A DNA stretch of 64,000 nucleotides from Parafrankia elaeagni (GTDB lineage Bacteria; Actinomycetota; Actinomycetes; Frankiales; Frankiaceae), in assembly GCF_000374165.1 (NCBI RefSeq), contig NZ_KB893723.1, forward strand, positions 1 to 64,000. The letters are read 5' to 3'. The notes beneath the pieces are model-generated. The model saw only the letters and a program-made list of their open reading frames with translations. It did not search any database and was not told the origin of the DNA. Both the position numbers and the translations under genes were made by a program. This document shows positions 1 through 64,000 of this stretch, in pieces; position 1 is the first letter of the stretch, and the number at the start of each line of letters is the position of its first letter.

Positions 1-2
1 CC

Positions 3-170
3 CGCCCCACCGGCGCACTCGTCCTCGGCGCGCTCAACACGCTGCGCCTCATGCCCGCGCGCGACGGCCAGCCCGCCTACATCCCCCGCCCACCACACCT
101 TCACCAACACCTCCTCGACCTCCTCGACATCCTCGACATCCTCGGCGTCGACCCGACCCGACCACCTTGA
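3..170 (+). CDS. C-terminal fragment, possibly a transposase
   Basis: Open frame entering from the left edge and ending in TGA at 168-170; only the last 55 residues are visible. The tail runs ALVLGALNTLRLMPARDG, then a Leu/Asp-rich end encoded by repeated ctcctcgac/atcctcgac units. The length and the short Leu-rich ending recall the C-termini of some DDE transposases in actinobacteria. No catalytic residue lies in the visible part, so this is a weak guess. The gene converges on prs, 51 bases away. Confidence 0.35.
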   Translation, partial: RPTGALVLGALNTLRLMPARDGQPAYIPRPPHLHQHLLDLLDILDILGVDPTRPP

Positions 171-221
171 TCACCAGTCAGGCAGGTCGAAGCATCGAAT
201 CCCCATGTGCGGAAGACCCGG

Positions 222-1160
222 CTAGTCGAAGAGGGCGCTGACCGACTCGCCGTTGTGGATGTGCCGCATGGCCTCGGCGAGCGCCGGTGCGATGGAGAGA
301 ACCTTCAGCTTGGACGTCTGCTCGGCCTCGGGGACGGGCACCGTGTTGGTGCAGACGATCTCGAGGACGTCGGGCTGGTCGCCGATCCGCTTCAGGGCCC
401 CGTTCGCGAACAGCCCGTGGGTGCAGGCGACGCGGATCGAGCGGACGCCGATGTCGCGGAGCCGGTCGAGCAGCTCGAGCACGGTGCTGCCCTTGGCGAT
501 CTCGTCGTCGAGAATGATGATGTCGCGACCGGCGACGTCGCCGATGACCGCGCTGATGGCGACCCGGTCGTCGGCGAACCGCTGCTTGGCCCCGGCCGCG
601 ACCGGAACGCCGAGGCGCCGGGCGAACCGCGCCGCCTCCTTGGCGTTGCCGAGGTCGGGGGAGACGACGGTGGTGTTCGACAGGTCGTACTGGCGGAAGT
701 GGTCGGCGAGCTCGCGCAGCGCGTGCAGGTGATCGACGGGAACGCTGAAGAACCCGTGCACCTGCGGGGAGTGCAGGGTCATCGCGAGGATGCGGCTGGC
801 TCCCGCGGTGACCATCAGGTCGGCGACGAGGCGCCCGCCGATGGAGATCCGCGGTGTGTCCTTCTTGTCCGACCGTGCGTAGGAGTAGTGCGGGATGACG
901 ACGGTCGTCCGGGCGGCGGAGGCGCCCCTGGCGGCGTCCAGCATGAGCAGGAGCTCGACCAGGTGCTCCTGGACGGGGCGTACCAGCGGCTGGATGATGA
1001 AGATGTCACGCTCGCGGCAGTTCGCCTGCAGCTGCACCTCGAGGCAGTCGTTGGCGAAACGGTCGATCTGGACCGGTGACAGCGGCACACCCAGGTGCCT
1101 GCACACCTCGTCGGCGAGCTGCCGATGGGCGCTTCCGCTGAACACGGCAATCTCTCGCAC
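222..1160 (-). CDS. prs: Ribose-phosphate pyrophosphokinase, divergent paralogue
   Basis: 312 residues, the usual length for PRPP synthetase, which makes PRPP from ribose-5-phosphate and ATP for nucleotide, His, Trp and NAD synthesis. Family landmarks are in order: FSGSAH near the N-terminus, DRFANDCLEVQL, the catalytic-loop region IPHYSYARSDKKD, and the ribose-5-phosphate loop ILDDEIAKGSTVL. The last two differ from the usual IPYxGYARQDRK and VDDMIDTGGT, so this is probably a second, divergent copy and not the housekeeping enzyme. It starts at GTG with AGGAG seven bases upstream. It stands alone, without the glmU partner often seen next to actinobacterial prs. Confidence 0.88.
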   Translation of the reverse strand: MREIAVFSGSAHRQLADEVCRHLGVPLSPVQIDRFANDCLEVQLQANCRERDIFIIQPLVRPVQEHLVELLLMLDAARGASAARTTVVIPHYSYARSDKKDTPRISIGGRLVADLMVTAGASRILAMTLHSPQVHGFFSVPVDHLHALRELADHFRQYDLSNTTVVSPDLGNAKEAARFARRLGVPVAAGAKQRFADDRVAISAVIGDVAGRDIIILDDEIAKGSTVLELLDRLRDIGVRSIRVACTHGLFANGALKRIGDQPDVLEIVCTNTVPVPEAEQTSKLKVLSIAPALAEAMRHIHNGESVSALFD

Positions 1161-1663
1161 GCACCGCTCCTGGCTGTTCGGGAGGTTGTCAGGATGTGTT
1201 CATCCTATGAGGATGCCCGAGGCCGCTCAGCCGGTGTCCGGCACGCGGTGGAGTGTCCGGTGAGGTGGATGCGCGGCGTGACGGTCCCCGTGGTGCCTTC
1301 GTGTGCACGGGCGTCTCTCGTGACCATCTGGACGCAGACGGGAGCGAAGAGTTCCCGGCTCCGCGCCACCGCCGGCCCCGCCGGCCCCGCCGAAATCCCC
1401 ATCGCAACCGCCGAAGTATGACAAAAACGTCGAGTCCGTTGCGCTCCTGCCGAAATCCGCACCCTGAACGCTGCTGTCCGCACCGGCCACAACCCGACGA
1501 AAACAGCGCCCATCCGTAACCGGGAGCATCCGAAATCCTCGTGCAAGGTATGACAGCGTGGGGCCGCTCGGTCCTGGAGGAGAACGCGACAGCCGTAGAA
1601 GGCCTGGTCCAGTCGATTGTCCAGGTCCGCGAGGCGCGATGAGGCCATGGGAGATGCTTGCGG
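1161..1663. other. Intergenic region without a recognisable gene
   Basis: About 500 bases between the divergent starts of prs and the MDR oxidoreductase. Several frames are open on both strands, as expected at this GC content. None has a convincing ribosome site, family motif or normal residue composition. It presumably carries both promoters; I could not pick a confident -10/-35 pair. Confidence 0.5.
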
Positions 1664-2653
1664 ATGTGGGCTGCGGTGCACACCAGATACGGCCCGCCGG
1701 AAGTGGTGGAGGTCCGGGAGGTCGACAGACCCCGGGCTGGTGTCGGTGAGCTGCTGGTCAGGGTGCATGCGGCGACGGTGAACCGGACTGACTGCGGCTA
1801 CCGGGCCGCCCGGCCGTTCATCCTGCGGTTGTCATCCGGGCTGGCCAGGCCGAAGGCCACGATCCTCGGGAACGAGCTCGCCGGGGTGGTCGAGGCGGTC
1901 GGCCCCGAGGTCGTCGCCTTCCAGCCCGGGGATGAGATCTTCGGCTACAACGAAGGCCCCTTCGGTGCGCACGCGGAGTACGTGGCCGTCCGGGCCGACG
2001 GGCCGCTGGCGCGGATACCGGCAGGGGTCTCCTTCGAGCAGGCCGCGGCGGCCACGGAGGGCGCGCACTACGCCCTGTCGTTCATCAGGAGGATCCCGGT
2101 CTGGGAGGGGAAGCGGGTCCTCGTCATCGGGGCGAGCGGGGCCATCGGATCGGCGGCGGTCCAGCTTCTGAAGTGCCGGGGTGCCCAGGTCACGGCGGTG
2201 TGCGGGCCCGATGGGGTCGACCGGATGCCGGGGCTGGGCGCCGACCGGGTCATCGACCACACGACCCGGGACTTCACCCGGGACTTCACCCGGGACGGCG
2301 CCCGGGACGAGGCCCGCTACGACGCCGTGCTCGACGCGGTCGGCGCGAGCTCGTGGCGCCGGTGCCGGAGACTGCTCCGGCCCGGCGGGGTGTACGCCTC
2401 GGGCGAGCCCGGCCGGTTCGGGCAGAACCTGCTGCTGGCGGCGCTCACCCCGCTGGCGCGCGGCAGGAGGGTGATGTTCCCGTTCCCCTCGATCGACCAG
2501 CAGATGGTCGAGCACCTGGGGGACCTGCTCGCCGCCGGGAAGTTCCAGCCGCTTCTGGACCGGCAGTACCCGCTGGAGGAGATCGTGGACGCCTACCGGT
2601 ACGTCGAGTCCGGGCGGAAGCTCGGCAACGTGGTGATCTCGATCCGTTCGTGA
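1664..2653 (+). CDS. Zinc-free MDR-family NADPH:quinone oxidoreductase
   Basis: About 330 residues. Medium-chain dehydrogenase/reductase fold: N-terminal GroES-like half (PRAGVGELLVRVHAATVNRTD, GNELAGVVEAVG, PGDEIFGYN), then a Rossmann half with VLVIGASGAIGSAAVQLLK as the nucleotide loop. The catalytic zinc ligands of alcohol dehydrogenases are absent, which fits the quinone-oxidoreductase branch that reduces quinones or enones with NADPH. I chose ATG 1664; TTG 1658 is in frame, and GGGAGA lies just upstream. Before the YDAVLDAVG strand there is an in-frame duplication (FTRD FTRD, about 2272-2300) that probably extends a surface loop. The substrate is unknown. Confidence 0.82.
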   Translation: MWAAVHTRYGPPEVVEVREVDRPRAGVGELLVRVHAATVNRTDCGYRAARPFILRLSSGLARPKATILGNELAGVVEAVGPEVVAFQPGDEIFGYNEGPFGAHAEYVAVRADGPLARIPAGVSFEQAAAATEGAHYALSFIRRIPVWEGKRVLVIGASGAIGSAAVQLLKCRGAQVTAVCGPDGVDRMPGLGADRVIDHTTRDFTRDFTRDGARDEARYDAVLDAVGASSWRRCRRLLRPGGVYASGEPGRFGQNLLLAALTPLARGRRVMFPFPSIDQQMVEHLGDLLAAGKFQPLLDRQYPLEEIVDAYRYVESGRKLGNVVISIRS

Positions 2654-2661
2654 GCACGCCC

Positions 2662-2692
2662 GGCCGCCACCGCCACCGCCACCGCCACCGCG
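2662..2692. repeat. Simple ccgcca-type repeat
   Basis: About five tandem copies of a 6-base ccgcca unit directly after the MDR gene, in the 239-base gap before the next start. No function is evident; slippage is the likely origin. Confidence 0.7.
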
Positions 2693-2892
2693 ACCGCCGC
2701 CCCGTCCGCCACCCTGCCGAACATCACCGACGTCCACGCACTGCGCCTCGCGATCGTGGCGGCCGTTCGGTGTAGATCCCGCATCGGAGTGGGACACCTC
2801 GGTGCAGGTCCTCCCTGCGATCGCGGTTGTCGGGCCGGATACTTTTGCGGGGGTGCTGCCCGAGCGGCGCGCCGGAACCGAGGAGGCGGGGG

Positions 2893-4488
2893 ATGGGCCT
2901 CGGTGTACGTCTCGATCGTGCGCAGCAGAGCAGGCCGAGTGTCGCGTTCCCGCTGGCGGTGGTCTACAAGTTCGCGGAGGACCAGGGCGGCTACCTCGCC
3001 GCGCTGATCGCGTTCTACGGGTTCCTCTCCCTGTTCCCGTTGTTGCTGCTGCTCGTGACCAGTCTGGGTTTCGTGCTCGCCGGGCACGCGGATCTGCAGG
3101 AGCAGCTCGTCAGCTCGGCGCTCAGCCAGTTCCCGATCATCGGTGATCAGCTGCGCAGCGACGTCCGCGCGCTTCGGGGCAGTGCGGCGGCGGTCGCGAT
3201 CGGTGTGCTCGGCAGCATCTGGGGCAGCCTGGGGGTGGCCCGCGCGCTCGGGAACGCGCTGGACACGGTGTGGGCGGTGCCGCGGCGCTCCCGGCCGAAC
3301 CCGTTCCTGGCGCGGGTGCGCAGCTTCGGGCTGATCGGCCTGCTGGGTCTCGGTGTGGTTCTGACGACCCTGCTGTCGGCGATCACGACCCGCGCGAGCG
3401 ACCTCGGCACGGGGCTCGGTGCCGGCCTGCAGGTGCTGGCGGTGGTGCTCGGCATCGCCGGGAACACCGGCCTGATCCTGGTGGCGTTCCGCCTGCTGAC
3501 CGTCAAGGACGTCTCGTTCCGGGCGAACCTGCCCGGGGCGGCGCTCGCGGCGGTGGGCTGGCAGATCATCCAGTCGGTCGGTACCTACCTGCTGCAGTAC
3601 CAGCTGCAGGGCCGCACCCAGGTGTACGGCCTGTTCGCCCTGGTGCTCGGCCTGGTCACCTGGCTGTACCTGCTGGCGGCGGTGATCGTGTTCGCCATGG
3701 AGATCAACTCGGTGCGGGTGGGGAAGCTCTATCCGCGGGCGCTGCTGACACCGTTCGTCGACGACGTCGTCCTGACCGACTCGGACCGGCGGGTGTACAC
3801 CGCGTACGCGCAGGCGGAACAGTTCAAGAGCTTCCAGCAGGTGGACGTCTCCTTCGACCAGGATCGGCCCATGGAGCTGCTGCACGCGATGCGTACCACG
3901 GGCACCTGCCGCCGGTTCCGGTCGGACCCGGTGCCCGACGACGTCCTGCTGGAGGCGCTCGACGCGGCACGTTTCGGCCCGCAGGGCGGGAACCGCCAAC
4001 CAGTACGGTTCGTGGTGGTCCGTGACCCGGAGCACCGACGCGCGCTCGCGGACCTCTACCTGGCCCGTTGGCAGCCCTACCTGGACGAGCGCGGAATCAC
4101 GGCGACGCCCGACACGGACCACTTCGTACGCACCCTGGCGGACGTCCCGGTGCTCGTGGTGGTCTGCGCGAAGCTCGCGGCGCTGCACCCGACCGACACC
4201 GACCTGGACCGGCTGAGCATCGTCGGCGGGGCGTCGGTGTACCCGATCGTGCAGAACCTCTGCCTCGCGCTGCGCGGCGCCGGCGTCGCCACCGCGCTGA
4301 CGACGCTGCTCGTCGCGGACGAGGCGAAGGTGTCGGTGCTGCTCGACATCCCGGCGGGGTACGCGACCGCGGCGCTGCTGGCTGTCGGCTACCCCGAGCG
4401 GGACTTCCCGCGGCGACTGCGCCGCCGCCCCGTCTCCGACCTCGTCTACGGGGAGTCCTTCGGCCGCCCGCTGAGCGACCCCGGATGA
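2893..4488 (+). CDS. YihY/BrkB membrane protein fused to a nitroreductase domain
   Basis: 531 residues from ATG 2893, which has GAGGAGG about six bases upstream. The first ~300 residues are a YihY/BrkB-type integral membrane domain: an AALIAFYGFLSLFPLLLLL helix followed by four or five more hydrophobic helices, ending in GLVTWLYLLAAVIVFAMEIN. A short hydrophilic linker leads into a nitroreductase-like domain: MELLHAMRTTGTCRRFRSDP, DAARFGPQGGNRQPVRFVVV (FMN-binding Ser/Arg/Asn region), and the C-terminal GYATAALLAVGYPE typical of FMN nitroreductases. The frame is continuous. These domains are normally separate proteins, so a flavoenzyme tethered to the inner face of the membrane is inferred. 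hypF begins 20 bases downstream. Confidence 0.85.
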   Translation: MGLGVRLDRAQQSRPSVAFPLAVVYKFAEDQGGYLAALIAFYGFLSLFPLLLLLVTSLGFVLAGHADLQEQLVSSALSQFPIIGDQLRSDVRALRGSAAAVAIGVLGSIWGSLGVARALGNALDTVWAVPRRSRPNPFLARVRSFGLIGLLGLGVVLTTLLSAITTRASDLGTGLGAGLQVLAVVLGIAGNTGLILVAFRLLTVKDVSFRANLPGAALAAVGWQIIQSVGTYLLQYQLQGRTQVYGLFALVLGLVTWLYLLAAVIVFAMEINSVRVGKLYPRALLTPFVDDVVLTDSDRRVYTAYAQAEQFKSFQQVDVSFDQDRPMELLHAMRTTGTCRRFRSDPVPDDVLLEALDAARFGPQGGNRQPVRFVVVRDPEHRRALADLYLARWQPYLDERGITATPDTDHFVRTLADVPVLVVVCAKLAALHPTDTDLDRLSIVGGASVYPIVQNLCLALRGAGVATALTTLLVADEAKVSVLLDIPAGYATAALLAVGYPERDFPRRLRRRPVSDLVYGESFGRPLSDPG

Positions 4489-4507
4489 GCTGGGCGACAC
4501 TGGACGG

Positions 4508-7130
4508 GTGGCTGCTCAGGAGCATGTCAGGGTCGAGGTGACCGGCATCGTGCAGGGCGTCGGTTTCCGTCCCTTTCGTCCATGGTCTGGCGACGCGGCT
4601 GGGGCTCGGCGGCGAGGTCGGTAACGACAGCGAGGGCGTCCACATCGAGCTGGACGGCGATCGTGGCGGCATCGCCACGTTCCTGACCGCGCTGCGGGAC
4701 GAGGCACCGCCGCTGGCGGAGATCGAGTCCGTCGACGTCATCCGCCTCCCGCCCGCCGGCACCGGGGGTGGCGCCGAGAGCGGCGGCGGCGCGTACCAGG
4801 AGGCCGCGCCGCCGGCGGGTGCGCCGGGTTTCCGGATCGTGGAGAGCACGGCGGCGCCCGGCGCGGGCGGGCCGCGGACCCAGGTCTGTGCGGACAGCGC
4901 CACCTGCGACGACTGCCTGGCCGAGCTGGCCGACCCGGCGGACCGCCGCTACCGGTACCCGTTCATCAACTGCACGAACTGCGGACCGCGCTTCACGATC
5001 ATCCTGGACGTCCCCTATGACCGGGCGGCGACGACGATGGCCCCGTTCCGGATGTGCGGGCGGTGCAGCGCGGAGTACCACGACCCGGCCGACCGCCGCT
5101 TCCACGCGCAGCCGGTGTGCTGCCCGGCCTGCGGCCCCACCCTGGAGTTCCGGCCGGGGCCGGGGTACTGGCTCACCTCCGAGTTCCGGCTCGGCCCCGG
5201 CCTGCGTGCGGGCGCCGGGCTACGGCCGCCCGGCGCCGCGGTTCTCGCCGGTGATCCGGTGGCGCGGTCCGCCCACGCCCTCGACCAGGCGGTCGGGCTG
5301 CTGCGCGCCGGCGGCGTCCTCGCGGTCAAGGGCCTCGGCGGCTACCACCTGGCCGTGCTCGCCGGCGACGAACACGCCGTCAGCACCCTGCGGCGGCGCA
5401 AGCACCGGGAGGGCAAGCCCTTCGCCGTCATGGCGCGTGGACTGCCCGACGTCGAGCGGATGTGCTTCCTCGACCCGGCCGCCCGCGCGATGCTCACCGG
5501 GCACCGCCGCCCCATCGTCCTCCTCGGCCACCGTGACACCGTCCGCGACAGCGTCGGCGGCAGCCTCCGCACCGGCTCCACCGACTCCACCGACTCCACC
5601 GGCTCCACCGGCCCGCCGCGTATCGCGCCGTCGGTCGCACCCGGCGTCGCGACGATCGGGGTGATGCTGCCGTACACGCCGCTGCACCATCTGCTGCTCG
5701 CCCGGCTGCCCGGCCCGATCGTGCTCACCAGCGGCAACATCTCCGACGAGCCGATCGTGTTCCGGGACGACGAGGCGCTGCGCGCCCTGCGCCGGGTGGC
5801 GGACGGGTTCCTGCTCCACGACCGCGCGATCCACACCCGGCTGGACGACTCCGTCGCCCGGTCGGTGCGGGGGCGGGAGACCCTGGTGCGCCGGTCCCGC
5901 GGCTACGCCCCGGAGCCGGTGACGCTGCCGCGGGCGATGGAGATCCGGCGGCCCGTGCTCGCCTGCGGCGCCGAGCTGAAGAACACCGTCTGCCTGGCGG
6001 CAGGCCGGCGCGCCTACCTTTCCGGGCACCTCGGTGACCTGGAGAACCACGAGACGCAGCGAGCCTTCACCGGCGCGATCGAGCACCTGCGGCGGCTGTT
6101 CGACGTCCAGCCGGAGTTGGTCGCCCACGACCTGCACCCGGAGTACCTCTCCACCAAGTGGGCGCTCGACCAGGATCTGCCCGTGGTCGGCGTGCAGCAC
6201 CACCATGCGCACATCGCCTCCTGCCTGGCCGACAACGGGCAGTCCGGGCCGGTGCTCGGTGTGGCCTTCGACGGCCTGGGCTTCGGGACCGACGGCACCC
6301 TGTGGGGAGGCGAGTTCCTGTGGGCCGACCTGGCCGGCTTCGCCCGGGTCGCGCACGTCGAACCCGTGCCGCTGCCCGGCGGGGCGGCGGCCGTCCGCGC
6401 GCCGTGGCGGATGGCCGCCGCGTACCTGCTGGCCTGCGGAGCCGACGCCCCGGAGACGCTGGCGGTCGCCCACCGCAACGCGGCGCAGTGGGACGCCGTC
6501 GTGAAGCTCGCCCACGCCCGGTCGGTGGTGCCGCTGACCAGCAGCGTCGGCAGGCTGTTCGACGCCGCGGCGGCGCTGGTCGGCGTCCGCGACACGATCC
6601 GCTACGAGGGCCAGGCCGCGATCGAGCTGGAACAGATCGCGGCTCCGGGCAACCACGGCACCTATCCCGTAGGCACCTGTCCGGCCGGGGGAGCCGGAGC
6701 CGCCGGCGGGGAGGCCCTGCGGCTCCGCGGCGCCGACCTGATCGCCGGTGTCGTGGAGGACCTGCGGGACGGTGTCGAGGCGCCGGTCATCGCGGCCCGG
6801 TTCCACCGCACCCTCGCCCGGCTCACCGTCGACACCTGCGTGGCGCTGCGGGAGCGGATCGCCGCGCCGGGCGCGGGCACGGTGGCGCTGTCCGGGGGCG
6901 TTTTCGGGAACCTGCGGCTGCTCGGCGACGTCGCGGACGGCTTGGCCCGCGAAGGATTCACCGTGCTGACCCACGCACGGGTGCCGTGCAACGACGGTGG
7001 GATCAGCCTGGGTCAGGCCGTCGTCGCCAGTGCCCGGGCGGCCAGTGACCGCAGCCAGGCGAGCCAGTCGGCCAGCCCGGTGCCGTCGGTCGCCGACACC
7101 GGCAGCACCGGTGCGGACGGATTGACCTGA
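4508..7130 (+). CDS. hypF: Carbamoyltransferase HypF, apparent +1 frameshift near the N-terminus
   Basis: HypF turns carbamoyl phosphate into the thiocarboxamide that HypE dehydrates to make the cyanide ligands of [NiFe] hydrogenase. The acylphosphatase domain starts at GTG 4508 (VEVTGIVQGVGFRPF). After the Pro-Phe codons the reading frame must shift by one base, because ttt at 4574-4576 stands where tt is expected. From 4578 the other frame continues with VHGLATRLGLGGEVGND and stays open to 7130. It then shows paired CxxC zinc fingers (ATCDDCLAE, NCTNCGPRF, RMCGRCSAE, VCCPACGP), a YrdC-like domain (VKGLGGYHLAVL, RRRKHREGKPFAVM) and the Kae1-like C-terminal domain (VGVQHHHAHIASC, LSGGVFGNLRLL). 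The only start codon in the second frame before the zinc fingers is GTG 4839, which would remove the acylphosphatase domain. Sequencing error or a real lesion. Confidence 0.88.
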
Positions 7131-7840
7131 CGAACCGCGCCGCCGAACGAGTCACCGTCAAACGTCAGATAGGGCAGCAGATCGACCTTGGTGAGCAGGA
7201 TGAGATCCGCCGCCCGGAACATGTGCGGGTACTTGCAGGGCTTGTCCTCGCCCTCGGTGACCGAGGCCAGCACCACGCGGGCCGACTCTCCGAGGTCGAA
7301 CAGCCCGGGGCACACCAGGTTCCCCACGTTCTCGATGAGCACCACCGAACCGCCGCCCGGCACGCCCGGCAGGTCGACGCCGGCCGGCGGGTCGAGCGCG
7401 CGCAGTGCCCGACCGACCGTCTCGGCCTCAAGATGACAGCCGGTCCCCGTGTTCACCTGGTACGCGGGCGCTCCGGTCGCGCGGATGCGCTGCGCGTCGA
7501 GCGGTGTCTCCTGGTCGCCTTCGACCACGGCGCAGGTGACGGACCCGGCGAGGGCCGGGATCGTGTGTTCCAGCAGGGTCGTCTTCCCCGCGCCGGGGGA
7601 GCTCATCAGGTTGACGGCGCAGACCCGCCGGGCCGCCAGCCACGCCCGGTTGGCCCGGGCCGCCTCGTCGTTGCGGGCCAGGACGTCCAGCTCGAGGCGC
7701 ATCGTGCGGGCCTGCGCGCCCGCTGCGGAGGGCGCCCCGTCCGCCTGCCGGATGTCCCGAGCCCCGGGCGCCGCCCAGCTCCGGCCGCCCCGGCCGTTCC
7801 GGTCGCCCTGCCGGCTGTCACAACCACACGTGCCACACAT
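7013..7840 (-). CDS. hypB: Hydrogenase nickel-insertion GTPase HypB
   Basis: 275 residues. The N-terminal MCGTCGCDS is the high-affinity CxxCGC nickel site. The GTPase core has SSPGAGKTTLLEH (P-loop), EGDQETPLDA, ENVGNLVCPG and LLTKVDLLPY. It lacks the long His-rich nickel-storage stretch of rhizobial HypB and has only a Gly/Arg-rich linker after the CxxCGC motif. HypB works with HypA to load nickel into the large subunit. ATG 7840 has GGAAGG upstream. It is the last gene of the hydrogenase operon, 50 bases after hypA, and its 3' end overlaps the 3' end of convergent hypF by 118 bases. Confidence 0.95.
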   Translation of the reverse strand: MCGTCGCDSRQGDRNGRGGRSWAAPGARDIRQADGAPSAAGAQARTMRLELDVLARNDEAARANRAWLAARRVCAVNLMSSPGAGKTTLLEHTIPALAGSVTCAVVEGDQETPLDAQRIRATGAPAYQVNTGTGCHLEAETVGRALRALDPPAGVDLPGVPGGGSVVLIENVGNLVCPGLFDLGESARVVLASVTEGEDKPCKYPHMFRAADLILLTKVDLLPYLTFDGDSFGGAVRQVNPSAPVLPVSATDGTGLADWLAWLRSLAARALATTA

Positions 7841-7890
7841 GGGACACCTTCCCGCCCCTGGCTGGCCAACGCCTCGGCCTGCCGACCGTC

Positions 7891-8241
7891 TCAGCCCGCC
7901 TCGCGGGCCGGCTCCACCTCGACTGCGGTGATCCGGACCTGGTCGCCGCCCGTCAGATCGATCTCATGGCTGCCGCAGGGGCACGGCGTGAGCAGGTCCG
8001 GCAGCGCGACGTCGCCGCCGCACCGGCGGCACCGACCGTGCCCGGGCGGCTCGGTGACGTCCAGGCATGCGCCCTCGACCGGCGTGCCGGCGGCGACCAG
8101 GTCGAAGCAGAACCGCACGGGGTCGGTCATCACCCCGGAGAGCCGGCCGATCTCGACGGCCACCCGGGTGACCCGCAGGTCCGACGGCACCCGTTCGGTG
8201 ATCATCTCGACGAGACCGACGGTGACCGAGAGCTCGTGCAC
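7891..8241 (-). CDS. hypA: Hydrogenase maturation nickel chaperone HypA
   Basis: 116 residues, typical length. It begins MHEL with the invariant His2 that binds nickel. A zinc domain has CRRCGG and CPCGS pairs (residues ~75-95) and flanking strands (HEIDLTGGDQVRITAVEVE). It delivers nickel together with HypB. The GTG start lies 14 bases after the hypE stop. Confidence 0.95.
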   Translation of the reverse strand: MHELSVTVGLVEMITERVPSDLRVTRVAVEIGRLSGVMTDPVRFCFDLVAAGTPVEGACLDVTEPPGHGRCRRCGGDVALPDLLTPCPCGSHEIDLTGGDQVRITAVEVEPAREAG

Positions 8242-8255
8242 CTGCCCGCCGCCGC

Positions 8256-9467
8256 TCAGCAGATCCGGGGCAGCGGGTCGCCGACGAGCAGGTCGACGAT
8301 CCGGGTGCCGCCGAAGGTCGTGTTCAGCAGCACGGTTCCCGGTGGTTCGTCGACGACCCGGCCGATCACCGCCGCGCCCGCGCCGAGCGGATCCGCGCGC
8401 AGCGCCGCGAGCGCCGCGTCGGCCGCCTCGGGGGCGACGACCGCGACCATCCGGCCCTCGCAGGCCACGTACAGCGGGTCGAGGCCGAGCAGCTCACAGG
8501 CGCCGCGGACCTCGGTGCGCACCGGCACCGCGTCCTCGTCGACCACGACCCCGACACCGGACGCCCGCGCCACCTCGTTGAGGATCGTCGCCACCCCGCC
8601 GCGGGTCGCGTCCCGCATCGCGCGCAGCCCGCCGTGCCCGCCGTGCCCGTCGTGCTCACGGTGCCCGTCGTGCCTGCCGTGGTCCGAATGTGGGCCTGTC
8701 GCCGTGAGCAGCCGGGCGGCGAGCCCGGTCAGCGGGGCGGTGTCCGACCGGAGGTCGGCGCTGATGTCCAGTTCGCCGCGAGCCAGCAGCACGGTGATGC
8801 CGTGGTCGCCGATCGGCCCGGTGACCAGGACGACATCCCCCGGCCGGGCCATGGAGGCGCCGAGCCGCAGGTCGGGGTCGACCAGGCCCACGCCGGTGGT
8901 GGTGATGTAGCACCCGTCGGCCCGGCCGCGCTGGACGACCTTGGTGTCCCCGGTGACGACCGAGACTCCCGCGCGGGCCGCCGCCCCGGCCAGGTCGCCG
9001 ACGATGCGCCGTAGCTCCCCGACGTCCAGCCCCTCCTCCAGGATGACCGCGCAGGCCAGGTGCAGCGGCCGGGCGCCGGCGACCGCCAGGTCGTTGACCG
9101 TGCCGTTCACCGCCAGGTCGCCGATGCTGCCGCCGGGGAAGAACAGCGGCGTCACGACGAAGGAGTCCGTGGTCAGGGCGAGGCGCTCGCTGCCGGCGGT
9201 GAACACCGCGGCGTCCTCCAGCGGCTCCAGCAGCGGGTTGCGTAGCGCCTCGAGGAACACCGCGTCGATCAGCGTCGCCGTGGCCTTGCCGCCGGCGCCG
9301 TGGGCCGACGTGATGTGGGTGTCGCGCAGCTTCGGCCGCCGCCGCCTCGCCGCCTCGACCCGGTCGAGGACTCCGGCGCCGCTCCGCCCGCCGGCACCAC
9401 CTCTCCCGCCGGCACCACCTGCGCCGCCGGTACCGCCCGCCCCGCCTCTCTGCGCTGCTGCCGTCAT
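8256..9467 (-). CDS. hypE: Thiocarbamate dehydratase HypE with a His-rich insertion
   Basis: 403 residues. HypE converts the carbamoyl group received from HypF to a cyano group on its C-terminal Cys; the protein ends PRIC as required. Other motifs are HGAGGKAT, DLAVNGTVNDLAVAGA, VVTGDTKVV and MRDATRGGVATILNE. Two unusual regions stand out. The first ~33 residues are a Gly/Ala-rich repeat with no counterpart in standard HypE. A loop just before MRDATRGG (about 8630-8695) reads HSDHGRHDGHREHDGHGGH, with seven His in 19 residues. The start is ATG 9467, which overlaps the hypD stop by four bases. An upstream extension of the frame runs through hypD out of phase and was not used. Confidence 0.94.
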   Translation of the reverse strand: MTAAAQRGGAGGTGGAGGAGGRGGAGGRSGAGVLDRVEAARRRRPKLRDTHITSAHGAGGKATATLIDAVFLEALRNPLLEPLEDAAVFTAGSERLALTTDSFVVTPLFFPGGSIGDLAVNGTVNDLAVAGARPLHLACAVILEEGLDVGELRRIVGDLAGAAARAGVSVVTGDTKVVQRGRADGCYITTTGVGLVDPDLRLGASMARPGDVVLVTGPIGDHGITVLLARGELDISADLRSDTAPLTGLAARLLTATGPHSDHGRHDGHREHDGHGGHGGLRAMRDATRGGVATILNEVARASGVGVVVDEDAVPVRTEVRGACELLGLDPLYVACEGRMVAVVAPEAADAALAALRADPLGAGAAVIGRVVDEPPGTVLLNTTFGGTRIVDLLVGDPLPRIC

Positions 9468-10657
9468 ACCGCGCTCACCGCCTTCGGAGCCTTCGCGTTG
9501 CCCGCGTTGCCCGCGTTGCCCGCGTCGCCCGTGTCGCCGCTCTCGGCGCCCAGCGTGCGGTGCCGGAGGCGCCCGAAGTTGTAGAAGGCCGCGCAGGCCC
9601 CTTCGGGGGAGACCATGCATGCCCCGATCGGGGTCTCCGGCGTGCACCCGGTGCCGAAGACCTTGCACTCCCACGGCTTGATGACGCCGGTGAGTACCTC
9701 CCCGCACTGGCAGGCCTTCGGATCCTCCACCCGGGCTCCCGGCGGCGTGAAGATCCGCTCCGCGTCGAAGGCGGCATAGCGCTCCCGCACCTGCATGGCC
9801 GACCACGGGATGCGGCCCAGGCCGCGCCACTCGAAGTCGGCGCGTGGTTCGAGCACCTCGTCGATCGCGGCCAGCGCGACCGGGTTGCCCTCGGCGGCGA
9901 CGACCCGGGTGTACTGGTTCTCGACCTCGCAGCGCCCGTCACGCAGCTGGCGCAGCAGGTGGTGGATGGACTGCAGGATGTCCAGCGGCTCGAAGCCGGA
10001 GACCACCAGCGGCCGGCCGTAGTCACGCGGGATGAAGTCGTAGGGCCGGCAGCCGATGACCGTCGAGACGTGGCCCGGGCCGACGAAGCCGTCGAGGCGC
10101 ACGTCGGGGGAGTCGAGGATCGCCCGCAGCGCCGGGACGATCGTGATGTGGTTGCAGAAGATCGAGAAGTTCCGCAGCCCCTCCTGCGCCGCGCGGCGGA
10201 CCGTCATCGCCGTCGACGGTGTGGTGGTCTCGAACCCGATGGCCATGAAGACCACCCTCCGGTCGGGGTTGGCCCGCGCGATCTTCAGCGAGTCGAGGGG
10301 GGAGTAGACCATCCGGATGTCGGTGCCCTCGGCGTTCGCGTCGAAGAACGAGCCGTGGCTGCCCGGGACGCGCATCATGTCCCCGAACGAGGTCATGATG
10401 ACCCCGTCCTGACGGGCGATGTGCATGGCGTCGTCGACCCGGCCCATCGGAATGACGCAGACGGGGCAGCCCGGCCCGTGCACCAGGGAGACGGCCGGCG
10501 GGAGGTGGTCCTCCAGCCCGTGTTTGTAGATCGTGTGGGTGTGCCCGCCGCACACCTCCATGAAGGCGTAGTCACGCCCGGGTTCGCAGAGTCCGGCGAT
10601 GCGGGCGGACAGCGCCCGCGCCGTGCCGGCGTCCCGGTACTCGTCGACGAAACGCAT
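9464..10657 (-). CDS. hypD: Hydrogenase Fe-(CN)2CO assembly protein HypD
   Basis: 397 residues. HypD is the [4Fe-4S] scaffold on which HypC and HypE build the iron-diatomic-ligand unit. The motifs MEVCGGHTHTIYKHG, VHGPGCPVCVIP, SFGDMMRVPGS and GFETTTPS are intact, as are the C-terminal cluster cysteines (CQCGE, WECKVFGTGC, PIGACMV). I prefer ATG 10657 (MRFVDEYRD, the normal HypD start, with GGTGGAG upstream) over GTG 10666. The extreme C-terminus carries a GDTGDAGNAGNAGNAK repeat encoded by 9-base tandem units that precedes the stop; this is beyond the conserved fold. Confidence 0.95.
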   Translation of the reverse strand: MRFVDEYRDAGTARALSARIAGLCEPGRDYAFMEVCGGHTHTIYKHGLEDHLPPAVSLVHGPGCPVCVIPMGRVDDAMHIARQDGVIMTSFGDMMRVPGSHGSFFDANAEGTDIRMVYSPLDSLKIARANPDRRVVFMAIGFETTTPSTAMTVRRAAQEGLRNFSIFCNHITIVPALRAILDSPDVRLDGFVGPGHVSTVIGCRPYDFIPRDYGRPLVVSGFEPLDILQSIHHLLRQLRDGRCEVENQYTRVVAAEGNPVALAAIDEVLEPRADFEWRGLGRIPWSAMQVRERYAAFDAERIFTPPGARVEDPKACQCGEVLTGVIKPWECKVFGTGCTPETPIGACMVSPEGACAAFYNFGRLRHRTLGAESGDTGDAGNAGNAGNAKAPKAVSAV

Positions 10658-10726
10658 CAGCTCCACCTCTCCTGTCAGCCCCGCCCGTCTTGTCAGCCCC
10701 GCCCGCCGGCCGACGGACGAGCCCGG

Positions 10727-10999
10727 TCAGTCGATGGACGAGGCGCGCAGGGCCGCCAGCTCGTCGTCGTAGGCCCGACCGATGCCGGTGAGGAACTCCA
10801 TCGCGGCCTGCGCCTCCGCCTCGTCGATCAGCGACAGCGCGAAGCCCACATGGATCAGGACCCAGTCCCCCGGACGGGGCGGGCAGGCGTCCAGCAGACC
10901 GATGTTGATCGCACGCCGGACCCCGCTGACGTCAACCGTCGCGATATCCGGATTGTCCGGTCGGATCGCCACGACCTCGCCGGGGATGCCAAGACACAT
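10727..10999 (-). CDS. hypC: Hydrogenase assembly chaperone HypC
   Basis: 90 residues beginning MCLGIPGEVV. The Cys after the initiator Met is the residue that binds the HypD iron unit and the large-subunit precursor, which is why I chose ATG 10999 over in-frame GTG 11008. GTG 11008 overlaps the stop of the preceding 34-residue gene as GTGA, so ribosomes may reinitiate at either site. PRPGDWVLIHVGFALSLIDE matches the family's second conserved block. The gap to hypD is about 70 bases. Confidence 0.93.
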   Translation of the reverse strand: MCLGIPGEVVAIRPDNPDIATVDVSGVRRAINIGLLDACPPRPGDWVLIHVGFALSLIDEAEAQAAMEFLTGIGRAYDDELAALRASSID

Positions 11000-11004
11000 C
11001 CGGA

Positions 11005-11109
11005 TCACAGCCGGCTGAACTCGAGGTAGCGCCGCACATCCGGGGCCACCGTGACAGCGACTGCGCCGAGGCCTGCCGCCGCGGCGGTGAGCAGCACCCA
11101 GTGAGACAT
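11005..11109 (-). CDS. 34-residue single-helix protein in the hydrogenase operon
   Basis: Small gene from ATG 11109 to TGA at 11005-11007. It has an excellent ribosome site, AAGGGAG six bases before ATG. Residues 5-22 form one Ala/Leu/Val helix, followed by PDVRRYLEFSRL. This pattern (short hydrophobic helix, then a PDxRRYL-type basic tail) is that of very small actinobacterial proteins I recall being catalogued as DUF6893; the assignment is from memory. It sits two bases after the maturation-protease stop, and its own stop overlaps a possible hypC start, so it is embedded in the operon. The role is unknown; a membrane-associated accessory is plausible. Confidence 0.7.
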   Translation of the reverse strand: MSHWVLLTAAAAGLGAVAVTVAPDVRRYLEFSRL

Positions 11110-11111
11110 GA

Positions 11112-11723
11112 TCACTCCCTTGTGGACAGTTCGATCACCGGTGGTTCGATGAGCGAGAGATCGAGGGGCAGTGGGACCGGGCAGAGTGGGTCCGTGCTGG
11201 TCACGGGTGGCCCGTCCGGGCTACCGGTGCCGATGACCGAGCGGATCAGGGCCAGCGCCGGCGCGACCGCGGCGGCCACCGGTGCGGAGAGCCCGATCCG
11301 GTGGTCCACCCGCGCCGGCTCGCAGCCGACCAGCAGTACCCGGTCGAGGTCGCCGCCGAGCGTCGCGACCAGGTCGAGAACGGCGTCCGGCCGCATCCCG
11401 TGGGCGTCGAGAGAGACCGGCGTCCGCGCGCCGCCCAGGTCGAGCAGCGAGACGGTGCCCGGCGGGCGCCCCTGGCCGAGCGCGTCGACGAGCACCACCG
11501 TCCCGTACCCGGAACACAGGTCGAAGGCGAGCTGCAGGCCGCTGATCCCGTAGTCGGCGGCGGTGACCCCGGCCGGCACCCCGCCGCGCAGCAGGCGCCG
11601 CACCACCTCGACGCCGAACCCGTCGTCGCCGAGCAGGAGGTTGCCGACCCCGGCGACCAGCGTGCGGGCGGCCGGTCCGGGTCCGGTGGCCGCCCGGTTC
11701 GGGTCCGTTCCCGGCGTGGTCAT
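11112..11723 (-). CDS. Hydrogenase maturation endopeptidase (HyaD/HupD family)
   Basis: 203 residues. It cleaves the C-terminal extension of the large subunit after nickel insertion. The core motif TLVAGVGNLLLGDDGFGVEVV carries the nickel-sensing acidic residue. Other family marks are ADYGISGLQLAFDL, VVLVDALGQG and LVGCEPARVD. ATG 11723 overlaps the preceding stop as ATGA. The last ~35 residues (Pro/Leu-rich) go beyond the usual domain. Confidence 0.92.
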   Translation of the reverse strand: MTTPGTDPNRAATGPGPAARTLVAGVGNLLLGDDGFGVEVVRRLLRGGVPAGVTAADYGISGLQLAFDLCSGYGTVVLVDALGQGRPPGTVSLLDLGGARTPVSLDAHGMRPDAVLDLVATLGGDLDRVLLVGCEPARVDHRIGLSAPVAAAVAPALALIRSVIGTGSPDGPPVTSTDPLCPVPLPLDLSLIEPPVIELSTRE

Positions 11724-12988
11724 CGGGCCTCCAGTTCGTCGGGCGTGAAGTACAGGAAGCGGCCGAACTCGCGGCGCAGATCCGCGCCGGGGTCGTCGTC
11801 GAGGGTGACCGCCACATGGGTCCGCCCGTCCACGTCGTGCAGGACGGCGGCGACGGTGGCCGCCGCGCCGTCGACGAACATGTCCTGCGCGTCCGTGCGC
11901 ATGACCCCACCCGGGCGTGGGCGGATCCGTACCTCGCCGCCCGGGGCCAGATGCGCGGGCGGCGCCGGGCCCGGGGTGCCTGCCACGCCCGGCGGGGTGA
12001 CCGTGGTCCGGCCGTGCAGTTTCTCGACCATGGCCGGCGCGAGTTCGGCGACGGCGTCGAGCAGGTCCGCCGCCCGCGGGTCCGTCGCCCGTACACCCTG
12101 GCGCTCGGCGTCGGTGAGGGTGGACGTCCGCAGGGCCAGCATCTCGTCGATCTCCGTCGCGTCGCAGAACGGCGCCGGGCTCTCGGCGGCGATGCGGGGA
12201 TGGTCCGGCAGGATGATCGGCGCGGCGAGCACCGTGTCGGCGAGGACCGTGGTGTCGGCAGGTCCGGCCTGGCCCAGCAGGGCGGGCCACAGCCGCTCGT
12301 TGACGCAGGCCCGTGCCGCGTCCGCCGCCCATTCGGGTGGGTCGGCCAGGGAGAGGAAGCTGCCCCCGTTGGTCCGGGCGGCCAGCTGAACGCCGAGGAA
12401 CGCGGTGGCCAGTGCGGCGTCCCGCTCGTCCGTCCCGGGAAGGCGGGTGTCGGCCGGGGGTTCCATGACTGAGGCGGGCTCCAGGGCAGAGGTGTTGCGG
12501 ATCGTGGCGCGGACCCGGAACCCCCCGAAGGGGCCAGGCAGCCGCTGGGCGTCGAGGAGAACCTCGCCCCGCCGCCCGTTCGGGCCATCGGCGGCCAGCT
12601 TCCGTCGGGTGGGGGCGGCGAGCAGATCGTCGACCTGTGCCGCGAAGCCCACCGCGGCCTCGCCGCGGCGAGCGGCGCTGGCCGGCGCCGCCGAGCCGGG
12701 CGTGGCGTCGCCCTCTTCCCACAGCCAGCGGACGCCGACCTCGAGCCGGGCGTCCGCCGGCCCGTCGAGGAGGAACTCGGTGTGCGCGCTGCTGTGCTCT
12801 CCGCTGCCCGGGGCGGCGGCGGCCGGCGGCATCAGGACGCCGAACTGCCAGTGATGCTGGTTCTTCAGCGCGTCGGCCCGGTACGGGTAGAGAAGGTAGC
12901 CCTCGTAGAGGACGGTGTCGGACACCACCCGCGCGGCCTCGTCCAGGAAGGCGAGGGGGTCCGCTCCGGCCCTGTCGACTCTGATCAT
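11720..12988 (-). CDS. Conserved hydrogenase-cluster protein of unknown function
   Basis: 422 residues, no transmembrane segment and no signal peptide. It starts MIRVDRAGADPLAFLDEAARVV with GGAGG five bases upstream. The N-terminal part contains VLYEGYLLYPYRADALKNQHHWQFG. The C-terminal part has a β-rich block ending VTLDDDPGADLRREFGRFLYFTPDE. Proteins with this ending sit beside actinobacterial group 1h hydrogenases, but I know no biochemical role. Stop-start overlaps with the protease gene and close spacing to DUF6084 tie it to the operon. It may help assembly or bind a partner subunit. Confidence 0.75.
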   Translation of the reverse strand: MIRVDRAGADPLAFLDEAARVVSDTVLYEGYLLYPYRADALKNQHHWQFGVLMPPAAAAPGSGEHSSAHTEFLLDGPADARLEVGVRWLWEEGDATPGSAAPASAARRGEAAVGFAAQVDDLLAAPTRRKLAADGPNGRRGEVLLDAQRLPGPFGGFRVRATIRNTSALEPASVMEPPADTRLPGTDERDAALATAFLGVQLAARTNGGSFLSLADPPEWAADAARACVNERLWPALLGQAGPADTTVLADTVLAAPIILPDHPRIAAESPAPFCDATEIDEMLALRTSTLTDAERQGVRATDPRAADLLDAVAELAPAMVEKLHGRTTVTPPGVAGTPGPAPPAHLAPGGEVRIRPRPGGVMRTDAQDMFVDGAAATVAAVLHDVDGRTHVAVTLDDDPGADLRREFGRFLYFTPDELEAR

Positions 12989-13004
12989 GGTGGCCTCCGG
13001 CGAG

Positions 13005-13625
13005 TCAAGGTGCGCCTCCGGCGAGCAGCGAGGTGATCGCGGCGTCCGCGGTGGGGATCGCGCGGTCGCGCCGGTAGCGGGCCAGGGCGTCGACGGTGCT
13101 CCGGTCCAGGCGCAGCCAGGCGGTGCCGGGGAAGTACAGGTCGATCAGCTCGCGCCAGGTCGTCACCGGCAGCCGGTAACGGGCCTCCAGGTGCCAGGGC
13201 ACCTGCTCGACGCGTAGCCCGTGCGGGCCAAGGCCGAACACGGTTCCGCTGAACAGGAGGTCCAGCGGGATCACCCCGTCGCGCAGCGAGCTGAAGTAGT
13301 TCCCGGAGGCGACCTCGAGGTCGTAGGTGCAGGGCACCGTGAGATCGACGTCCGCGGCGCCGGTGAAGCCCGGGACCATCGCGGAGACCGTCGCGAACTG
13401 GATCGGGTGCGGCGGGCCGGCACCGAACAGCCCGGTCAGGGCCTGTGCCTCCGCGTCGTCGTAGCGGCGGCGGGCGGTCTCGATGCGGATCTGGCAGCGC
13501 AGCGCCAGCGCGTGCAGCCGCTCGCCGCTGTTCTCCTCGACGCGCAGGCGGAACAGCAGTGCCGGGGCAGCCGCGTGCCGCAGCGGGGTGACATCGACAC
13601 AGCTGAAGGTCAGATCGGCCATCAT
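13005..13625 (-). CDS. DUF6084 family protein, hydrogenase accessory
   Basis: 206 residues. It is β-rich, beginning MADLTFSCVDVTPLRHAAAPALLFRLRV. Family-like blocks are HALALRCQIRIE, VDLTVPCTYDLEVASGNYF, GVIPLDLLFSGTVF and WRELIDLYFPGTAWLRL. Such proteins travel with group 1h hydrogenase operons; the function is not established. The start overlaps the DUF5947 stop in ATGATG, so ATG 13625 or 13622 may be used. No cofactor motif is visible. Confidence 0.8.
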   Translation of the reverse strand: MMADLTFSCVDVTPLRHAAAPALLFRLRVEENSGERLHALALRCQIRIETARRRYDDAEAQALTGLFGAGPPHPIQFATVSAMVPGFTGAADVDLTVPCTYDLEVASGNYFSSLRDGVIPLDLLFSGTVFGLGPHGLRVEQVPWHLEARYRLPVTTWRELIDLYFPGTAWLRLDRSTVDALARYRRDRAIPTADAAITSLLAGGAP

Positions 13626-14338
13626 TCGGCCCCCGTGCCCGTGCCCGTGCCCGTGCCCGTGCCGGGGCCCGTGCCCGAGGCCGAGCCGGGGCCCGAGCCG
13701 GGGCCCGAGCCCGCCTGGCGGCGGGCGTCGGCGAGGAACGCGGCGAGCCGCGCGCGGGCCTCGGTTCCGCCGTCGAAGCCGCGCCAGTGCAACCGCAGCT
13801 CGCCGACGAGCCGGTAACAGGCATCGATCGGCAGCAGGTAGCCGCTCTGGCCGTCGCGGGTGACGTGGACGAGCAGCGCCTCGACATCGGGCTCCGGCAG
13901 CCAGCCGGCGGTACCGGCCGGGGCGGTGGCGGGAGTCAGGTCGGACGGCAGCTCGCAGTGCGTCGCCCCGGCGGGGCTCGGGTAGAACGCGCTGATCTGC
14001 CCGTCGTGGATGACGAAGAACGCGAGGCCCACTGGTATCGCCGCGGCCGCGAGCAGCTCGGAGGCGGCCGGGAACCGAGGCGCGTACCGGTACCGGGCGG
14101 GGATCGCCCGGTACCGTCCGCCGCCTGAGCCGGCAGCGGTGAACAGCAGTCGGCACCCGGCGCAGGCGCACAGGATGGAACGCGCGCCGAGATCCGCGAC
14201 GTGCCCGTGCCCACCCGGCTGCCCACCCGCCGACCCGTCCGACGTCCCGCCCGGCATCGACTCGCCGCAGAACTCGCACCGGGGAGCGCGGCCGGCCGCG
14301 GGGTCGCGGGCGAGGAAGCGGTGCAGCGTGGCAGTCAC
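13622..14338 (-). CDS. DUF5947 family protein, putative zinc-binding hydrogenase accessory
   Basis: 238 residues from GTG 14338, overlapping the previous stop as GTGA. An N-terminal zinc-ribbon-like region has PRCEFCGE and LCACAGCRLLF. Then come RYAPRFPAASELLAAAAIPVGLAFF and the block ISAFYPSPAGATHCELP with WLPEPDVEALLVH. The C-terminal ~27 residues are a Gly-Ser/Gly-Thr simple repeat encoded by gcccgt units (about 13625-13705), absent from the conserved part. It occurs next to DUF6084 in high-affinity hydrogenase loci; the role is unknown. Confidence 0.8.
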   Translation of the reverse strand: MTATLHRFLARDPAAGRAPRCEFCGESMPGGTSDGSAGGQPGGHGHVADLGARSILCACAGCRLLFTAAGSGGGRYRAIPARYRYAPRFPAASELLAAAAIPVGLAFFVIHDGQISAFYPSPAGATHCELPSDLTPATAPAGTAGWLPEPDVEALLVHVTRDGQSGYLLPIDACYRLVGELRLHWRGFDGGTEARARLAAFLADARRQAGSGPGSGPGSASGTGPGTGTGTGTGTGAE

Positions 14339-14904
14339 CCGCTTACTCCGACGACGGGCAGCAGGGTCCGCCCCGCGGCCAGGTCGTCCGCCCCCGCACG
14401 GCCGCCTTCGATGGTGACGGTCACCTCGGGGGCGAGGACGGCGACGGCGTCCTCGACGGCGGCGGCGACGGCGAGGCTGGCCGGGGGAACGGCCGGGCGT
14501 ACCACGACCACCCGGGCCTCCTCCGGTCCGGTGATCTCGAAGGTGGGGGTCTGGCTGCCCAGCTGTTCCCGGACCTGCGCGAACGCCTGTTCCACGCGCT
14601 GGCTGGTCCCGACGGGGTGCAGGCCGTGCATGGCCAGTAGGGCCCCCAGCTGGGGGTCCGCACCCCACAACCGGACGGTGTCGTCACCCGTGAGCTGGGC
14701 GAGCCGGGCCAGGCCCGAGCCGTAGAACTCCATCAGGGCCCGGACGATCTCCTCGGCGAGTACCCGGGTCCGGCTCTCACCGAGTTGGTCCAGCCGGGTC
14801 AGGAGGTCGTCCACCCGGGCCGCGGCGACCCGCGGATCCGCGGCGGCCGGTGCGGCGGCCGCGGGTGTGATGGGTGCGGTGGGTGCTGAGGCGGTGGCTG
14901 TCAT
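14335..14904 (-). CDS. Hydrogenase-operon protein, NifU-like without the CxxC motif
   Basis: 189 residues. An Ala/Pro-rich N-terminus is followed by a helical segment (VDDLLTRLDQLGESRTRVLAEEIVRALMEFYG) containing the short block LLAMHGLHPVG. The second half resembles the small α/β NifU C-terminal scaffold domain in predicted layout, but has no CxxC pair, so it should not hold an iron-sulfur cluster. It lies six bases after the large-subunit stop and is translationally coupled to DUF5947. It may guide assembly of the small-subunit clusters; this is a guess from position. Confidence 0.6.
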   Translation of the reverse strand: MTATASAPTAPITPAAAAPAAADPRVAAARVDDLLTRLDQLGESRTRVLAEEIVRALMEFYGSGLARLAQLTGDDTVRLWGADPQLGALLAMHGLHPVGTSQRVEQAFAQVREQLGSQTPTFEITGPEEARVVVVRPAVPPASLAVAAAVEDAVAVLAPEVTVTIEGGRAGADDLAAGRTLLPVVGVSG

Positions 14905-14910
14905 CGCGGG

Positions 14911-16701
14911 TCATCCCGCGGGGGTGAAGGCGTGCGGGGTGTGCACGACCTGGAGGGTCCGCCCGGTGCCCGTGTGCATGTGGACGCCGCAGGGCAGGCA
15001 GGGGTCGAAGCTGCGGACGGTGCGCATGATGTCGATGCCCTTGAACGACTCCGGCGGGTTGTTCTCGAAGATCGGCGTGTTCTGCACCGCGTCCTCGTAC
15101 GGGCCGGGTGTTCCGTACACGTCGCGCACGCTGGCGTTCCACGGGGTCGGCGGGTAGGGGTGGTAGTTCGCGATCCGACCATCGCGGATGACCATGTGGT
15201 GCGACAGCACTCCGCGCACGGCTTCGGTGAAACCGCAGCTCACGGCGTCCCGCGGGACGTCGAACGGTTCCCAGGTGCGGCTGTTCCCGGCCCGCACCTC
15301 GGCCAGTGCCTGCTCGGCGAAGTACAGGGCGCAGGCGGCGGCGTAGGCCTGGAAGTAGCTGCGGGCCCGGTTGCGTTCCAGTGCGTTGCTCCAGCGCGGG
15401 ATCGCCCACTCGTAGCTGCGCTCGCCGACCGTCGCCGTCTTCGGCAGCGTGATTCTGACACTGTGCCCGGTCGCGCGGACGTAGCCGATGTCGACCAGCC
15501 CGGACAGCGCGGTGCTCCACAGCCGCGCGATCGGGCCACCCCCGGTGTCGAGCGGGAGGTGGTCGGTGCCGTCGAACCAGCGCGGCGACATGACCCAGGA
15601 GTACCTGTCGTCGAAGTCGCGCCGGCCCGGACGGGGGATGGTGTGCTGGTTCCAGGGGTGGTGTCGGTCCACCGGGTTGCCCAGCGGGTCGGTGGTGACG
15701 AACATCGGCTGGTCGTCCCAGTCCTCGTAGTACGAACTGCCCAGCAGGATGCGGATCCCGAGATTGATGTCGACCAGGTCGTTGGTGACGAGCTCGCCGT
15801 CGACGATCACACCCGGGGTGACGAACATGCGCCGGCCCCAGTCGGCCATGTTCCGGTAGCTGAAGTCGCAGTGCGCCGGGTCGTTGAACGAGCCCCAGCA
15901 GCCGAGCAGGACCCGACGACGCCCGACCTCCTCGTAGCCTGGGAGTGCCTGGTAGAAGAAGTCGAACAGGTCGTCGTGCATCGGCACGACACGCTTGAGG
16001 AACTCGACGTAGCGCATCAGCCGGCTGAGGTAGTCGGTGAACAGCTGCACCGACGCCACCGTGCCCACCCCGCCCGGGTAGAGCGTGGACGGATGGACGT
16101 GGCGCCCCTCCATCAGGCAGAACATCTCCCGGGTCAGCCGGCTCATCGCCAGGGCCTCGCGGTAGAACTCGCCCTCGATGGGGTTGAGCGCGTGCATGAT
16201 GTCGGCGATGGTGCGGTACCCGTGGTCGCCGGCGTGTGGTGACTCGGTGTTCCGGGCCTGCTCGAGAACCTCGGGATTCGTCTCGGCGACCATCTTCTCG
16301 CAGTAGTCGACCCCCACCAGGTTCTCCTGGTAGATGTTGTGGTCGAACATGTACTCGGCCGCCTCGCCGAGATTGAGAATCCATTCGCCGAGATGCGGCG
16401 GCTTCACGCCGTAGGCCATGTTCTGCGCGTAGACGGAACAGGTCGCGTGGTTGTCACCGCAGATCCCGCAGATGCGGCTGGTGATGAAGTGCGCGTCGCG
16501 CGGGTCCTTGCCCTTCATGAAGATGCTGTAACCGCGGAAGATCGACGACGTGCTGTGGCATTCGACGACCCGGCGGGCGGGCCAGTCGATCTTCGTGTAG
16601 ACACCGAGGCTGCCGACGATGCGGGTGATCGGGTCCCACGACATCTCCAGCAGGTTCGAGCCCCGGGCGTCGGTTTCCCTGTGCGCCGAGGTGGTCGTCA
16701 T
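14911..16701 (-). CDS. hhyL: [NiFe]-hydrogenase large subunit, group 1h type
   Basis: 596 residues. The catalytic subunit that splits H2 at the Ni-Fe centre. The N-terminal ligand motif is SRICGICGDNHATC and the C-terminal one is FDPCLPCGVHMHTG; together they supply the four Cys ligands. After CGVH about 22 residues remain, the extension expected to be removed by the maturation protease encoded in this operon. The motif wording (RICGICGDNH, DPCLPCGVH) fits the actinobacterial high-affinity group 1h class, which oxidises trace H2 in air. ATG 16701 overlaps the small-subunit stop as ATGA. An upstream in-phase extension runs through the small-subunit gene and was not used. Confidence 0.95.
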   Translation of the reverse strand: MTTTSAHRETDARGSNLLEMSWDPITRIVGSLGVYTKIDWPARRVVECHSTSSIFRGYSIFMKGKDPRDAHFITSRICGICGDNHATCSVYAQNMAYGVKPPHLGEWILNLGEAAEYMFDHNIYQENLVGVDYCEKMVAETNPEVLEQARNTESPHAGDHGYRTIADIMHALNPIEGEFYREALAMSRLTREMFCLMEGRHVHPSTLYPGGVGTVASVQLFTDYLSRLMRYVEFLKRVVPMHDDLFDFFYQALPGYEEVGRRRVLLGCWGSFNDPAHCDFSYRNMADWGRRMFVTPGVIVDGELVTNDLVDINLGIRILLGSSYYEDWDDQPMFVTTDPLGNPVDRHHPWNQHTIPRPGRRDFDDRYSWVMSPRWFDGTDHLPLDTGGGPIARLWSTALSGLVDIGYVRATGHSVRITLPKTATVGERSYEWAIPRWSNALERNRARSYFQAYAAACALYFAEQALAEVRAGNSRTWEPFDVPRDAVSCGFTEAVRGVLSHHMVIRDGRIANYHPYPPTPWNASVRDVYGTPGPYEDAVQNTPIFENNPPESFKGIDIMRTVRSFDPCLPCGVHMHTGTGRTLQVVHTPHAFTPAG

Positions 16702-17753
16702 GTCAGCACCTTCTCCCGCTGGTCTGCGCTGTCCCGGTGCGCGTGGACGTCCCGGTGCCGCCAGCGCGGCTCGATGTCCGCCTTGTGCGCGGTGATCGCG
16801 CGGAGCCGGCGGATGACCGCCCCGTACACACCACTGGCCAGGGTCGAGACGTGCGCGCCCGGCGGTTCGTCCATGAACGGCATGAACCGGTCCGGGAAGC
16901 CGGGCATCGTGCAGGCGATGCAGATGCCGCCGACGTTCGGGCAGCCGCCGACCCCGTTGATCCAGCCGCGCTTGGGAACGTTGCATTTCACCACCGGTCC
17001 CCAGCAGCCGATCTTCACCAGGCATTCGGGTGTTCCGTACTCGGTGGTGAACTGGCCTTCCTCGTAGTAGCCGGCCCGGTCGCAGCCCTGGTGCACGGTC
17101 GCGCCGAACAGCCAGCGCGGCCGCAGCTGGTCGTCCAGCGGAATCATGGGCGCCTGGCCGCTCGCCTGGTAGAGCAGGTAGGTGATGGTCTCCGACAGGT
17201 TGTCCGGCTGCACGGGGCACCCCGGAACGCACACGATCGGGATCTCGGCCTTCGATTTCCAGTCCCAGCCGAGATAGTCGGGCACGCCCATCGCCCCGGT
17301 CGGATTCCCGGCCATCGCGTGGATGCCGCCGTAGGTCGCGCAGGTGCCGGCGGCGAGCACGGCGAGCGCTCGGGGGGCGAGGCGGTCCAGCCAGGTGCTG
17401 GTCGGTATCGGCTGGCGGGTCTGCGGATCGTTCCCGAACCCGCTCCAGTAGCCCTCGCCGGTGATGAGATCCTCGTTCGGGATGGATCCCTCGACCACGA
17501 GCACGAACGGCTCCAGCTCGCCGCGCTCGGCCCGGCGGAACCATTCGATGAACGTGTCCGCGCCCTGCTCGGGGCCGGACTCGAAATCGATGAGCGGCCA
17601 GTGCACGCTGACCTTGGGCAGGCCGGGCAGGGTGCCGAGCACGATGTCCTCGATGCTGGGCTGTGTCGCCGCGGTGAGCGCGACCGAATCCCCGTCGCAG
17701 CTCAGACCGGCGTTGATCCAGAGAATGTGGATCGGATCCTCGACTGTGGACAC
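16698..17753 (-). CDS. hhyS: [NiFe]-hydrogenase small subunit, group 1h type
   Basis: 351 residues. It carries the three FeS clusters that pass electrons from the active site. The N-terminus (ILWINAGLSCDGDSV) has CDGD where most hydrogenases have CxGC, so one proximal-cluster Cys is replaced by Asp. That substitution is known from oxygen-insensitive group 1h enzymes. Further cluster ligands are in VCVPGCPVQP, HQGCDRAGYY, CLVKIGCWGPVVKCNVP and GGCPNVGGICIACTMPGFPD. No Tat signal peptide is present, as expected for this class. The GTG start has GGGGGA upstream. It is coupled to the large subunit by an ATGA overlap. Confidence 0.95.
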   Translation of the reverse strand: MSTVEDPIHILWINAGLSCDGDSVALTAATQPSIEDIVLGTLPGLPKVSVHWPLIDFESGPEQGADTFIEWFRRAERGELEPFVLVVEGSIPNEDLITGEGYWSGFGNDPQTRQPIPTSTWLDRLAPRALAVLAAGTCATYGGIHAMAGNPTGAMGVPDYLGWDWKSKAEIPIVCVPGCPVQPDNLSETITYLLYQASGQAPMIPLDDQLRPRWLFGATVHQGCDRAGYYEEGQFTTEYGTPECLVKIGCWGPVVKCNVPKRGWINGVGGCPNVGGICIACTMPGFPDRFMPFMDEPPGAHVSTLASGVYGAVIRRLRAITAHKADIEPRWRHRDVHAHRDSADQREKVLT

Positions 17754-17804
17754 GGTTCCCCCACCCCTTCCGTCGTCGACCGTCGTCGACCGATCACTGG
17801 TCCT

Positions 17805-18059
17805 TCACGCGACGGCGATCGCCTCCCCGGCATGCACCAGCACGGTGTCGCCCGCCTGCGCCGCCACCAGCGCGATGCTGATCTCCGCCACGCCCGTCGA
17901 GGCCCGCGCCAAGGCCAGCCCGCCTTCCTCCAGGCGGACGACCTCCATCTCGATCACTCCGTCGGAGCAGGTCACGCAGTGGTTCGTTTCGCCGGCGGGA
18001 TGACACGGTGGGGCGCTCGGGCTGGTTACGTCCGCAGGGCCCTTGCAGTGCGTGTTCAC
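17805..18059 (-). CDS. HypC/HupF-like chaperone at the head of the hydrogenase operon
   Basis: 84 residues. The block HCVTCSDGVIEMEVVRLEEGG followed by AGDTVLVHAGEAIAVA has the HypC-fold pattern. The Cys sits internally (CVTCSD) and not right after the initiator Met, so it is a variant of the family separate from the true hypC at 10.7 kb. It is the first gene of the minus-strand operon, 51 bases before the small subunit. The GTG start has no clear ribosome site, and TACCGT lies just upstream, so a leaderless transcript is possible. Confidence 0.8.
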   Translation of the reverse strand: MNTHCKGPADVTSPSAPPCHPAGETNHCVTCSDGVIEMEVVRLEEGGLALARASTGVAEISIALVAAQAGDTVLVHAGEAIAVA

Positions 18060-18203
18060 GACCTAACGGTACGTCTGCGATATGAGCCTCACCACTCGAC
18101 GATCTGGGTCGCGGGTCCGGGACGGCCCGGGCCCGGGCCCGCAGTGGCGGGAGCGACGTCCCATCCGCCGAACCGGGCCGCCGTCGCGTTCTACGCTCGG
18201 GCC

Positions 18204-19055
18204 ATGGCCTTCGCGTCCTTGCGCGATCTTGTCGCCGGTGGCGGCGTCGCCGTGCTCACCGGCGCCGGGATCTCGACCGGCTCCGGCATCCCGGACTACC
18301 GGGGCCCGAACGGCTCGCTGCGCCGGCACACCCCGATGACCTACCAGCAGTTCACCCGGGACGCGGAGTCCCGCCGCCGCTACTGGGCCCGCAGCCACGT
18401 CGGCTGGCATCACGTCGCCCGCGCGCGCCCGAACCCCGGGCACCGGGCACTGGCGGAGCTGGAGGCGGCGGGCCTGCTGGACGGCGTCGTCACCCAGAAC
18501 GTCGACGGCCTGCACAGCGCCGCCGGCTCGCGGCGGGTGATCGACCTGCACGGGAACCTCGCCCGGGTCCGCTGTCGCTCCTGTGGCGTGATGGGTACCC
18601 GGGCCGACCTCGACCGGCGGCTGCGCGCGGCGAACCCGGGTTTCGGCAGCAGGTTCGCCGCCGCCGGCCCGCTGGGGGCCGAGGTCAACCCGGACGGCGA
18701 CGTCACCCTCGCCGCCCGGGAGATCGCGGACTTCGTCATGGTCGGCTGCCCGGGCTGCGAGGGTGACCTGGAGCCCGACGTCGTGTTCTTCGGCGCTACC
18801 GTCCCGCCCGAGCGGCTCGCGAGCGCCGTCACGCTGCTGAACTCCGCGCGCGCCCTGCTCGTGCTCGGCTCCTCGCTGGCCGTCATGTCCGGCTACCGCT
18901 TCGTGCTGCGCGCCGCGGAGCTGGGCATCCCGGTCGGGATCGTCAACCAGGGCCCCACCAGGGGGGACGCCCGCGCGGCCTTCACGCTCGACGCGCAGCT
19001 CAGCGCCGTCCTGCCGCGGCTGTCGGCCGAGCTGCTCGGTGCCGCCGCCCGATGA
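18204..19055 (+). CDS. NAD-dependent protein deacylase, sirtuin family
   Basis: 283 residues. It removes acyl groups from lysine using NAD+. NAD-binding VLTGAGISTGSGIPDYRG, catalytic TQNVDGLHSAAG and the LHGNL histidine motif are intact. Two zinc pairs (CRSC, CPGC) flank an insert. VVFFGATVPPERL and VLGSSLAVMSGYRFV complete the Rossmann fold. ATG 18204 was chosen from homology; the frame is open further upstream but without sense. It is divergent from the hydrogenase operon and coupled by ATGA overlap to a GNAT acetyltransferase. Confidence 0.93.
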   Translation: MAFASLRDLVAGGGVAVLTGAGISTGSGIPDYRGPNGSLRRHTPMTYQQFTRDAESRRRYWARSHVGWHHVARARPNPGHRALAELEAAGLLDGVVTQNVDGLHSAAGSRRVIDLHGNLARVRCRSCGVMGTRADLDRRLRAANPGFGSRFAAAGPLGAEVNPDGDVTLAAREIADFVMVGCPGCEGDLEPDVVFFGATVPPERLASAVTLLNSARALLVLGSSLAVMSGYRFVLRAAELGIPVGIVNQGPTRGDARAAFTLDAQLSAVLPRLSAELLGAAAR

Positions 19056-19819
19056 GCGGCCCGCCGCCGGGATGCCAGCGTGACCATCCGGGACACCGCG
19101 ACCATTCGGGACACACCGTGCGCGCCGGGCTCACCGTGCGCGCCGCCGGTGTGGGCGACGCGGCGACGATCGTCGACCTCATCGAGTCCGCCTACCGGGG
19201 CGAGCGCAGCCGGGCCGGCTGGACGACCGAGGCCGACCTGCTCGGCGGCCAGCGGACGGACCTCGCCATGGTCACGGCGGAGCTCGGCCGGCCCGACATC
19301 CGCTTTCTCGTGGCAGTCGCCCCCGCCCCCGCCCCCGCCCCGGACGCCGGCGACCCCGGTGGCATGGTCGTCGGCTGCTGCCAGCTCCAGCAGCGTGCCG
19401 ACGGCATCTCCTACTTCGGCATGTTCGCCGTCCGGCCGGAGCTGCAGGGCCGCGGCATCGGTGACGCACTGCTCGCCGCCGCCGAGCGGTTCGCGTGCCT
19501 CGAGTGGTCCTCCGCGCGGATGGAGATGTTCGTGATCTCGCTGCGCGCCGAGCTGATCGCCTGGTACGAGCGGCGCGGCTACCGGCGCACCGAGCGGTGC
19601 GAGCCCTTTCCCTACGGCGACGAGCGTTTCGGCGTGCCGCGGCGCGCGGATCTCGCCTTCGTCGTCCTGGACAGGGACCTCCGGGGCCTGGCGGACCGCC
19701 TGGGCGCCGAGGCCTGGCCCCGGAACGCCGGAGACGCCGATGCCCCGGACAAGGGCGTCGCGGATGTCGATCCAGGAAACATTGGTCTCGGTAAACGGCA
19801 ACAATCATCTTCGGAGTGA
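19052..19819 (+). CDS. GNAT-family N-acetyltransferase coupled to the sirtuin
   Basis: Up to 255 residues. The acetyl-CoA site is FAVRPELQGRGIGDALLAAAERFA (R/QxxGxG/A), followed by WYERRGYRRTE. One GNAT domain spans roughly residues 25-215. The first ~25 residues are encoded by short direct repeats (accatycgggacac; caccgtgcgcgcc twice), so the true start may be a later GTG, though ATG 19052 overlaps the sirtuin stop. The Gly/Asp-rich C-terminal tail is not conserved. Substrate unknown; coupling to a deacylase suggests reversible acetylation. Confidence 0.85.
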   Translation: MSGPPPGCQRDHPGHRDHSGHTVRAGLTVRAAGVGDAATIVDLIESAYRGERSRAGWTTEADLLGGQRTDLAMVTAELGRPDIRFLVAVAPAPAPAPDAGDPGGMVVGCCQLQQRADGISYFGMFAVRPELQGRGIGDALLAAAERFACLEWSSARMEMFVISLRAELIAWYERRGYRRTERCEPFPYGDERFGVPRRADLAFVVLDRDLRGLADRLGAEAWPRNAGDADAPDKGVADVDPGNIGLGKRQQSSSE

Positions 19820-19881
19820 CAACGGCGTTCTCGCGAATGGTCCACGTCGCGGCGTGCGTCCGGTCAGGGGAGAATAGCGAC

Positions 19882-20145
19882 GTGAACGCTGGCGTTGATC
19901 CACACCTGTCGATGATCCGTCCGGTTGTGCCGAACACGTCGCACGGCTGCGCCGAGTGCCTGCGGGTCGGGTCGGTCTGGGTGCATCTGCGGTTGTGTCT
20001 GAGCTGCGGCAACGTGGGCTGTTGCGACTCGTCCCCGATGCGCCACGCGCGGGCCCACGCGGCTGCCGAGGGGCATCCTGTCGTCCGCTCGCACGAGCCC
20101 GGTGAGGACTGGCGCTGGTGCTACGTGGACGAGACCTACGTCTAG
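19882..20145 (+). CDS. UBP-type zinc finger protein
   Basis: 87 residues from GTG 19882, preceded by AGGGGAG. It is almost entirely one UBP-type zinc finger: CAECLRVGSVWVHLRLCLSCGNVGCC, then H-x-H and H-P residues and EPGEDWRWCYVDE. In eukaryotes this fold binds ubiquitin C-termini. In actinobacteria, which lack ubiquitin, such stand-alone proteins are common and their partner is unknown. Upstream in-frame ATG 19816 overlaps the GNAT stop but adds residues the family does not have. Confidence 0.85.
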   Translation: MNAGVDPHLSMIRPVVPNTSHGCAECLRVGSVWVHLRLCLSCGNVGCCDSSPMRHARAHAAAEGHPVVRSHEPGEDWRWCYVDETYV

Positions 20146-20156
20146 CACCAGCGGGT

Positions 20157-20225
20157 CCCGGCACGACCGGTCCCGGCGCCGGCGGCCGAGTCGTGGCCGC
20201 CGGCGCCGGGACCGGTCGTGCCGGG
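20157..20225. terminator. Perfect 31-bp inverted repeat, likely bidirectional terminator
   Basis: Arms 20157-20187 and 20195-20225 match at every position and enclose the 7-base loop gagtcgt. The repeat lies 11 bases after the UBP-finger stop and before the stop of the convergent GlsB-like gene, where a bidirectional terminator is expected. It lacks a U tract. A partial third copy (ggtcgtgccgggc) lies at about 20245. Confidence 0.75.
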
Positions 20226-20302
20226 CGCCGTCGGTGGGGCGCGCGGTCGTGCCGGGCAGGAGGGTGCTGGTACGCGCCGCCGTGAAGCCCGTGTGGGTGG
20301 TG

Positions 20303-20611
20303 CTAGTGGCGCACCCCGTAGCGGTCATCGTGATGGCGATGTTGACGGGACGCCCACAGCGGGGCGGCGATACCGACCAGAGCCACCGCGACGCCGATCT
20401 GGAGAACATGGCGAATCCAGTCGAAGCCCGACGTGTTGCGCACTCCGATAGCACTCGCGATGACATTTCCGACGAGGGCGCCCACGATACCGATGGCCAC
20501 GGTCAACCACAGTGGGATATCCTGCCGCCCGCGCCCGACAGCGCGCGCGATGAAGCGTGCAAGAACTCCGATGATGAGACCTGCCAGCACAATCCAAAGA
20601 ATCTGAAACAC
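20303..20611 (-). CDS. GlsB/YeaQ/YmgE-family membrane protein
   Basis: About 102 residues from GTG 20611, with AGGGGG nine bases upstream. It has three hydrophobic helices: ILWIVLAGLIIGVLARFIAR, PLWLTVAIGIVGALVGNVIA with the family's Gly-rich packing motif, and HVLQIGVAVALVGIAAPLW. The C-terminus is short and His-rich (RQHRHHDDRYGVRH). Relatives are small stress-induced inner-membrane proteins of unknown mechanism. It is divergent from the E1 alpha gene. Confidence 0.85.
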   Translation of the reverse strand: MFQILWIVLAGLIIGVLARFIARAVGRGRQDIPLWLTVAIGIVGALVGNVIASAIGVRNTSGFDWIRHVLQIGVAVALVGIAAPLWASRQHRHHDDRYGVRH

Positions 20612-20706
20612 GACGGACGGCCCCCTGGGTCGGGTGTTGGATGCCACCGGTATCCCCGCCCTTCCGGCGTCGAAACGAAGCGGCCGACGAGACGGGATGT
20701 GTACGG

Positions 20707-21873
20707 ATGGCGTTGATGGCGGAACGCGGCGGGAACGGTGCGGCGTTTGACGTGGGCGTTCGGCTGCTGACGCCGGACGGCGAACTCGTCGATGATCCGC
20801 GGTTCTCGGTGCGGGCCGGTGCGGGCCAGGCCGAGTCCTTCTACCGGGAGATGGTGCGGGCGCGCCGCCTGGACGAGGAGGCGACGGCCCTGCAGCGCCA
20901 GGGCGAACTGGTCCTGTGGATCCCCCTGCGGGGGCAGGAGGCCGCCCAGGTGGGCTCCGCCGCCGCCGCCCGGCCGGGTGACTTCCTCTTCCCCAGCTAC
21001 CGGGAGCACGCCGTGGTGTGGCACCGCGGCATCCCCGCGGTGGACGTCCTGCGCCTGCTGCGCGGGGTGTCGCACAGCGGCTGGGATCCCGAGCGGTACC
21101 AGGTCGCCAACTACGTGCTGGTGCTGGCCTCGCAGACGCTGCACGCCGTCGGGTACGGGCTCGGCGTGCGGATGGACGACCTCACCCGCCGGCCCGACCT
21201 GAACGGCGCGGCTGGCGCGGGGGGTACGGGGGGTGCGGGGGGTGGTGCGGCTGGAGCAGCGGGCGCGGGCGGTGATGGCCAGGTGGTGATGGTCTATCTG
21301 GGCGATGGGGCGATGAGTCAGGGGGATGCGAACGAGGCGTTCGTGTGGGCGGCGAGTTTCGCGGTGCCGGTGGTGTTCTTCTGCCAGAACAACCAGTGGG
21401 CGATCTCCACGCCCAGCAGCCGGCAGTCGCCCGTCCCGCTCGCGCGGCGTGCCGACGGTTTCGGCTTCCCCGGGGTGCGGGTCGACGGCAACGACGTCCT
21501 GGCGGTGCACGCGGTGACCGGCTGGGCGCTGGACCACGCCCGCGCGGGGGGTGGCCCCGTCCTCGTCGAGGCGAACACCTACCGGATGGCGCCGCACACG
21601 ACGTCCGACGACGCGACGAGGTACCAGCAGGCCGCCGAGCTGGCCTGGTGGCAGGCCCGGGATCCGATCGACCGGCTCGGGCGGCTGCTGGCCCACACCC
21701 ACGACGAGGCCTGGTTCGCGCAGGTCAGGGCCGAGGCCGACACGGCCGCGGCCGCGCTGCGGCGTGAGTGCCTGGCCCTGCCCGACCCGGCGCCCCGCTC
21801 GCTGGTCGATCATGTCCTGGTTGGTGACTCCTCACTACTGCGCGAGCAGCGGGGGCAGATCTGGGAGGGTTGA
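20707..21873 (+). CDS. Thiamine-dependent 2-oxoacid dehydrogenase E1 alpha subunit
   Basis: 388 residues. E1 alpha of the pyruvate/branched-chain 2-oxoacid dehydrogenase class decarboxylates a 2-oxoacid with thiamine diphosphate. The cofactor motif is YLGDGAMSQGDANEAF...CQNNQWAIS (residues ~195-240), and the phosphorylation-loop region reads RMAPHTTSDDATRY. Just before the cofactor motif sits a ~25-residue Gly/Ala repeat that normal E1 alpha lacks. No E1 beta or E2 gene follows, which is unusual. ATG 20707 was chosen; ATG 20716 is possible. Five bases separate it from the enoyl-CoA hydratase. Confidence 0.88.
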   Translation: MALMAERGGNGAAFDVGVRLLTPDGELVDDPRFSVRAGAGQAESFYREMVRARRLDEEATALQRQGELVLWIPLRGQEAAQVGSAAAARPGDFLFPSYREHAVVWHRGIPAVDVLRLLRGVSHSGWDPERYQVANYVLVLASQTLHAVGYGLGVRMDDLTRRPDLNGAAGAGGTGGAGGGAAGAAGAGGDGQVVMVYLGDGAMSQGDANEAFVWAASFAVPVVFFCQNNQWAISTPSSRQSPVPLARRADGFGFPGVRVDGNDVLAVHAVTGWALDHARAGGGPVLVEANTYRMAPHTTSDDATRYQQAAELAWWQARDPIDRLGRLLAHTHDEAWFAQVRAEADTAAAALRRECLALPDPAPRSLVDHVLVGDSSLLREQRGQIWEG

Positions 21874-21877
21874 CGCC

Positions 21878-22672
21878 GTGATAGACGTTGAACTCCGCGG
21901 CGGACCCGTTCCTCCTCCCGCCTCCGGCGAGCCGGCCGGAGCTGGCCAGACGCCCGGGGCCCCGCAGGTCGCGGTCATCCGCATCGACCGGCCGGAGCGC
22001 CGCAACGCGCTCGACATCGAGCACTGCGAAGGGCTGCGGGCCGCGCTCGGGCGGGCGGAGGATTCCGGTGCGCGCGCGGTCGTCCTCACCGGCGTCGGGT
22101 CGAGCTTCTGCGCGGGGGCGGACCTCGACCAGGTCTACGGCGAGGCGTTCACCGACGCGCTCTACAACGCGCTGCACGCGATCACGGACACCCCGCTGCC
22201 GGTGATCGCGGCGGTGAACGGCCCGGCGATCGGCGCCGGGCTGCAGCTCGCACTCGCCGCGGACCTGCGGGTCGCGGCCGACAGCGCCGTGTTCGCGATC
22301 CCGACCGCCCGGCTGGGGCTGGCCGTCGACCCGTGGACGCTGAGCCGCCTCGCCGCGCTCGCCGGCGGCGGGACGGCGCGCGCCGTCGTGCTCGGCTGCG
22401 AGACCGTCCCGGCGGCGCGGGCGCTCGGCGTCGGCCTGGTCCAGCGGGCCGGGGGGCTGGACGTCGCGCTGGCCTGGGCGGACGAGCTCGCCGGCCTGGC
22501 GCCGTTGACGCTGGCCTACTCCAAGCAGGCGTTCAACGAGGCCACCGACGCCGGCGCGGTCCCGTCGGAGGCGGTGACCGCCGCCTACGAGGCATGCTGG
22601 GCCAGCGAGGATGCGCAGGAGGGCCGCCGGGCCCGCGCCCAGAAGCGGTCCCCGGTCTTCCAGGGCAAATAG
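21878..22672 (+). CDS. Enoyl-CoA hydratase/isomerase family protein
   Basis: 264 residues from GTG 21878, five bases after the E1 alpha stop. Crotonase fold: VAVIRIDRPERRNALD, oxyanion-hole GVGSSFCAGADLDQVYG, and AVNGPAIGAGLQLALAADLRV. The Glu of the classical hydratase catalytic pair is not obvious in TARLGLAVDPWTLSRL, so the exact reaction is uncertain. A Pro/Gly-rich insertion (residues ~10-28) follows the first strand. Confidence 0.88.
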   Translation: MIDVELRGGPVPPPASGEPAGAGQTPGAPQVAVIRIDRPERRNALDIEHCEGLRAALGRAEDSGARAVVLTGVGSSFCAGADLDQVYGEAFTDALYNALHAITDTPLPVIAAVNGPAIGAGLQLALAADLRVAADSAVFAIPTARLGLAVDPWTLSRLAALAGGGTARAVVLGCETVPAARALGVGLVQRAGGLDVALAWADELAGLAPLTLAYSKQAFNEATDAGAVPSEAVTAAYEACWASEDAQEGRRARAQKRSPVFQGK

Positions 22673-22739
22673 CAAACAGGGCAAGCAGGCAGGCGGGGCC
22701 GCCGACGTCCAGCGGAGGCCGGCGAGAGGCGGGGCGGCT

Positions 22740-24383
22740 GTGGGAAGCGCGACGGTCGGAAACACGGCGGTGGGAAGTGCGGCGAGTACCGCGGTGGGGA
22801 GCACGGTGGGGAGCACTGCGGCGGGCGTGGAGAGCACGTTCGAGTCGCGCGGTCCGGCGACCGGCGAGGTCGTCGGCACCTTCCCGGTGATGTCCGCGGC
22901 GGAGGTGACGGCCGCCGTGGGCACGGCGCGGGCGGCCGCGCCGCCGTGGTGGTCCGCCGGTTTCGACGGGCGCCGCGCCGCGCTGCTGCGCTGGGCCGGC
23001 TGGCTCGCCACCCATGACCGGGAGGTCGTCGACCTCGTCCACGCCGAGAACGGCAAGCCCGTGATCGACGCCCGGCTGGAGCTCCTGCTGACCTGCGAGC
23101 ACATCCGGTGGGCCGCCCGCAGCGCCCGGCGGGTGCTGGGCCCGCGGCGGATCCGCGGTGGCCCGGTGACACCGGACCACGGGGCCCGGCTCGACTACCT
23201 GCCCTTCGGGGTCGTCGGCGTGATCGGACCGTGGAACTACCCGCTGCTGACGCCGACCGGGTCGATCGCCTACGCCCTCGCCGCGGGCAACACGGTGGTG
23301 TTCAAGCCGAGTGAGCTGACACCCGCCCTCGGACTGCTGCTCGCCGAGGGTTTCGCGGCCGCGAACCCGGACCTGCCCGCCGGTGTCCTCACCACGGTGA
23401 CCGGCCGTGGCGAGACCGGGGCGGCACTGTGCGCGGCGGGCGTCGACAAGGTCGCGTTCACCGGCTCGGCGGCGACGGCCCGGCGGGTGCTGGCCGCCTG
23501 TGCCGAGACGCTCACCCCGGTCGTCGCCGAGTGCGGCGGCAAGGACGCCGCCATCGTCGCCGAGGACGCCGACCTCGCCGCCGCCGCGCGGATCGTCGCC
23601 TGGGGCGCGATGGCGAACGCCGGCCAGACCTGCGCGGGCGTCGAGCGCGTCTACGTCGTCGCCGGGGTGCGGGATGCCTTCCTCACCCACCTGCGCCGCC
23701 AGCTCGCCGGCATCCGCGCGGGCACCGGTGAACGGGCCGCCTACGGCCCGATGACACTGCCGGGCCAGGTCGACGTCGTCCGCCGCCACGTCGACGACGC
23801 GCTCGCCCGCGGCGGCTCGGCCCTGCTCGGCGGGCCGGAGTCGCTGCGCGCCCCGTTCATCGACCCGATCGTGCTGGTCGACGTCCCCGAGGACAGCGCG
23901 GCCGTCCGCGAGGAGACGTTCGGGCCGACGATGACGGTCCGCACCGTCGCGGACGTCGACGAGGCGGTCGCCCTGGCGAACGGCAGCCGCTACGGCCTCG
24001 GCGCCGCGGTGTTCTCCCGCCGGCAGGGCGACCGGATCGCCGCCCGGCTCGACGCGGGCATGGTGTCGGTGAACTCGGTGCTGTCGTTCGCGGCCATCCC
24101 GGGGCTGCCGTTCGGCGGCCGCGGGGAGAGCGGCTTCGGCCGGGTCCACGGCGCCGACGGCCTGCGCGAGTTCGCCCGGCCACGCTCCGTCGCGACCCGC
24201 CGCCCCGGCGTGCCGGGGCTGGACGTCACCCGCTTCGACCCGCTGCCCGGGACCTCGGCCGCGCTGCGGCTGGTCCTGCGGCTGCGCCACGGCGGCACGG
24301 CGGCAGGCCTGGCCACCGGCCTCTCCGGCCTCTCCCGGGCTACCCGTGCGCGAGCAGCCAGGAGATCAGCTCGCGGGCGATGA
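22740..24383 (+). CDS. NAD(P)-dependent aldehyde dehydrogenase
   Basis: About 500 conserved residues. Cofactor site VVGVIGPWNYPLLTP with AAGNTVVFKPSE; FTGSAATARRVL; catalytic Glu in AECGGKDAAIV and catalytic Cys in NAGQTCAGVERVYV; C-terminal GLPFGGRGESGFGR. The start is unclear: 22740-22830 is a chain of GTG-GGA/GGG-AGC repeats in frame, giving several GTG candidates with purine-rich leaders; GTG 22827 (VESTFESRGPATGE) is where conservation begins. The C-terminal end reads 44 bases into the convergent response regulator. It completes a likely three-gene operon with E1 alpha and the hydratase. Confidence 0.88.
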   Translation: MGSATVGNTAVGSAASTAVGSTVGSTAAGVESTFESRGPATGEVVGTFPVMSAAEVTAAVGTARAAAPPWWSAGFDGRRAALLRWAGWLATHDREVVDLVHAENGKPVIDARLELLLTCEHIRWAARSARRVLGPRRIRGGPVTPDHGARLDYLPFGVVGVIGPWNYPLLTPTGSIAYALAAGNTVVFKPSELTPALGLLLAEGFAAANPDLPAGVLTTVTGRGETGAALCAAGVDKVAFTGSAATARRVLAACAETLTPVVAECGGKDAAIVAEDADLAAAARIVAWGAMANAGQTCAGVERVYVVAGVRDAFLTHLRRQLAGIRAGTGERAAYGPMTLPGQVDVVRRHVDDALARGGSALLGGPESLRAPFIDPIVLVDVPEDSAAVREETFGPTMTVRTVADVDEAVALANGSRYGLGAAVFSRRQGDRIAARLDAGMVSVNSVLSFAAIPGLPFGGRGESGFGRVHGADGLREFARPRSVATRRPGVPGLDVTRFDPLPGTSAALRLVLRLRHGGTAAGLATGLSGLSRATRARAARRSARGR

Positions 24384-24990
24384 AGCCGCCGGCGCCGGCG
24401 TCGGCGCCGGCGTCGGCGGCGATGCCGTCGGCCAGGTCGAGGGCGGTGCGCAGTCCGGCCAGGACCGGCCCGTTGACGTCCCGGCCCTGCAGCGCGAGCA
24501 GCAGCGCGGCCCGCTGCCGGTCGTCCAGCCCGGTGAGGACCGGCGCGGTGGCGGGCAGTGTCACCACCTGGCGGGCCACCTCCGCGTCGACGACGATGTC
24601 CCCGGCGACCAGACGGTCCAGCGCCGACTGCAGCCGCTCGCGGTCGGTGATGGTGGACTTCAGGACGTAGCCCGTCCCTCCCGGCGCGCCGCGGAGCAGT
24701 TCGGCCGCGTAGGGGGCCTCGTCGTCGGCGGTGAAGACCAGCACGGCGGTGGCCGGCCGCAGGGCCCTGATCTGCCGGGCGGTCCGCAGCCCCTCGTCGG
24801 TGTGGGTGGGGGGCATCCGCATGTCGACCAGCGCGACGTCCACCGGCGCGGCGGCGGGCGCCGCCGTCACGACGTCGACCAGGTCGCTGCCACGGCCCAG
24901 GGCCGCGACGACCTCCGCGCCGAGGCTGGACAGCAGCGCCCGCAGCCCGGCGCGCAGGTGCGGGCTGTCGTCGGCGAGGGCTACCCGCAC
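24340..24990 (-). CDS. Receiver-domain protein with a degenerate output domain
   Basis: 216 residues. An N-terminal NarL-type receiver keeps its phosphorylation residues: ADDS acidic pair, Asp in VDMRMPP, Thr in FTADDE, Lys in YVLKSTITD. The C-terminal region starts like a LuxR helix-turn-helix (LDDRQRAALLLALQGRDVNG) but loses the recognition helix and ends in an Ala/Asp/Gly-rich tail. DNA binding is therefore unlikely. It overlaps the stop of the pseudokinase by ten bases and starts at GTG 24990. Compare the intact regulator at 26.9 kb, to which the receiver is clearly related. Confidence 0.83.
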   Translation of the reverse strand: MRVALADDSPHLRAGLRALLSSLGAEVVAALGRGSDLVDVVTAAPAAAPVDVALVDMRMPPTHTDEGLRTARQIRALRPATAVLVFTADDEAPYAAELLRGAPGGTGYVLKSTITDRERLQSALDRLVAGDIVVDAEVARQVVTLPATAPVLTGLDDRQRAALLLALQGRDVNGPVLAGLRTALDLADGIAADAGADAGAGGFIARELISWLLAHG

Positions 24991-26828
24991 GGGACCGTCA
25001 CCCGCGCCGTGGTGCCGCCGGCGTCCTGACGGACGGCGAACGATCCGCCGAGGGCGCGCACGTGGTCGGCACCGACCTGTTGTGCCCGGTCGGCGGGCAC
25101 CGGCGCGAGCGTCGTGACCTCGCCGACGATCGAGGTGCCGTCGGTGCGCACCTCGACCCGTACCGCCGCGTCGTCCGAGGCGGGCAGGCCGCGCAGGGTC
25201 GCGGCCAGCGCCAGGTACAGCGCCCGCTCGCTCGCCGGGTCGAACCGCTCGGGAGGCACCCGCAGCTGGCTGGGCCGGTCCAGGGTGGCGGTGAGGGCGG
25301 CCAGCGCCCCGCCCAGCCCCTCCTCGTCCAGGACGGCGGGTCGCAGCGCGTCGGTGATCGCTGCCAGCTCCCCACGGGCCGCCCGCAGCCCCTCGGCGAT
25401 CTCGGCCAGGGCGCGGGCCGTCGCCTGGCCTGGTCCCGCCTGGTCTGGTCCCGCGGGCCCGGCGGCACCGCTGCGGGCGGCCTCGTCGGAGCGGGCAGGG
25501 GAGCCCGAGGCGGCCAGGGAGTCCGAGGGGGCCAGGGAGTCCGAGCGGGCGGCGAGGTCGGCGAGGTCGGCGAGCCTGCGGGCCCGGTCACCGAGGTCCC
25601 GCTCCAGCATCTCCCACTCCCGGAACCAGGTGCGTGAGGCCCGCCGCCGGGCGTCACCGAGCCGGACGAGCTGCGCCCGCAGCCCCGACTGGGCGCCGGC
25701 GTGCTCCAGCGGCACCGCCGCGGCGTCCAGCGCGGCGTCCACCTGCCGGCGGTGGTGGCGCAGCACCGGGCTCAGGCTGAGCACGGCGAGAACGGTGCCG
25801 TCCGCGGACCGGGCGGGCAGGTACCAGCGCCGGTCCGCGACCGTGCCGCCGCTCGCCACCGGGGGCAGGCCGACGGGCCGCCCGTGCAGGTCCACGAAGC
25901 TGTCCCGCTCCGCCTGCGGATAGTGGACGTCCAGCGTGCCGTCACGCAGCACCGTCCGCAGCGCGTCGCGGACGGACGCCGGGGTCGGTGACCCGACCGC
26001 CGCGTGCAGCCGGTCGGCGGTCGTCGTCACCAGCAGCCGCGCGCGGGCGCAGACGGCGAGCAGCGCGCACGGCGCGGCGATCGAGGACGCCCCCTGCAGC
26101 GCGATGGCGTCCTCGAGCTGACCCAGGGCCGGGCCGGACATCAGGTCCGGGTAGGTCACGGCCGCCACCAGCGCGGTGAACCCCGCCAGCAGCAGGACCG
26201 GGCCGGCGATGATCCGGTCGAGGCCCGGGTAGGTCCGGACCCGGGCGAGCGCGAGCAGCACGAACGACGCGGGCACCGCGACGTAGAACACCGTCAGGAC
26301 CTTCATGAACACGACGAAGTCGGCGTGGTCGAGCAGGAGCGGTGCCGGCCAGAACACGTCCGGCGCGAAGCCGTTCCACTCCGGGCGGGAGACGGCGATG
26401 GTCGCGGCCTGCCCCAGCAGCAGGACCACCGCGCCGGACCCGACCCACCAGCGGTCCCACCGGCCGCGCAGGGCGTTGCCGGGGTAGATCAGCAGGCCCC
26501 ACCCGTAGGCCAGCCAGAACGCGGACTGGCTGACGCTGCCCACCAGCGGCAGCGCGGCGGCGTCCCAGCTGATCAGCCAGGTCAGCGCACTGAACCCGCC
26601 GGCGGCGGTGAGCAGCAGGCCGCACCGGCGCGACGACCGCTGCGCGCCGAGGAGCACCCCCGCGACGGCGAGCACGGCCGCCACACCCGCGTTCGGGACG
26701 GCGCCCAGCCGGTGGTGCTGCCAGTAGGGCCACCCGGCCGCCACGGTGCCCGCGGCCACGACCAGGGTGGTGACCGCGGCCGAGAGGATGAGCCGCGCCG
26801 TCGCGGAGCGTTCGGGGCCGACTGGCAT
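24981..26828 (-). CDS. Membrane histidine-kinase-like protein lacking catalytic residues
   Basis: 615 residues. The N-terminal ~260 residues contain about seven to eight hydrophobic helices. A GAF-like segment follows (VRDALRTVLRDGTLDVHY to VLAVLSLSPVLRH). The dimerisation helix reads GDARRRASRTWFREWEMLERDLGDRAR, where NarL-type kinases have ERDLHDGAQQR: the phospho-acceptor His is Gly. The C-terminal ATPase region (ERALYLALAATLRGLP to VTVPCG) lacks the N box (usually ALTNVxKHA) and the DxGxG loop. A Ser/Asp/Ala repeat sits between the two. Catalysis looks impossible. It may sense a signal and act by binding. Confidence 0.8.
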   Translation of the reverse strand: MPVGPERSATARLILSAAVTTLVVAAGTVAAGWPYWQHHRLGAVPNAGVAAVLAVAGVLLGAQRSSRRCGLLLTAAGGFSALTWLISWDAAALPLVGSVSQSAFWLAYGWGLLIYPGNALRGRWDRWWVGSGAVVLLLGQAATIAVSRPEWNGFAPDVFWPAPLLLDHADFVVFMKVLTVFYVAVPASFVLLALARVRTYPGLDRIIAGPVLLLAGFTALVAAVTYPDLMSGPALGQLEDAIALQGASSIAAPCALLAVCARARLLVTTTADRLHAAVGSPTPASVRDALRTVLRDGTLDVHYPQAERDSFVDLHGRPVGLPPVASGGTVADRRWYLPARSADGTVLAVLSLSPVLRHHRRQVDAALDAAAVPLEHAGAQSGLRAQLVRLGDARRRASRTWFREWEMLERDLGDRARRLADLADLAARSDSLAPSDSLAASGSPARSDEAARSGAAGPAGPDQAGPGQATARALAEIAEGLRAARGELAAITDALRPAVLDEEGLGGALAALTATLDRPSQLRVPPERFDPASERALYLALAATLRGLPASDDAAVRVEVRTDGTSIVGEVTTLAPVPADRAQQVGADHVRALGGSFAVRQDAGGTTARVTVPCG

Positions 26829-26938
26829 CGCTCAGGTCTACCGGAGAGTGGTCTGTTCCTCCTACCGGACCTGCCCCGGTACGACCACGGGTTATCCCGG
26901 GGTGGCCGACTGCACCGGAAGCTGTGAGAAGATCCGGT

Positions 26939-27595
26939 GTGCGCGTCGCGATCGCGGAGGACAGCGGCCTCATCCGGGAGGCCCTCGGGGTGCTGCTGGC
27001 GACGCTCGGGGTCGAGGTCACCGCGTCCGTCCCGACCGGCACCGAGCTGCTCGCGGCGGTGCGCGCGGAACCACCCGACGTCGCGATCGTCGACATGCGG
27101 ATGCCCCCCACCAGGACCAACGAAGGTCTGCTCACCGCCCGCGGGCTGAAGCAGGCGTATCCGGGGATGGGGGTCCTGGTCGTCACCGCGCACGACGACG
27201 ACCCCTTCGCGGCCGACCTGTTCGCCGGCGGTGCCGAGGGCGTCGGCTACATGCGCAAGGACAACATCACCGACCGGCAGGCGCTCAAGGACGCGCTGAT
27301 CCGGCTCCGTGACGGGCAGCCGGTGATCGACTCGCACATCGCCGCCCGCCTGCTCGCCGGCCACCCGCAGTCACAACGGCTGCGCGGCCTGTCCGAGCGC
27401 GAGCGGCGCGTCCTGGAGCTCATGGCGCAGGGCCTCTCGAACAGCGGCATCTCCCAGCAGGTCCACCTGAGCCCGAAGACGGTCGAGTCCCACATCGCGA
27501 GCATCTTCGGCAAGCTGGGGCTGCGGATGGAGCGGTCCGAGAACCGGCGGGTCCTCGCCGTCCTGGCCTGGGTGGAGGCCGCGCGCCACGGCTGA
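26939..27595 (+). CDS. NarL/FixJ-type response regulator, intact
   Basis: About 218 residues. VRVAIAEDSGLIREAL opens the receiver; phospho-Asp in VDMRMPPTRTNEG; VVTAHDDDPF; Lys in MRKDNITD. The LuxR-type DNA-binding domain is complete: LSERERRVLELMAQGLSNSG followed by the recognition region HLSPKTVESHIASIF. I favour GTG 26939 (purine-rich leader seven bases upstream), but GTG 26924 is in frame. It is divergent from the degenerate kinase by about 110 bases. No intact cognate kinase is nearby. Confidence 0.9.
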   Translation: MRVAIAEDSGLIREALGVLLATLGVEVTASVPTGTELLAAVRAEPPDVAIVDMRMPPTRTNEGLLTARGLKQAYPGMGVLVVTAHDDDPFAADLFAGGAEGVGYMRKDNITDRQALKDALIRLRDGQPVIDSHIAARLLAGHPQSQRLRGLSERERRVLELMAQGLSNSGISQQVHLSPKTVESHIASIFGKLGLRMERSENRRVLAVLAWVEAARHG

Positions 27596-27660
27596 CGCCG
27601 GCGTGCGACGGCTGACGCCCGTGCGCCACGGCTGACGCCCGCGTGTGACGGCTGCGCCGG
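27581..27660. repeat. Four tandem 20-bp repeats spanning a stop codon
   Basis: Units at 27581, 27601, 27621 and 27641, each a variant of gcgygccacggctgacgccc. The first unit contains the TGA stop of the response regulator, so it looks like a duplicated gene end. Nothing else of note lies in the 210-base gap. Confidence 0.85.
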
Positions 27661-27805
27661 CCCGCCGGGCGGGACGTCCGGTGGCGGGCGCAGGCCCGCG
27701 GGTGTGATGGTGCGCGGAATCGGCCGGCTCCGGCCGCCGGGCGACTTACACTCAGATGATCTTTTCGTCGTGTCAGGTCTCATCGGGTCAGGTCAGCGAG
27801 GTGCC

Positions 27806-28039
27806 ATGAGCGGTTCGGACGCCCTGAGTCACGTCATCACATTCTGTGGGAAGTGCAGCTGCGGCTGCCCCGAGCTCTACATCGACCACGAGGCCGAGGC
27901 CGAGCGCCGGGTCGTGATCACCGACGACTTCGGTCAGCGCATCCAGATGAGCATCGAGCAGCTGGAGGTCATCGTCGACGAGGCCCGCGCCGGTCGGCTC
28001 AGCTCCCTGGTGACCGCCGAACTCGCCACGGGAGGGTGA
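27806..28039 (+). CDS. Small Cys-rich protein
   Basis: 77 residues from ATG 27806. The centre is FCGKCSCGCPELYIDHE: four Cys in CxxCxCxC spacing that could bind a metal. Then comes AERRVVITDDFGQRIQMSIEQLEVIVDEARAG. I recognise the ITDDFGQRIQMS stretch as typical of small conserved actinobacterial proteins of unknown function. Its stop overlaps the GTG start of the next membrane protein. Confidence 0.7.
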   Translation: MSGSDALSHVITFCGKCSCGCPELYIDHEAEAERRVVITDDFGQRIQMSIEQLEVIVDEARAGRLSSLVTAELATGG

Positions 28040-28821
28040 CCCACGATCATCCCGCGGCCGCCGAGCTGGTCCCGCTGTCCGGCCCGGTGGCCGCCGTCGC
28101 CACCGCGGCGTCGCTGTTCGTCGCGTTCCTCCACCTCCGGCGGCTGCACCGGACGCCCTGGCCGGGGGTGACCAGCCCGGACGGCTGGCTCGAGGCTGGG
28201 CACGCGGTGGTCGCCGTCGGTATGGCGATCATGTTCGTGGCTCCCGCCGAGGTCGTCGGGTCGTGGCCGTTCCTCGCCGTGTACCTGGTGGTCACGGCCG
28301 CGCTGCTCGTGGCCCTGGTGGCCCATCCACGGTGCGGTGCGCCGGCTCTGTGGTCCTGCTGTGCGCTGCTGCTCGTGGAGGCCACGGCGATGGCTTGCAT
28401 GTCCGGCTCGATGGGCATCGCCCGCTGGCCGCTGCGCACCGACGGCGCCCTCGGCACCTGGTGCGTCGTCCTGTTCGGCGGCGCGTTCCTGGCCGCGCTG
28501 GTCGGGCTGCCCGCCCGCCGCCTCGCGACCGAGACCGCGACCGTGCCCGTGCCCGTGCCCGCGATGGCACCCGTGCCCGCGACGGCACCCGCGACCGCGA
28601 CGGCGACGGCGACCTCAACGGCGACGGCGCAGCCTGCTGCCCCGTCCACGCAGCTCGCCGCGGGCACGGTGCTCTCCGGCCAGGAAGGGCGCGCCAGCCA
28701 GCCGAGGACCGCGCTCGCGGCACTGCTGCGGGCCTTCCCGGACCCGGTGGCCCCGCGGGCGTCAAGACTGGTCATGTCGGGCGGGATGGTCCTCATGTTC
28801 CTGTCCCAGAGCTCGGGCTGA
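28036..28821 (+). CDS. DUF5134-type integral membrane protein
   Basis: 261 residues. About six hydrophobic helices occupy the first ~160 residues, including MAIMFVAPAEVVGSWPFLAV with the family-like Met and Pro residues and VEATAMACMSGSM. A Thr/Ala/Pro repeat linker (about 28535-28640) precedes a C-terminal segment ending LVMSGGMVLMFLSQ. GTG 28036 overlaps the previous stop as GTGA, suggesting coupling. Homologous proteins are often seen near copper or redox genes; the role is unknown. Confidence 0.72.
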   Translation: MTHDHPAAAELVPLSGPVAAVATAASLFVAFLHLRRLHRTPWPGVTSPDGWLEAGHAVVAVGMAIMFVAPAEVVGSWPFLAVYLVVTAALLVALVAHPRCGAPALWSCCALLLVEATAMACMSGSMGIARWPLRTDGALGTWCVVLFGGAFLAALVGLPARRLATETATVPVPVPAMAPVPATAPATATATATSTATAQPAAPSTQLAAGTVLSGQEGRASQPRTALAALLRAFPDPVAPRASRLVMSGGMVLMFLSQSSG

Positions 28822-29053
28822 GGCCACGCCACCGGCGGTCCCCGCCGCGGCGGACGTCCGATTCGTTCAGGACGGGCAGCCGGGCCGCGCCTGACGTGGG
28901 CCGCATGACAGCGACCTTCAGCCGGACCGTTCCCGGTTATCTTCCGACATCACCTGGCTGATTCCCGGCAAAGCGGTTCCGGAGCGGGCGGGCGGCCGCA
29001 TCCGCGCCTACCGTCGGCCGGTCGGCAGATACGAGGTCAAGGGAGCGATCGCC

Positions 29054-29644
29054 TTGCGTCGAATCGTGCTCATCTTCGTCCTGACCGTCACCGCCCTGTT
29101 CGCCGGGGCGATGTCGGCCGCCTTCGCAACGCCGTCCGCCTCGGTGCCAGGCACCTCCGCGCCCACCCCGCCGGGTACCGCCCCGCCGAGCAGCACCCCG
29201 CCGGGCAGCACCCCGCCAGGTACACCGGGAGCCGGTTCCGCGGCGGCGGTGCCCGGTGGCGGTCTGACCGCGGCGCAGGCGGCGAGTCTGGTACGCGGCC
29301 AGGGATACACCCCGCTGGGAGTCAGCGGCTACGAGCCGGGCTTCGCGCTGAGTGTGATCGTCGGCCGGCTGTCGACGTCCGTGGACGGGCATCCGCAGCA
29401 GGCCTTCTTCTTCCACCGGGGCAGGTACGTGGGCACCGGGACGACACCGAGCGCGGGAGTGCGGTGGGTCTGGTCGACCAGCGACGTCGTCGCCCTGCAG
29501 TACGACCTGTACCGCCCGGGTGATCCGATGTGCTGCCCGTCCGCAGGAGCCGCGGCCGTGCGGTTCGGCTGGGACGGCAGCGGGGTCGTGCCGCTCGACC
29601 CGATCCCGTCCAGCGACTGGTCCGCGCCGCTGAGCCGCCGTTGA
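29054..29644 (+). CDS. Secreted LppP/LprE-like protein
   Basis: 196 residues from TTG 29054, with AGGGAG eight bases upstream. Signal peptide RRIVLIFVLTVTALFAGAMS, cleavage likely after AFA; no lipobox Cys. A Pro/Thr/Gly linker (residues 30-65) follows, then a β-rich domain with QQAFFFHRGRYVGT and YDLYRPGDPMCCPSAG. The CC motif and fold layout match the LppP/LprE family of actinobacterial surface proteins, whose function is not known. Confidence 0.75.
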   Translation: MRRIVLIFVLTVTALFAGAMSAAFATPSASVPGTSAPTPPGTAPPSSTPPGSTPPGTPGAGSAAAVPGGGLTAAQAASLVRGQGYTPLGVSGYEPGFALSVIVGRLSTSVDGHPQQAFFFHRGRYVGTGTTPSAGVRWVWSTSDVVALQYDLYRPGDPMCCPSAGAAAVRFGWDGSGVVPLDPIPSSDWSAPLSRR

Positions 29645-29719
29645 GTCGCCGGTGAGCGGTCACTGAGCCGCGGCAGCCAGGTCACGGGCCGGGCAGCAGG
29701 GCCGCGGAGTGCCCGCTGG

Positions 29720-29752
29720 GCGGTGCCCGCCGCATCGTGCGGCGGGCACCGC
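29720..29752 (+). terminator. 15-bp perfect stem-loop terminator
   Basis: Arms 29720-29734 and 29738-29752 are exact complements around the loop tcg, about 75 bases after the LppP-like gene. There is no U run, as is common in actinobacteria. Confidence 0.7.
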
Positions 29753-29788
29753 GACCAACCTTCTTCTACGTCATGTAGAAACGATGTC

Positions 29789-30139
29789 GTGGGTGTTCTC
29801 TACGACCTCGTTGTCGTTCTTCATCTGATCGGTATGGCGATGATCGTCGGGGGGTGGCTGGCCCAGATCCGCGTGCCGCACCCGGTGATCACACCGGGGA
29901 TCCTGCACGGGGCCCTGGCGCAGATCTTCACCGGGATGATCCTGGTCGGGCTCGCGTCGAGCGGAGCTGTCGACCAGGACCCGAACAACACGAAGGTCGC
30001 GGTGAAACTGGCGGTCGCCGCGGTTGTCGCCGGCGTGGCCGTCGTGGGCAACGCGCGCGGGGACGAGGCTCCGGTGGCCCTGGCTCACGCGGCCGGTGGG
30101 CTCGCCGTGGGCAACGTCGCGATCGCCGTCCTGTGGTGA
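29789..30139 (+). CDS. Small integral membrane protein
   Basis: 116 residues from GTG 29789. Four hydrophobic helices: VLYDLVVVLHLIGMAMIVGGW, ILHGALAQIFTGMILVGLA, VAVKLAVAAVVAGVAVVG and the C-terminal GGLAVGNVAIAVLW. His residues lie within helices 1 and 2, as in many small quinone- or haem-associated membrane proteins. No family name recognised. It converges on methylmalonyl-CoA epimerase. Confidence 0.7.
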   Translation: MGVLYDLVVVLHLIGMAMIVGGWLAQIRVPHPVITPGILHGALAQIFTGMILVGLASSGAVDQDPNNTKVAVKLAVAAVVAGVAVVGNARGDEAPVALAHAAGGLAVGNVAIAVLW

Positions 30140-30159
30140 TCGGCGCCCCGTGCCGACCG

Positions 30160-30585
30160 TCAGTGGTCGGCGGGGGCCTCGACCAGCTCGGTGAGAACGC
30201 CGCCGAGGCCCTTCGGGTGCAGGAAGGCGATGCGGCTGTTGGACGTCCCGTGCACGGGCGTCTTGTTGATCAGATCGAAGCCGGTGACGGTGAGCGCGGC
30301 GAGGGCCGAGTCGATGTCGCCCACGCCGTAGGCGATGTGGTGGATGCCGGGGCCCTTCTTGGCGAGGTACTTGCCGACCGGGCTGTCCTCGCGGATCGGC
30401 TCGAGCAGCTGGACGTAGGAACCGCCGGTGTCGCCCCTGTGGACCAGGAGCATCGCCTCGCGGACGCCCTGCGCCTCGTTGGTCTCCTGATGCGCGACCT
30501 TCAGGCCGAACGCCGCCTCGTAACGAGGAATGGCCTCCTCGAGCGAGGCCACCGCGATTCCGACATGGTCGATCCTGGTCAGCAC
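30160..30585 (-). CDS. Methylmalonyl-CoA epimerase
   Basis: 141 residues. Vicinal-oxygen-chelate fold: LTRIDHVGIAVASLEEAIPRY, LEPIREDSPVGKYLAKKGPGIHHIAYGV and FLHPKGLGGVLTELVE supply the metal-binding His and Glu ligands. It interconverts the R and S forms of methylmalonyl-CoA between propionyl-CoA carboxylase and the mutase. GTG 30585 has AGGAG eight bases upstream. Confidence 0.92.
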   Translation of the reverse strand: MLTRIDHVGIAVASLEEAIPRYEAAFGLKVAHQETNEAQGVREAMLLVHRGDTGGSYVQLLEPIREDSPVGKYLAKKGPGIHHIAYGVGDIDSALAALTVTGFDLINKTPVHGTSNSRIAFLHPKGLGGVLTELVEAPADH

Positions 30586-30869
30586 AACAAACGCTCCTGC
30601 ATCGTGGGACGGTCGGCCCGGAGCCTCGGCCGGCTCGGGACCTGGACCTGGGCGACGTCCGGCCCCAGGTCCAGCCTTCGAGACTGCCCGGTGGGAGCCC
30701 GACGGGCCACCGAAGTGTCGGGCACACCACACCGCAGGTGCTGGAAGCGTGACCGCGCGTGACGCAGCTCACCCCGTGAACGGGACCGTCCCCGCCGCGG
30801 CCCCGCCCGGCCGTGAGGGCAGGCAGAGCTCGTGACGGGGACGGGTCCCGCGATGCGTGGGGCCGAGGA

Positions 30870-31643
30870 TCAGCCGAAGAGCTTGGCGTGGGTGGCCGGG
30901 CCGACCACGCCGTCCGGAACCAGGCAGTTCTTCTTCTGGAAGTCGATCAGCACATGGTTGGTCTGCGGGCCGAACCGGCCGTCGACCGTGATCGGGTAGC
31001 CGAGGGTCTGCAGCTTCTGCTGGACGAGCGCGACGTCCCAGCGCACGCCCGGGACACCGAGGCGCATGTAGCCGCCGCCCGAGCTGGTGGAGGTGGACGC
31101 GGATGTGCCGCCGCTGGTGCTGGGGGCGGTCGAGACGGTGGTGGTGGTCCCGGTGCCGACGGCGGCGGCGGCCGCCGCCCCGCGGGCCAGGTACCGGGTG
31201 TGCATGCCGTTGTTGTAGGCGCTCCAGGCCCGGATGCCCTGCATGTCGCACACGCGCTTGGCTGCCCAGGCGTTGGTGTTCGGGTCGTACAGGTTGCGGC
31301 TGCCGACCCAGCTGCTGTGGGCGCGCATGTTGATCTGCCACAGGCCGCGGGAGTCCTCGCCGACGGTGGCGCGGGCGGTGGTGTTGCCGCCCGACTCGGC
31401 GAGGGCGACGGCCACCCAGGTGCTGAGCGGGATGCCGCGGCAGGAGGGGAGGCCGGCGTTCTGCGCCGCCTGTGCGATGGACACGTCCGAGATGGTGGCC
31501 GCGCTGGCCGGGCTGGCGGTGAGGAACAGTCCCGCGGAGGCGCCGATAACGCTTGCCGCCGCTACCGCCGCGGAACGGCCGCGGCCGCGGGAACGGCCGT
31601 TGCTGGGCTTGGACCTGGGCATGCGGTGTTTGCCGATCGACAT
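30870..31643 (-). CDS. Secreted lytic transglycosylase with peptidoglycan-binding domain
   Basis: 257 residues. A basic N-terminus and signal peptide (SVIGASAGLFLTASPASAA) precede a lysozyme-like SLT domain: WVAVALAESGGNTTA carries the catalytic Glu, then SRGLWQIN and AWSAYNNGMHTRYL. A Thr/Ser linker is followed by a PG_binding_1 domain (VALVQQKLQTLGYPITVDGRFGPQT). It cuts glycan strands during growth or resuscitation. The leader contains a c-di-AMP riboswitch, which explains the long untranslated region. Confidence 0.92.
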   Translation of the reverse strand: MSIGKHRMPRSKPSNGRSRGRGRSAAVAAASVIGASAGLFLTASPASAATISDVSIAQAAQNAGLPSCRGIPLSTWVAVALAESGGNTTARATVGEDSRGLWQINMRAHSSWVGSRNLYDPNTNAWAAKRVCDMQGIRAWSAYNNGMHTRYLARGAAAAAAVGTGTTTTVSTAPSTSGGTSASTSTSSGGGYMRLGVPGVRWDVALVQQKLQTLGYPITVDGRFGPQTNHVLIDFQKKNCLVPDGVVGPATHAKLFG

Positions 31644-31914
31644 CTGGATAACTCGTTTCTACGTTGAGGAGCAGCCGGGATCCGGCGGCCGAGGGCGCAG
31701 ATGATCCGTGTACGGATCAAAAAATGGCAACGAAAAGCCGCCACGAACAGCGCAGGATTCGGCGCGCGTTTGTGGGAACGGTGTGAAGAAATTCCGGGCC
31801 CGCGCTGGGCCTAGCTTCCAGGAATCAACCCCGAGAGGCGGGCGCCAGGTGGCCGCCGCAATGTTCCGGGGGACGGGGGGAAGCCCCGGCTGCAGTTCCA
31901 TGCATACGCATACG

Positions 31915-32101
31915 AAGATCCTTCCCGTACGCCTGCGGGGTTAGCTGTCGGGTTCGGGCCGGGAAGCCCGGTCGGGCGCACGGACGCGCCGACTTCACCC
32001 CGAGGGCAGCCGCCGTGGTGGCTGCCCGGAGGAACGTGGTTCCCCCGCTTCTGCCCTGGTGATCTAGGAGGGACGACGGGCCAAGGGCAGAACTCGGCGT
32101 A
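31915..32101 (-). ncRNA. c-di-AMP (ydaO/yuaA) riboswitch
   Basis: Read on the minus strand, the leader shows the conserved blocks of this class: gccgag near the start, agaagcgggggaacca, ggggtgaagtcgg, and the diagnostic end ccgaacccgacagctaac followed by cgcaggcg. In actinobacteria this riboswitch controls cell-wall hydrolases, and c-di-AMP binding turns expression off. It ends about 270 bases before the lytic transglycosylase start. Confidence 0.92.
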
Positions 32102-32130
32102 CGGCCCGTCGCTTGCTAAGGAGCCAGCAC

Positions 32131-32160
32131 ACCGTAGCGAACTACTAAGGGTAGTCGCAA
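32131..32160 (-). promoter_or_regulatory. Candidate promoter of the riboswitch transcript
   Basis: On the minus strand TTGCGA (32160-32155) and TACGGT (32136-32131) are 18 bases apart. Transcription would begin near 32124, some 25 bases before the riboswitch. Confidence 0.55.
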
Positions 32161-32453
32161 GTACTAAATTCCCACCAATTACGGCGCACGGCAGTCACTT
32201 TGCGTGCTCTAGGCTCTGTGACGCACACCCTGTGTCACGGTGAAGGTGGTCGGATCCGCTGCGTGGGGACGATGCGGTGAGCGTGGCGGATCAGACGGCC
32301 TCCCGTACCGCCCGCAGACCGGCAAGGAGCGGGGGGAGGGCCGGGGGCGGACCAGGAAGTGAGCCGATCGGCATCGGCGGGAGGTCGGGGCGGCCCGGCG
32401 AAGCTGTCGGCCCGGTGAAGCCGCAGGCCCGGGGATGCGGTCCGGGCAGGCCG

Positions 32454-32484
32454 CGGCCCGGGCGTGCGACACACGCCCGGGCCG
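32454..32484 (-). terminator. 13-bp stem-loop downstream of glyA
   Basis: Arms 32454-32466 and 32472-32484 are exact complements around the loop cgaca. It lies 125 bases past the glyA stop. The rest of 32165-32608 holds no gene I can support. Confidence 0.6.
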
Positions 32485-32608
32485 GGACGACCGGGAACGA
32501 GGCGGGGTGGGCCGGGCGCGGTGCGCCGGCCGGCCACCGGTCGGAAGATCGGGAGATCAGCGGGAGATCAGAAGAAGAGCCCGGCGGGAGATGGGGAGGA
32601 GGACCGGA

Positions 32609-33871
32609 TCAGACCCAGCCGGACATCGGGTACGCCGACATCAGGTCGCGCACCTCGCCGGAGATGCGGGTGAGGGTGGCCTCGTCCTCGTCGCCCGCGG
32701 CCTTCACCGCCTCGTCGATCCAGGCGGCCAGCGTCGGCATCTGCTCCGGCTGCAGGCCACGCGTGGTGACGGCGGCCGTTCCCAGTCGCACGCCCGACGG
32801 GTCGAAGGGCTTGCGCGGGTCAAACGGAACCGTGTTGTAGTTGAGCTCGATACCGGCCCGGTCCAGCGCCTTCGCCGCAGGCTTTCCGGCAACGCCCCGA
32901 CCGGTCAGATCAATGAGGATGAGGTGGTTGTCGGTGCCACCCGTGATGAGATCGAAACCGCGGCTGGCAAGCGCCTCGGCGAGCGCCTTCGCGTTCGCGA
33001 CGACACGGTGTGCGTACTCCCGGAAATCCGGGGTGGCGGCTTCCCTCAGCGCGACCGCGATGGCTGCGGTGGTGTGGTTGTGCGGGCCGCCCTGAAGGCC
33101 GGGGAAAACGGCCTTGTCGATGGCCGCGGAATGCGTTCCGTCGGTGAGGATCATGGCGCCGCGCGGGCCGCGCAGTGTCTTGTGGGTGGTCGTGGTGATG
33201 ACCGGCGCGTGCCCCACCGGAGACGGGTGGGCGCCGCCGGCGATCAGGCCCGCGATGTGGGAGATGTCGGCGACGAGGACCGCGTCGATCTCGCGTGCGA
33301 TCGCCGCGAAGCCGGGGAAGTCGATGGTGCGGGGGATGGCCGTGCCGCCGCAGAAGATCACCTTGGGGCGGTGCTCCAGGGCGAGGTCGCGGACCTCGTC
33401 CAGGTCGACGCGGCCGGTGTCGCGGCGGACCCCGTAGCGGATCCCCTTGAACCAGCGGCCGGTGGCCGACACCGACCAGCCGTGGGTCAGGTGGCCGCCC
33501 GAGGGCAGGCCCATGCCCAGCACCGCGTCACCCGGCTGCAGGAACGCGAGGTAGACGGCGAGGTTCGCGGGGGAGCCGGAGTAGGGCTGGACGTTGGCGT
33601 GCGCCACCCCGAACAGGGACTTCGCCCGCTCGATCGCCAGGGTCTCGACCGGGTCGATGACCTGCTGGCCCTCGTAGTAGCGCTTGCCCGGGTAGCCCTC
33701 GGAGTACTTGTTCGTCAGCACCGAGCCGGACGCCTCGAGGACGGCCGTCGAGACGTAGTTCTCGGAGGCGATCAGGCGGATCTTCTCGAACTGCCGCCCG
33801 GCCTCGGCCTCGACCAGGCCGGCGATCTCGGGGTCGGTGGCGGACAGGTGTTTCATGGCGGGCTCATGCAT
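32609..33871 (-). CDS. glyA: Serine hydroxymethyltransferase
   Basis: 420 residues. A PLP enzyme that converts serine and tetrahydrofolate to glycine and 5,10-methylene-THF. LIASENYVS near the N-terminus, NKYSEGYPGKRYYEG, PYSGSPANLAVY, DISHIAGLIAGG and the PLP-lysine motif TTTTHKTLRGPRGAM are all present. ATG 33871 has GGAGG six bases upstream. The frame is open further upstream, but that part is a ZTP riboswitch. GlyA supplies the one-carbon units whose shortage raises ZTP, which fits that control. Confidence 0.96.
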   Translation of the reverse strand: MHEPAMKHLSATDPEIAGLVEAEAGRQFEKIRLIASENYVSTAVLEASGSVLTNKYSEGYPGKRYYEGQQVIDPVETLAIERAKSLFGVAHANVQPYSGSPANLAVYLAFLQPGDAVLGMGLPSGGHLTHGWSVSATGRWFKGIRYGVRRDTGRVDLDEVRDLALEHRPKVIFCGGTAIPRTIDFPGFAAIAREIDAVLVADISHIAGLIAGGAHPSPVGHAPVITTTTHKTLRGPRGAMILTDGTHSAAIDKAVFPGLQGGPHNHTTAAIAVALREAATPDFREYAHRVVANAKALAEALASRGFDLITGGTDNHLILIDLTGRGVAGKPAAKALDRAGIELNYNTVPFDPRKPFDPSGVRLGTAAVTTRGLQPEQMPTLAAWIDEAVKAAGDEDEATLTRISGEVRDLMSAYPMSGWV

Positions 33872-33904
33872 GCGGGACCTCCACGCGGACAGACGTCTGT
33901 CGTC

Positions 33905-33992
33905 GGAGGCACCCAGGCGCACGGCGCCGCCAGCAGATTCGTCGCTCCCCAGTGGTCGTTTCCACCCGAGCGCGCCAGTCACGACCCTTCGC
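33905..33992 (-). ncRNA. ZTP/ZMP (pfl) riboswitch
   Basis: On the minus strand, gggtcgtgactggcg, then gtggaaacgaccactgggga with gcgacg, and after a variable stretch gccgtgcgcctgggtg. These are the conserved halves of the pfl motif, including the invariant CGCCUGGGC-like terminus. It ends about 35 bases before glyA. ZTP, a purine intermediate that accumulates when 10-formyl-THF is low, is expected to turn on glyA. Confidence 0.9.
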
Positions 33993-34145
33993 CCGTCATC
34001 GTAGTGGCAGGGCGCCGCTGCGCGGTGGACCCGGACCGGCCCCGGCGGACGACCGGTCTGGCCGGACGTCGATCCCTACCGTGGGTGAGAGGGATGTTGC
34101 CCAGGGGGTCTGTGGGTTGTGAAGTAGATCGCCCATTGTCAACGA

Positions 34146-34175
34146 TTGACGTTACGGCAGCTCGTCGGGCATTCT
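34146..34175 (+). promoter_or_regulatory. Candidate promoter for a leaderless leader-peptide mRNA
   Basis: TTGACG (34146-34151) and CATTCT (34170-34175) are 18 bases apart. Initiation would fall at or next to ATG 34182, which lacks a ribosome site. The -10 is weak but keeps the A2 and T6 that matter most. Confidence 0.45.
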
Positions 34176-34181
34176 TCACTC

Positions 34182-34256
34182 ATGCGGTGGACATACCTGG
34201 CCGTAGCGTGCCGCTACGTCGACTTCGAGCTGACCTCCAGCGACCTCTGTCGCTAG
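34182..34256 (+). CDS. 24-residue leader peptide ending Leu-Cys-Arg, putative cysteine attenuator
   Basis: ATG 34182 to TAG 34254-34256. It begins MRWTYL and ends RYVDFELTSSDLCR. That layout (basic-HVD/YVD-L-x-S-x-LC-R-stop) matches the short leader peptides widely seen in front of sulfur-metabolism operons in actinobacteria. In those, ribosome stalling at the Cys codon reports cysteine supply. Directly after the stop, gtcgctagccc is repeated and a GC-rich hairpin (ccggcgcc...ggcgccgg, about 34280) could act as the attenuator. The downstream operon is an ABC importer plus a flavin monooxygenase. Confidence 0.6.
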   Translation: MRWTYLAVACRYVDFELTSSDLCR

Positions 34257-34774
34257 CCCGTCGCTAGCCCGTCGCCTCACCGGCGCCTCGGCGCCGGCCG
34301 CGCGGATCCGGTTTCCTCCACCGGGTTCTGACGAAGCCCTCCACCGGTCGGCCACCACTGGCCCGGCCGGCCTGCTGTCGCTTCCCGCGTACCGGCCGGC
34401 GTCACCCGTCTCCTGACGCCGGCGCGGTCCGACCGTCCGCGCCACCCCCGCTCCCGGGCCGCCTCCGTTTCTCGGGCTACCTCCGTTTCTCGGGCCACCC
34501 GCGCCTGCGCCACGCCCACCTTCAGCGCCACCCCCACCGCCGCGGCCTGCCGCAGTCCGAGCTTTCCCGTGCCCTCACCCCGGCGACCCGGCTCCGCGGG
34601 TCGGCGGCGATTCCCGCGATGACGTGACGAGCCGACGCGGCTCTGCCCGCGCCGGATGTCCGGCGTGCTCCGCCTGCCCCGTGCACGCCTGCCGACCTGC
34701 GAGCCCGTCGACCTGCGAGCCCTGGGCCCGGCGGCACGCCGAAGCGCGCCCATCCATGCCTGAGAGGACCATCC
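34257..34774 (+). other. Long untranslated leader of the ABC-transporter operon
   Basis: About 520 bases. After the hairpin region there are imperfect repeats (cctccgtttctcggg, about 34465-34495) and no open frame with a convincing start. It may fold as the expression platform for the leader peptide. Confidence 0.4.
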
Positions 34775-36367
34775 GTGAGCACCCCGAGGACGACCTTCAC
34801 GACCCCCGTCCCAGCAGCCGACCTGGCGGGCCCCGTGTTGGGGCGGCGCGGCTTCCTACGCCTCGGGACGCTGGCCGCCGGCGGGTCGATCCTGCTGGCG
34901 GCCTGTGGTGGCAACGATCCCGCGGGCGTCGGCTCCGGCGGCGGCGGGATGCTGCGCTGGGGGTGGGCACTGGTCACCTCGTGGGACCCGATCACCTCGT
35001 CGGCGGGCTGGGACGTCCACGCCCTGTCCCTGGTCTACGCGGGCCTGACCAGGCTGGACGAGAAGGCCACCCCCGTGCCGGCGCTGGCTAGCTCCTGGGA
35101 GTACAACGCCGACGGCACGGCCGTCACCTTCCACCTGCGCCCCGGCCTCACCTTCAGCGACGGCACCGCGCTGGACGCCGCCGCCGTGGCGAAGAGCCTC
35201 CTGCGCGGGCGGGACGCCCCGAACTCCCTGGTCGCGGCCCAGCTCACCAGCATCGCCGATGTCGTCGCGGTCGACGCGGCCACCGTGCGCCTCGACCTGA
35301 AGAACACCGACCACCAGCTGCCGGCCATCCTCGCCGGCAAGACCGGGATGATCGTCAGCCCGAAGGCCATCGACGGCGACGAGAAGGGCCTCGCCACCCG
35401 ACCGGTCGGCGCCGGGCCGTTCCAGCTGACGTCCTACGTGCCGAACGACAGCGCGAAGCTGACCCGCTTCGCCGGCTACTGGGACGCGGCGAACATCCAC
35501 CCGCAGGCCTTCGAGCTCCACATGCCGCCCGAGGCGGCCACCGCCGTCGCCGCGCTGCAGTCCGGCCGCCTCGACGTCGCCACGGTGCCAGCGTCGCAGG
35601 TCGAGGCGGTGAAGGCGGCCGGCTTCGAGGTCCAGATCATTCCCTCGCTGGTCATCAGTGTGCTCGACGTGAACAACACGACGGCGCCGTTCGACGACCC
35701 GAAGGTCGTCCGGGCGATCAAGCACGCGATCGACCGGAAGGCACTGGTGGACACCGTCCAGTTCGGCATCGGCGACGTCAACTACCAGCCGTTCCCGAAG
35801 GGCCACCCCGGGCACGTCGACGACCTGGAGAACGCCTACCCGTACGATCCGGCGCTCGCCCGCCGCCTGCTCGCCGAGGCGGGGCACGCGGACGGCACCG
35901 ATCTCACCCTCACCACCGCGATCGTCGAGGGCCTGCCCGAGCAGATCCAGGCGCAGCTCGGCAAGGTCGGCATCCGGGTGAGACTGGAGGCGATCCCGCA
36001 GGCACAGGCCACCCAGCTGGTCTACATCCAGCGGGCGAGGCCGTTCTTCACCGACCAGTTCGCCGGGCGGGAGAGCCCGGTGCAGGCGTTCCAGGTGCTG
36101 TTCGGCGAGCAGGGCCTGATGAACCCCGGCCGCACCACCCCGCCGGAGCTGGCCGAAGCCGTCGCGAAGATCACCGAGACCCCGCTGGACGACCCGGCGT
36201 ACCCGTCCGTCGTGCAGGCGGCGACGCGGATCGCCGTCGAGAAGATGCCGAACGTCTTCCTCTTCAGCAACCCGCGCATCCTGGTGCGCCGCCCCGACAT
36301 CTCGCCGCTGGGCAGCTACCTCATGGCCCAGCGGTTCGAGGGCGTCACCGTCGACGGGAACAGCTGA
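34775..36367 (+). CDS. ABC transporter substrate-binding lipoprotein (SBP family 5)
   Basis: 530 residues from GTG 34775, with AGAGGA six bases upstream. A Tat-type lipoprotein signal: GRRGFLRLG with twin Arg, then ILLAAC as lipobox. The mature part is a peptide/nickel-type binding protein: VTFHLRPGLTFSDGTALDAAAV near the family signature, RPVGAGPFQL, KVVRAIKHAIDRKALV. The ligand cannot be read from sequence. The adjoining monooxygenase and the Cys leader suggest an organosulfur compound. First gene of a five-gene operon. Confidence 0.92.
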   Translation: MSTPRTTFTTPVPAADLAGPVLGRRGFLRLGTLAAGGSILLAACGGNDPAGVGSGGGGMLRWGWALVTSWDPITSSAGWDVHALSLVYAGLTRLDEKATPVPALASSWEYNADGTAVTFHLRPGLTFSDGTALDAAAVAKSLLRGRDAPNSLVAAQLTSIADVVAVDAATVRLDLKNTDHQLPAILAGKTGMIVSPKAIDGDEKGLATRPVGAGPFQLTSYVPNDSAKLTRFAGYWDAANIHPQAFELHMPPEAATAVAALQSGRLDVATVPASQVEAVKAAGFEVQIIPSLVISVLDVNNTTAPFDDPKVVRAIKHAIDRKALVDTVQFGIGDVNYQPFPKGHPGHVDDLENAYPYDPALARRLLAEAGHADGTDLTLTTAIVEGLPEQIQAQLGKVGIRVRLEAIPQAQATQLVYIQRARPFFTDQFAGRESPVQAFQVLFGEQGLMNPGRTTPPELAEAVAKITETPLDDPAYPSVVQAATRIAVEKMPNVFLFSNPRILVRRPDISPLGSYLMAQRFEGVTVDGNS

Positions 36368-36368
36368 C

Positions 36369-37454
36369 ATGGCGGCGCACACGGCGACAGCGACGGCGAC
36401 GCTGGACGCCCCCCACACCCCGGGGCGCGGCGGGAACCCGCCGCCGGGCGGGGCCGGGACCCGGGCCCGGTCGGCGCGGCTGCCCCGGGTGCCCCGGCTC
36501 TCCGGCCTGGCCCGTGGCCTCGGGCGGGTGCTGGGAGTGGGGGTGCCGGTGGCCCTGGTGGCCACCTTCATCACCTACGGCCTGAGCGCGCTCACCGACA
36601 CCAACCCGGCCGCGACCGTGCTCGGTGACCTCGCCACGCCGCAGGACATCGAGCGGATGAACCACCAGTTCGGACTCGACAAGCCGTTCCTCGCCCAGTA
36701 CTTCGGCTGGCTCGGGAACGCGCTCACCGGGGACCTCGGCTACTCCTACTTCACGACCCTGCCGGTCGCGGAGAGTGTCGGGCGCGCGCTGCCGGTCGAC
36801 CTGTCGATCACCCTGGTCGCGGTGGTCGTCGCCATCCTCGTCGGCGGCACCGCCGGTATCGCGGCGGCGCTGAACAACGGCGGGCGCCTGGACCGCGCCG
36901 TCACCGCCGTGTGCTCGGCGGCGTCCACCATCCCGCCGTTCGTCCTCGGGATCGGGCTGATCATCCTGTTCTCGGTGACCCTGCCGGTACTGCCCTCCGG
37001 CGGCTACGTGCCCTTCAGCGAGGACCCGGGCCAGTGGGTGCGGTTCATCATCCTGCCCGGTCTGGCGCTCAGCCTGGAGCTCACGGCCGAGATCACGCGC
37101 CAGCTCCGCACCTCGCTGGTCGGCGCGATGCGGGAGAACTACGTGGTGGGCGCCACCGTACGCGGCCTGTCGGTGCGCCGGGTGGTGTTCGGGCACGCGC
37201 TGCGCAACGCGGTCGGTCCCGCGCTGACCGTCATCGGGCTGTACGCGCCGCGCCTCATCGGCGGAGCGGTGGTGGCCGAGGCGGTCTTCAACCTGCCCGG
37301 CCTCGGTCATCTCGCGCTGCAGGCCGCCGACCGCGGCGACATCCCCGTCATCCAGGGAGTCCTTGTGACGAGCATCGCGCTGGTCCTGGTGTGCAACGCC
37401 GTCGTCAACGCGGCGCTGGTCCGGCTGCGCCCGGCGGCGGAGCGGCGGTCATGA
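36369..37454 (+). CDS. ABC transporter permease (DppB type)
   Basis: 361 residues. A Pro/Gly-rich N-terminal tail of ~45 residues, then six membrane helices. MNHQFGLDKPFLAQYFGWL is the usual DppB loop, and the EAA-like coupling region is GAMRENYVVGATVRGLSVRRV. It ends LVRLRPAAERRS. The start is two bases after the binding-protein stop; the stop overlaps the next start (ATGA). Confidence 0.92.
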   Translation: MAAHTATATATLDAPHTPGRGGNPPPGGAGTRARSARLPRVPRLSGLARGLGRVLGVGVPVALVATFITYGLSALTDTNPAATVLGDLATPQDIERMNHQFGLDKPFLAQYFGWLGNALTGDLGYSYFTTLPVAESVGRALPVDLSITLVAVVVAILVGGTAGIAAALNNGGRLDRAVTAVCSAASTIPPFVLGIGLIILFSVTLPVLPSGGYVPFSEDPGQWVRFIILPGLALSLELTAEITRQLRTSLVGAMRENYVVGATVRGLSVRRVVFGHALRNAVGPALTVIGLYAPRLIGGAVVAEAVFNLPGLGHLALQAADRGDIPVIQGVLVTSIALVLVCNAVVNAALVRLRPAAERRS

Positions 37455-39406
37455 GCGTGCCGCGCCGGATGCGCCGGATGCGCCGGCTGCCCTCGGTGCG
37501 CCTCGCGCTGCTGGTCCTCGCCGGGATCGCGGTGCTCGCGGTCGCCGGCGGCTCACTCGCGCCCCACGACCCGGTCGCCCAGAACCCGCAGGGGATCCTG
37601 CGGGACCCGAGCACCTCCCACTGGCTCGGCACCGACTACCTGGGCCGCGACATCCTGAGCCGGCTGATGGACGCCACCGGCCGCTCGGTGCTCGGCGCGG
37701 TCGAGGCCGTCGGCGTCGGGCTCGTCCTCGGCGCCACCACCGGGCTGGCCTCGGTGGTGTTCGGCCGGGTCTTCGAGTGGATCTCGCTGCGGATCAGTGA
37801 CGCGTTGCTCACCCTGCCCTACATCATCTTCGCGATCGCGGTCACCGGGGTCATCGGGAACGGCATCCACCAGGCGATGCTGGCCATCGGCGTGGTGCTC
37901 GCGCCCGCCTTCTTCCGCATCACCCGGGCGGCGGCGCTCGGCCTCGCCTCCTCGCAGTACGTCGAGATCGCCGAGCTCGTCGGGGCGTCCCGCTGGTGGA
38001 TCCTGCGCACCCACATCTGGAACAAGGTGCTGCCCACCATCGCCGTGACCGCGGCGGGCAGCGCCGCCGCCGCGCTCCTTGTGGTCTCCTCGTTGTCGTT
38101 CCTCGGGATCGGGGTGAAGCCGCCCGCGCCCACCTGGGGCGGCATGCTCGCCTCCGACCTGAACTACCTCGCCCAGCGGCCCTGGGCGCCGCTCGCACCG
38201 TCGCTGGTGATCATCTTCGCGGTGGCGGCGCTCAACGCGCTGGCGGACGCCATCCGCGACACCACCGGCCTGGCGACGGCCGGGCCCGAGCCCACCCCCG
38301 CCCTGGCGCCAGCCGGGTCGGAGCAGGCCCCCGCTCCGACCCCGCTCCGGCCCCCGCTCCGGCCCCCGCCCTCCTGGAGGCGAAGGATGCCCGATGACCT
38401 GCTGCGGGTCGACGACCTGCACATCACCGTCGGCGGTGGGCCGCGGGCGGTGCACGGGGTGTCGTTCACCCTCCGACGCGGTGAGGCCGTCGGGTTCGTC
38501 GGGGAGTCCGGCAGCGGCAAGACCCTGACCTGCCGGGCCGCCCTCGGCGTGCTCGCGCCCGGCTGCGACGTCAGCGCCGGCCGGATCGACTTCGACGGGA
38601 CGTCGCTGGTCAACCTGCCGCGGCGGCGGTGGGACGGTCTGCGCGGCACCCGCATCGGCGCCGTCTTCCAGGACCCGGGCTCCTACCTCAACCCGTCCCA
38701 CACCGTCGGCCGCCAGCTCGCCGAACAGTTCCGGGTCAAGGTCGGCCACCGCCGCCGCGAGGCCCGCACCGCCGCCGTCGCGCTGCTCGCGACGCTCGGC
38801 CTGCACCAGCCGGAGCTGGTCTACCACCAGTACCCGCACGAGCTCTCCGGCGGCATGCTGCAGCGGGTCGTGCTCGCGATCGCCGTCGCCGGCGAGCCGG
38901 ACCTGCTCGTCGCCGACGAGGCGACCACCGCCCTCGACGTCACCGTCCAGGCCGAGGTGCTGGAGGCGCTGGACCGGCTGCGCGCCGAGCGGGGCCTGGC
39001 CGTCCTCGCCGTCTCCCACGACCTCGCCGTGATCGCCCAGCTCTGCGACCGCATCCTGGTCTTCTACGCGGGAGAGGTCGTCGAGACCGGGCCGACGGCG
39101 GACGTCCTCGCCCACCCGCGCCACCCGTACACCGCGGCACTGCTGCGGGTCGCCTCGGTCGGTGACTGGCGGCGCCGCGAGCTGGAGGTCATCGACGGCT
39201 CCGCGCCGCCCGTCGGCGCGCGGATCACCGGCTGCCGTTTCGCGGACCGCTGTGCCTTCGCCACCGACGCCTGCCGGACGGCGCCGGTGGAGCTGCGTGC
39301 CCTGCCCAACGGCGCACCCGGCACCGACCGGGCGGCGCGCTGCGCCCGGCTCGGCGAGATCGACCCGGCTGCCCGAGCCCCCGAGCGAGCAGGAGCGCCC
39401 GTATGA
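37451..39406 (+). CDS. Fused ABC permease (DppC type) and ATPase (DppD type)
   Basis: 651 residues in one frame. Residues ~1-280 are a DppC-like permease: SHWLGTDYLGRDILSRLMDA, six helices, EAA loop YVEIAELVGASRWWILRTH, SLSFLGIGVKPPAPTWG. A ~35-residue Pro/Ala linker follows. The ATPase begins at MPDDLLRVDDLHI: Walker A GESGSGKTLT, signature ELSGGMLQR, Walker B LLVADEATTALD, and the C-terminal Cys-rich CRFADRCAFATDAC of oligopeptide ATPases. The family allows such fusions. An internal GGAGG before ATG 38387 could also give a free ATPase. Confidence 0.92.
   Translation: MSVPRRMRRMRRLPSVRLALLVLAGIAVLAVAGGSLAPHDPVAQNPQGILRDPSTSHWLGTDYLGRDILSRLMDATGRSVLGAVEAVGVGLVLGATTGLASVVFGRVFEWISLRISDALLTLPYIIFAIAVTGVIGNGIHQAMLAIGVVLAPAFFRITRAAALGLASSQYVEIAELVGASRWWILRTHIWNKVLPTIAVTAAGSAAAALLVVSSLSFLGIGVKPPAPTWGGMLASDLNYLAQRPWAPLAPSLVIIFAVAALNALADAIRDTTGLATAGPEPTPALAPAGSEQAPAPTPLRPPLRPPPSWRRRMPDDLLRVDDLHITVGGGPRAVHGVSFTLRRGEAVGFVGESGSGKTLTCRAALGVLAPGCDVSAGRIDFDGTSLVNLPRRRWDGLRGTRIGAVFQDPGSYLNPSHTVGRQLAEQFRVKVGHRRREARTAAVALLATLGLHQPELVYHQYPHELSGGMLQRVVLAIAVAGEPDLLVADEATTALDVTVQAEVLEALDRLRAERGLAVLAVSHDLAVIAQLCDRILVFYAGEVVETGPTADVLAHPRHPYTAALLRVASVGDWRRRELEVIDGSAPPVGARITGCRFADRCAFATDACRTAPVELRALPNGAPGTDRAARCARLGEIDPAARAPERAGAPV
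38376..38389 (+). promoter_or_regulatory. Internal ribosome site inside the permease-ATPase fusion
   Basis: GGAGG at 38376-38380 stands six bases before ATG 38387, exactly where the ATPase domain begins. It may be a remnant of separate genes or may still be used to make extra ATPase. Confidence 0.5.
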
Positions 39407-40692
39407 ACCTCGCCGATCTGCGGACCCGGCCCACAGCCGCCACCGCGGCTCCGACCATTCCGACCACCCCCACCACCCCCACCACGCCAACCACGCCCGG
39501 CTCCGGTCCTGCCGCTGGATCCACCGCCGGCTCCGCCGATGGTCACGGCGCGGCCGGCGGCGTCGCTGTCGAGGTCGGGGCGGTCGGGGCGGCCGACGGG
39601 CCGGCGGTGGACGCGGAGCCGCTGCTGTCGGTCCGTGGCCTGACCGTTTCCTTCCGCGCCCGCAGTGGGCCCGGCCGGCGCACCACCATCCTGCGGGACG
39701 TCTCGCTGGAGGTCCGCCCCGGCGAGATCGTCGGCGTCATCGGCGAGACCGGCTCCGGCAAGACCACCCTCGCCCGCGCGATCGTCGGCCTGGCCCCCTC
39801 GGAGGCTGGTGTGATCGACGTCGACGGCACCGACCTCCGCCGGCTGCGCCGCCGCGCCCGCCGCGGATTCCGGCGCGGCGGAGCCATCCGCTTCGTCTTC
39901 CAGGACCCGCTGCGCGCGCTCGACCCGGACCTCACCGTCGGGCGCAGCATCGCCGAGGGCCTCACCGTCGCCGGCCGCGGCACCCGCGACGAGCAGCAGG
40001 CGGCCGTCACCGACGCGCTGCGCCGGGTCGGCCTCGACCCCGCCGTGGCCGACCGCCTGCCCGGCGCGATCTCCGGCGGCCAGCGGCAGCGGGCGTCCAT
40101 CGCCCGCGCGATCGTCGACAACCCGCGCCTGCTCCTCTGCGACGAGCCCGTCAGCGCGCTGGACGGCTCGAACCGCAACCTCATCCTGCGGCTCCTCGAC
40201 ACGCTGCGCCGCACCCCCGCCGGTGCTGACTCCGCCGGTGCTGACTCCGCCGAACGCGACCGGCTCGGGATGATCATCATCTCGCACGACCTCAGCTCGC
40301 TCGCCGGGATCGCCGACCGGGTCGTCGTCCTCTACCGCGGCCGGGTCGTCGAGGACGGCCCGATCGCCGAGGTCTTCACCCGCCCCCGCCACCCGTACAC
40401 GGCGCTGCTGATCGCCTCCGCGCCGAGCATCCGCGACGAACACGGCCCGTCCCCGGCGCAGCTGCGTCGGCCCGCCGACCAGCTCGCCGACCGGCCGGGG
40501 GAGCGGGGACGTCCCGCGGACGCCTGCGTCTTCGCCCACCGCTGCCCGTTCGCCACCGAGGCCTGCGACCACACCCCCGCGCCGGAACCGGCGGTGCCGG
40601 GCTGGACGGTCGCCTGCCACCACGAGCCGACCTGGCGCTCGGCGCTGACCAACCGTCCGGCCGCCATCAACACCGACACAGCAGGGAGCTGA
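39403..40692 (+). CDS. ABC transporter ATPase (DppF type)
   Basis: 429 residues, ATGA overlap with the fusion. The first ~70 residues are a Thr/Pro then Gly/Ala simple repeat not found in the family. The ATPase domain has Walker A GETGSGKTTLAR, Q-loop FVFQDPLRALDPDLTVG, signature AISGGQRQRASIAR, Walker B LLLCDEPVSALD, and His-loop IIISHDLS. A small repeat (GADSAGADSAE) lies before the His loop. The C-terminal Cys pattern CVFAHRCPFATEACD is typical of oligopeptide ATPases. Confidence 0.92.
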   Translation: MNLADLRTRPTAATAAPTIPTTPTTPTTPTTPGSGPAAGSTAGSADGHGAAGGVAVEVGAVGAADGPAVDAEPLLSVRGLTVSFRARSGPGRRTTILRDVSLEVRPGEIVGVIGETGSGKTTLARAIVGLAPSEAGVIDVDGTDLRRLRRRARRGFRRGGAIRFVFQDPLRALDPDLTVGRSIAEGLTVAGRGTRDEQQAAVTDALRRVGLDPAVADRLPGAISGGQRQRASIARAIVDNPRLLLCDEPVSALDGSNRNLILRLLDTLRRTPAGADSAGADSAERDRLGMIIISHDLSSLAGIADRVVVLYRGRVVEDGPIAEVFTRPRHPYTALLIASAPSIRDEHGPSPAQLRRPADQLADRPGERGRPADACVFAHRCPFATEACDHTPAPEPAVPGWTVACHHEPTWRSALTNRPAAINTDTAGS

Positions 40693-40698
40693 AGCAGG

Positions 40699-41790
40699 AT
40701 GCCCATCGAAATCCTCGGCATGGTGGGAACCAGGGAGGCGTCCGAGACCCGCGGCTCGTACTTCGACGGGCCCACGGTCGACACCGCCTACCTGACCCGG
40801 TTCGCGAAGGCCCACGACGAGGCCGGCTTCGACCGCGTCCTCATCGGCTACGGGGCGACCGCGCCCGACGGGTTCGCCGTCGCCGGCCACGTCCTCGCGC
40901 ACACCGACCGGCTCGGTGTGCTCATCGCGCACCGGCCCGGCTTCGTCACCCCGACCCTGGTCGCCCGCAAGCTCGCCACCCTCGACCAGCTCACCGGCGG
41001 CGGGCGGGTCGCCATCCACCACATCTCCGGCGGCAACGACGCCGACCAGCGCCGCGACGGCGACTTCGCCGACCACGACACCCGCTACGAGCGCACCGCG
41101 GAGTTCATGGACGTCCTGCGGCGCACCCTCACCTCCGAGACGCCGTTCGACCACGAGGGCAGCTTCTACCGGTACGAAGGGGCCTACAGCTCGGTGAAGC
41201 CGGCGACCGCGGCCGGCATCCCGCTGTTCTTCGGCGGGCAGTCCGACGCGGCCGTCGCCGTCGGCGCCCAGCACGCGGATGTCTACATGCTGTTCGGCGA
41301 GCCGTTGGAGCAGACCGCGGACCGCATCGCCCTGCTGCGCGCCGCGGCCGCGAAGCACGGCCGCACGCTGCGTTTTAGCCTCTCCACCCGGCCGATCATC
41401 GCCGACACCGAGGACGCCGCCTGGGCCCGCGCCGAGGCGATCACCGCCGAGACCCGCCGCCGGGCGGAGGCGGCCGGGGGCACCTCGCCGCAGTTCGCGA
41501 CCTCGAACTCGGTCGCGTCCGCCCGCCTGCAGGAGGCCGCGGCCCGCCAGCAGGTCCACGACGAGCGCCTCTGGTTCGGCGTGACGGCACTGACCGGCCC
41601 GGGCGGCAACTCGTCGGGCCACGTCGGCACCGCCCAGCAGGTCGCCGGCGCGCTGCTGCGTTACCACGAGATCGGCGTCGACACCTTCCTCATCCGCGGC
41701 TTCGACCCGTACGAGGACGTCGTTGACTGGGGCCGCGAACTGATCCCAGCCCTGCGCGCGGGCGCTGCCCGCATCCCCGTCCCGGCCTGA
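40699..41790 (+). CDS. Flavin-dependent (LLM class) monooxygenase
   Basis: 363 residues. Luciferase-like TIM barrel close to the alkanesulfonate monooxygenase SsuD: FDRVLIGYGATAPDGFAVAGHV, LGVLIAHRPGFVTPTLVARK, GRVAIHHISGGNDADQRRDGD, PLFFGGQSDAAVAVGAQHADVYMLFGEP. It uses reduced FMN and O2, probably to split C-S bonds of an imported compound. It follows the ATPase by six bases; no flavin reductase is in the window. A strong terminator lies 85 bases downstream. Confidence 0.88.
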   Translation: MPIEILGMVGTREASETRGSYFDGPTVDTAYLTRFAKAHDEAGFDRVLIGYGATAPDGFAVAGHVLAHTDRLGVLIAHRPGFVTPTLVARKLATLDQLTGGGRVAIHHISGGNDADQRRDGDFADHDTRYERTAEFMDVLRRTLTSETPFDHEGSFYRYEGAYSSVKPATAAGIPLFFGGQSDAAVAVGAQHADVYMLFGEPLEQTADRIALLRAAAAKHGRTLRFSLSTRPIIADTEDAAWARAEAITAETRRRAEAAGGTSPQFATSNSVASARLQEAAARQQVHDERLWFGVTALTGPGGNSSGHVGTAQQVAGALLRYHEIGVDTFLIRGFDPYEDVVDWGRELIPALRAGAARIPVPA

Positions 41791-41874
41791 CCAGCCATCC
41801 CTGTCCCCCCGTCGTCCCCCTGCCCCGGGCCGGATCCCCTCGGGACCCGGAAAAGCACGCCGCGGCGCGCCATG

Positions 41875-41910
41875 GAACGGGGGCGGGTTCTCCGCCCCCG
41901 TTCCTGTTTT
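41875..41910 (+). terminator. Rho-independent terminator of the ABC/monooxygenase operon
   Basis: A perfect 12-bp stem (41875-41886 with 41892-41903), loop gttct, followed by ctgtttt. It is the clearest intrinsic terminator in the window. Confidence 0.9.
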
Positions 41911-42017
41911 CCCTCAGGCATAATCTGTCGGTCAGCCACGGGGACGTCCATCTGGCCGGGCTGTGCGTAACGCCGCCGGTGTCCCTCTGTGGTATTGGAT
42001 TGCCTGTGGGGGAATTG

Positions 42018-43781
42018 ATGGTCGTTGCGCAGAGATTGTCAAAAGGTGCCAACACGGCGGTTGCCGCGGAGACCGTCCGCGCTGTGGTTTCCTCTGCGTC
42101 CGGCCCGTCCCTCGATGTCTGCGCCGTCCTGGTGACCAGCGCGGGCCAGGTCCGCTCCGACGACGACTTCGTTTTCTACAACCAGCCGCGCCACCGGTCC
42201 GGCGCCGTCAGCCTCGCGACCGGCGGCGCGGACGGTTCCGCCGGCACCGGGGGAACCCTGACCATCGCGACCGGGCGGATCGAGGCCGAGATCGCCACGG
42301 TGGTGATCGCCGGCTCGGTCGACGACGGCACGTTCGCCGGAGTCGGCGGGCTGGTCCTCCAGGTCTGCGACGAGGACGGCCGGCTGCTCGCCGAGTTCGC
42401 GCCGGACACCGCGGAACCGGTCACCACCATGGTCTTCGGCGAGCTGTACCGGCGGGCAACGGGCTGGAAGTTCCGCGCGGTCGGCCAGGGCTGGGACAGC
42501 GGCCTGGCCGGCCTGGCCAGAAGCTTCGGGATCTCCGTCGAGGAGCCGGAGGACGCCCCGGCCGGGTCCGCCGCACCGCAGCGCGGCGCACCTGCGCCCG
42601 CCACACCTGCACCCGCCACACGGGGGACAGCCGGCCCGGGACCCGCTGTGCCGCCCGTGCCCGCTGTGCCGCCGGGACGGGTTCTGCCGCCCATGCCCGC
42701 CCAGCCGTTCGGCGGCGGCGCCCAGCGCCGCGCCGACTGGTATCCCGACCCGGAGGCGGGCGGCGGTCTGCGGTGGTGGGACGGCCACACCTGGACCGCG
42801 CAGACCCGAGGGCAGTTCACCGAATCCGACACCACCTGCGGACGCTGCGGCGCCGCGAAACGCCGCCGCCTCTTTCTCGGGCCGGTGCCCTGCGCGCCCT
42901 GCGAGGACGCGATCCGCAGCATTCTCGCGGACTGGCACCGCCGGCTCGCCGCGGGTATCGACGCCGGCCCGGGAACATCCTCTCTCGAGGATTTCTGGGC
43001 CGAACTGCGTTTCCAGCGCGTCCCCGAGGCCGCCGGCCAGGAGGTGTTCCAGTCCGTGGCGCTGGGCTACCTTCAGCGGCTTGTCACGTTCGCCTTCGCC
43101 GACGAGATCATCGAAGAGCACGAGCTCACCCTCTTCGAGGACGAGGTCCGCCGCCTGGGCATCGGGCACCCCGCGGTCGGGATGATGCGTGAGCGGCTGC
43201 AGCGCGGCCTCGATCTCTCCCGCATCCGCAACGGCGAGCTGCCCCGGGTGACGGTACCGACCCTGCACCTCGACCTGGACGAGATCGTTCACCTGGATGT
43301 GAGTGTGGTGCAGGTTCGCCACCTCGCCAGCGGCCCTCGGCACACCCCTGGACGTCTCGTCGCCAGTAACCGCAAGCTCCGTTTTCTCGCCCAGACCGGT
43401 GCGGGCACGGAACTCGCCTGGGCAAAGGTGGTCGCTGTCGCCGGGAACTACGGAACCGTCGACATCTCGGCGACGACGGCCCGCGGCGGCGGCATCTACC
43501 GCGTCGACGACCCGGAGTACGCGGCGGCCGTCCTCTCCGGTGTGCTGCGCGTCGCGCGGCGGCTGGTGATCGCACCCCGCGGACGCGACAGTCGTGCCGT
43601 TCCGCAGGCGGTGAAGGCGGAGGTCTGGCAGCGTGACAGAGGCGCCTGCGTGCAGTGCAGCGCGACCGAGTACCTGGAGTTCGACCACGTCATCCCGCAC
43701 AGCAGAGGTGGCGCGACCAGTGTGAACAACCTCCAGCTGCTGTGCCGCCGCTGCAACCTGGAGAAGGGCGCGCGGATCTGA
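42018..43781 (+). CDS. TerD - DUF2510 - zinc ribbon - PH-like - HNH nuclease multidomain protein
   Basis: 587 residues from ATG 42018 (GGGGGA five bases upstream). Order: TerD domain, residues ~1-170 (LSKGANTAV, SLDVCAVLV, SDDDFVFYNQPRH); Ala/Pro linker; DUF2510 (ADWYPDPEAGGGLRWWDGHTWT); zinc ribbon (CGRCGAAK, CAPCED); a helical TerB-like part (FAFADEIIEEHELTLFEDEV); a PH-like β domain (GRLVASNRKLRFLAQ to YRVDDPEYAAAVL); and a C-terminal HNH endonuclease (CVQCSATEYLEFDHVIP, then NNLQLLCRRCN). TerD proteins bind calcium and are tied to phage or stress resistance, and HNH cuts nucleic acid. A regulated defence nuclease is inferred. Domain limits after the ribbon are approximate. Confidence 0.85.
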   Translation: MVVAQRLSKGANTAVAAETVRAVVSSASGPSLDVCAVLVTSAGQVRSDDDFVFYNQPRHRSGAVSLATGGADGSAGTGGTLTIATGRIEAEIATVVIAGSVDDGTFAGVGGLVLQVCDEDGRLLAEFAPDTAEPVTTMVFGELYRRATGWKFRAVGQGWDSGLAGLARSFGISVEEPEDAPAGSAAPQRGAPAPATPAPATRGTAGPGPAVPPVPAVPPGRVLPPMPAQPFGGGAQRRADWYPDPEAGGGLRWWDGHTWTAQTRGQFTESDTTCGRCGAAKRRRLFLGPVPCAPCEDAIRSILADWHRRLAAGIDAGPGTSSLEDFWAELRFQRVPEAAGQEVFQSVALGYLQRLVTFAFADEIIEEHELTLFEDEVRRLGIGHPAVGMMRERLQRGLDLSRIRNGELPRVTVPTLHLDLDEIVHLDVSVVQVRHLASGPRHTPGRLVASNRKLRFLAQTGAGTELAWAKVVAVAGNYGTVDISATTARGGGIYRVDDPEYAAAVLSGVLRVARRLVIAPRGRDSRAVPQAVKAEVWQRDRGACVQCSATEYLEFDHVIPHSRGGATSVNNLQLLCRRCNLEKGARI

Positions 43782-43971
43782 GCCACCGTTCCGGCACCGG
43801 TCCGACAGCTGCCTGCGCCGCACACGGAGACACGAAGATCCGTCTGTGGGCTCTGCGCTGGCCGAGGCCTCCGTGGGGCACCACAGAGGCCGGCATGGAT
43901 CTACGCTGGAGGCGGTCGGCCGCGGCCGACCAACGTCCTGGACGTGCCACGGTTCATCCACCCAGGAGGCG

Positions 43972-44607
43972 ATGGTGACAGCGGCGACGCCGGAGGACAG
44001 CTGGCTGCGTGGCCTGCGCCCGCAGCCCGCTCGGGTGACGGCCGCCGAGTACGAGGCGTTGTCGGAGGAGATCGCCCGGGCGATCGAGATCGTCGACGGC
44101 TACGTCATCTTCTGCGAGGCGCCGACCCCGGAGCACCAGACGGCCGGGCGGCGGCTGGCCAACCTGCTGGAACGGCACGCCCGGGATGCGACGAGGTCCG
44201 GCCGCCACGGCTGCCTGACGGTCAACAACGACGTCGACCTGCGGCTGCGCGACGTCCCCCTGCTCAACCGCCGGCCTGACGTCATCCTCTACCGCTGCCT
44301 TGACCGGGCCCGCGGCGAACGGCTCCGGGCCGAGCACGCCCTGCTCGTCGTCGAGATAGTCTCGCCCGGTTCGGAAACCCAGGACACCACCGACAAACTG
44401 GGCGAGTACGCCCGAGCGGGGATCCCGCACTACTGGATCACCCGGCTCGACAGCGACGGCGTCACCAGCATCGAACGCTTCGCGCTCGACCGGGCCAGCA
44501 TGCGCTACAAGCATCTTGGCACCGTCATGAAGGACGAGGCCGGCGGTCCACCCGAGCTCGTGAATCCCATCCCGATCGTCATCACCTGGGCCGAGCTGAC
44601 TTTCTGA
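43972..44607 (+). CDS. Uma2-family PD-(D/E)xK-fold protein
   Basis: 211 residues from ATG 43972 or GTG 43975 (AGGAGG immediately upstream). Typical order: AAEYEALSEEIARAIEIVDG, NRRPDVILYRC with the catalytic Asp, LLVVEIVSPGSETQDTTDKL with the Glu-x-x-Ser and Lys, and YARAGIPHYWITRLD. The Uma2 nuclease fold is frequent in actinobacteria and cyanobacteria; the biological role is unknown. It lies 190 bases after the TerD-HNH gene on the same strand. Confidence 0.88.
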   Translation: MVTAATPEDSWLRGLRPQPARVTAAEYEALSEEIARAIEIVDGYVIFCEAPTPEHQTAGRRLANLLERHARDATRSGRHGCLTVNNDVDLRLRDVPLLNRRPDVILYRCLDRARGERLRAEHALLVVEIVSPGSETQDTTDKLGEYARAGIPHYWITRLDSDGVTSIERFALDRASMRYKHLGTVMKDEAGGPPELVNPIPIVITWAELTF

Positions 44608-44686
44608 GCCTGCCTGCCACCTCGGACGTGCTGTTCGGGTATCCGCGGGCATCCTGGCTAGCACCTGCAGTTCGGGTTCGGGCGCG

Positions 44687-45469
44687 TCAGTGGCAGTGGC
44701 CCTGCCGGCCGAGGGTGTCCACGGGGGGTGCGGCGGGGCGGGTCCACTGCGGCACGGGGCGGCTGGTCGGGCCCCAGGTGGCGTTCCCGTCGGCGTCCGA
44801 GCGCCAGTACCAGCAGGCGTGGCTCCCCTCGGGCCAGCCCTCGGGCTTGTCCTCCCACGCCTCGCCACGGCCGTAGGGCGTCCGGTCGAGCAGGGCGAAG
44901 GAGCCGTTGGCCGGCTCGTTGCCGCGGCCCGTCGTGGAGTAGGTGAGGAACACGCGGTCGCCGTCGCGCAGGAAGCAGGTGAGGTAGCCCATGGCGCCGC
45001 CGACGGGCTCGTCCAGGTCGCGCACCGAGAACCAGGGCTGGGTGTAGCCCATGAAGGCGACGTAGGAGGCCACCTCGTCCCACCGGCCCGTCGTGACGAT
45101 CGCGGCGGAGACGCCTCGGGCGTTGAGGTAGACAGCGTCCTTCAGGTGCCAGGCCATCATGGTGCAGCCCTCGCACTGCCCCTGGTGCGGTGCGCCGTCC
45201 CACCACATGTGCTTGTAGACCACGAGCTCGTCGCGGCCCTGGAACAGGTCGAGGAACGGGACCGGGCCGTCGGCGCCGACAACCTGCACCGTCCCGTCGA
45301 ACTCCACCATCGGCAGCCGGCGGCGGGCCGCGGCGAGGGCGTCACCCTCTCGGGTGTGGGCCTTCTCGCGGACCAGGAGCCCGTCCCGGGCGGCCTGCCA
45401 GGTGGCCAGGTCAACGATGAGCGGGCGGCCTGCCAGCGTAGTGGCCGCGTCGCCGGGGATGGTCGTCAT
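44687..45469 (-). CDS. DUF899 thioredoxin-fold protein
   Basis: 260 residues. Blocks typical of DUF899: LLVREKAHTREGDALAAARRRLPM, LFQGRDELVVYKHMWW, QCEGCTMMAWHL (the CxxC-type pair), FMGYTQPWFSVRDL and VFLTYSTTGRGNEP. Relatives have a thioredoxin-like fold without proven activity. The C-terminal end (RQGHCH) is His/Cys-containing. It stands alone and is divergent from the MFS gene. Confidence 0.9.
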   Translation of the reverse strand: MTTIPGDAATTLAGRPLIVDLATWQAARDGLLVREKAHTREGDALAAARRRLPMVEFDGTVQVVGADGPVPFLDLFQGRDELVVYKHMWWDGAPHQGQCEGCTMMAWHLKDAVYLNARGVSAAIVTTGRWDEVASYVAFMGYTQPWFSVRDLDEPVGGAMGYLTCFLRDGDRVFLTYSTTGRGNEPANGSFALLDRTPYGRGEAWEDKPEGWPEGSHACWYWRSDADGNATWGPTSRPVPQWTRPAAPPVDTLGRQGHCH

Positions 45470-45736
45470 GGTGTCCTCCGTGGTGTCTCGTGCCGGGCCG
45501 CGTCTTGCGACGCGCTCCGACGCTCACCAGGGCAGACCCGCGACCCGGCCGGAACTCATCGCGGCGGGGATCCCGTCATCCGCTGGCCGGCGCCGGCCAT
45601 GGCACTAGGATCGGGCGTTATGCGACACCGACGACGTTGATCCCACGGATCTTCCGCTGCTGAGGCGGGCCTTGCCCGCCGGCTGTACGCGTATGCGGCG
45701 TGTGAGGACGCGGTCCTCCTCTACCCGCTGTATGCG

Positions 45737-46960
45737 TTGCTCTTCGTCGAGCATGGCCTGTCACCGGCCGCTGTCTCGTCGCTGTTCGCGCTGTGGTCGC
45801 TCACGGCGTTCCTCACCGAGGTTCCCTCGGGCGTGCTGGCAGACCTGGTGCCGCGCCGGCTGCTGCTGGTCTTCTCTCCGCTGCTGACAGCCGCCGGGTT
45901 CGCCCTCTGGACCCTGGCACCTGGCTTCGGTGCTTTCGCCGCCGGGTTCGTGCTGTGGGGAATCGGCGGGTCGCTGCGGTCGGGCACCTGGCAGGCCTAC
46001 ATCCACGCCGAGCTCACGGCGCTGGGCCGGGTGGACGCCTACCCCCGGCTGACAGGCCGCGCTGAGGCCGTCGGCACCATGTCAGCGCTGGTCGCGGCTG
46101 TGGCGGCAGGCCCGGTGCTGGCCGTGGGCGGATTCGTCACGGTGGGGTTGGCGAGCGTCGCCGCACCTCTGATGGCCGCTGCTCTCGCCCTGGCCCTGCC
46201 CCACACCCGCACCACCATGACCGCTGCCGGGCCTGGCGGGCCTGCCGGGCCTGCCGGGCCTGGCGAGGCCTGCGACGCGGCGGACGGTGGCCGGGATGCG
46301 TGTTCGAGCGTCGGCGGGGAGCAGGAAACAGGGTCGCCTCGGGTTCTCCGCCAGGGCTTGGCGGCTCTGCGCCGCTCGGCGGCGACACGGGTTGCCGTCG
46401 CGATGGTGGCCGGCCTGGCAGCCATCCTCACGCTCGACGAGTACCTGCCCCTGCTCGTCGCCGACACGGGACTCCCACCGTCCCTCGTCCCCGCCGGTTA
46501 CGGGATCATGCTTGCCGGTATCGCCGTCGGCGCCTGGCTGGCCGATCGCGGAACCCGCCACCCGGGTCGGGTACTGGCCGCCGGGGGATGCGCCCTGGCT
46601 GTCGGTGCGCTCAGCGCCACGCCTGTCGGGCTGGTCGGTGTGGCGGTCGCGTTCGGGGTGCTGCAGTGGGCGGCGGTGCAGGCCGACACCCGGTTGCAAC
46701 AGGTCGTTCCGGATTCGTCCCGGGCGACGGTCACCTCGCTCGCCGGGTCCGTGTCCGAGATCGCCTCGGTGGGGGTGTTCGGTTTCTGGGCCGCGGGATC
46801 GGTGTGGGCGGGCCCGACGATGCTGTTCGGCTGCGCCGGTCTGCCGGTGCTCCTGCTGGCCGGTACGTGGCGTCGTTCCAGCAGCCGGCCGGTTCGCGCC
46901 GCCATTCGTTGTTGCACGGTTCGTCTCAAGCGTGGAGCGAATCGATCCACGAAAAGGTGA
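45737..46960 (+). CDS. MFS exporter with a damaged or unresolved 5' end
   Basis: A major facilitator of about 12 helices in which conserved sequence begins upstream of the first usable start (TTG 45737). In the same frame, 45674-45736 encodes ARRLYAYAACEDAVLLYPL, the first part of helix 1. No ATG/GTG/TTG precedes it in that frame before TGA 45638-45640. ATG 45620 is in frame but blocked by this stop. The overlapping frame reads DPTDLPLLRRAL just before it, as if one base were lost near 45674. Motif A-like VPSGVLADLVPRRLL is present. A Gly/Pro repeat lies at 46230-46262. Possible exporter for the peptide encoded downstream. Confidence 0.75.
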   Translation: MLFVEHGLSPAAVSSLFALWSLTAFLTEVPSGVLADLVPRRLLLVFSPLLTAAGFALWTLAPGFGAFAAGFVLWGIGGSLRSGTWQAYIHAELTALGRVDAYPRLTGRAEAVGTMSALVAAVAAGPVLAVGGFVTVGLASVAAPLMAAALALALPHTRTTMTAAGPGGPAGPAGPGEACDAADGGRDACSSVGGEQETGSPRVLRQGLAALRRSAATRVAVAMVAGLAAILTLDEYLPLLVADTGLPPSLVPAGYGIMLAGIAVGAWLADRGTRHPGRVLAAGGCALAVGALSATPVGLVGVAVAFGVLQWAAVQADTRLQQVVPDSSRATVTSLAGSVSEIASVGVFGFWAAGSVWAGPTMLFGCAGLPVLLLAGTWRRSSSRPVRAAIRCCTVRLKRGANRSTKR

Positions 46961-46995
46961 CAGGTCGGCCTCGACATGTTCGGGCCGAAACTCAT

Positions 46996-47013
46996 CTGCG
47001 CCCATGGGCGCAG
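46996..47013. promoter_or_regulatory. 18-bp perfect palindrome upstream of the Gly/Trp peptide
   Basis: ctgcgcccatgggcgcag reads the same on both strands. It lies in the 230-base gap between the MFS gene and the peptide gene. It could be an operator for a dimeric regulator or part of a terminator. Confidence 0.5.
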
Positions 47014-47190
47014 GGTGATGAACCCTTTCTGAACCTGCGCTGAAACGGGTGGGGAGACCATGGAGGGTGGTGGAAGGAATGCTCCCCGGGCTCTGGCGAA
47101 CGTGTCCGACCGCGCCGGCCAGGCGAACGGCCGCGACGCGCTCTCGACCAAGCGGCCACCGAACAATCGCGAGCCTGGAACGAGGAGGCC

Positions 47191-47364
47191 ATGATGAAGC
47201 GCAGGTACGAGGCGCCGTCGATCTCGGCGCGAGGATCTTTCCAGGATGTCACCGGAACCTTCTTCTGGGGCTGGCACCGGGGCTGGGGCTGGGGCCACGG
47301 CTGGGGCAGTCGGGGCGGCTGGGGCTGGAACCGCGGCGGCTGGGGACGTGGCTGGGGCTGGTAG
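47191..47364 (+). CDS. 57-residue peptide: lasso-type leader plus Gly/Trp-rich tail, candidate RiPP precursor
   Basis: ATG 47191 (or 47194) to TAG 47362-47364, with GAGGAGG directly upstream. Residues 6-21 are YEAPSISARGSFQDVT, which fits every position of the lasso-peptide leader pattern Y-x2-P-x-[LI]-x3-G-x-F-x3-T. The 35-residue tail (23-57) contains 10 Trp, 14 Gly, 4 Arg and 2 His and no Asp or Glu. A classical lasso ring needs Asp or Glu at core position 7-9, so the product cannot be an ordinary lasso peptide. No lasso cyclase, protease or RRE gene is in the window. Neighbours on the same strand are an MFS exporter (before) and a cytochrome P450 (after). Confidence 0.75.
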   Translation: MMKRRYEAPSISARGSFQDVTGTFFWGWHRGWGWGHGWGSRGGWGWNRGGWGRGWGW

Positions 47365-47610
47365 GAACCAGCCGAATCGGAGCTCCCCACCTGGAACATC
47401 TCCCCGAAGGAAGCGGAGGCCGGGCCCGATCGAGCCGTCCATGGCGGCGACCAGGTCGGGCGCGGCCTCCGCGCAGTACCCGAACTCCAATCGGACGATG
47501 GGAACCGGCCGCCGCCGGGTCGGAGCCGAGCGGTTTCCTCCTGCCCCGTGCCGTCGGGGCGGGATTCTGGAGCCACCGTGCGGTGCGAACTTCGGTGGAG
47601 GAGATGGTCT

Positions 47611-48888
47611 GTGGCCACGGTGAGCGGCGCGGAGACGTCCACGGTCGGGGAGACATCCACGGTCGGCCTCGGCGGGCTGGTGGGCGCGATGACGGCGACC
47701 CGCCTTGCGGACCCCTATCCGCGCTACCGGGAGTTCCGGGAGGCTGCCGCCTTCGTGCCCGACGAGATGGCCGGCCGCACGATCACGCTGGTGACCCGTC
47801 TTGCCGAGGCGTCGGCGGTGCTCGCCCATCCGGCGTCCGGGCACGGGTACGGCGCCGGCATCAGCTACCGCGGGATCGCCGAGGACGGGCTGGGCTCGCT
47901 GCTGCGCGCCGACCCGCCCGACCACACCCGCCTGCGGCGCCTGGTCGGGCGGGCATTCACCCCGGCCGTCATCGAAGCCCTCGTCCCGGAGATCACCTCC
48001 GTGGCGCACACCCTGCTCGACCAGGCGATCGACCAGGGCCGGATCGACGCCGTCGCCTCCTACGCGCGCCCGCTGCCACTGCGGGTGATGTGCCGGCTGC
48101 TCGGCGTCCCGACCGCGGACGAGGAGCTGTTCGGGGGATGGGCGGACGCCCTCAGCCGCGGCCTCGACCCGGCCTACCTGCTCACCGCCGCGGACAAGGC
48201 CGCCTGCAACACGGCGACGGCCGCGTTCGACGCCTACTTCCGCGACCTGATCGCCCGGCGCCGCCGAGAACCACGCGCGGACCTGCTCAGCCGCCTCGTG
48301 GAGATCCACGACGACGGCGACATGCTCACCGAGCGGGAACTGCTCGAACTGTGCACCCTGCTTCTCGTCGCCGGCCACGAGACGACCGTGAACCTCATCA
48401 GCGGCGGCATCCTCGCGCTGCTGCGCAACCCCGAGCAGCTGGCGGCCGTGCGGGCCGATCCGTGGCTGGTCGGCTCCGCCGTCGAGGAGACCCTGCGCCA
48501 CGACCCGCCGGTACAGTTCATCGCCCGCACCATCCTGCAGGACGCCGACATAGCCGGGTACCGGTTCACCCGCGGCGACGGCGCCGTCATCATGATCGGC
48601 GCCGCCAACCGCGACCCGGCCGCGTTCGCCGAACCGGACCGCTTCCGCGCCGCCCGCCACACGAGCTCCGCCGGGACGCGGCGCCACCTCGGGTTCGGCG
48701 TCGGCATCCACTACTGCCTCGGCGCGCCGCTGGCCCGGCTGGAGGCGGACATCGCCTTCCGGGCCCTACTGAACCGGGCGCGCTCCATCACCCTGGCCGA
48801 CGAATCGCCGGCCGGCGGCGCTCTCATCTACCGCCCGCACATCATCCTGCGGGGCCTGGCAAACCTCCCGCTCCACCTGTCAGCCTGA
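47611..48888 (+). CDS. Cytochrome P450
   Basis: 425 residues from GTG 47611, preceded by GGAGGAG. Haem ligand motif FGVGIHYCLGAPLARLE; I-helix LLLVAGHETTVNLIS; K-helix EETLRHDPPV (ExxR); C-helix DPPDHTRLRRLVGRAFTP. Soluble bacterial class, needing ferredoxin and reductase, neither of which is nearby. The N-terminus contains a duplicated ETSTVG. Separated by 246 bases from the Gly/Trp peptide; P450s are known to cross-link aromatic residues in some RiPPs, but here the link is only positional. Confidence 0.93.
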   Translation: MATVSGAETSTVGETSTVGLGGLVGAMTATRLADPYPRYREFREAAAFVPDEMAGRTITLVTRLAEASAVLAHPASGHGYGAGISYRGIAEDGLGSLLRADPPDHTRLRRLVGRAFTPAVIEALVPEITSVAHTLLDQAIDQGRIDAVASYARPLPLRVMCRLLGVPTADEELFGGWADALSRGLDPAYLLTAADKAACNTATAAFDAYFRDLIARRRREPRADLLSRLVEIHDDGDMLTERELLELCTLLLVAGHETTVNLISGGILALLRNPEQLAAVRADPWLVGSAVEETLRHDPPVQFIARTILQDADIAGYRFTRGDGAVIMIGAANRDPAAFAEPDRFRAARHTSSAGTRRHLGFGVGIHYCLGAPLARLEADIAFRALLNRARSITLADESPAGGALIYRPHIILRGLANLPLHLSA

Positions 48889-48889
48889 A

Positions 48890-48924
48890 TGGCTTCGTCA
48901 GACGTCGATCAGACGGCGAAGCCA
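48890..48924. terminator. Stem-loop between convergent P450 and Excalibur genes
   Basis: tggcttcg (48890-48897) pairs with cgaagcca (48917-48924); the inner cgtc/gacg bases can extend it. Likely a shared terminator. Confidence 0.5.
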
Positions 48925-49006
48925 GTGCCGGATGCCCTCGACATGCCCTCGACGTCAACGGTCGTCCGGCCGACCCGGGCCTGTCCGCCACCCGGCTGCC
49001 ACCGGC

Positions 49007-49684
49007 TCAGCTGTCGCAGCCGGTGCCGTCGCCGTCCCGGTCCAGGTCGAACGGGTCCGGAGACGTGACGCGCAGCGGCCCGCGGACATAGTTCGGTCCG
49101 TTTCCCTCACCGCCCTCGCAGTCGTAGTCGTAGTCGCCGGTGCGCAGGCAGGCGTCCGGATACGACGAGTCGCAACCGGCGCGCGAATCCGCCGTGGTTG
49201 GCGGCGCGGGCGGTGGCACCGGAGGTTCGGGGACGCGCGGTGGATCGACTGCCGCAGGCGGCGCTGGGTCTGCCGGAGGAATCGGCGCCACGGAGGCCAC
49301 TGGCGGAACCCCGATCGACGCTACCGGGCGGGCCGGTGCCGGTACTGGTGCCACCGGCGGCTGGATCGTCGGTGGTTGCTCCACAGCGGAGGATCGTATG
49401 AAGGAGCCCGGGGTGTCAGGGGCAGCCGACGTGGTCTGGCTGACCGGAGCGTCGGGATCCGTCTGCGGGATGGACGCGACGCACACACCGAAGACGATCA
49501 CGGCGGTCACCGTCACGCCCGTGGCGGCACGGCGACTGCGGATCCGTGCCCGCAGGAGACGACCCCGGGCCAGTGCGACCAGACCGACGACAAGGACAGT
49601 CAGCAACCCGAGCCCCAGGAAGGCAAGAAAGGCGGTCACAGCCCCGTGCCACCCTCGCCAAAAGGTGGTCGGGGCCTGGCGCAA
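49007..49684 (-). CDS. Membrane-anchored Excalibur-domain protein
   Basis: 225 residues. Two hydrophobic helices (FLAFLGLGLLTVLVVGLVALA; TGVTVTAVIVFGVCVAS) are followed by a Pro/Ala-rich extracellular stalk (residues ~75-165). The C-terminal Excalibur calcium-binding domain has CDSSYPDACLRTGDYDYDC and DLDRDGDGTGCDS. The domain is common on surface nucleases and envelope proteins in Gram-positives; no catalytic domain is present here. Confidence 0.85.
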   Translation of the reverse strand: MRQAPTTFWRGWHGAVTAFLAFLGLGLLTVLVVGLVALARGRLLRARIRSRRAATGVTVTAVIVFGVCVASIPQTDPDAPVSQTTSAAPDTPGSFIRSSAVEQPPTIQPPVAPVPAPARPVASIGVPPVASVAPIPPADPAPPAAVDPPRVPEPPVPPPAPPTTADSRAGCDSSYPDACLRTGDYDYDCEGGEGNGPNYVRGPLRVTSPDPFDLDRDGDGTGCDS

Positions 49685-50020
49685 AAGCGCCGATCATCCA
49701 AGGCCGTCAAGACCCGAGCCCCCAGGAAAATCGTTGTCGGCCTATGGCGGCGACAACATACCCTTGTCCCACGACGGCGGGTGCGGCGACATACCGGTCG
49801 GTGAAATTCGGCCCGAAGGTACTCGTACCCATTTCGTGCGACCGGATCTCGAGTCCGTCATGTACTCAAAGTGACCGATGGGCCGGCAGCTCGCGATATC
49901 GGCCTGGCCTTCCGGTTCACGGCTCGGTTGCCGGGAGAGACCAGCTCGACCACGAGCTGCACGGCCGTTGTGCCGATGTTGACGCCGTCCTCGACGTATC
50001 AGGTGCCCGCTCGCGGGCCT
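49685..50020. other. Intergenic region, no gene seen
   Basis: 336 bases between two minus-strand genes. Lower GC than its surroundings and with no supported frame on either strand. It probably carries the promoter of the Excalibur gene. Confidence 0.5.
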
Positions 50021-51691
50021 TCAGCTGACGTGGCCGCCGCGGACCCGGCCGCCGCTGTCCCGCCAGATGTACGCCTCGTCGATCAGAACGCCCGCGAACC
50101 TCGGAGTCGTGCTGGGTACGTCGACCGGGTGGCCGTCCGCGCACGGATACCAGAGATCGTCGTAGTACCGGAGATCCTCCTGCCCGGCGATGCGGAAGCT
50201 CGGTTCCACGGAAGTCTTGGAGGAACACCATCCGGAGGCGGGCGGAGGGTCGTTCAGCGGACCGACTTCGAGATCGAGCAGCACGGTCCGGTCAGGCGTG
50301 CGGATGGCGTAGCGGGCGTCGTCGACCCGGAGCACATCTGGTCCGCGCCGAGGCTGGTCGCTCTCCTCGGCCTCGTCGTCCTCGCTGTTGAAGACGAGCC
50401 CTGGAACGACCCCGGCGGGCCACTGCCAGGTTGTCTGCCCGGTTTCGGGGTCGTAGCCCTCGACGGTGACCTGTACTCCCTCGGTGGCGGCGGACGCCCC
50501 CGAGTGGTAAAGGACGGTCCCGGTGTAGCTGCATCGAACGTACTCGTCGATGCCGGAGCCGATGCTGCCGCAGAGCGTCGAGGCGGTGGGATGCACCCAC
50601 AGCGTTTCTCCGGTTCGCGCGTCGATGGCGGCGGTGGCCCAGAGCTTGGACGCGTCGCGGTTCCACGGGCTACGAGCCTCGTCCGTGGCAAGCTGCCCGG
50701 GTGATGGAACATGGCTCAGCGAAACGATGTACAGCCCGTTCCTCAGGGTGACATTCCACCCGAAGCTGGGGCTCACTTCCAGACCCTCGAAAAGGTTGGA
50801 AAACGACTTTCTCCAGCTCTCGGCACCGTCACTGGTGTACGCGATCAGTTCGTGCCCGTTCTCGTACAGGTAGCGTCCGATGGAACGAGAGTACTCCGTG
50901 CTCGGTGTCGTTTCTGTCTCGTCTTTCGGAACATGATTTGGTTTCGAAATGGTCGCTGTCACGCTCCGGTACGGCAGCCGCCGGCGATCACCGCCGACAT
51001 CGGATGCGCGCGCGGTCCGTATGCCGAGGGAACTGGGTGCCCCGGACCACCCGTCCAGGGCGACGGGAGCCGAGTCGGTGCTGGCCGGCAGGCAGACGTC
51101 ATTGTCTCCGCAGATCGTCGGCGCGGACGACAGCTGGAGACGGCCGTCGCCGTAGGTCCACAGCCGCTTCCCGGACTTCGTCTCCGCGCCGACGATCGAT
51201 ACGTATCCCATTGTTATGTCGCCGGCCGACATCGACTCGCCGGGCTCCATCCAGACGACGACTTCTCCGTTATGGAGCAGCCTGGTGGAAAACCCCACTC
51301 CGGGCGCCACGTTGGAGGGGCTCGCGGGCGCCGTCCATCGCGTCCTGCCGGACGTCGGATCGAGGCTCAACATCTGAAAATTGCCTGATTCGGTCAGAGC
51401 ATGGAAGACGACCGACTCGTCGGCGGCGCGTGGCCGTTCCATGGCGCGGATGCCGTTTTCCCACAGAGGTTCGATGCTGACGGCGCCAGTAGTGAGGCGG
51501 TTGTCGGAGTCGTTGGCCGAACCGTTGTCGGAGATGTTTTCGGAACTGCTGCCGAGGCCGTTCGAACAGGCGCCTGCGGCGAGGCCGGTGAGCCCGGCAA
51601 CGACGGCGATGATCCTCCATCGACGAGGATGCGCACCGGAGGAGCCGGATGTCCCGGCTCCCGAGCCCGCCTGTCGCTCCAGCTGCGCCAC
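50021..51691 (-). CDS. PQQ-like β-propeller lipoprotein
   Basis: 556 residues. N-terminal basic stretch, hydrophobic helix and lipobox (IIAVVAGLTGLAAGAC). A Ser/Asn/Asp-rich spacer is followed by repeated blade motifs of the PQQ/WD type: LDPTSGRTRWTAP, GAETKSGKRLWTYGD, IDARTGETLWVHP, YDPETGQTTWQWP. It lacks quinoprotein catalytic residues, so a structural or sensory envelope role is likely. Codon use is less GC-extreme than in neighbours, suggesting acquisition or a lineage-specific gene. Confidence 0.85.
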   Translation of the reverse strand: MAQLERQAGSGAGTSGSSGAHPRRWRIIAVVAGLTGLAAGACSNGLGSSSENISDNGSANDSDNRLTTGAVSIEPLWENGIRAMERPRAADESVVFHALTESGNFQMLSLDPTSGRTRWTAPASPSNVAPGVGFSTRLLHNGEVVVWMEPGESMSAGDITMGYVSIVGAETKSGKRLWTYGDGRLQLSSAPTICGDNDVCLPASTDSAPVALDGWSGAPSSLGIRTARASDVGGDRRRLPYRSVTATISKPNHVPKDETETTPSTEYSRSIGRYLYENGHELIAYTSDGAESWRKSFSNLFEGLEVSPSFGWNVTLRNGLYIVSLSHVPSPGQLATDEARSPWNRDASKLWATAAIDARTGETLWVHPTASTLCGSIGSGIDEYVRCSYTGTVLYHSGASAATEGVQVTVEGYDPETGQTTWQWPAGVVPGLVFNSEDDEAEESDQPRRGPDVLRVDDARYAIRTPDRTVLLDLEVGPLNDPPPASGWCSSKTSVEPSFRIAGQEDLRYYDDLWYPCADGHPVDVPSTTPRFAGVLIDEAYIWRDSGGRVRGGHVS

Positions 51692-52452
51692 GCCTTCTCC
51701 TTAAAGTTCGGTGACTGAACCGTCCTGTGTGGACGGTATGGCTGTAATACCAGAAGAAGAAGGAGGAGTGCGTGATGGAAGCTGGTTCAGCGGTTTGCGC
51801 AGGTGTGGGTGTGGGTGTGGGTGCGGAGTGCTGGTCGTTGTCCGGTGTGGGTCGCCGGCCGGGCCATCCCCTTCACAACACCAGTCTGGGATCATGTCCC
51901 GGGGCGTCGGTGTCCTGTGGAGCGGGGCCTCGTCCTCCGCGTCCGCCACCGGAGACGGAGGGTGCCGGCGCAGGCGACGTGGCCCGCAGCTACGTCGAAA
52001 GAATCCGCCGCGGTCACGCCAGGCACTGCCACAGAATCGTCGCTGGTTTCTCGGAGGCCGTTCGAGGAACGTGGGTTGAGTGTGCGCGTCGCTATTTCTC
52101 GGCTGGCAGTGGCAGGCGCGCCTGTGCCGTGGTCGGATCAGACACTCGGCCAAGTTATGTCGGCCTCGTCACCCTGCCCAGGGAAGGGTGGCCGCGGACC
52201 GTCTCGGCGAGAAAGAGAAAGGCTACCAGGCTGAACACAGGTGACAGTCCAAGGGTGTCGATCGCCATGCGATTATGGCGGTCCGACGTTGCCCGCGTCC
52301 GGGGGTGACGGATTCCGGGGCGGAAGCACCCGACCCGGCTCGCCTCGCTTGCCCGAGCGGCGGGGCGGGCCTTCGGCTGGTGGCTGGTCGGTTGTCGTCT
52401 TGCTGTAATCATCGGAGTGGTACTGACGGGAATCGGCCACGACGGGGTCCCG
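51692..52452. other. Intergenic region with a short GTGTGG repeat, no supported gene
   Basis: About 760 bases. A GGAGGAG-preceded start near 51775 opens a frame, but its product is compositionally odd (Gly/Val repeat from gtgtgg units at 51803-51830, then Arg/Pro-rich) and matches nothing. The minus-strand frames are likewise unconvincing. Confidence 0.5.
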
Positions 52453-53091
52453 CTATGGCTGGAGGGCAGCTTCGTCCGGGGCGTCGGGGAGGCCGAGGGC
52501 GGTCAGGAATGTGAAGAGCGCCTCCTCGGCGAAGTCGGCGGCGGTGTCCAGGGTGGCGGCCACGGCCGCGGGGTCGGGCATGAGGCCGGCTTCGGTCGCC
52601 CACGCGATGGCGGAGGGGGCGGATCGGGCCCCGGGCGGACCGGCGGTCGCGTAGAGGTGGTCGAGGGCGAGCCGCTCGCGTCGTCTGTAGTCGGCCGTGC
52701 TCTCGGTGTGCCGGAGGCCGTTCTCGTCCCAGTGCTGGCGCGGCCCGTCCTCGGGCAGGAGACGCCAGGTGATGTTCTCGGCCATGATCCAGCCACCCCA
52801 GCGGCCGGTGCGCGGGCTGTGGCCGAGGAGCTGCGCGCCCTCGCTGTGCTTGATGACGGCGGCCAGAACAGGGTGCCCGGACTGCCTGGTCAGGCCTTGG
52901 AGCAGGCCGTCCCAGGCGCGGGGAAGATCTGGCGAGTTCCAGCCGTCGGGGCCGTGCTCGATCTGGACGACCTGCCAGCCGCCCTTTCCATGCCAGTGCC
53001 AGCTCGCCTTCGCCGCTGACGGTCGCAGCGCGGGGAGCTCGGTCAGCGGCCGGCTCGCACGCCCCACGACGTAGGTGCCCCAGAAACCCAC
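52453..53091 (-). CDS. Conserved hypothetical actinobacterial protein
   Basis: 212 residues, starting MGFWGTYVVGRASRPLTELP and containing WQVVQIEHGPDGW, LTRQSGHPVLAAVIKHSEGA and a helical C-terminus (AATLDTAADFAEEALFTFLTALGL). This N-terminal MGFWGT layout is familiar from actinobacterial proteins of unknown function. No signal peptide or catalytic motif. It is soluble and stands alone. Confidence 0.75.
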   Translation of the reverse strand: MGFWGTYVVGRASRPLTELPALRPSAAKASWHWHGKGGWQVVQIEHGPDGWNSPDLPRAWDGLLQGLTRQSGHPVLAAVIKHSEGAQLLGHSPRTGRWGGWIMAENITWRLLPEDGPRQHWDENGLRHTESTADYRRRERLALDHLYATAGPPGARSAPSAIAWATEAGLMPDPAAVAATLDTAADFAEEALFTFLTALGLPDAPDEAALQP

Positions 53092-53225
53092 ATTCCCTCC
53101 AGGTCGGCGCCGGTGCCGCAGACCGGCCTACCGCCACTGATCGTAGGCAGCGGAGATCATGAAACGGCCTCGGAACGTGTGGTCTCTTGCTGGGCGTCAA
53201 ATAGATGTCGCGGGTCGCCCAGGAG

Positions 53226-54239
53226 TCAGCGGAGGTGCAACCGGCGTTCGGCGACGCCGACGGTCAGACGCTGTCCCCAGGCGAGCGTGATCGTGTCGGA
53301 TTCGATGCCGTCGCCGAAGACGACCAGTCGTTCGGACTCCACCTGGATCTCGATGCGGGCCGGCGCGGGCAGCAGGCCCTCGACCAGGTTCGTGCCGGTG
53401 CTCGGTGACGGCCAGGCCTCCCGGACGAACCAGAGCAGCCCGGCGGTGTCGGGGGAGGGCAGCGGAAGACGGCTGCTCCGCTGCTGCCACACCGAGCGGC
53501 ACCAGCCACTGCAGCCGGTTCCCGTCCCGACGAGCACGCCCGACGACGCCTGCCGCTCCGAGCGGACGGCGCCGGTGTGGTCCGGGGCGGCGAGCTGGTA
53601 GCGGGCGGTCTGGTGGGAGGGATGGCCGACGTAGATCTCGTTGAGTGCCAGCAGCCGCTGACCGTCGTCGGACACCGCCTCGACCATGGTGGCCGTCATG
53701 GCCCTCATGGCCCTCATGGCCGTCGAGTGGACGGCCGGGCCGCCGTGGTCGAGGCGGTGTCCGACGCCCGGATTGCCCGGATTGCCCGGATTGCCCGGAC
53801 TGCCCGGACCGCGGGCTGCCGCGCTCGCCGTCGTCCGCAGCAGCCCGGCGAGTTCGCCGACCGCGTGGCGGACCAGGATGCCCGGGTTGCGGCCGGGCTC
53901 CGGGTCGACGCCGATGACGGGCTGGCCGTCGAGGTACTTGGCCACGTTGGCGACCAGCCCGTCCTGGCCGACGCAGACGATCAGGTCGTCGGGCGAGAAC
54001 AGGAAGCGGTCGAGGTCGGAGCGCTCCACCTCGCCTCGTCGCCAGTCGGCGGGCACGGCGGCGAGCGCGGCCCGGCGAACCGCGGTCACGGCCGCGTCGC
54101 GGTCCCGTACCTCGGCGAGGTCCCGGCCGCGGCTGGCCAGGAAGAAGGCGGCCTGGCCGGCGGTGCCGTGCCGTTCGAGCAGCTCGGCGTACTCGGTGCG
54201 GCGGTGCACCAGGACGACCCGCGGGGCGAGGGTGGCCAT
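53226..54239 (-). CDS. NAD/DAG-kinase-fold protein with an altered nucleotide motif
   Basis: 337 residues. The family core is visible: [19 protein letters not shown], then [23 protein letters not shown] (GQDG in place of the NAD-kinase GGDG), [27 protein letters not shown] and [16 protein letters not shown]. The Gly change may alter ATP binding. Between the two halves sits a ~40-residue insert made of 9-base repeats ([11 protein letters not shown] and [10 protein letters not shown]). ATG 54239 overlaps the SPFH stop, so the two proteins are made together. Linked to the NrtR operators, which argues for a role around NAD. Confidence 0.8.
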
Positions 54240-55300
54240 CAGGCCGCACCGGCCTGCGTCGCAGCGGTCCGCGTCGCAGCGGCCAGTCTGGTCAAAAGCT
54301 CGTTCAGGACGTCCGGAGTGATGGTCAGGGCCTGGATGTCGGGAAGGTTGCCGGCCAGGTCGCGGACGGCCAGGGTGATCGCCGTCCGGTTGTCGAGGTC
54401 GCGCAGGGCTGCCACCCGGGCCTGCTCGGCGGTGCCCTCGGCGGCGCCGATCCGTTCGATCTCGTCGGCTCGGGCCGCGGCGGCCAGGCGGGTCGCCTCG
54501 GCGTCGCCAGCCGCGGTGAGGCGGGTGTGCTCGGCCCTGGCCTCCACCGCGATCCGGCCCGCGGCCGCCTTCTCGGTCGCGACCTGCCGGTCGTTGGCGC
54601 CGCGCTGGGCCACCAGGTCCGCCTCGCGGCGGGCGAGTTCGATCTGGTTCTGCATCTCGTTCTCGGCGATGCGACGCTCCTGCTCGACGGCGAGCGCGCG
54701 CCGGCCGTAGGTCGCCCGGTCGGCCTCGGCCTGCATCTGCTCCCGGGTGGGCGTGCGCAGTGCCTTCTCCAGCTCGGGTTCGGGGCGTATCGCGACGACG
54801 CGGACGCCGACGACCGCGACTCCGGTCGCTGCCAGCCGCTCGTCGGTGACGAGCCCGGCCGCGATGCGCTCGCGGACGGCCGGCACGCCGTCGACCAGGG
54901 CGTTCGTCAGCGTGGTGCGGGCCATCAGATCGAAGGCGTGCTGCTGGGCGGTCTCGACGATGAGACCCCCGAGCTGTTCCAACGGGGTCACGCGCCAGGC
55001 GCCGGTCTCCGGATCGACGCCGAAGTCGAGCCGGCCGGCGGCCAGTGTGGGGTCGGCGACCCGGAAGGTGACGGTGGCCTGTACCGCGACGTCCTGGAAG
55101 TCGGACGTCCGGGCGTGGAAGAGCAGGGGGAGCTCCCGGTCGTCCACCGGGATCTCGCTGATGACCGCGGTGCGTGGCCGGTACCAGAAGCTCAGGCCGA
55201 CCCCCTCGTGCCGGGTCTTCCCGCCGCTGACGTGGCGGACGTAGGCGGTCGGCGTGCCCCGCAGGTGGCGCAGGAACAGAGCGCGGCTGATGTCGGCCAT
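54239..55300 (-). CDS. SPFH/band-7 domain protein
   Basis: 353 residues. Prohibitin-like domain (residues ~20-190: [64 protein letters not shown]) followed by a long charged coiled-coil ([20 protein letters not shown], then Ala/Glu/Arg-rich) and a short hydrophobic C-terminus. No N-terminal membrane helix, unlike flotillins. First gene of a two-gene unit with the NAD-kinase-like protein, read away from nrtR. Confidence 0.9.
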
Positions 55301-55366
55301 GGTGGCCTCCTTGCTGGTGGCCGGCCGGGACGCCTGTCGGCGGAACCCGGCCGGATCGGGACGATC

Positions 55367-55381
55367 TCGTCAATATGACGA
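55367..55381. promoter_or_regulatory. Palindromic operator 1 (probable NrtR site)
   Basis: TCGTCAATATGACGA, a 6-3-6 inverted repeat, in the spacer between the SPFH and nrtR starts. Identical to the copy 34 bases further on. Confidence 0.75.
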
Positions 55382-55400
55382 TAAGAGGTGAAGCGGGTTT

Positions 55401-55415
55401 TCGTCAATATGACGA
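55401..55415. promoter_or_regulatory. Palindromic operator 2 (probable NrtR site)
   Basis: A second identical TCGTCAATATGACGA, 24 bases before the nrtR GTG start. Its position would block transcription of nrtR, which supports start 55439 over in-frame ATG 55388 that lies before the operator. Confidence 0.75.
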
Positions 55416-55438
55416 GAGTGCCGGGTACAGTCGGCTGT

Positions 55439-56188
55439 GTGACGGACGAGAGGCTGCCGGACGACGGGTACGTCGCCTACGGCGTGACGGTTGACCTGGT
55501 GATCCTGACCATCCGGGCTGACCAGCTGTGTGTGCTGCTGGTCCGGCGGGGGCTGGCGCCGTTCGCGGGTGCGCTGGCGCTGCCCGGCGGCTTCGTCCGC
55601 CCGGACGAGACCCTCGCCCAGGCCGCCCGCCGGGAGCTGGCGGAGGAGACCGGTCTGCTGCTGCCCGAGCTGCCGTCGCGGGGCTCCGCGTGGCCGGGCG
55701 TGCATCTGGAACAGTTGGCCGCCTACGGCGCGATCGACCGGGACCCGCGGGCGCGCATCCTGACGATCGCCTTCCTGGCCCTCGCGCCCGACCTGCCCGA
55801 GCCGCGAGGCGGCACGGATGCGGCGGCGGCCGAGTTCGTCCCCGTCACGGCCCTGTCCGGCCTGGGAGCGCTGGCCTTCGATCACGCGGAGATCCTCGCC
55901 GACGGGTTGGAACGGGCCCGGGCGAAGCTGGAGTACTCCGCGCTGGCCACCGCGTTCTGCCCGGCCGAGTTCACCGTGGCCGAGCTGCGCCGGGTCTACG
56001 AGACCGTCTGGGGCGCCCCGCTCGACGCGCGCAACTTCCACCGCAAGGTCACCGGCACATCCGGCTTCCTGGAGCCGGTGGGTCACTCGACCGCCCGGGA
56101 CGGCGGCCGGCCCGCGGCGCTCTACCGCCGAGGCGCGGCGGAACTCCTCCACCCTGCGATGCGCCGGCCGCCCGCGGCCACACCCTGA
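55439..56188 (+). CDS. nrtR: Nudix-fold transcriptional regulator of NAD metabolism (NrtR type)
   Basis: 249 residues from GTG 55439. An N-terminal Nudix-like domain (VLLVRRGLAPFAGALALPGG, RRELAEETGLL) joins a C-terminal winged helix (FTVAELRRVYETVWGAPLDARNFHRKVTGTSGFLEP). This is the NrtR architecture, which represses NAD-biosynthesis genes and responds to ADP-ribose or NAD-derived ligands. The Nudix box is near-intact, so hydrolase activity is possible. No clear ribosome site; probably leaderless. Divergent from SPFH/NAD-kinase-like genes across two identical operators. Confidence 0.9.
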   Translation: MTDERLPDDGYVAYGVTVDLVILTIRADQLCVLLVRRGLAPFAGALALPGGFVRPDETLAQAARRELAEETGLLLPELPSRGSAWPGVHLEQLAAYGAIDRDPRARILTIAFLALAPDLPEPRGGTDAAAAEFVPVTALSGLGALAFDHAEILADGLERARAKLEYSALATAFCPAEFTVAELRRVYETVWGAPLDARNFHRKVTGTSGFLEPVGHSTARDGGRPAALYRRGAAELLHPAMRRPPAATP

Positions 56189-56327
56189 TGGTCCTGCCGG
56201 CTCTGCTCTCGTTATGGTCGCTCTGCCGATTCTCATTCTGGAGAACGGTCTGGCAGTGATCCCGCCTACCGGTTACCTTATGGGCGCGGGGGCGCACTAT
56301 TCCCCCGTCGCGTTCCGGGGGGATCTC

Positions 56328-56762
56328 ATGTCACGTACGGTTCGATCGCCAGTCCGCAGGATTGTGCTGTCGATGCTCTTTGTTGTCATTCTGTTGGCGG
56401 GTTTCCTTGGAGGATGCGGCGCCGAGGATTCGGAAGACCCGGTCCGCGCGTCCGCGTCGACCGTAACCACGCGGACCTCGCCCACCGCGTCAGCGGAATC
56501 CGAGGCGGCCCGGGAGCCCCGGACGTCGGCGAGCCCGGCCGATGTCTCTGCCCCGCCGACTAGTTCGTCGTCGTCACCGTCGTCACCGTTGTCGCCGCGT
56601 CCGTCCGCGCTGGCGCGGTCATCGTCCTCGCGGTGGCCCTCGCCCGCCCGTTCCTCCACGACGCCTCCGGCCGGCTCCGCGCCCCTTGGAACCTATGACG
56701 GCATCTCCCCGTCCTCCACCTACAGCGGAATGTACGAGCTCCAGCTTCGGTTCGTGTCGTGA
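56328..56762 (+). CDS. Small Ser/Pro-rich lipoprotein
   Basis: 144 residues from ATG 56328 with GGGGGGA five bases upstream. Signal peptide RRIVLSMLFVVILLAGFLGGC with the lipobox Cys. The mature part is mostly Ser, Pro, Ala and Thr and probably unstructured; a short conserved-looking end reads LGTYDGISPSSTYSGMYELQ. No family recognised. It precedes the TIR-NB-ARC gene on the same strand by 64 bases. Confidence 0.65.
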   Translation: MSRTVRSPVRRIVLSMLFVVILLAGFLGGCGAEDSEDPVRASASTVTTRTSPTASAESEAAREPRTSASPADVSAPPTSSSSSPSSPLSPRPSALARSSSSRWPSPARSSTTPPAGSAPLGTYDGISPSSTYSGMYELQLRFVS

Positions 56763-56826
56763 GACGGCTCGCCTGGCCACCCTGCACGGGCCCACCGCCG
56801 CCGGGTTCCGGAACGGGGCGCCTTAG

Positions 56827-59712
56827 ATGAACGCGGGAACATCTCCGGTGAGGGAACCACCGGAGCGGGCCGGTGCCAGAATTCTCGTCTCCTATGCTGC
56901 CGAGGACAGGGCATGGGCAGAATGGCTCGGGTGGATGCTGGAAGAAGACGGCTTCCTGGTGTTCGTCGCCTGCTGGGACGACCTTCCGGGCACACGTTCC
57001 GTCGGCCTTCTGGACAGCTATCTGCGCAGCGCGGACCGGACGATAGTGCTGTTGTCCGAGGCCTATCTGCGGAATGGCCGGCCGGCTGAATGGCAGACCG
57101 CCTGGGCGGCTGATCCCGACGGCCGGGAGCGGTCGCTCCTGGTGGTCCGGATCGATGGCTGCGAGGATGCCGGCCTGCTCGGGCAGATCGTGCCGATCGA
57201 TCTGTTCGCTGTCGATCGGGACGAGGCGCGACGCCGCCTCCGGGTCGCTGTCCACGGGCGGCGGGGCAGACCGGACCAGTCACCGCCCTTTCCCGGCCGG
57301 GCCGCGCGGGTGGCTGCCGGCAACGGTGATCCGCTCCCGCCAGCGGGCGGAGAGCCGATGTATCCGGGGTCGCGCCACCGGGTGTGGAACGCCCCGCCCC
57401 GGGTCGCGCAGTTCGTCGGACGGGACGATCTTCTGGCGGCTGTCGCGGCGACACTCGGTGCTCCGGCAACCGGTGCTCCGGCAACCGGTGCTCCGGCAAC
57501 CGGCACACCGCGAGCGGTGGCGCTCGTCGGCCTGGGCGGCGTCGGGAAGAGCTCACTGGCGCTGGAGTACGTCTACCGCCACGCGGACGAGTACGACGTC
57601 GTCTGGTGGGTCCCCGCCGAGCCCGCGGAGCTGATCTCCGGCCATCTCGCGACGTTGGGCGAGGCACTCGGTCTTCCTCGTGACGCCGGCCCGGCGGCGA
57701 CGATCGCGGCCCTGGGCCGGGCCGGCCGATGGCTGCTGGTCTTCGACAACGCCGACCGGATCGAGGACGTGGCACCGTTCCGGCCGCCCTGGGACGGTGG
57801 CCACCTCCTCGTGACCTCCCGCCAGCCCGGCTGGGGTTCGGTGGCGGCGACGGTGGATGTCCCGGTCCTGCGGCGGGCCGAGTCGGTGTCGCTGCTCGCC
57901 GGCCGGCTCTCCGGGGCGAGCCCGCACGCCCTGGACCAGATCGCCGAGCTGCTCGGCGATCTGGCGCTGGCCGTCGAGCAGGCCGCGGCGTTCCTCCAGC
58001 ACAGCCGGACGCCCGCGGAGGACTTCGCGGCGCTGCTGCCGCACCGCCTTGAGGACGTCACAGACCTCGGCGAGGTCGCCGACCGGCCCGGGCAGACTGT
58101 GGCCAACCTCTGGGATCTCTCCGTCCGGCGCCTCTCCGCGCGGCGGCCGGGCGCCGTGGAGCTCCTCGAACTGCTGGCCTTCGTCGGTGACGAACCGGTG
58201 CCTCTCGACCTGTTCACCAACGCCCCCGACCGGCTGGGCGACGGTCCGCTCGGCGGCGACGCACGCGATCCGGTCGCCTGGGTGCGGACGGTCGGTGACC
58301 TGGTCGGGCACGGCCTGGCGGATCGTACGAACACGGTGGTGAAGGTGCACCGTCTGGTGCGGGCGACCTCACGGCGCCGCATCGCCGCTGCCCGCCGCCG
58401 TGAGGCGTGCCTGACGACGCTGCTCGGGCTGCTGCGTGCGGCCATCCCGCAGCGGGTCCAGAGCAACCCGGACGCCTGGCCGCGCTGGCGGGCGCTGTTT
58501 CCGCACGTCCAGGCAGCCCTGGACCGGCCGGATGACCAGTTCGCCGCTGCCGGCCGTGCTGATCTCTCCTGGCTGTGCGACCGGGCCGCCGGCTATCTCC
58601 GGGAGCAGGGGTTGCCGGCCGCCGCGCGTCCGTACGCCGAACGGGCCCTCGCGCACGCCGAGGCCCTGTTCGGCCCCACGCACCCGGAGGTCGCCAGCTG
58701 CCTGAACAACAACGCGATGACGCTGCTCGACCTCGGCCGGCCGGCCGAGGCGCTTCCGCTCGCGCGACGGGCGCTGGACATCGCACTGCGGGTGCACGGG
58801 GAGCAGCACAGCGATGTCGCGGTGGCGCTCAACAATCTTGCGGGGGTGCTGCGGGAGCTCGGAGCGCCGCGTCCCGCGCTGGGGCTGCTGCGCCGTGCAC
58901 TGGCGATCGACCGGAGGCTCGGCGGTGACACCGGCCCGGACATCGCGGCCCGGCTGTGTAGCCTGGCGCAGTGCCTGCGCGAACTCGGGCGGTTCGACGA
59001 CGCACTCCCGCTGGCACGGGCAGCCCTGCGGATGGACGAGGATCTACACGGAGCGTTTCACCCGGTCGTGGCGGGCGACCTCGCGGCGCTGGCTGACATC
59101 ACGCAGGACCTGGGCCGGCCGGCCGAGGGGGAACCACTGGCTCGGCGGGCGCTGGCGATCGACGAAGGCGTGTACCACGGTGCTCATCCGATCGTCGCGA
59201 TCAGGCTGAACAGCCTGGCCGGCATACTGCAGGATCTCGGCCGCCTGGACGAGGCCCGGGCGTGGCTGGAGCGTGCGTTGGCCATCGACGAGCGGGTCCA
59301 CGGCGCGGTGCATCCGGCGATCGCGGTCGATCTCAACAACCTGGCGCAGGTTCTGCAGGATCTCGGTCGCCTGGACGAGGCCCGGGCGTGGCTGGAGCGT
59401 GCGTTGGCCATCGACGAGCGGGTCCACGGTGCGGTGCATCCGGCGGTGGCCTCGGATCTCCAGGGGCTGGCGCATGTCCTGCAGGATCTCGGCCGCCTGG
59501 ACGAGGCCCGTCGGCTGCTCGAACGCGCGGTGTCGGTCGACACGGCCGTACACGGCCCGGACCATCCCGTCGTCGCCCGCCGCCTGCGCAATCTGGCGGG
59601 GATCTACCAGGCGCTCGGCTGGGCGGAGACGGGCACGGCCGCGACCGCGCGGGCATCGGCCATTCTGGCCGCCGCGCGCAGGCCGGAGGATCCCACCGCC
59701 CCCGCGCCATGA
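56827..59712 (+). CDS. TIR - NB-ARC - TPR protein (bacterial NLR-like)
   Basis: 961 residues. The N-terminal TIR domain (residues ~18-145) starts RILVSYAAEDRAWAEWLG, with CWDDLPGTRSVGLLDSYL and TIVLLSEAYLR; TIR domains often degrade NAD or signal after infection. A linker with three GAPAT repeats precedes the NB-ARC ATPase: P-loop GLGGVGKSSLALEY (from residue ~235), Walker B RWLLVFDNAD, LLVTSR, and VKVHRLVR at the MHD position. The C-terminus is ~9 kinesin-light-chain-type TPRs. Three 42-residue TPR units near the end (59227, 59353, 59479) are almost identical at DNA level. Domain order suggests an infection or stress sensor. The putative catalytic Glu of the TIR cannot be fixed by eye. Confidence 0.88.
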   Translation: MNAGTSPVREPPERAGARILVSYAAEDRAWAEWLGWMLEEDGFLVFVACWDDLPGTRSVGLLDSYLRSADRTIVLLSEAYLRNGRPAEWQTAWAADPDGRERSLLVVRIDGCEDAGLLGQIVPIDLFAVDRDEARRRLRVAVHGRRGRPDQSPPFPGRAARVAAGNGDPLPPAGGEPMYPGSRHRVWNAPPRVAQFVGRDDLLAAVAATLGAPATGAPATGAPATGTPRAVALVGLGGVGKSSLALEYVYRHADEYDVVWWVPAEPAELISGHLATLGEALGLPRDAGPAATIAALGRAGRWLLVFDNADRIEDVAPFRPPWDGGHLLVTSRQPGWGSVAATVDVPVLRRAESVSLLAGRLSGASPHALDQIAELLGDLALAVEQAAAFLQHSRTPAEDFAALLPHRLEDVTDLGEVADRPGQTVANLWDLSVRRLSARRPGAVELLELLAFVGDEPVPLDLFTNAPDRLGDGPLGGDARDPVAWVRTVGDLVGHGLADRTNTVVKVHRLVRATSRRRIAAARRREACLTTLLGLLRAAIPQRVQSNPDAWPRWRALFPHVQAALDRPDDQFAAAGRADLSWLCDRAAGYLREQGLPAAARPYAERALAHAEALFGPTHPEVASCLNNNAMTLLDLGRPAEALPLARRALDIALRVHGEQHSDVAVALNNLAGVLRELGAPRPALGLLRRALAIDRRLGGDTGPDIAARLCSLAQCLRELGRFDDALPLARAALRMDEDLHGAFHPVVAGDLAALADITQDLGRPAEGEPLARRALAIDEGVYHGAHPIVAIRLNSLAGILQDLGRLDEARAWLERALAIDERVHGAVHPAIAVDLNNLAQVLQDLGRLDEARAWLERALAIDERVHGAVHPAVASDLQGLAHVLQDLGRLDEARRLLERAVSVDTAVHGPDHPVVARRLRNLAGIYQALGWAETGTAATARASAILAAARRPEDPTAPAP
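57457..57501 (+). repeat. Three 15-bp tandem repeats in the TIR-NB-ARC linker
   Basis: ggtgctccggcaacc three times in register, encoding GAPAT units. They lengthen the linker before the P-loop. Confidence 0.9.
59227..59604 (+). repeat. 126-bp TPR-coding repeats, three units
   Basis: Units begin at 59227, 59353 and 59479 with ctgcaggatctcgg. The first two are nearly identical over about 80 bases, pointing to a recent duplication or gene conversion. Confidence 0.88.
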
Positions 59713-59727
59713 CGTCCTTCACCGGTC

Positions 59728-60468
59728 TCACGCCGGTCGGGCGGTGGCGGACGTGCCGCGGGCTTCCACCATGGTGACGAGCCGCGCGGCAGCGGCCCGA
59801 GCCAGCGCGTCGACGGCCTGGTCGGACGGGCGTTGGCCGGCGGCGACGGTGAGAACCACCAGATAGTCGTCCACCCGGACGATGACGAACTGGTTGTGGA
59901 TGGAAAGAACCCCGTCGTCGTAGGTCACCGTCGCCGCCCAGCTCTCGGAACCGAGCCCCGGCGGCGTCCGGGCCGTCACGGTCTCCTCCGCGGGCGGCTG
60001 GGCCGTCGTGATGGTGAACCGTGTGCATGAGGTGAGGGTGTCGACCACCTCGTGGAACCGTTGCCGGGCACCGCCCGGCGGATACGCGCGAAGTACCTGT
60101 TGAATCCACGGGCCGGTGATGTCGTCCTGGACGAAGAACGCCCGAGCCTGACTGGCCCGGGGATCGGCTGGCCGGTCGAGCTCCAGTTCGTTCAGGGTGC
60201 GGGCGCACGCGGGCGGCTCGGAGACCGCGTCGGTCGGGTCACTCGGCTCGCTCCGCCGGAACCCGGCCGGGACGTCGGCCAGCTGGAGGAGCCCGGAACG
60301 GAGCACGGACACCGGCGTTGCTCCTGCACCCAGGCCGGCGACGTCACCGCCGGTCGCCCTTGCCGGCCCGTCCGGGCCCTGGGCGCACGCCCCCGCCACA
60401 GCACTGACCAGCAGGGCCAGGACGGCCAGAAGCAGAGACCTGCACCAGGGCCGACGTCGCCCCATCAT
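59728..60468 (-). CDS. Lipoprotein, last gene of the M48 operon
   Basis: 246 residues. Signal peptide and lipobox SLLLAVLALLVSAVAGAC. Mature part: SGLLQLADVPAGFRRSEP, ARAFFVQDDITGPWIQQVLRAYP, CTRFTITTAQPP, IVRVDDYLVVLTVAAGQRPSD. The order resembles extracellular sensor-like lipoproteins of actinobacteria (PknH-sensor-like layout), without certainty. ATG 60468 overlaps the M48 stop. Ends 15 bases from the convergent TIR-NB-ARC stop. Confidence 0.78.
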   Translation of the reverse strand: MMGRRRPWCRSLLLAVLALLVSAVAGACAQGPDGPARATGGDVAGLGAGATPVSVLRSGLLQLADVPAGFRRSEPSDPTDAVSEPPACARTLNELELDRPADPRASQARAFFVQDDITGPWIQQVLRAYPPGGARQRFHEVVDTLTSCTRFTITTAQPPAEETVTARTPPGLGSESWAATVTYDDGVLSIHNQFVIVRVDDYLVVLTVAAGQRPSDQAVDALARAAAARLVTMVEARGTSATARPA

Positions 60469-62849
60469 GGTCCTCCTGACCGCGGTCCGACCGGCAGCGG
60501 CCCGATTCCGACCGGCCTGCCGTAGCGCCGCTCCACGTCGCACAGGCGCAGCAGCGCGAGCGAGGTCCCGGCCAGCCCGGAGAGATCCACCTCGCCGAGA
60601 TAGGCGGCGCCGATCACGCGCATCGCCGGGTCGTCGGTACGGGCGAGATGGCTTCCGAGCGCGAGGCGGACCTGGCGGTCTCCCAGGGCGTCGATGACGG
60701 GCCGGCCGTTCGTCGCGCCCAGCCAGGCGCAGACGAAGAACCCCTGGCTGCTCGGCGGCAGCGCGAGCGGATCCTGGACGGCGCGCTGCCCGGACAGCCC
60801 GGACATCCCGGACACTCCGGACATGGGCCTGGGCGCGGCCGGGGCGGCAGCGAAGGGGCACAGGACGGCCGACGCCAGAAGACCAGCGGCCACAGCGGCT
60901 GCGGCGACCGCGGCCCAGGCCCGCCGGAGGCGACGTTCGCCACCGGCGGTAGCTGCCACCGGGACGGCCAGGGCGAGAACGATCGTCGCGACGACCAGAC
61001 CACGTGGCAGCGGCCGCTGGACCCACCACGCGAGACTCGACGTCGTCCAGCCGGACGAGAGCGCGTGGAGGCTGTGGAACCACAGCGCCAGGGGGAGAGC
61101 CAGAACGAGAGCGCCGACAGCGACGAACAGCATCGTCGGTGCCTCCTGCCGCAGGTCAGGAGGGCTCCAGGCCGGGTGGCCACCCGCCTCGTCCGCGCGG
61201 ACCGTCATGCGCCTGCCCAGTGCGTCAGCCACGGCGACGATCCACGCCGTGACGACCACACACCCGCCGATGGTGACGCCGGCCTGGAGCAGTGCCGTTC
61301 CCGGCGAGACCTCGCCGAGGGTCGTCGAGCCGAACCAGGTACTCGCCGTGCTGATCACCGCCGGCCAGTCACCGGCGGCGCGAGGTGACAGCTCGTTGCC
61401 CACGACCAGCCCGGTGCCGAGAGCAACACCGGCGCTGACCGTCCGCGGTGCCCACACCCGTGCGCGCCGGCGCGCACGCAGCGGCGTCGCGTGCTGTGCC
61501 GTCGCGTGCTGTGCCAGCGCGTGCTGTGCGTACCAGGCCTGGCGGGACCGCCAGGCGGCCAGGCCGACGACCCCGGTCACCGGCAGCCCGACCAGCAGGC
61601 CGGTCAACCAGGACGACAGCATGGGGTGGCCGACGACGAGCCCGCCGATCGCCCGCTGGACCTCGGCGAACCCGAGTCCCGCGGCCAGCCCGACCCCCGC
61701 GGTCTCACCCGGGTGGAAGGTCATGACCCGCTCCGGGTGGAGCACTGCCTTTCGGCGGTTCTCCATGGTGGGATGCCGGGACAGCACCCTCGGGTGCCGC
61801 GACAGCCAGCCAGCCCGCGTGCCGGCCCGGCCCCGGAACGGGCCCAGCGGCCGGTCGTCCGGGTCGGCGAGCGTGTCGACCAGGTCGGCCCGCCCCTGGA
61901 CGTCGGCCGCGGCCCGCAGGTCGGCGTCGACCTCGCGCGCCCGCAGGTACCCCGCGAACGCCGCATGGACCAGGAAGGCGACCGCGGTCAGGCGCAGGGC
62001 GACAGTCACACTCGGCGGCCCGGCCAGCCAGCCGCGTCCGGCCCAGCCGGCGGCCGCCAGCGCGAACTCCGCCACGGTCAGCGCCGCGAATCCGTACCAC
62101 GCCGACATCGCGAGGTAGGTGCGGTCGACATCCCGGTTGCGTAGATGGCCCAGCTCATGCCGGACGACGGCGCGGAGAGCCCGCTGGCGCGACGCGTCGC
62201 CGCCCTCCCGGCAGGTATCGCCGCCGACCGGTGACATGCCGGGGACGACCAGCTCGGAGCCAAGAGCGATGCGGTAGGAACCGCGCCGGCCGAACGTCCA
62301 CCCATCGTCCGCGTGGATATCGGGGACGAAGAGGAACGACGGCCGCCGCCGCGGCGGAAGGCCGGATTCGGCGACCAGACGTTTCAGCTCCGGGCCTGCC
62401 CCCGCCGATTCCGGCAGCGGAACGAGCCCGTTTCTCGCGGCGATCAGAAGGGGGGCGAGGAGCCACCCCAGAGTGGCGGTCGCCATGAGGGCCGCGGGGC
62501 CCAACAGGGTGACCACCGACTGCCAGCGCACAACGCTGTCCAGGCAGGCGTTGAAACCCGCGACCGCGGTGATGGCGGAATCGGGGCCGACCGTGAGCCG
62601 GTCGAGACAGCCGCGGTTCCTCGCCGGCCAGCTGTTCTGCCCGAGCACGAACACCCAGTACGAGGCGAACATGGACCCGGCCGCAAGACTGAGCACCAGG
62701 AGAACCAGCCGCGACGTGGACGGATGAGGCAGCAGAAAAGGATCGAAGCGGTACCGATGCCCGCCAGACTCGGTGGCGGTGGCGGTGGTCTGGACGTCGG
62801 CGAGGTCTGGGCCGGTGGAACGGTTGTCGCGGCCGGACGCCGTCCTCAT
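60465..62849 (-). CDS. Polytopic M48-family metalloprotease
   Basis: 794 residues. Several N-terminal helices (RLVLLVLSLAAGSMFASYWVF), then the zinc motif VVRHELGHLRNRDVD (residue ~230), a later metal Glu in LRAREVDADLRAA, and a helix-rich C-terminal half. M48 proteases (HtpX/Ste24 type) act on misfolded membrane proteins. The C-terminal ~90 residues form a soluble segment of unknown role. ATG 62849 overlaps the previous stop; the Gln/His repeat (YAQHALAQHATAQHA, about 61490-61530) is unusual. Confidence 0.85.
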   Translation of the reverse strand: MRTASGRDNRSTGPDLADVQTTATATESGGHRYRFDPFLLPHPSTSRLVLLVLSLAAGSMFASYWVFVLGQNSWPARNRGCLDRLTVGPDSAITAVAGFNACLDSVVRWQSVVTLLGPAALMATATLGWLLAPLLIAARNGLVPLPESAGAGPELKRLVAESGLPPRRRPSFLFVPDIHADDGWTFGRRGSYRIALGSELVVPGMSPVGGDTCREGGDASRQRALRAVVRHELGHLRNRDVDRTYLAMSAWYGFAALTVAEFALAAAGWAGRGWLAGPPSVTVALRLTAVAFLVHAAFAGYLRAREVDADLRAAADVQGRADLVDTLADPDDRPLGPFRGRAGTRAGWLSRHPRVLSRHPTMENRRKAVLHPERVMTFHPGETAGVGLAAGLGFAEVQRAIGGLVVGHPMLSSWLTGLLVGLPVTGVVGLAAWRSRQAWYAQHALAQHATAQHATPLRARRRARVWAPRTVSAGVALGTGLVVGNELSPRAAGDWPAVISTASTWFGSTTLGEVSPGTALLQAGVTIGGCVVVTAWIVAVADALGRRMTVRADEAGGHPAWSPPDLRQEAPTMLFVAVGALVLALPLALWFHSLHALSSGWTTSSLAWWVQRPLPRGLVVATIVLALAVPVAATAGGERRLRRAWAAVAAAAVAAGLLASAVLCPFAAAPAAPRPMSGVSGMSGLSGQRAVQDPLALPPSSQGFFVCAWLGATNGRPVIDALGDRQVRLALGSHLARTDDPAMRVIGAAYLGEVDLSGLAGTSLALLRLCDVERRYGRPVGIGPLPVGPRSGGP

Positions 62850-63328
62850 GGCCCGGGGTGCTCGCCACTGTCGCCCAGCCAGTGTCGTTCGATCGCCGCC
62901 ACCAGTCTGTCGAGCTGTTCCGGCTCGATCCCGATCGCCGCTGCCTTCTCCCACACTGCCGTGATGTAGTCCTGCCGCCGCTCCGGGGGGACGTCCGGCA
63001 CCTGGGGTTCCGGACTTCCGCGCCGCCCGAGCCGCCACCGGCTCCGGCCGGAGTGCCGTGGCCCGCCCGAGCGCTGTCCGTCCTCATCCTCCTTCTCCGC
63101 GGTCTCCAGGAGGACGGAACCCACCGTCATGAGCACCAGATAGGTCCAGCTGTGGCCACGGGTGCGGATTCCGGCGCCGAGCACCCGGTCACGGGTCCGT
63201 CGCTTCGCCGGCGCCCCCCGGTACACATCCCACACCTCCGGGAGGAAGGGAGTCTCGCCGGGCGCGAGATCGGTCAGAATATCGACGATGACGTCATAAC
63301 AGGTTCGCGACGCGTCCGGATCTGCCAC
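62846..63328 (-). CDS. Hypothetical protein, first gene of the M48 operon
   Basis: 160 residues from GTG 63328. It starts with MADPDASRTCYDVIVDILTD and has one weakly hydrophobic segment, SWTYLVLMTVGSVLLET. A charged Arg/Gly/Asp linker and a C-terminal helix (YITAVWEKAAAIGIEPEQLD) follow. No domain recognised. It is coupled to the M48 gene by ATGA overlap, so it probably acts with it. Confidence 0.65.
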   Translation of the reverse strand: MADPDASRTCYDVIVDILTDLAPGETPFLPEVWDVYRGAPAKRRTRDRVLGAGIRTRGHSWTYLVLMTVGSVLLETAEKEDEDGQRSGGPRHSGRSRWRLGRRGSPEPQVPDVPPERRQDYITAVWEKAAAIGIEPEQLDRLVAAIERHWLGDSGEHPGP

Positions 63329-63637
63329 AGGCCCCCCGTCCAGAATCCTGGCATCGAGGGGTGCGAATATCCCGTCACCTGTGAGTGGCGCAGCTGATCA
63401 GGCAGTGTCAGGAGTTGTTCACCAGAGATTATCGCTGTGCCCTCGAGGCTTCCGGGCCAGATCATACGTCATTCCGGAAGGCCCGGTGGACAGGGCTTCC
63501 GGGCGGTGCGGTGCCACAATTCCTGGCCGCGGCCAGGAAATTTTGGCAATAAGCAAGATCGGTGATGCCTCGGAGTGCCGCCGTGTCTGCCGTCTGTAGA
63601 GACCAGCGGAGTGCCTGAGGATGGGAGATGGCGCCGG
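63329..63637. other. Intergenic region with a 20-bp palindrome
   Basis: About 300 bases between the aldo/keto reductase stop and the start of the M48 operon, both on the minus strand. ttcctggccgcggccaggaa (63520-63539) is a perfect palindrome followed by attttgg. It may be the reductase's terminator or an operator. No gene seen. Confidence 0.5.
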
Positions 63638-64000
63638 TCAGGCGACCGGGACGAAGGTTCGGAAGGATGCGGCGTCGCCGCCGAGGGTCACCGGGCGCTG
63701 CTCGGCGGCGACCTCGTGCGGCTGGCCGAGGGCGACCTGGCTGACCTCGGCCAGCCGCTCGTACTGCTTCTCGTCGAGGTGGACGTCCAGCGCACCGAGG
63801 TAGTCCTCCAGCTGCGCGACGGTGCGTGGGCCGATCACCGGCACCAGCGCGGTCGAGGCCCGATCGGCGTGGGCACGCAGCCAGGCGGTCGCGACCTGCC
63901 CGGGTGAGGCGTCGAGCTCGGCGGCGGTCTCGAGTACCGCGTCGAGGACGGCGGTCTTGTGGGCACTGTCCTCGGTGTGGATGACCCGGCCGAGGTCGGT
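63638..64000 (-). CDS. Aldo/keto reductase, C-terminal part
   Basis: Frame open to the right edge, so the 5' part is missing. VATAWLRAHADRASTALVPVIGPRTVAQLEDYLGALDV is the usual aldo/keto reductase C-terminal half, where GPRT binds the NADPH phosphate. The protein ends SFRTFVPVA. The catalytic Tyr and Lys lie outside the window. Confidence 0.88.
   Translation of the reverse strand, partial: TDLGRVIHTEDSAHKTAVLDAVLETAAELDASPGQVATAWLRAHADRASTALVPVIGPRTVAQLEDYLGALDVHLDEKQYERLAEVSQVALGQPHEVAAEQRPVTLGGDAASFRTFVPVA

Follow-up and report, generated by a model that had tools for sequence, protein, structure and literature searches.

Results

The gene at the centre of this work encodes a 57-residue precursor peptide and occupies 47191..47364 of the forward (+) strand of the window, i.e., of the whole stretch of 64,000 nucleotides of Parafrankia elaeagni that was analysed. 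It opens with ATG ATG, closes with a TAG stop at 47362-47364 and translates as MMKRRYEAPSISARGSFQDVTGTFFWGWHRGWGWGHGWGSRGGWGWNRGGWGRGWGW; a Shine-Dalgarno-like word, GAGGAGG, serves as its ribosome-binding site (47182..47188, +). Its leader recognition segment, YEAPSISARGSFQDVT, runs from Tyr(-17) to Thr(-2) (47206..47253, +), as assigned by register and family alignment, and agrees with Y-x2-P-x-[LI]-x3-G-x-F-x3-T at all six stated positions. The predicted core (47257..47361, +), with a cleavage site inferred from Thr(-2), has 35 residues, 10 of them Trp, 14 Gly and none Asp or Glu. An MFS transporter gene (45737..46960, +) lies on one side and a cytochrome P450 gene with an uncertain start codon (47611..48888, +) on the other. 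Frame, ribosome-binding site, leader, tail composition and both flanking genes had been given in a preliminary description of this DNA, and all were recovered when re-derived from the window sequence. Elsewhere in the window, a 600-aa frame (41979-43781, +) fuses a TerD domain, a DUF2510 and an HNH endonuclease domain, and a 961-aa frame (56827-59712, +) has what we take, by eye, to be a TIR-like start, an NTPase and tetratricopeptide-like repeats.

A chance frame can be rejected, as the full pattern of start, leader, tail and stop occurs once in the window and in none of 150 windows simulated with its dinucleotide composition. With Thr21 set as -2, Tyr6 falls at -17, Pro9 at -14 and Ile11 at -12, so that the peptide has the lasso-leader register Y(-17), P(-14), L/I(-12), T(-2) as given in the available part of PMC10368454. 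It scores slightly under the cut-offs of NCBIfam lasso_leader_L3 (17.6 bits vs 19) and Pfam DUF5972 (18.8 bits vs 22.6), and relatives pass the NCBIfam leader cut-off with 19.6 to 29.1 bits. The orthologue in Parafrankia colletiae shares 93% identity with it and that in Parafrankia sp. EUN1f about 75%, and the window's genome has a second Gly/Trp precursor gene, on contig C56, with 59% identity to the window peptide over the aligned part.

The P450 and the MFS protein had been proposed as cross-linking enzyme and exporter of the peptide, and neither proposal is supported by comparison. Among genomes carrying the same peptide subfamily, the order MFS-peptide-P450 is shared only with P. colletiae, the subfamily loci of EUN1f and G019 having different flanking genes. 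P450 orthologues (at least 63% identity) occur in 13 of 36 genomes and adjoin a leader peptide in two; in the other 11 they are on contigs other than those with family peptides, in assemblies that are fragmented. Both were rejected as partners on these grounds. The preliminary description had also missed that the genes for the RRE protein, B1, and for B2 are present in the window's genome, though unlinked to the peptide.

Frames with this leader and a Gly/Trp-rich tail are widespread in relatives, so that the finding which the preliminary description had named as fatal to its reading, the absence of any homologous leader with a Trp-rich tail, does not apply. A 25-row family profile matches 29 of 36 Frankiaceae genomes at E<=1e-3. 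Once four matches are set aside (G007 and G035 as lasso-type, G025 for its acids and G006 as unread), a Gly/Trp precursor is present in 25 of the 36, some frames being cut by contig ends. Y, P, G, F and T of the leader are invariant across 25 aligned members, and a Shine-Dalgarno-like word stands ahead of 31 of 40 family frames, as against 276 of 2000 random positions. A lasso ring needs an Asp or Glu in position 7-9 of the core. None of the 37 Gly/Trp frames read, the window's included, has an acid there; 35 are acid-free throughout, and the remaining two have acids only at core 39, or at 24 and 43. Lasso-leader register and acid-free core together bear out the earlier suggestion that lasso-leader recognition is kept and something other than a canonical lasso is made. 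Two Gly/Trp precursors share a locus in L118, L119, L120, L114 and L117, next to each other except in L117, where about 3 kb separates them. Across 394 genomes of the class, with at most 16 candidates scored per genome, there are 29 matches at E<=1e-4, 28 of them in Frankiaceae; the sole other match (G336) resembles an ordinary lasso precursor, and a spread of the family beyond Frankiaceae was rejected. The family is not named anywhere in the open-licence papers searched.

Leader pN/pS is 0.42, from 595 non-independent pairs with pS near-saturated, and in each of the six alignable tail pairs synonymous divergence is the greater. The window and P. colletiae genes differ by two synonymous and four nonsynonymous changes, which gives no sign of constraint on the window copy itself.

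The machinery for lasso leaders is at hand, and in the window's genus it has lost its cyclase. Of the 36 genomes, 32 have B2 (PF13471) above cut-off, among them each of the 25 that carry a Gly/Trp precursor; in the window's genus B1 reaches 110.3 bits and B2 113.8 bits against NCBIfam cut-offs of 70 and 33, respectively. Both are encoded in the window's own genome (copies in L093), unlinked to the window precursor. The locus of sister genomes mostly reads SARP, precursor, cyclase, B1, B2, ABC, and a full lasso locus persists in many genomes outside the window's genus. The seven genomes of that genus all lack the Frankia-type cyclase, which 22 of the 36 possess. Judged from coordinates, 21 of the 32 B2-bearing genomes have a B2 gene with a cyclase or an Asn-synthase domain next to it; in the other 11, namely G025, G027, G030, G033 and the seven of the window's genus, the main locus has no cyclase. 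By tblastn no macrolactam cyclase is seen in the window genome's own locus (G000:C36) or in five further loci of the genus; these six have SARP, B1, B2 and ABC genes and no leader peptide detectable by pattern. The seventh genome, G021, has no PF00733 match on its B2 contig, and G019, of the same genus, has a second locus, on C33, with B2 and an Asn-synthase domain. RREs without a cyclase have turned up in large numbers before: according to the accessible part of PMC7470986, leader peptidase and cyclase accompany only about 4,000 of nearly 8,000 discrete lasso-type RREs, and those without a cyclase are treated as possible false positives.

States between a lasso locus and a cyclase-free one can be found in living genera. 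Sister genera have true Asp8 lasso precursors, and Asp occupies core position 8 in those precursors that were read next to a g2 or g7 cyclase. In genus g6 a local Tyr/Arg-rich leader peptide has Asp9 with a cyclase in G024 (L210), Gly9 with a cyclase in G023 (L209) and Asn9 without one in G027 (L198). In the cyclase-free G033 a leaderless tail, GGGGVIIIGGGGGGW, lies between SARP and B1 (L200, about 9000-9400), near intact-looking B1 and B2; it matches the last part of the G031 lasso precursor and would be a deletion scar. G025 is an exception, cyclase-free and yet with a local precursor that contains acids. The lasso precursors of L122, L123, L202, L203 and L206 have an Asp8 core and then a long Gly-rich C-terminal follower (IIIVGGG or VIIIGGGGGG). 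A hydrophobic-polyGly motif is common to g1 precursors and g7 lasso followers, being present in 8 of 36 orphan rows and in five of the ten others, L112 among these ten being misfiled by pattern; as a mark of descent it is suggestive, no more.

The partner that does recur was missed in the preliminary description. It is a VioD-like flavin monooxygenase (PF01494), which by neighbour clustering adjoins a Gly/Trp peptide in 18 loci of three genera, always downstream and on the same strand, its start lying 91-276 nt beyond the nearest peptide stop; the remaining neighbours of such loci vary by genus. One orthologue is present in each of 24 of the 36 genomes (best E 1e-303 to 1e-130), besides one remote homologue in G032, and in 23 of the 24 a peptide gene or tail lies just upstream on the same strand, as a whole peptide in 19 and a tail only in four. 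Among the six loci outside the mapped set, G008 has a full peptide and G002, G004, G034 and G035 a Gly/Trp tail only, these probably being contig ends or, for G034, an assembly fault; G014 has an orthologue with no peptide upstream, and no B2 match either. The window's genome carries its peptide-monooxygenase pair on another contig, and no monooxygenase adjoins the window copy or the three subfamily loci.

The closest solved structures are those of VioD (E 2e-41 and 3e-39 for L103, over about 340 residues; 8e-32 and 4e-34 for L102). VioD is the indole-5-hydroxylase of violacein biosynthesis and acts at indole C5, according to the available text of PMC5577590. NCBIfam scores are higher for salicylyl-CoA 5-hydroxylase (324-359 bits) than for VioD (156-179 bits against a cut-off of 620), all far below equivalog cut-offs, and the substrate may therefore not be Trp. 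At E<=1e-60, 91 of the 394 genomes of the class (Frankiaceae among them) have Streptomyces-type homologues; no leader peptide lies upstream of the three that were read, and wider maps of five such loci and of G014 (gene calls of at least 60 aa) show no common pathway at a glance. In a tree of the monooxygenases the 23 peptide-linked rows cluster (support 91/95), with G014 and G086 outside, a grouping made weak by the midpoint root. A Pfam scan of two large neighbour proteins (L127:9893-12646 and L097:8587-10047) returned no match. In genus g2 a 1408-aa protein with two sets of old-yellow-enzyme and Pyr_redox domains (L110:2485-6711) adjoins the monooxygenase.

Discussion

The window peptide is not a lasso peptide, since two of the features that define one, an acid at core 7-9 and a cyclase with the B1-B2 locus, are absent; it is lasso-derived in leader and machinery. 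We consider it somewhat probable, on the strength of sequence comparison, that it belongs to a lasso-derived linear RiPP family in which B1/B2 would cut the leader in trans and the VioD-like enzyme would probably oxidise Trp, the window gene being a second, unlinked precursor. B1, the RRE protein encoded elsewhere in the genome, would bind the YxxPxI leader, the monooxygenase encoded beside the paralogous precursor would oxidise at least one core Trp, probably at indole C5, B2 would then cleave after Thr-x, and the ABC transporter of the B1-B2 locus would export the linear peptide, no macrolactam being expected from an acid-free core and a locus without a cyclase. Processing of the window copy would have to occur in trans, which is plausible given the relaxed specificity of actinobacterial FusB1 described in the part of PMC13381572 at hand. 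We are fairly sure of the strongest step of this explanation, namely that the window gene encodes a genuine precursor with a leader; the weakest is that the window copy is a substrate of the linked-type monooxygenase, which may be so but which we hold in some doubt. Only tentatively would we speak of a new Frankiaceae RiPP class of linear, hydroxy-tryptophan, Gly/Trp-rich peptides, in which the ring-closing enzyme would have been lost, a VioD-like monooxygenase gained and one B1/B2 set shared by several unlinked precursors.

It may be asked whether the peptide is modified at all. A linear RiPP could simply be cleaved from its leader and exported as it is, the monooxygenase being an aryl-CoA catabolic enzyme that happens to share the locus; its top family score, to salicylyl-CoA 5-hydroxylase, the old-yellow-enzyme-type protein (cluster 29) adjoining it in Frankia genus g2, which would fit aryl-CoA degradation, and the want of a monooxygenase beside the window copy all agree with this. 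Such coincidence of locus would, however, have to hold in 23 of 24 genomes in spite of genus-specific other neighbours, and for an enzyme whose nearest solved structures are VioD, so that we regard an unmodified peptide as unlikely. The cross-linking of the peptide by the P450 and its export by the MFS protein, as first proposed, has the gene order of the window and P. colletiae to recommend it, but that order is absent from the other two subfamily genomes and the P450 orthologues are unlinked in 11 of 13, which leaves the proposal very improbable.

The family might also be no more than decayed lasso precursors, i.e., functionless, pseudogene-like leftovers with repeat-expanded tails. Low-complexity tails, the remnant of a lasso precursor in the G033 locus and the few, mostly nonsynonymous changes between the window and P. 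colletiae genes are what decay would leave behind; the leader pN/pS, the synonymous excess in every alignable tail pair, the retained Shine-Dalgarno words, the tandem copies and the linkage to one enzyme are not, and decay seems to us quite improbable. Less credible still, and not supported here, is a Trp-sensing attenuator, in which the Trp-rich frame would be the regulatory leader of the downstream flavin gene. A small Trp-rich frame upstream of an enzyme possibly tied to anthranilate-type metabolism does invite the thought, but in 18 intergenic stretches no T run exceeds four (and three of them have a run of four), which speaks against attenuation, as do the Gly residues between the Trp codons, the conservation of the N-terminal leader motif as protein and the copies, the window's among them, that have no downstream gene.

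If the favoured reading, a lasso-derived linear RiPP with oxidised Trp, is correct, a lasso pathway would have turned into a linear-peptide pathway by the joint loss of ring acid and cyclase, with the intermediates visible in living genera, and a flavin-dependent Trp oxidase would be added to the RiPP toolbox. It would also supply a rule for genome mining, namely to search for lasso leaders that precede acid-free Gly/Trp tails and lie apart from the lasso genes, precursors that cluster-based tools are expected to overlook.

Of the known systems, actinobacterial lasso peptides of class II, made from a precursor by B1, B2 and a cyclase, share with this family the leader register, B1, B2, the ABC transporter and a SARP-type regulator in the gene order; the differences are that the family has no acid at core 7-9 and that the B1-B2 locus of the window's genus has no cyclase. 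VioD acts on a small bis-indole, whereas the linked monooxygenase adjoins a ribosomal peptide gene. The closest known system, as far as the accessible part of PMC13381572 describes it, is the LPPs (linear polyphosphorylated peptides) of Bacillota, linear RiPPs with lasso-like leaders, which have in common with the Frankiaceae family a [Y/W]xxP leader, a discrete RRE, an exporter, the lack of a macrolactam cyclase, a presumed linear product and a variable C-terminal part. LPPs have a signal-peptidase-like protease, an HprK-like kinase and an NTP transferase of their own, all in one cluster, whereas the Frankiaceae family has a lasso B2 protease, a Gly/Trp core, a candidate flavin monooxygenase and a precursor unlinked from B1/B2; its leader motif, G-x-F-x3-T, is of the lasso type and the locus contains B2.
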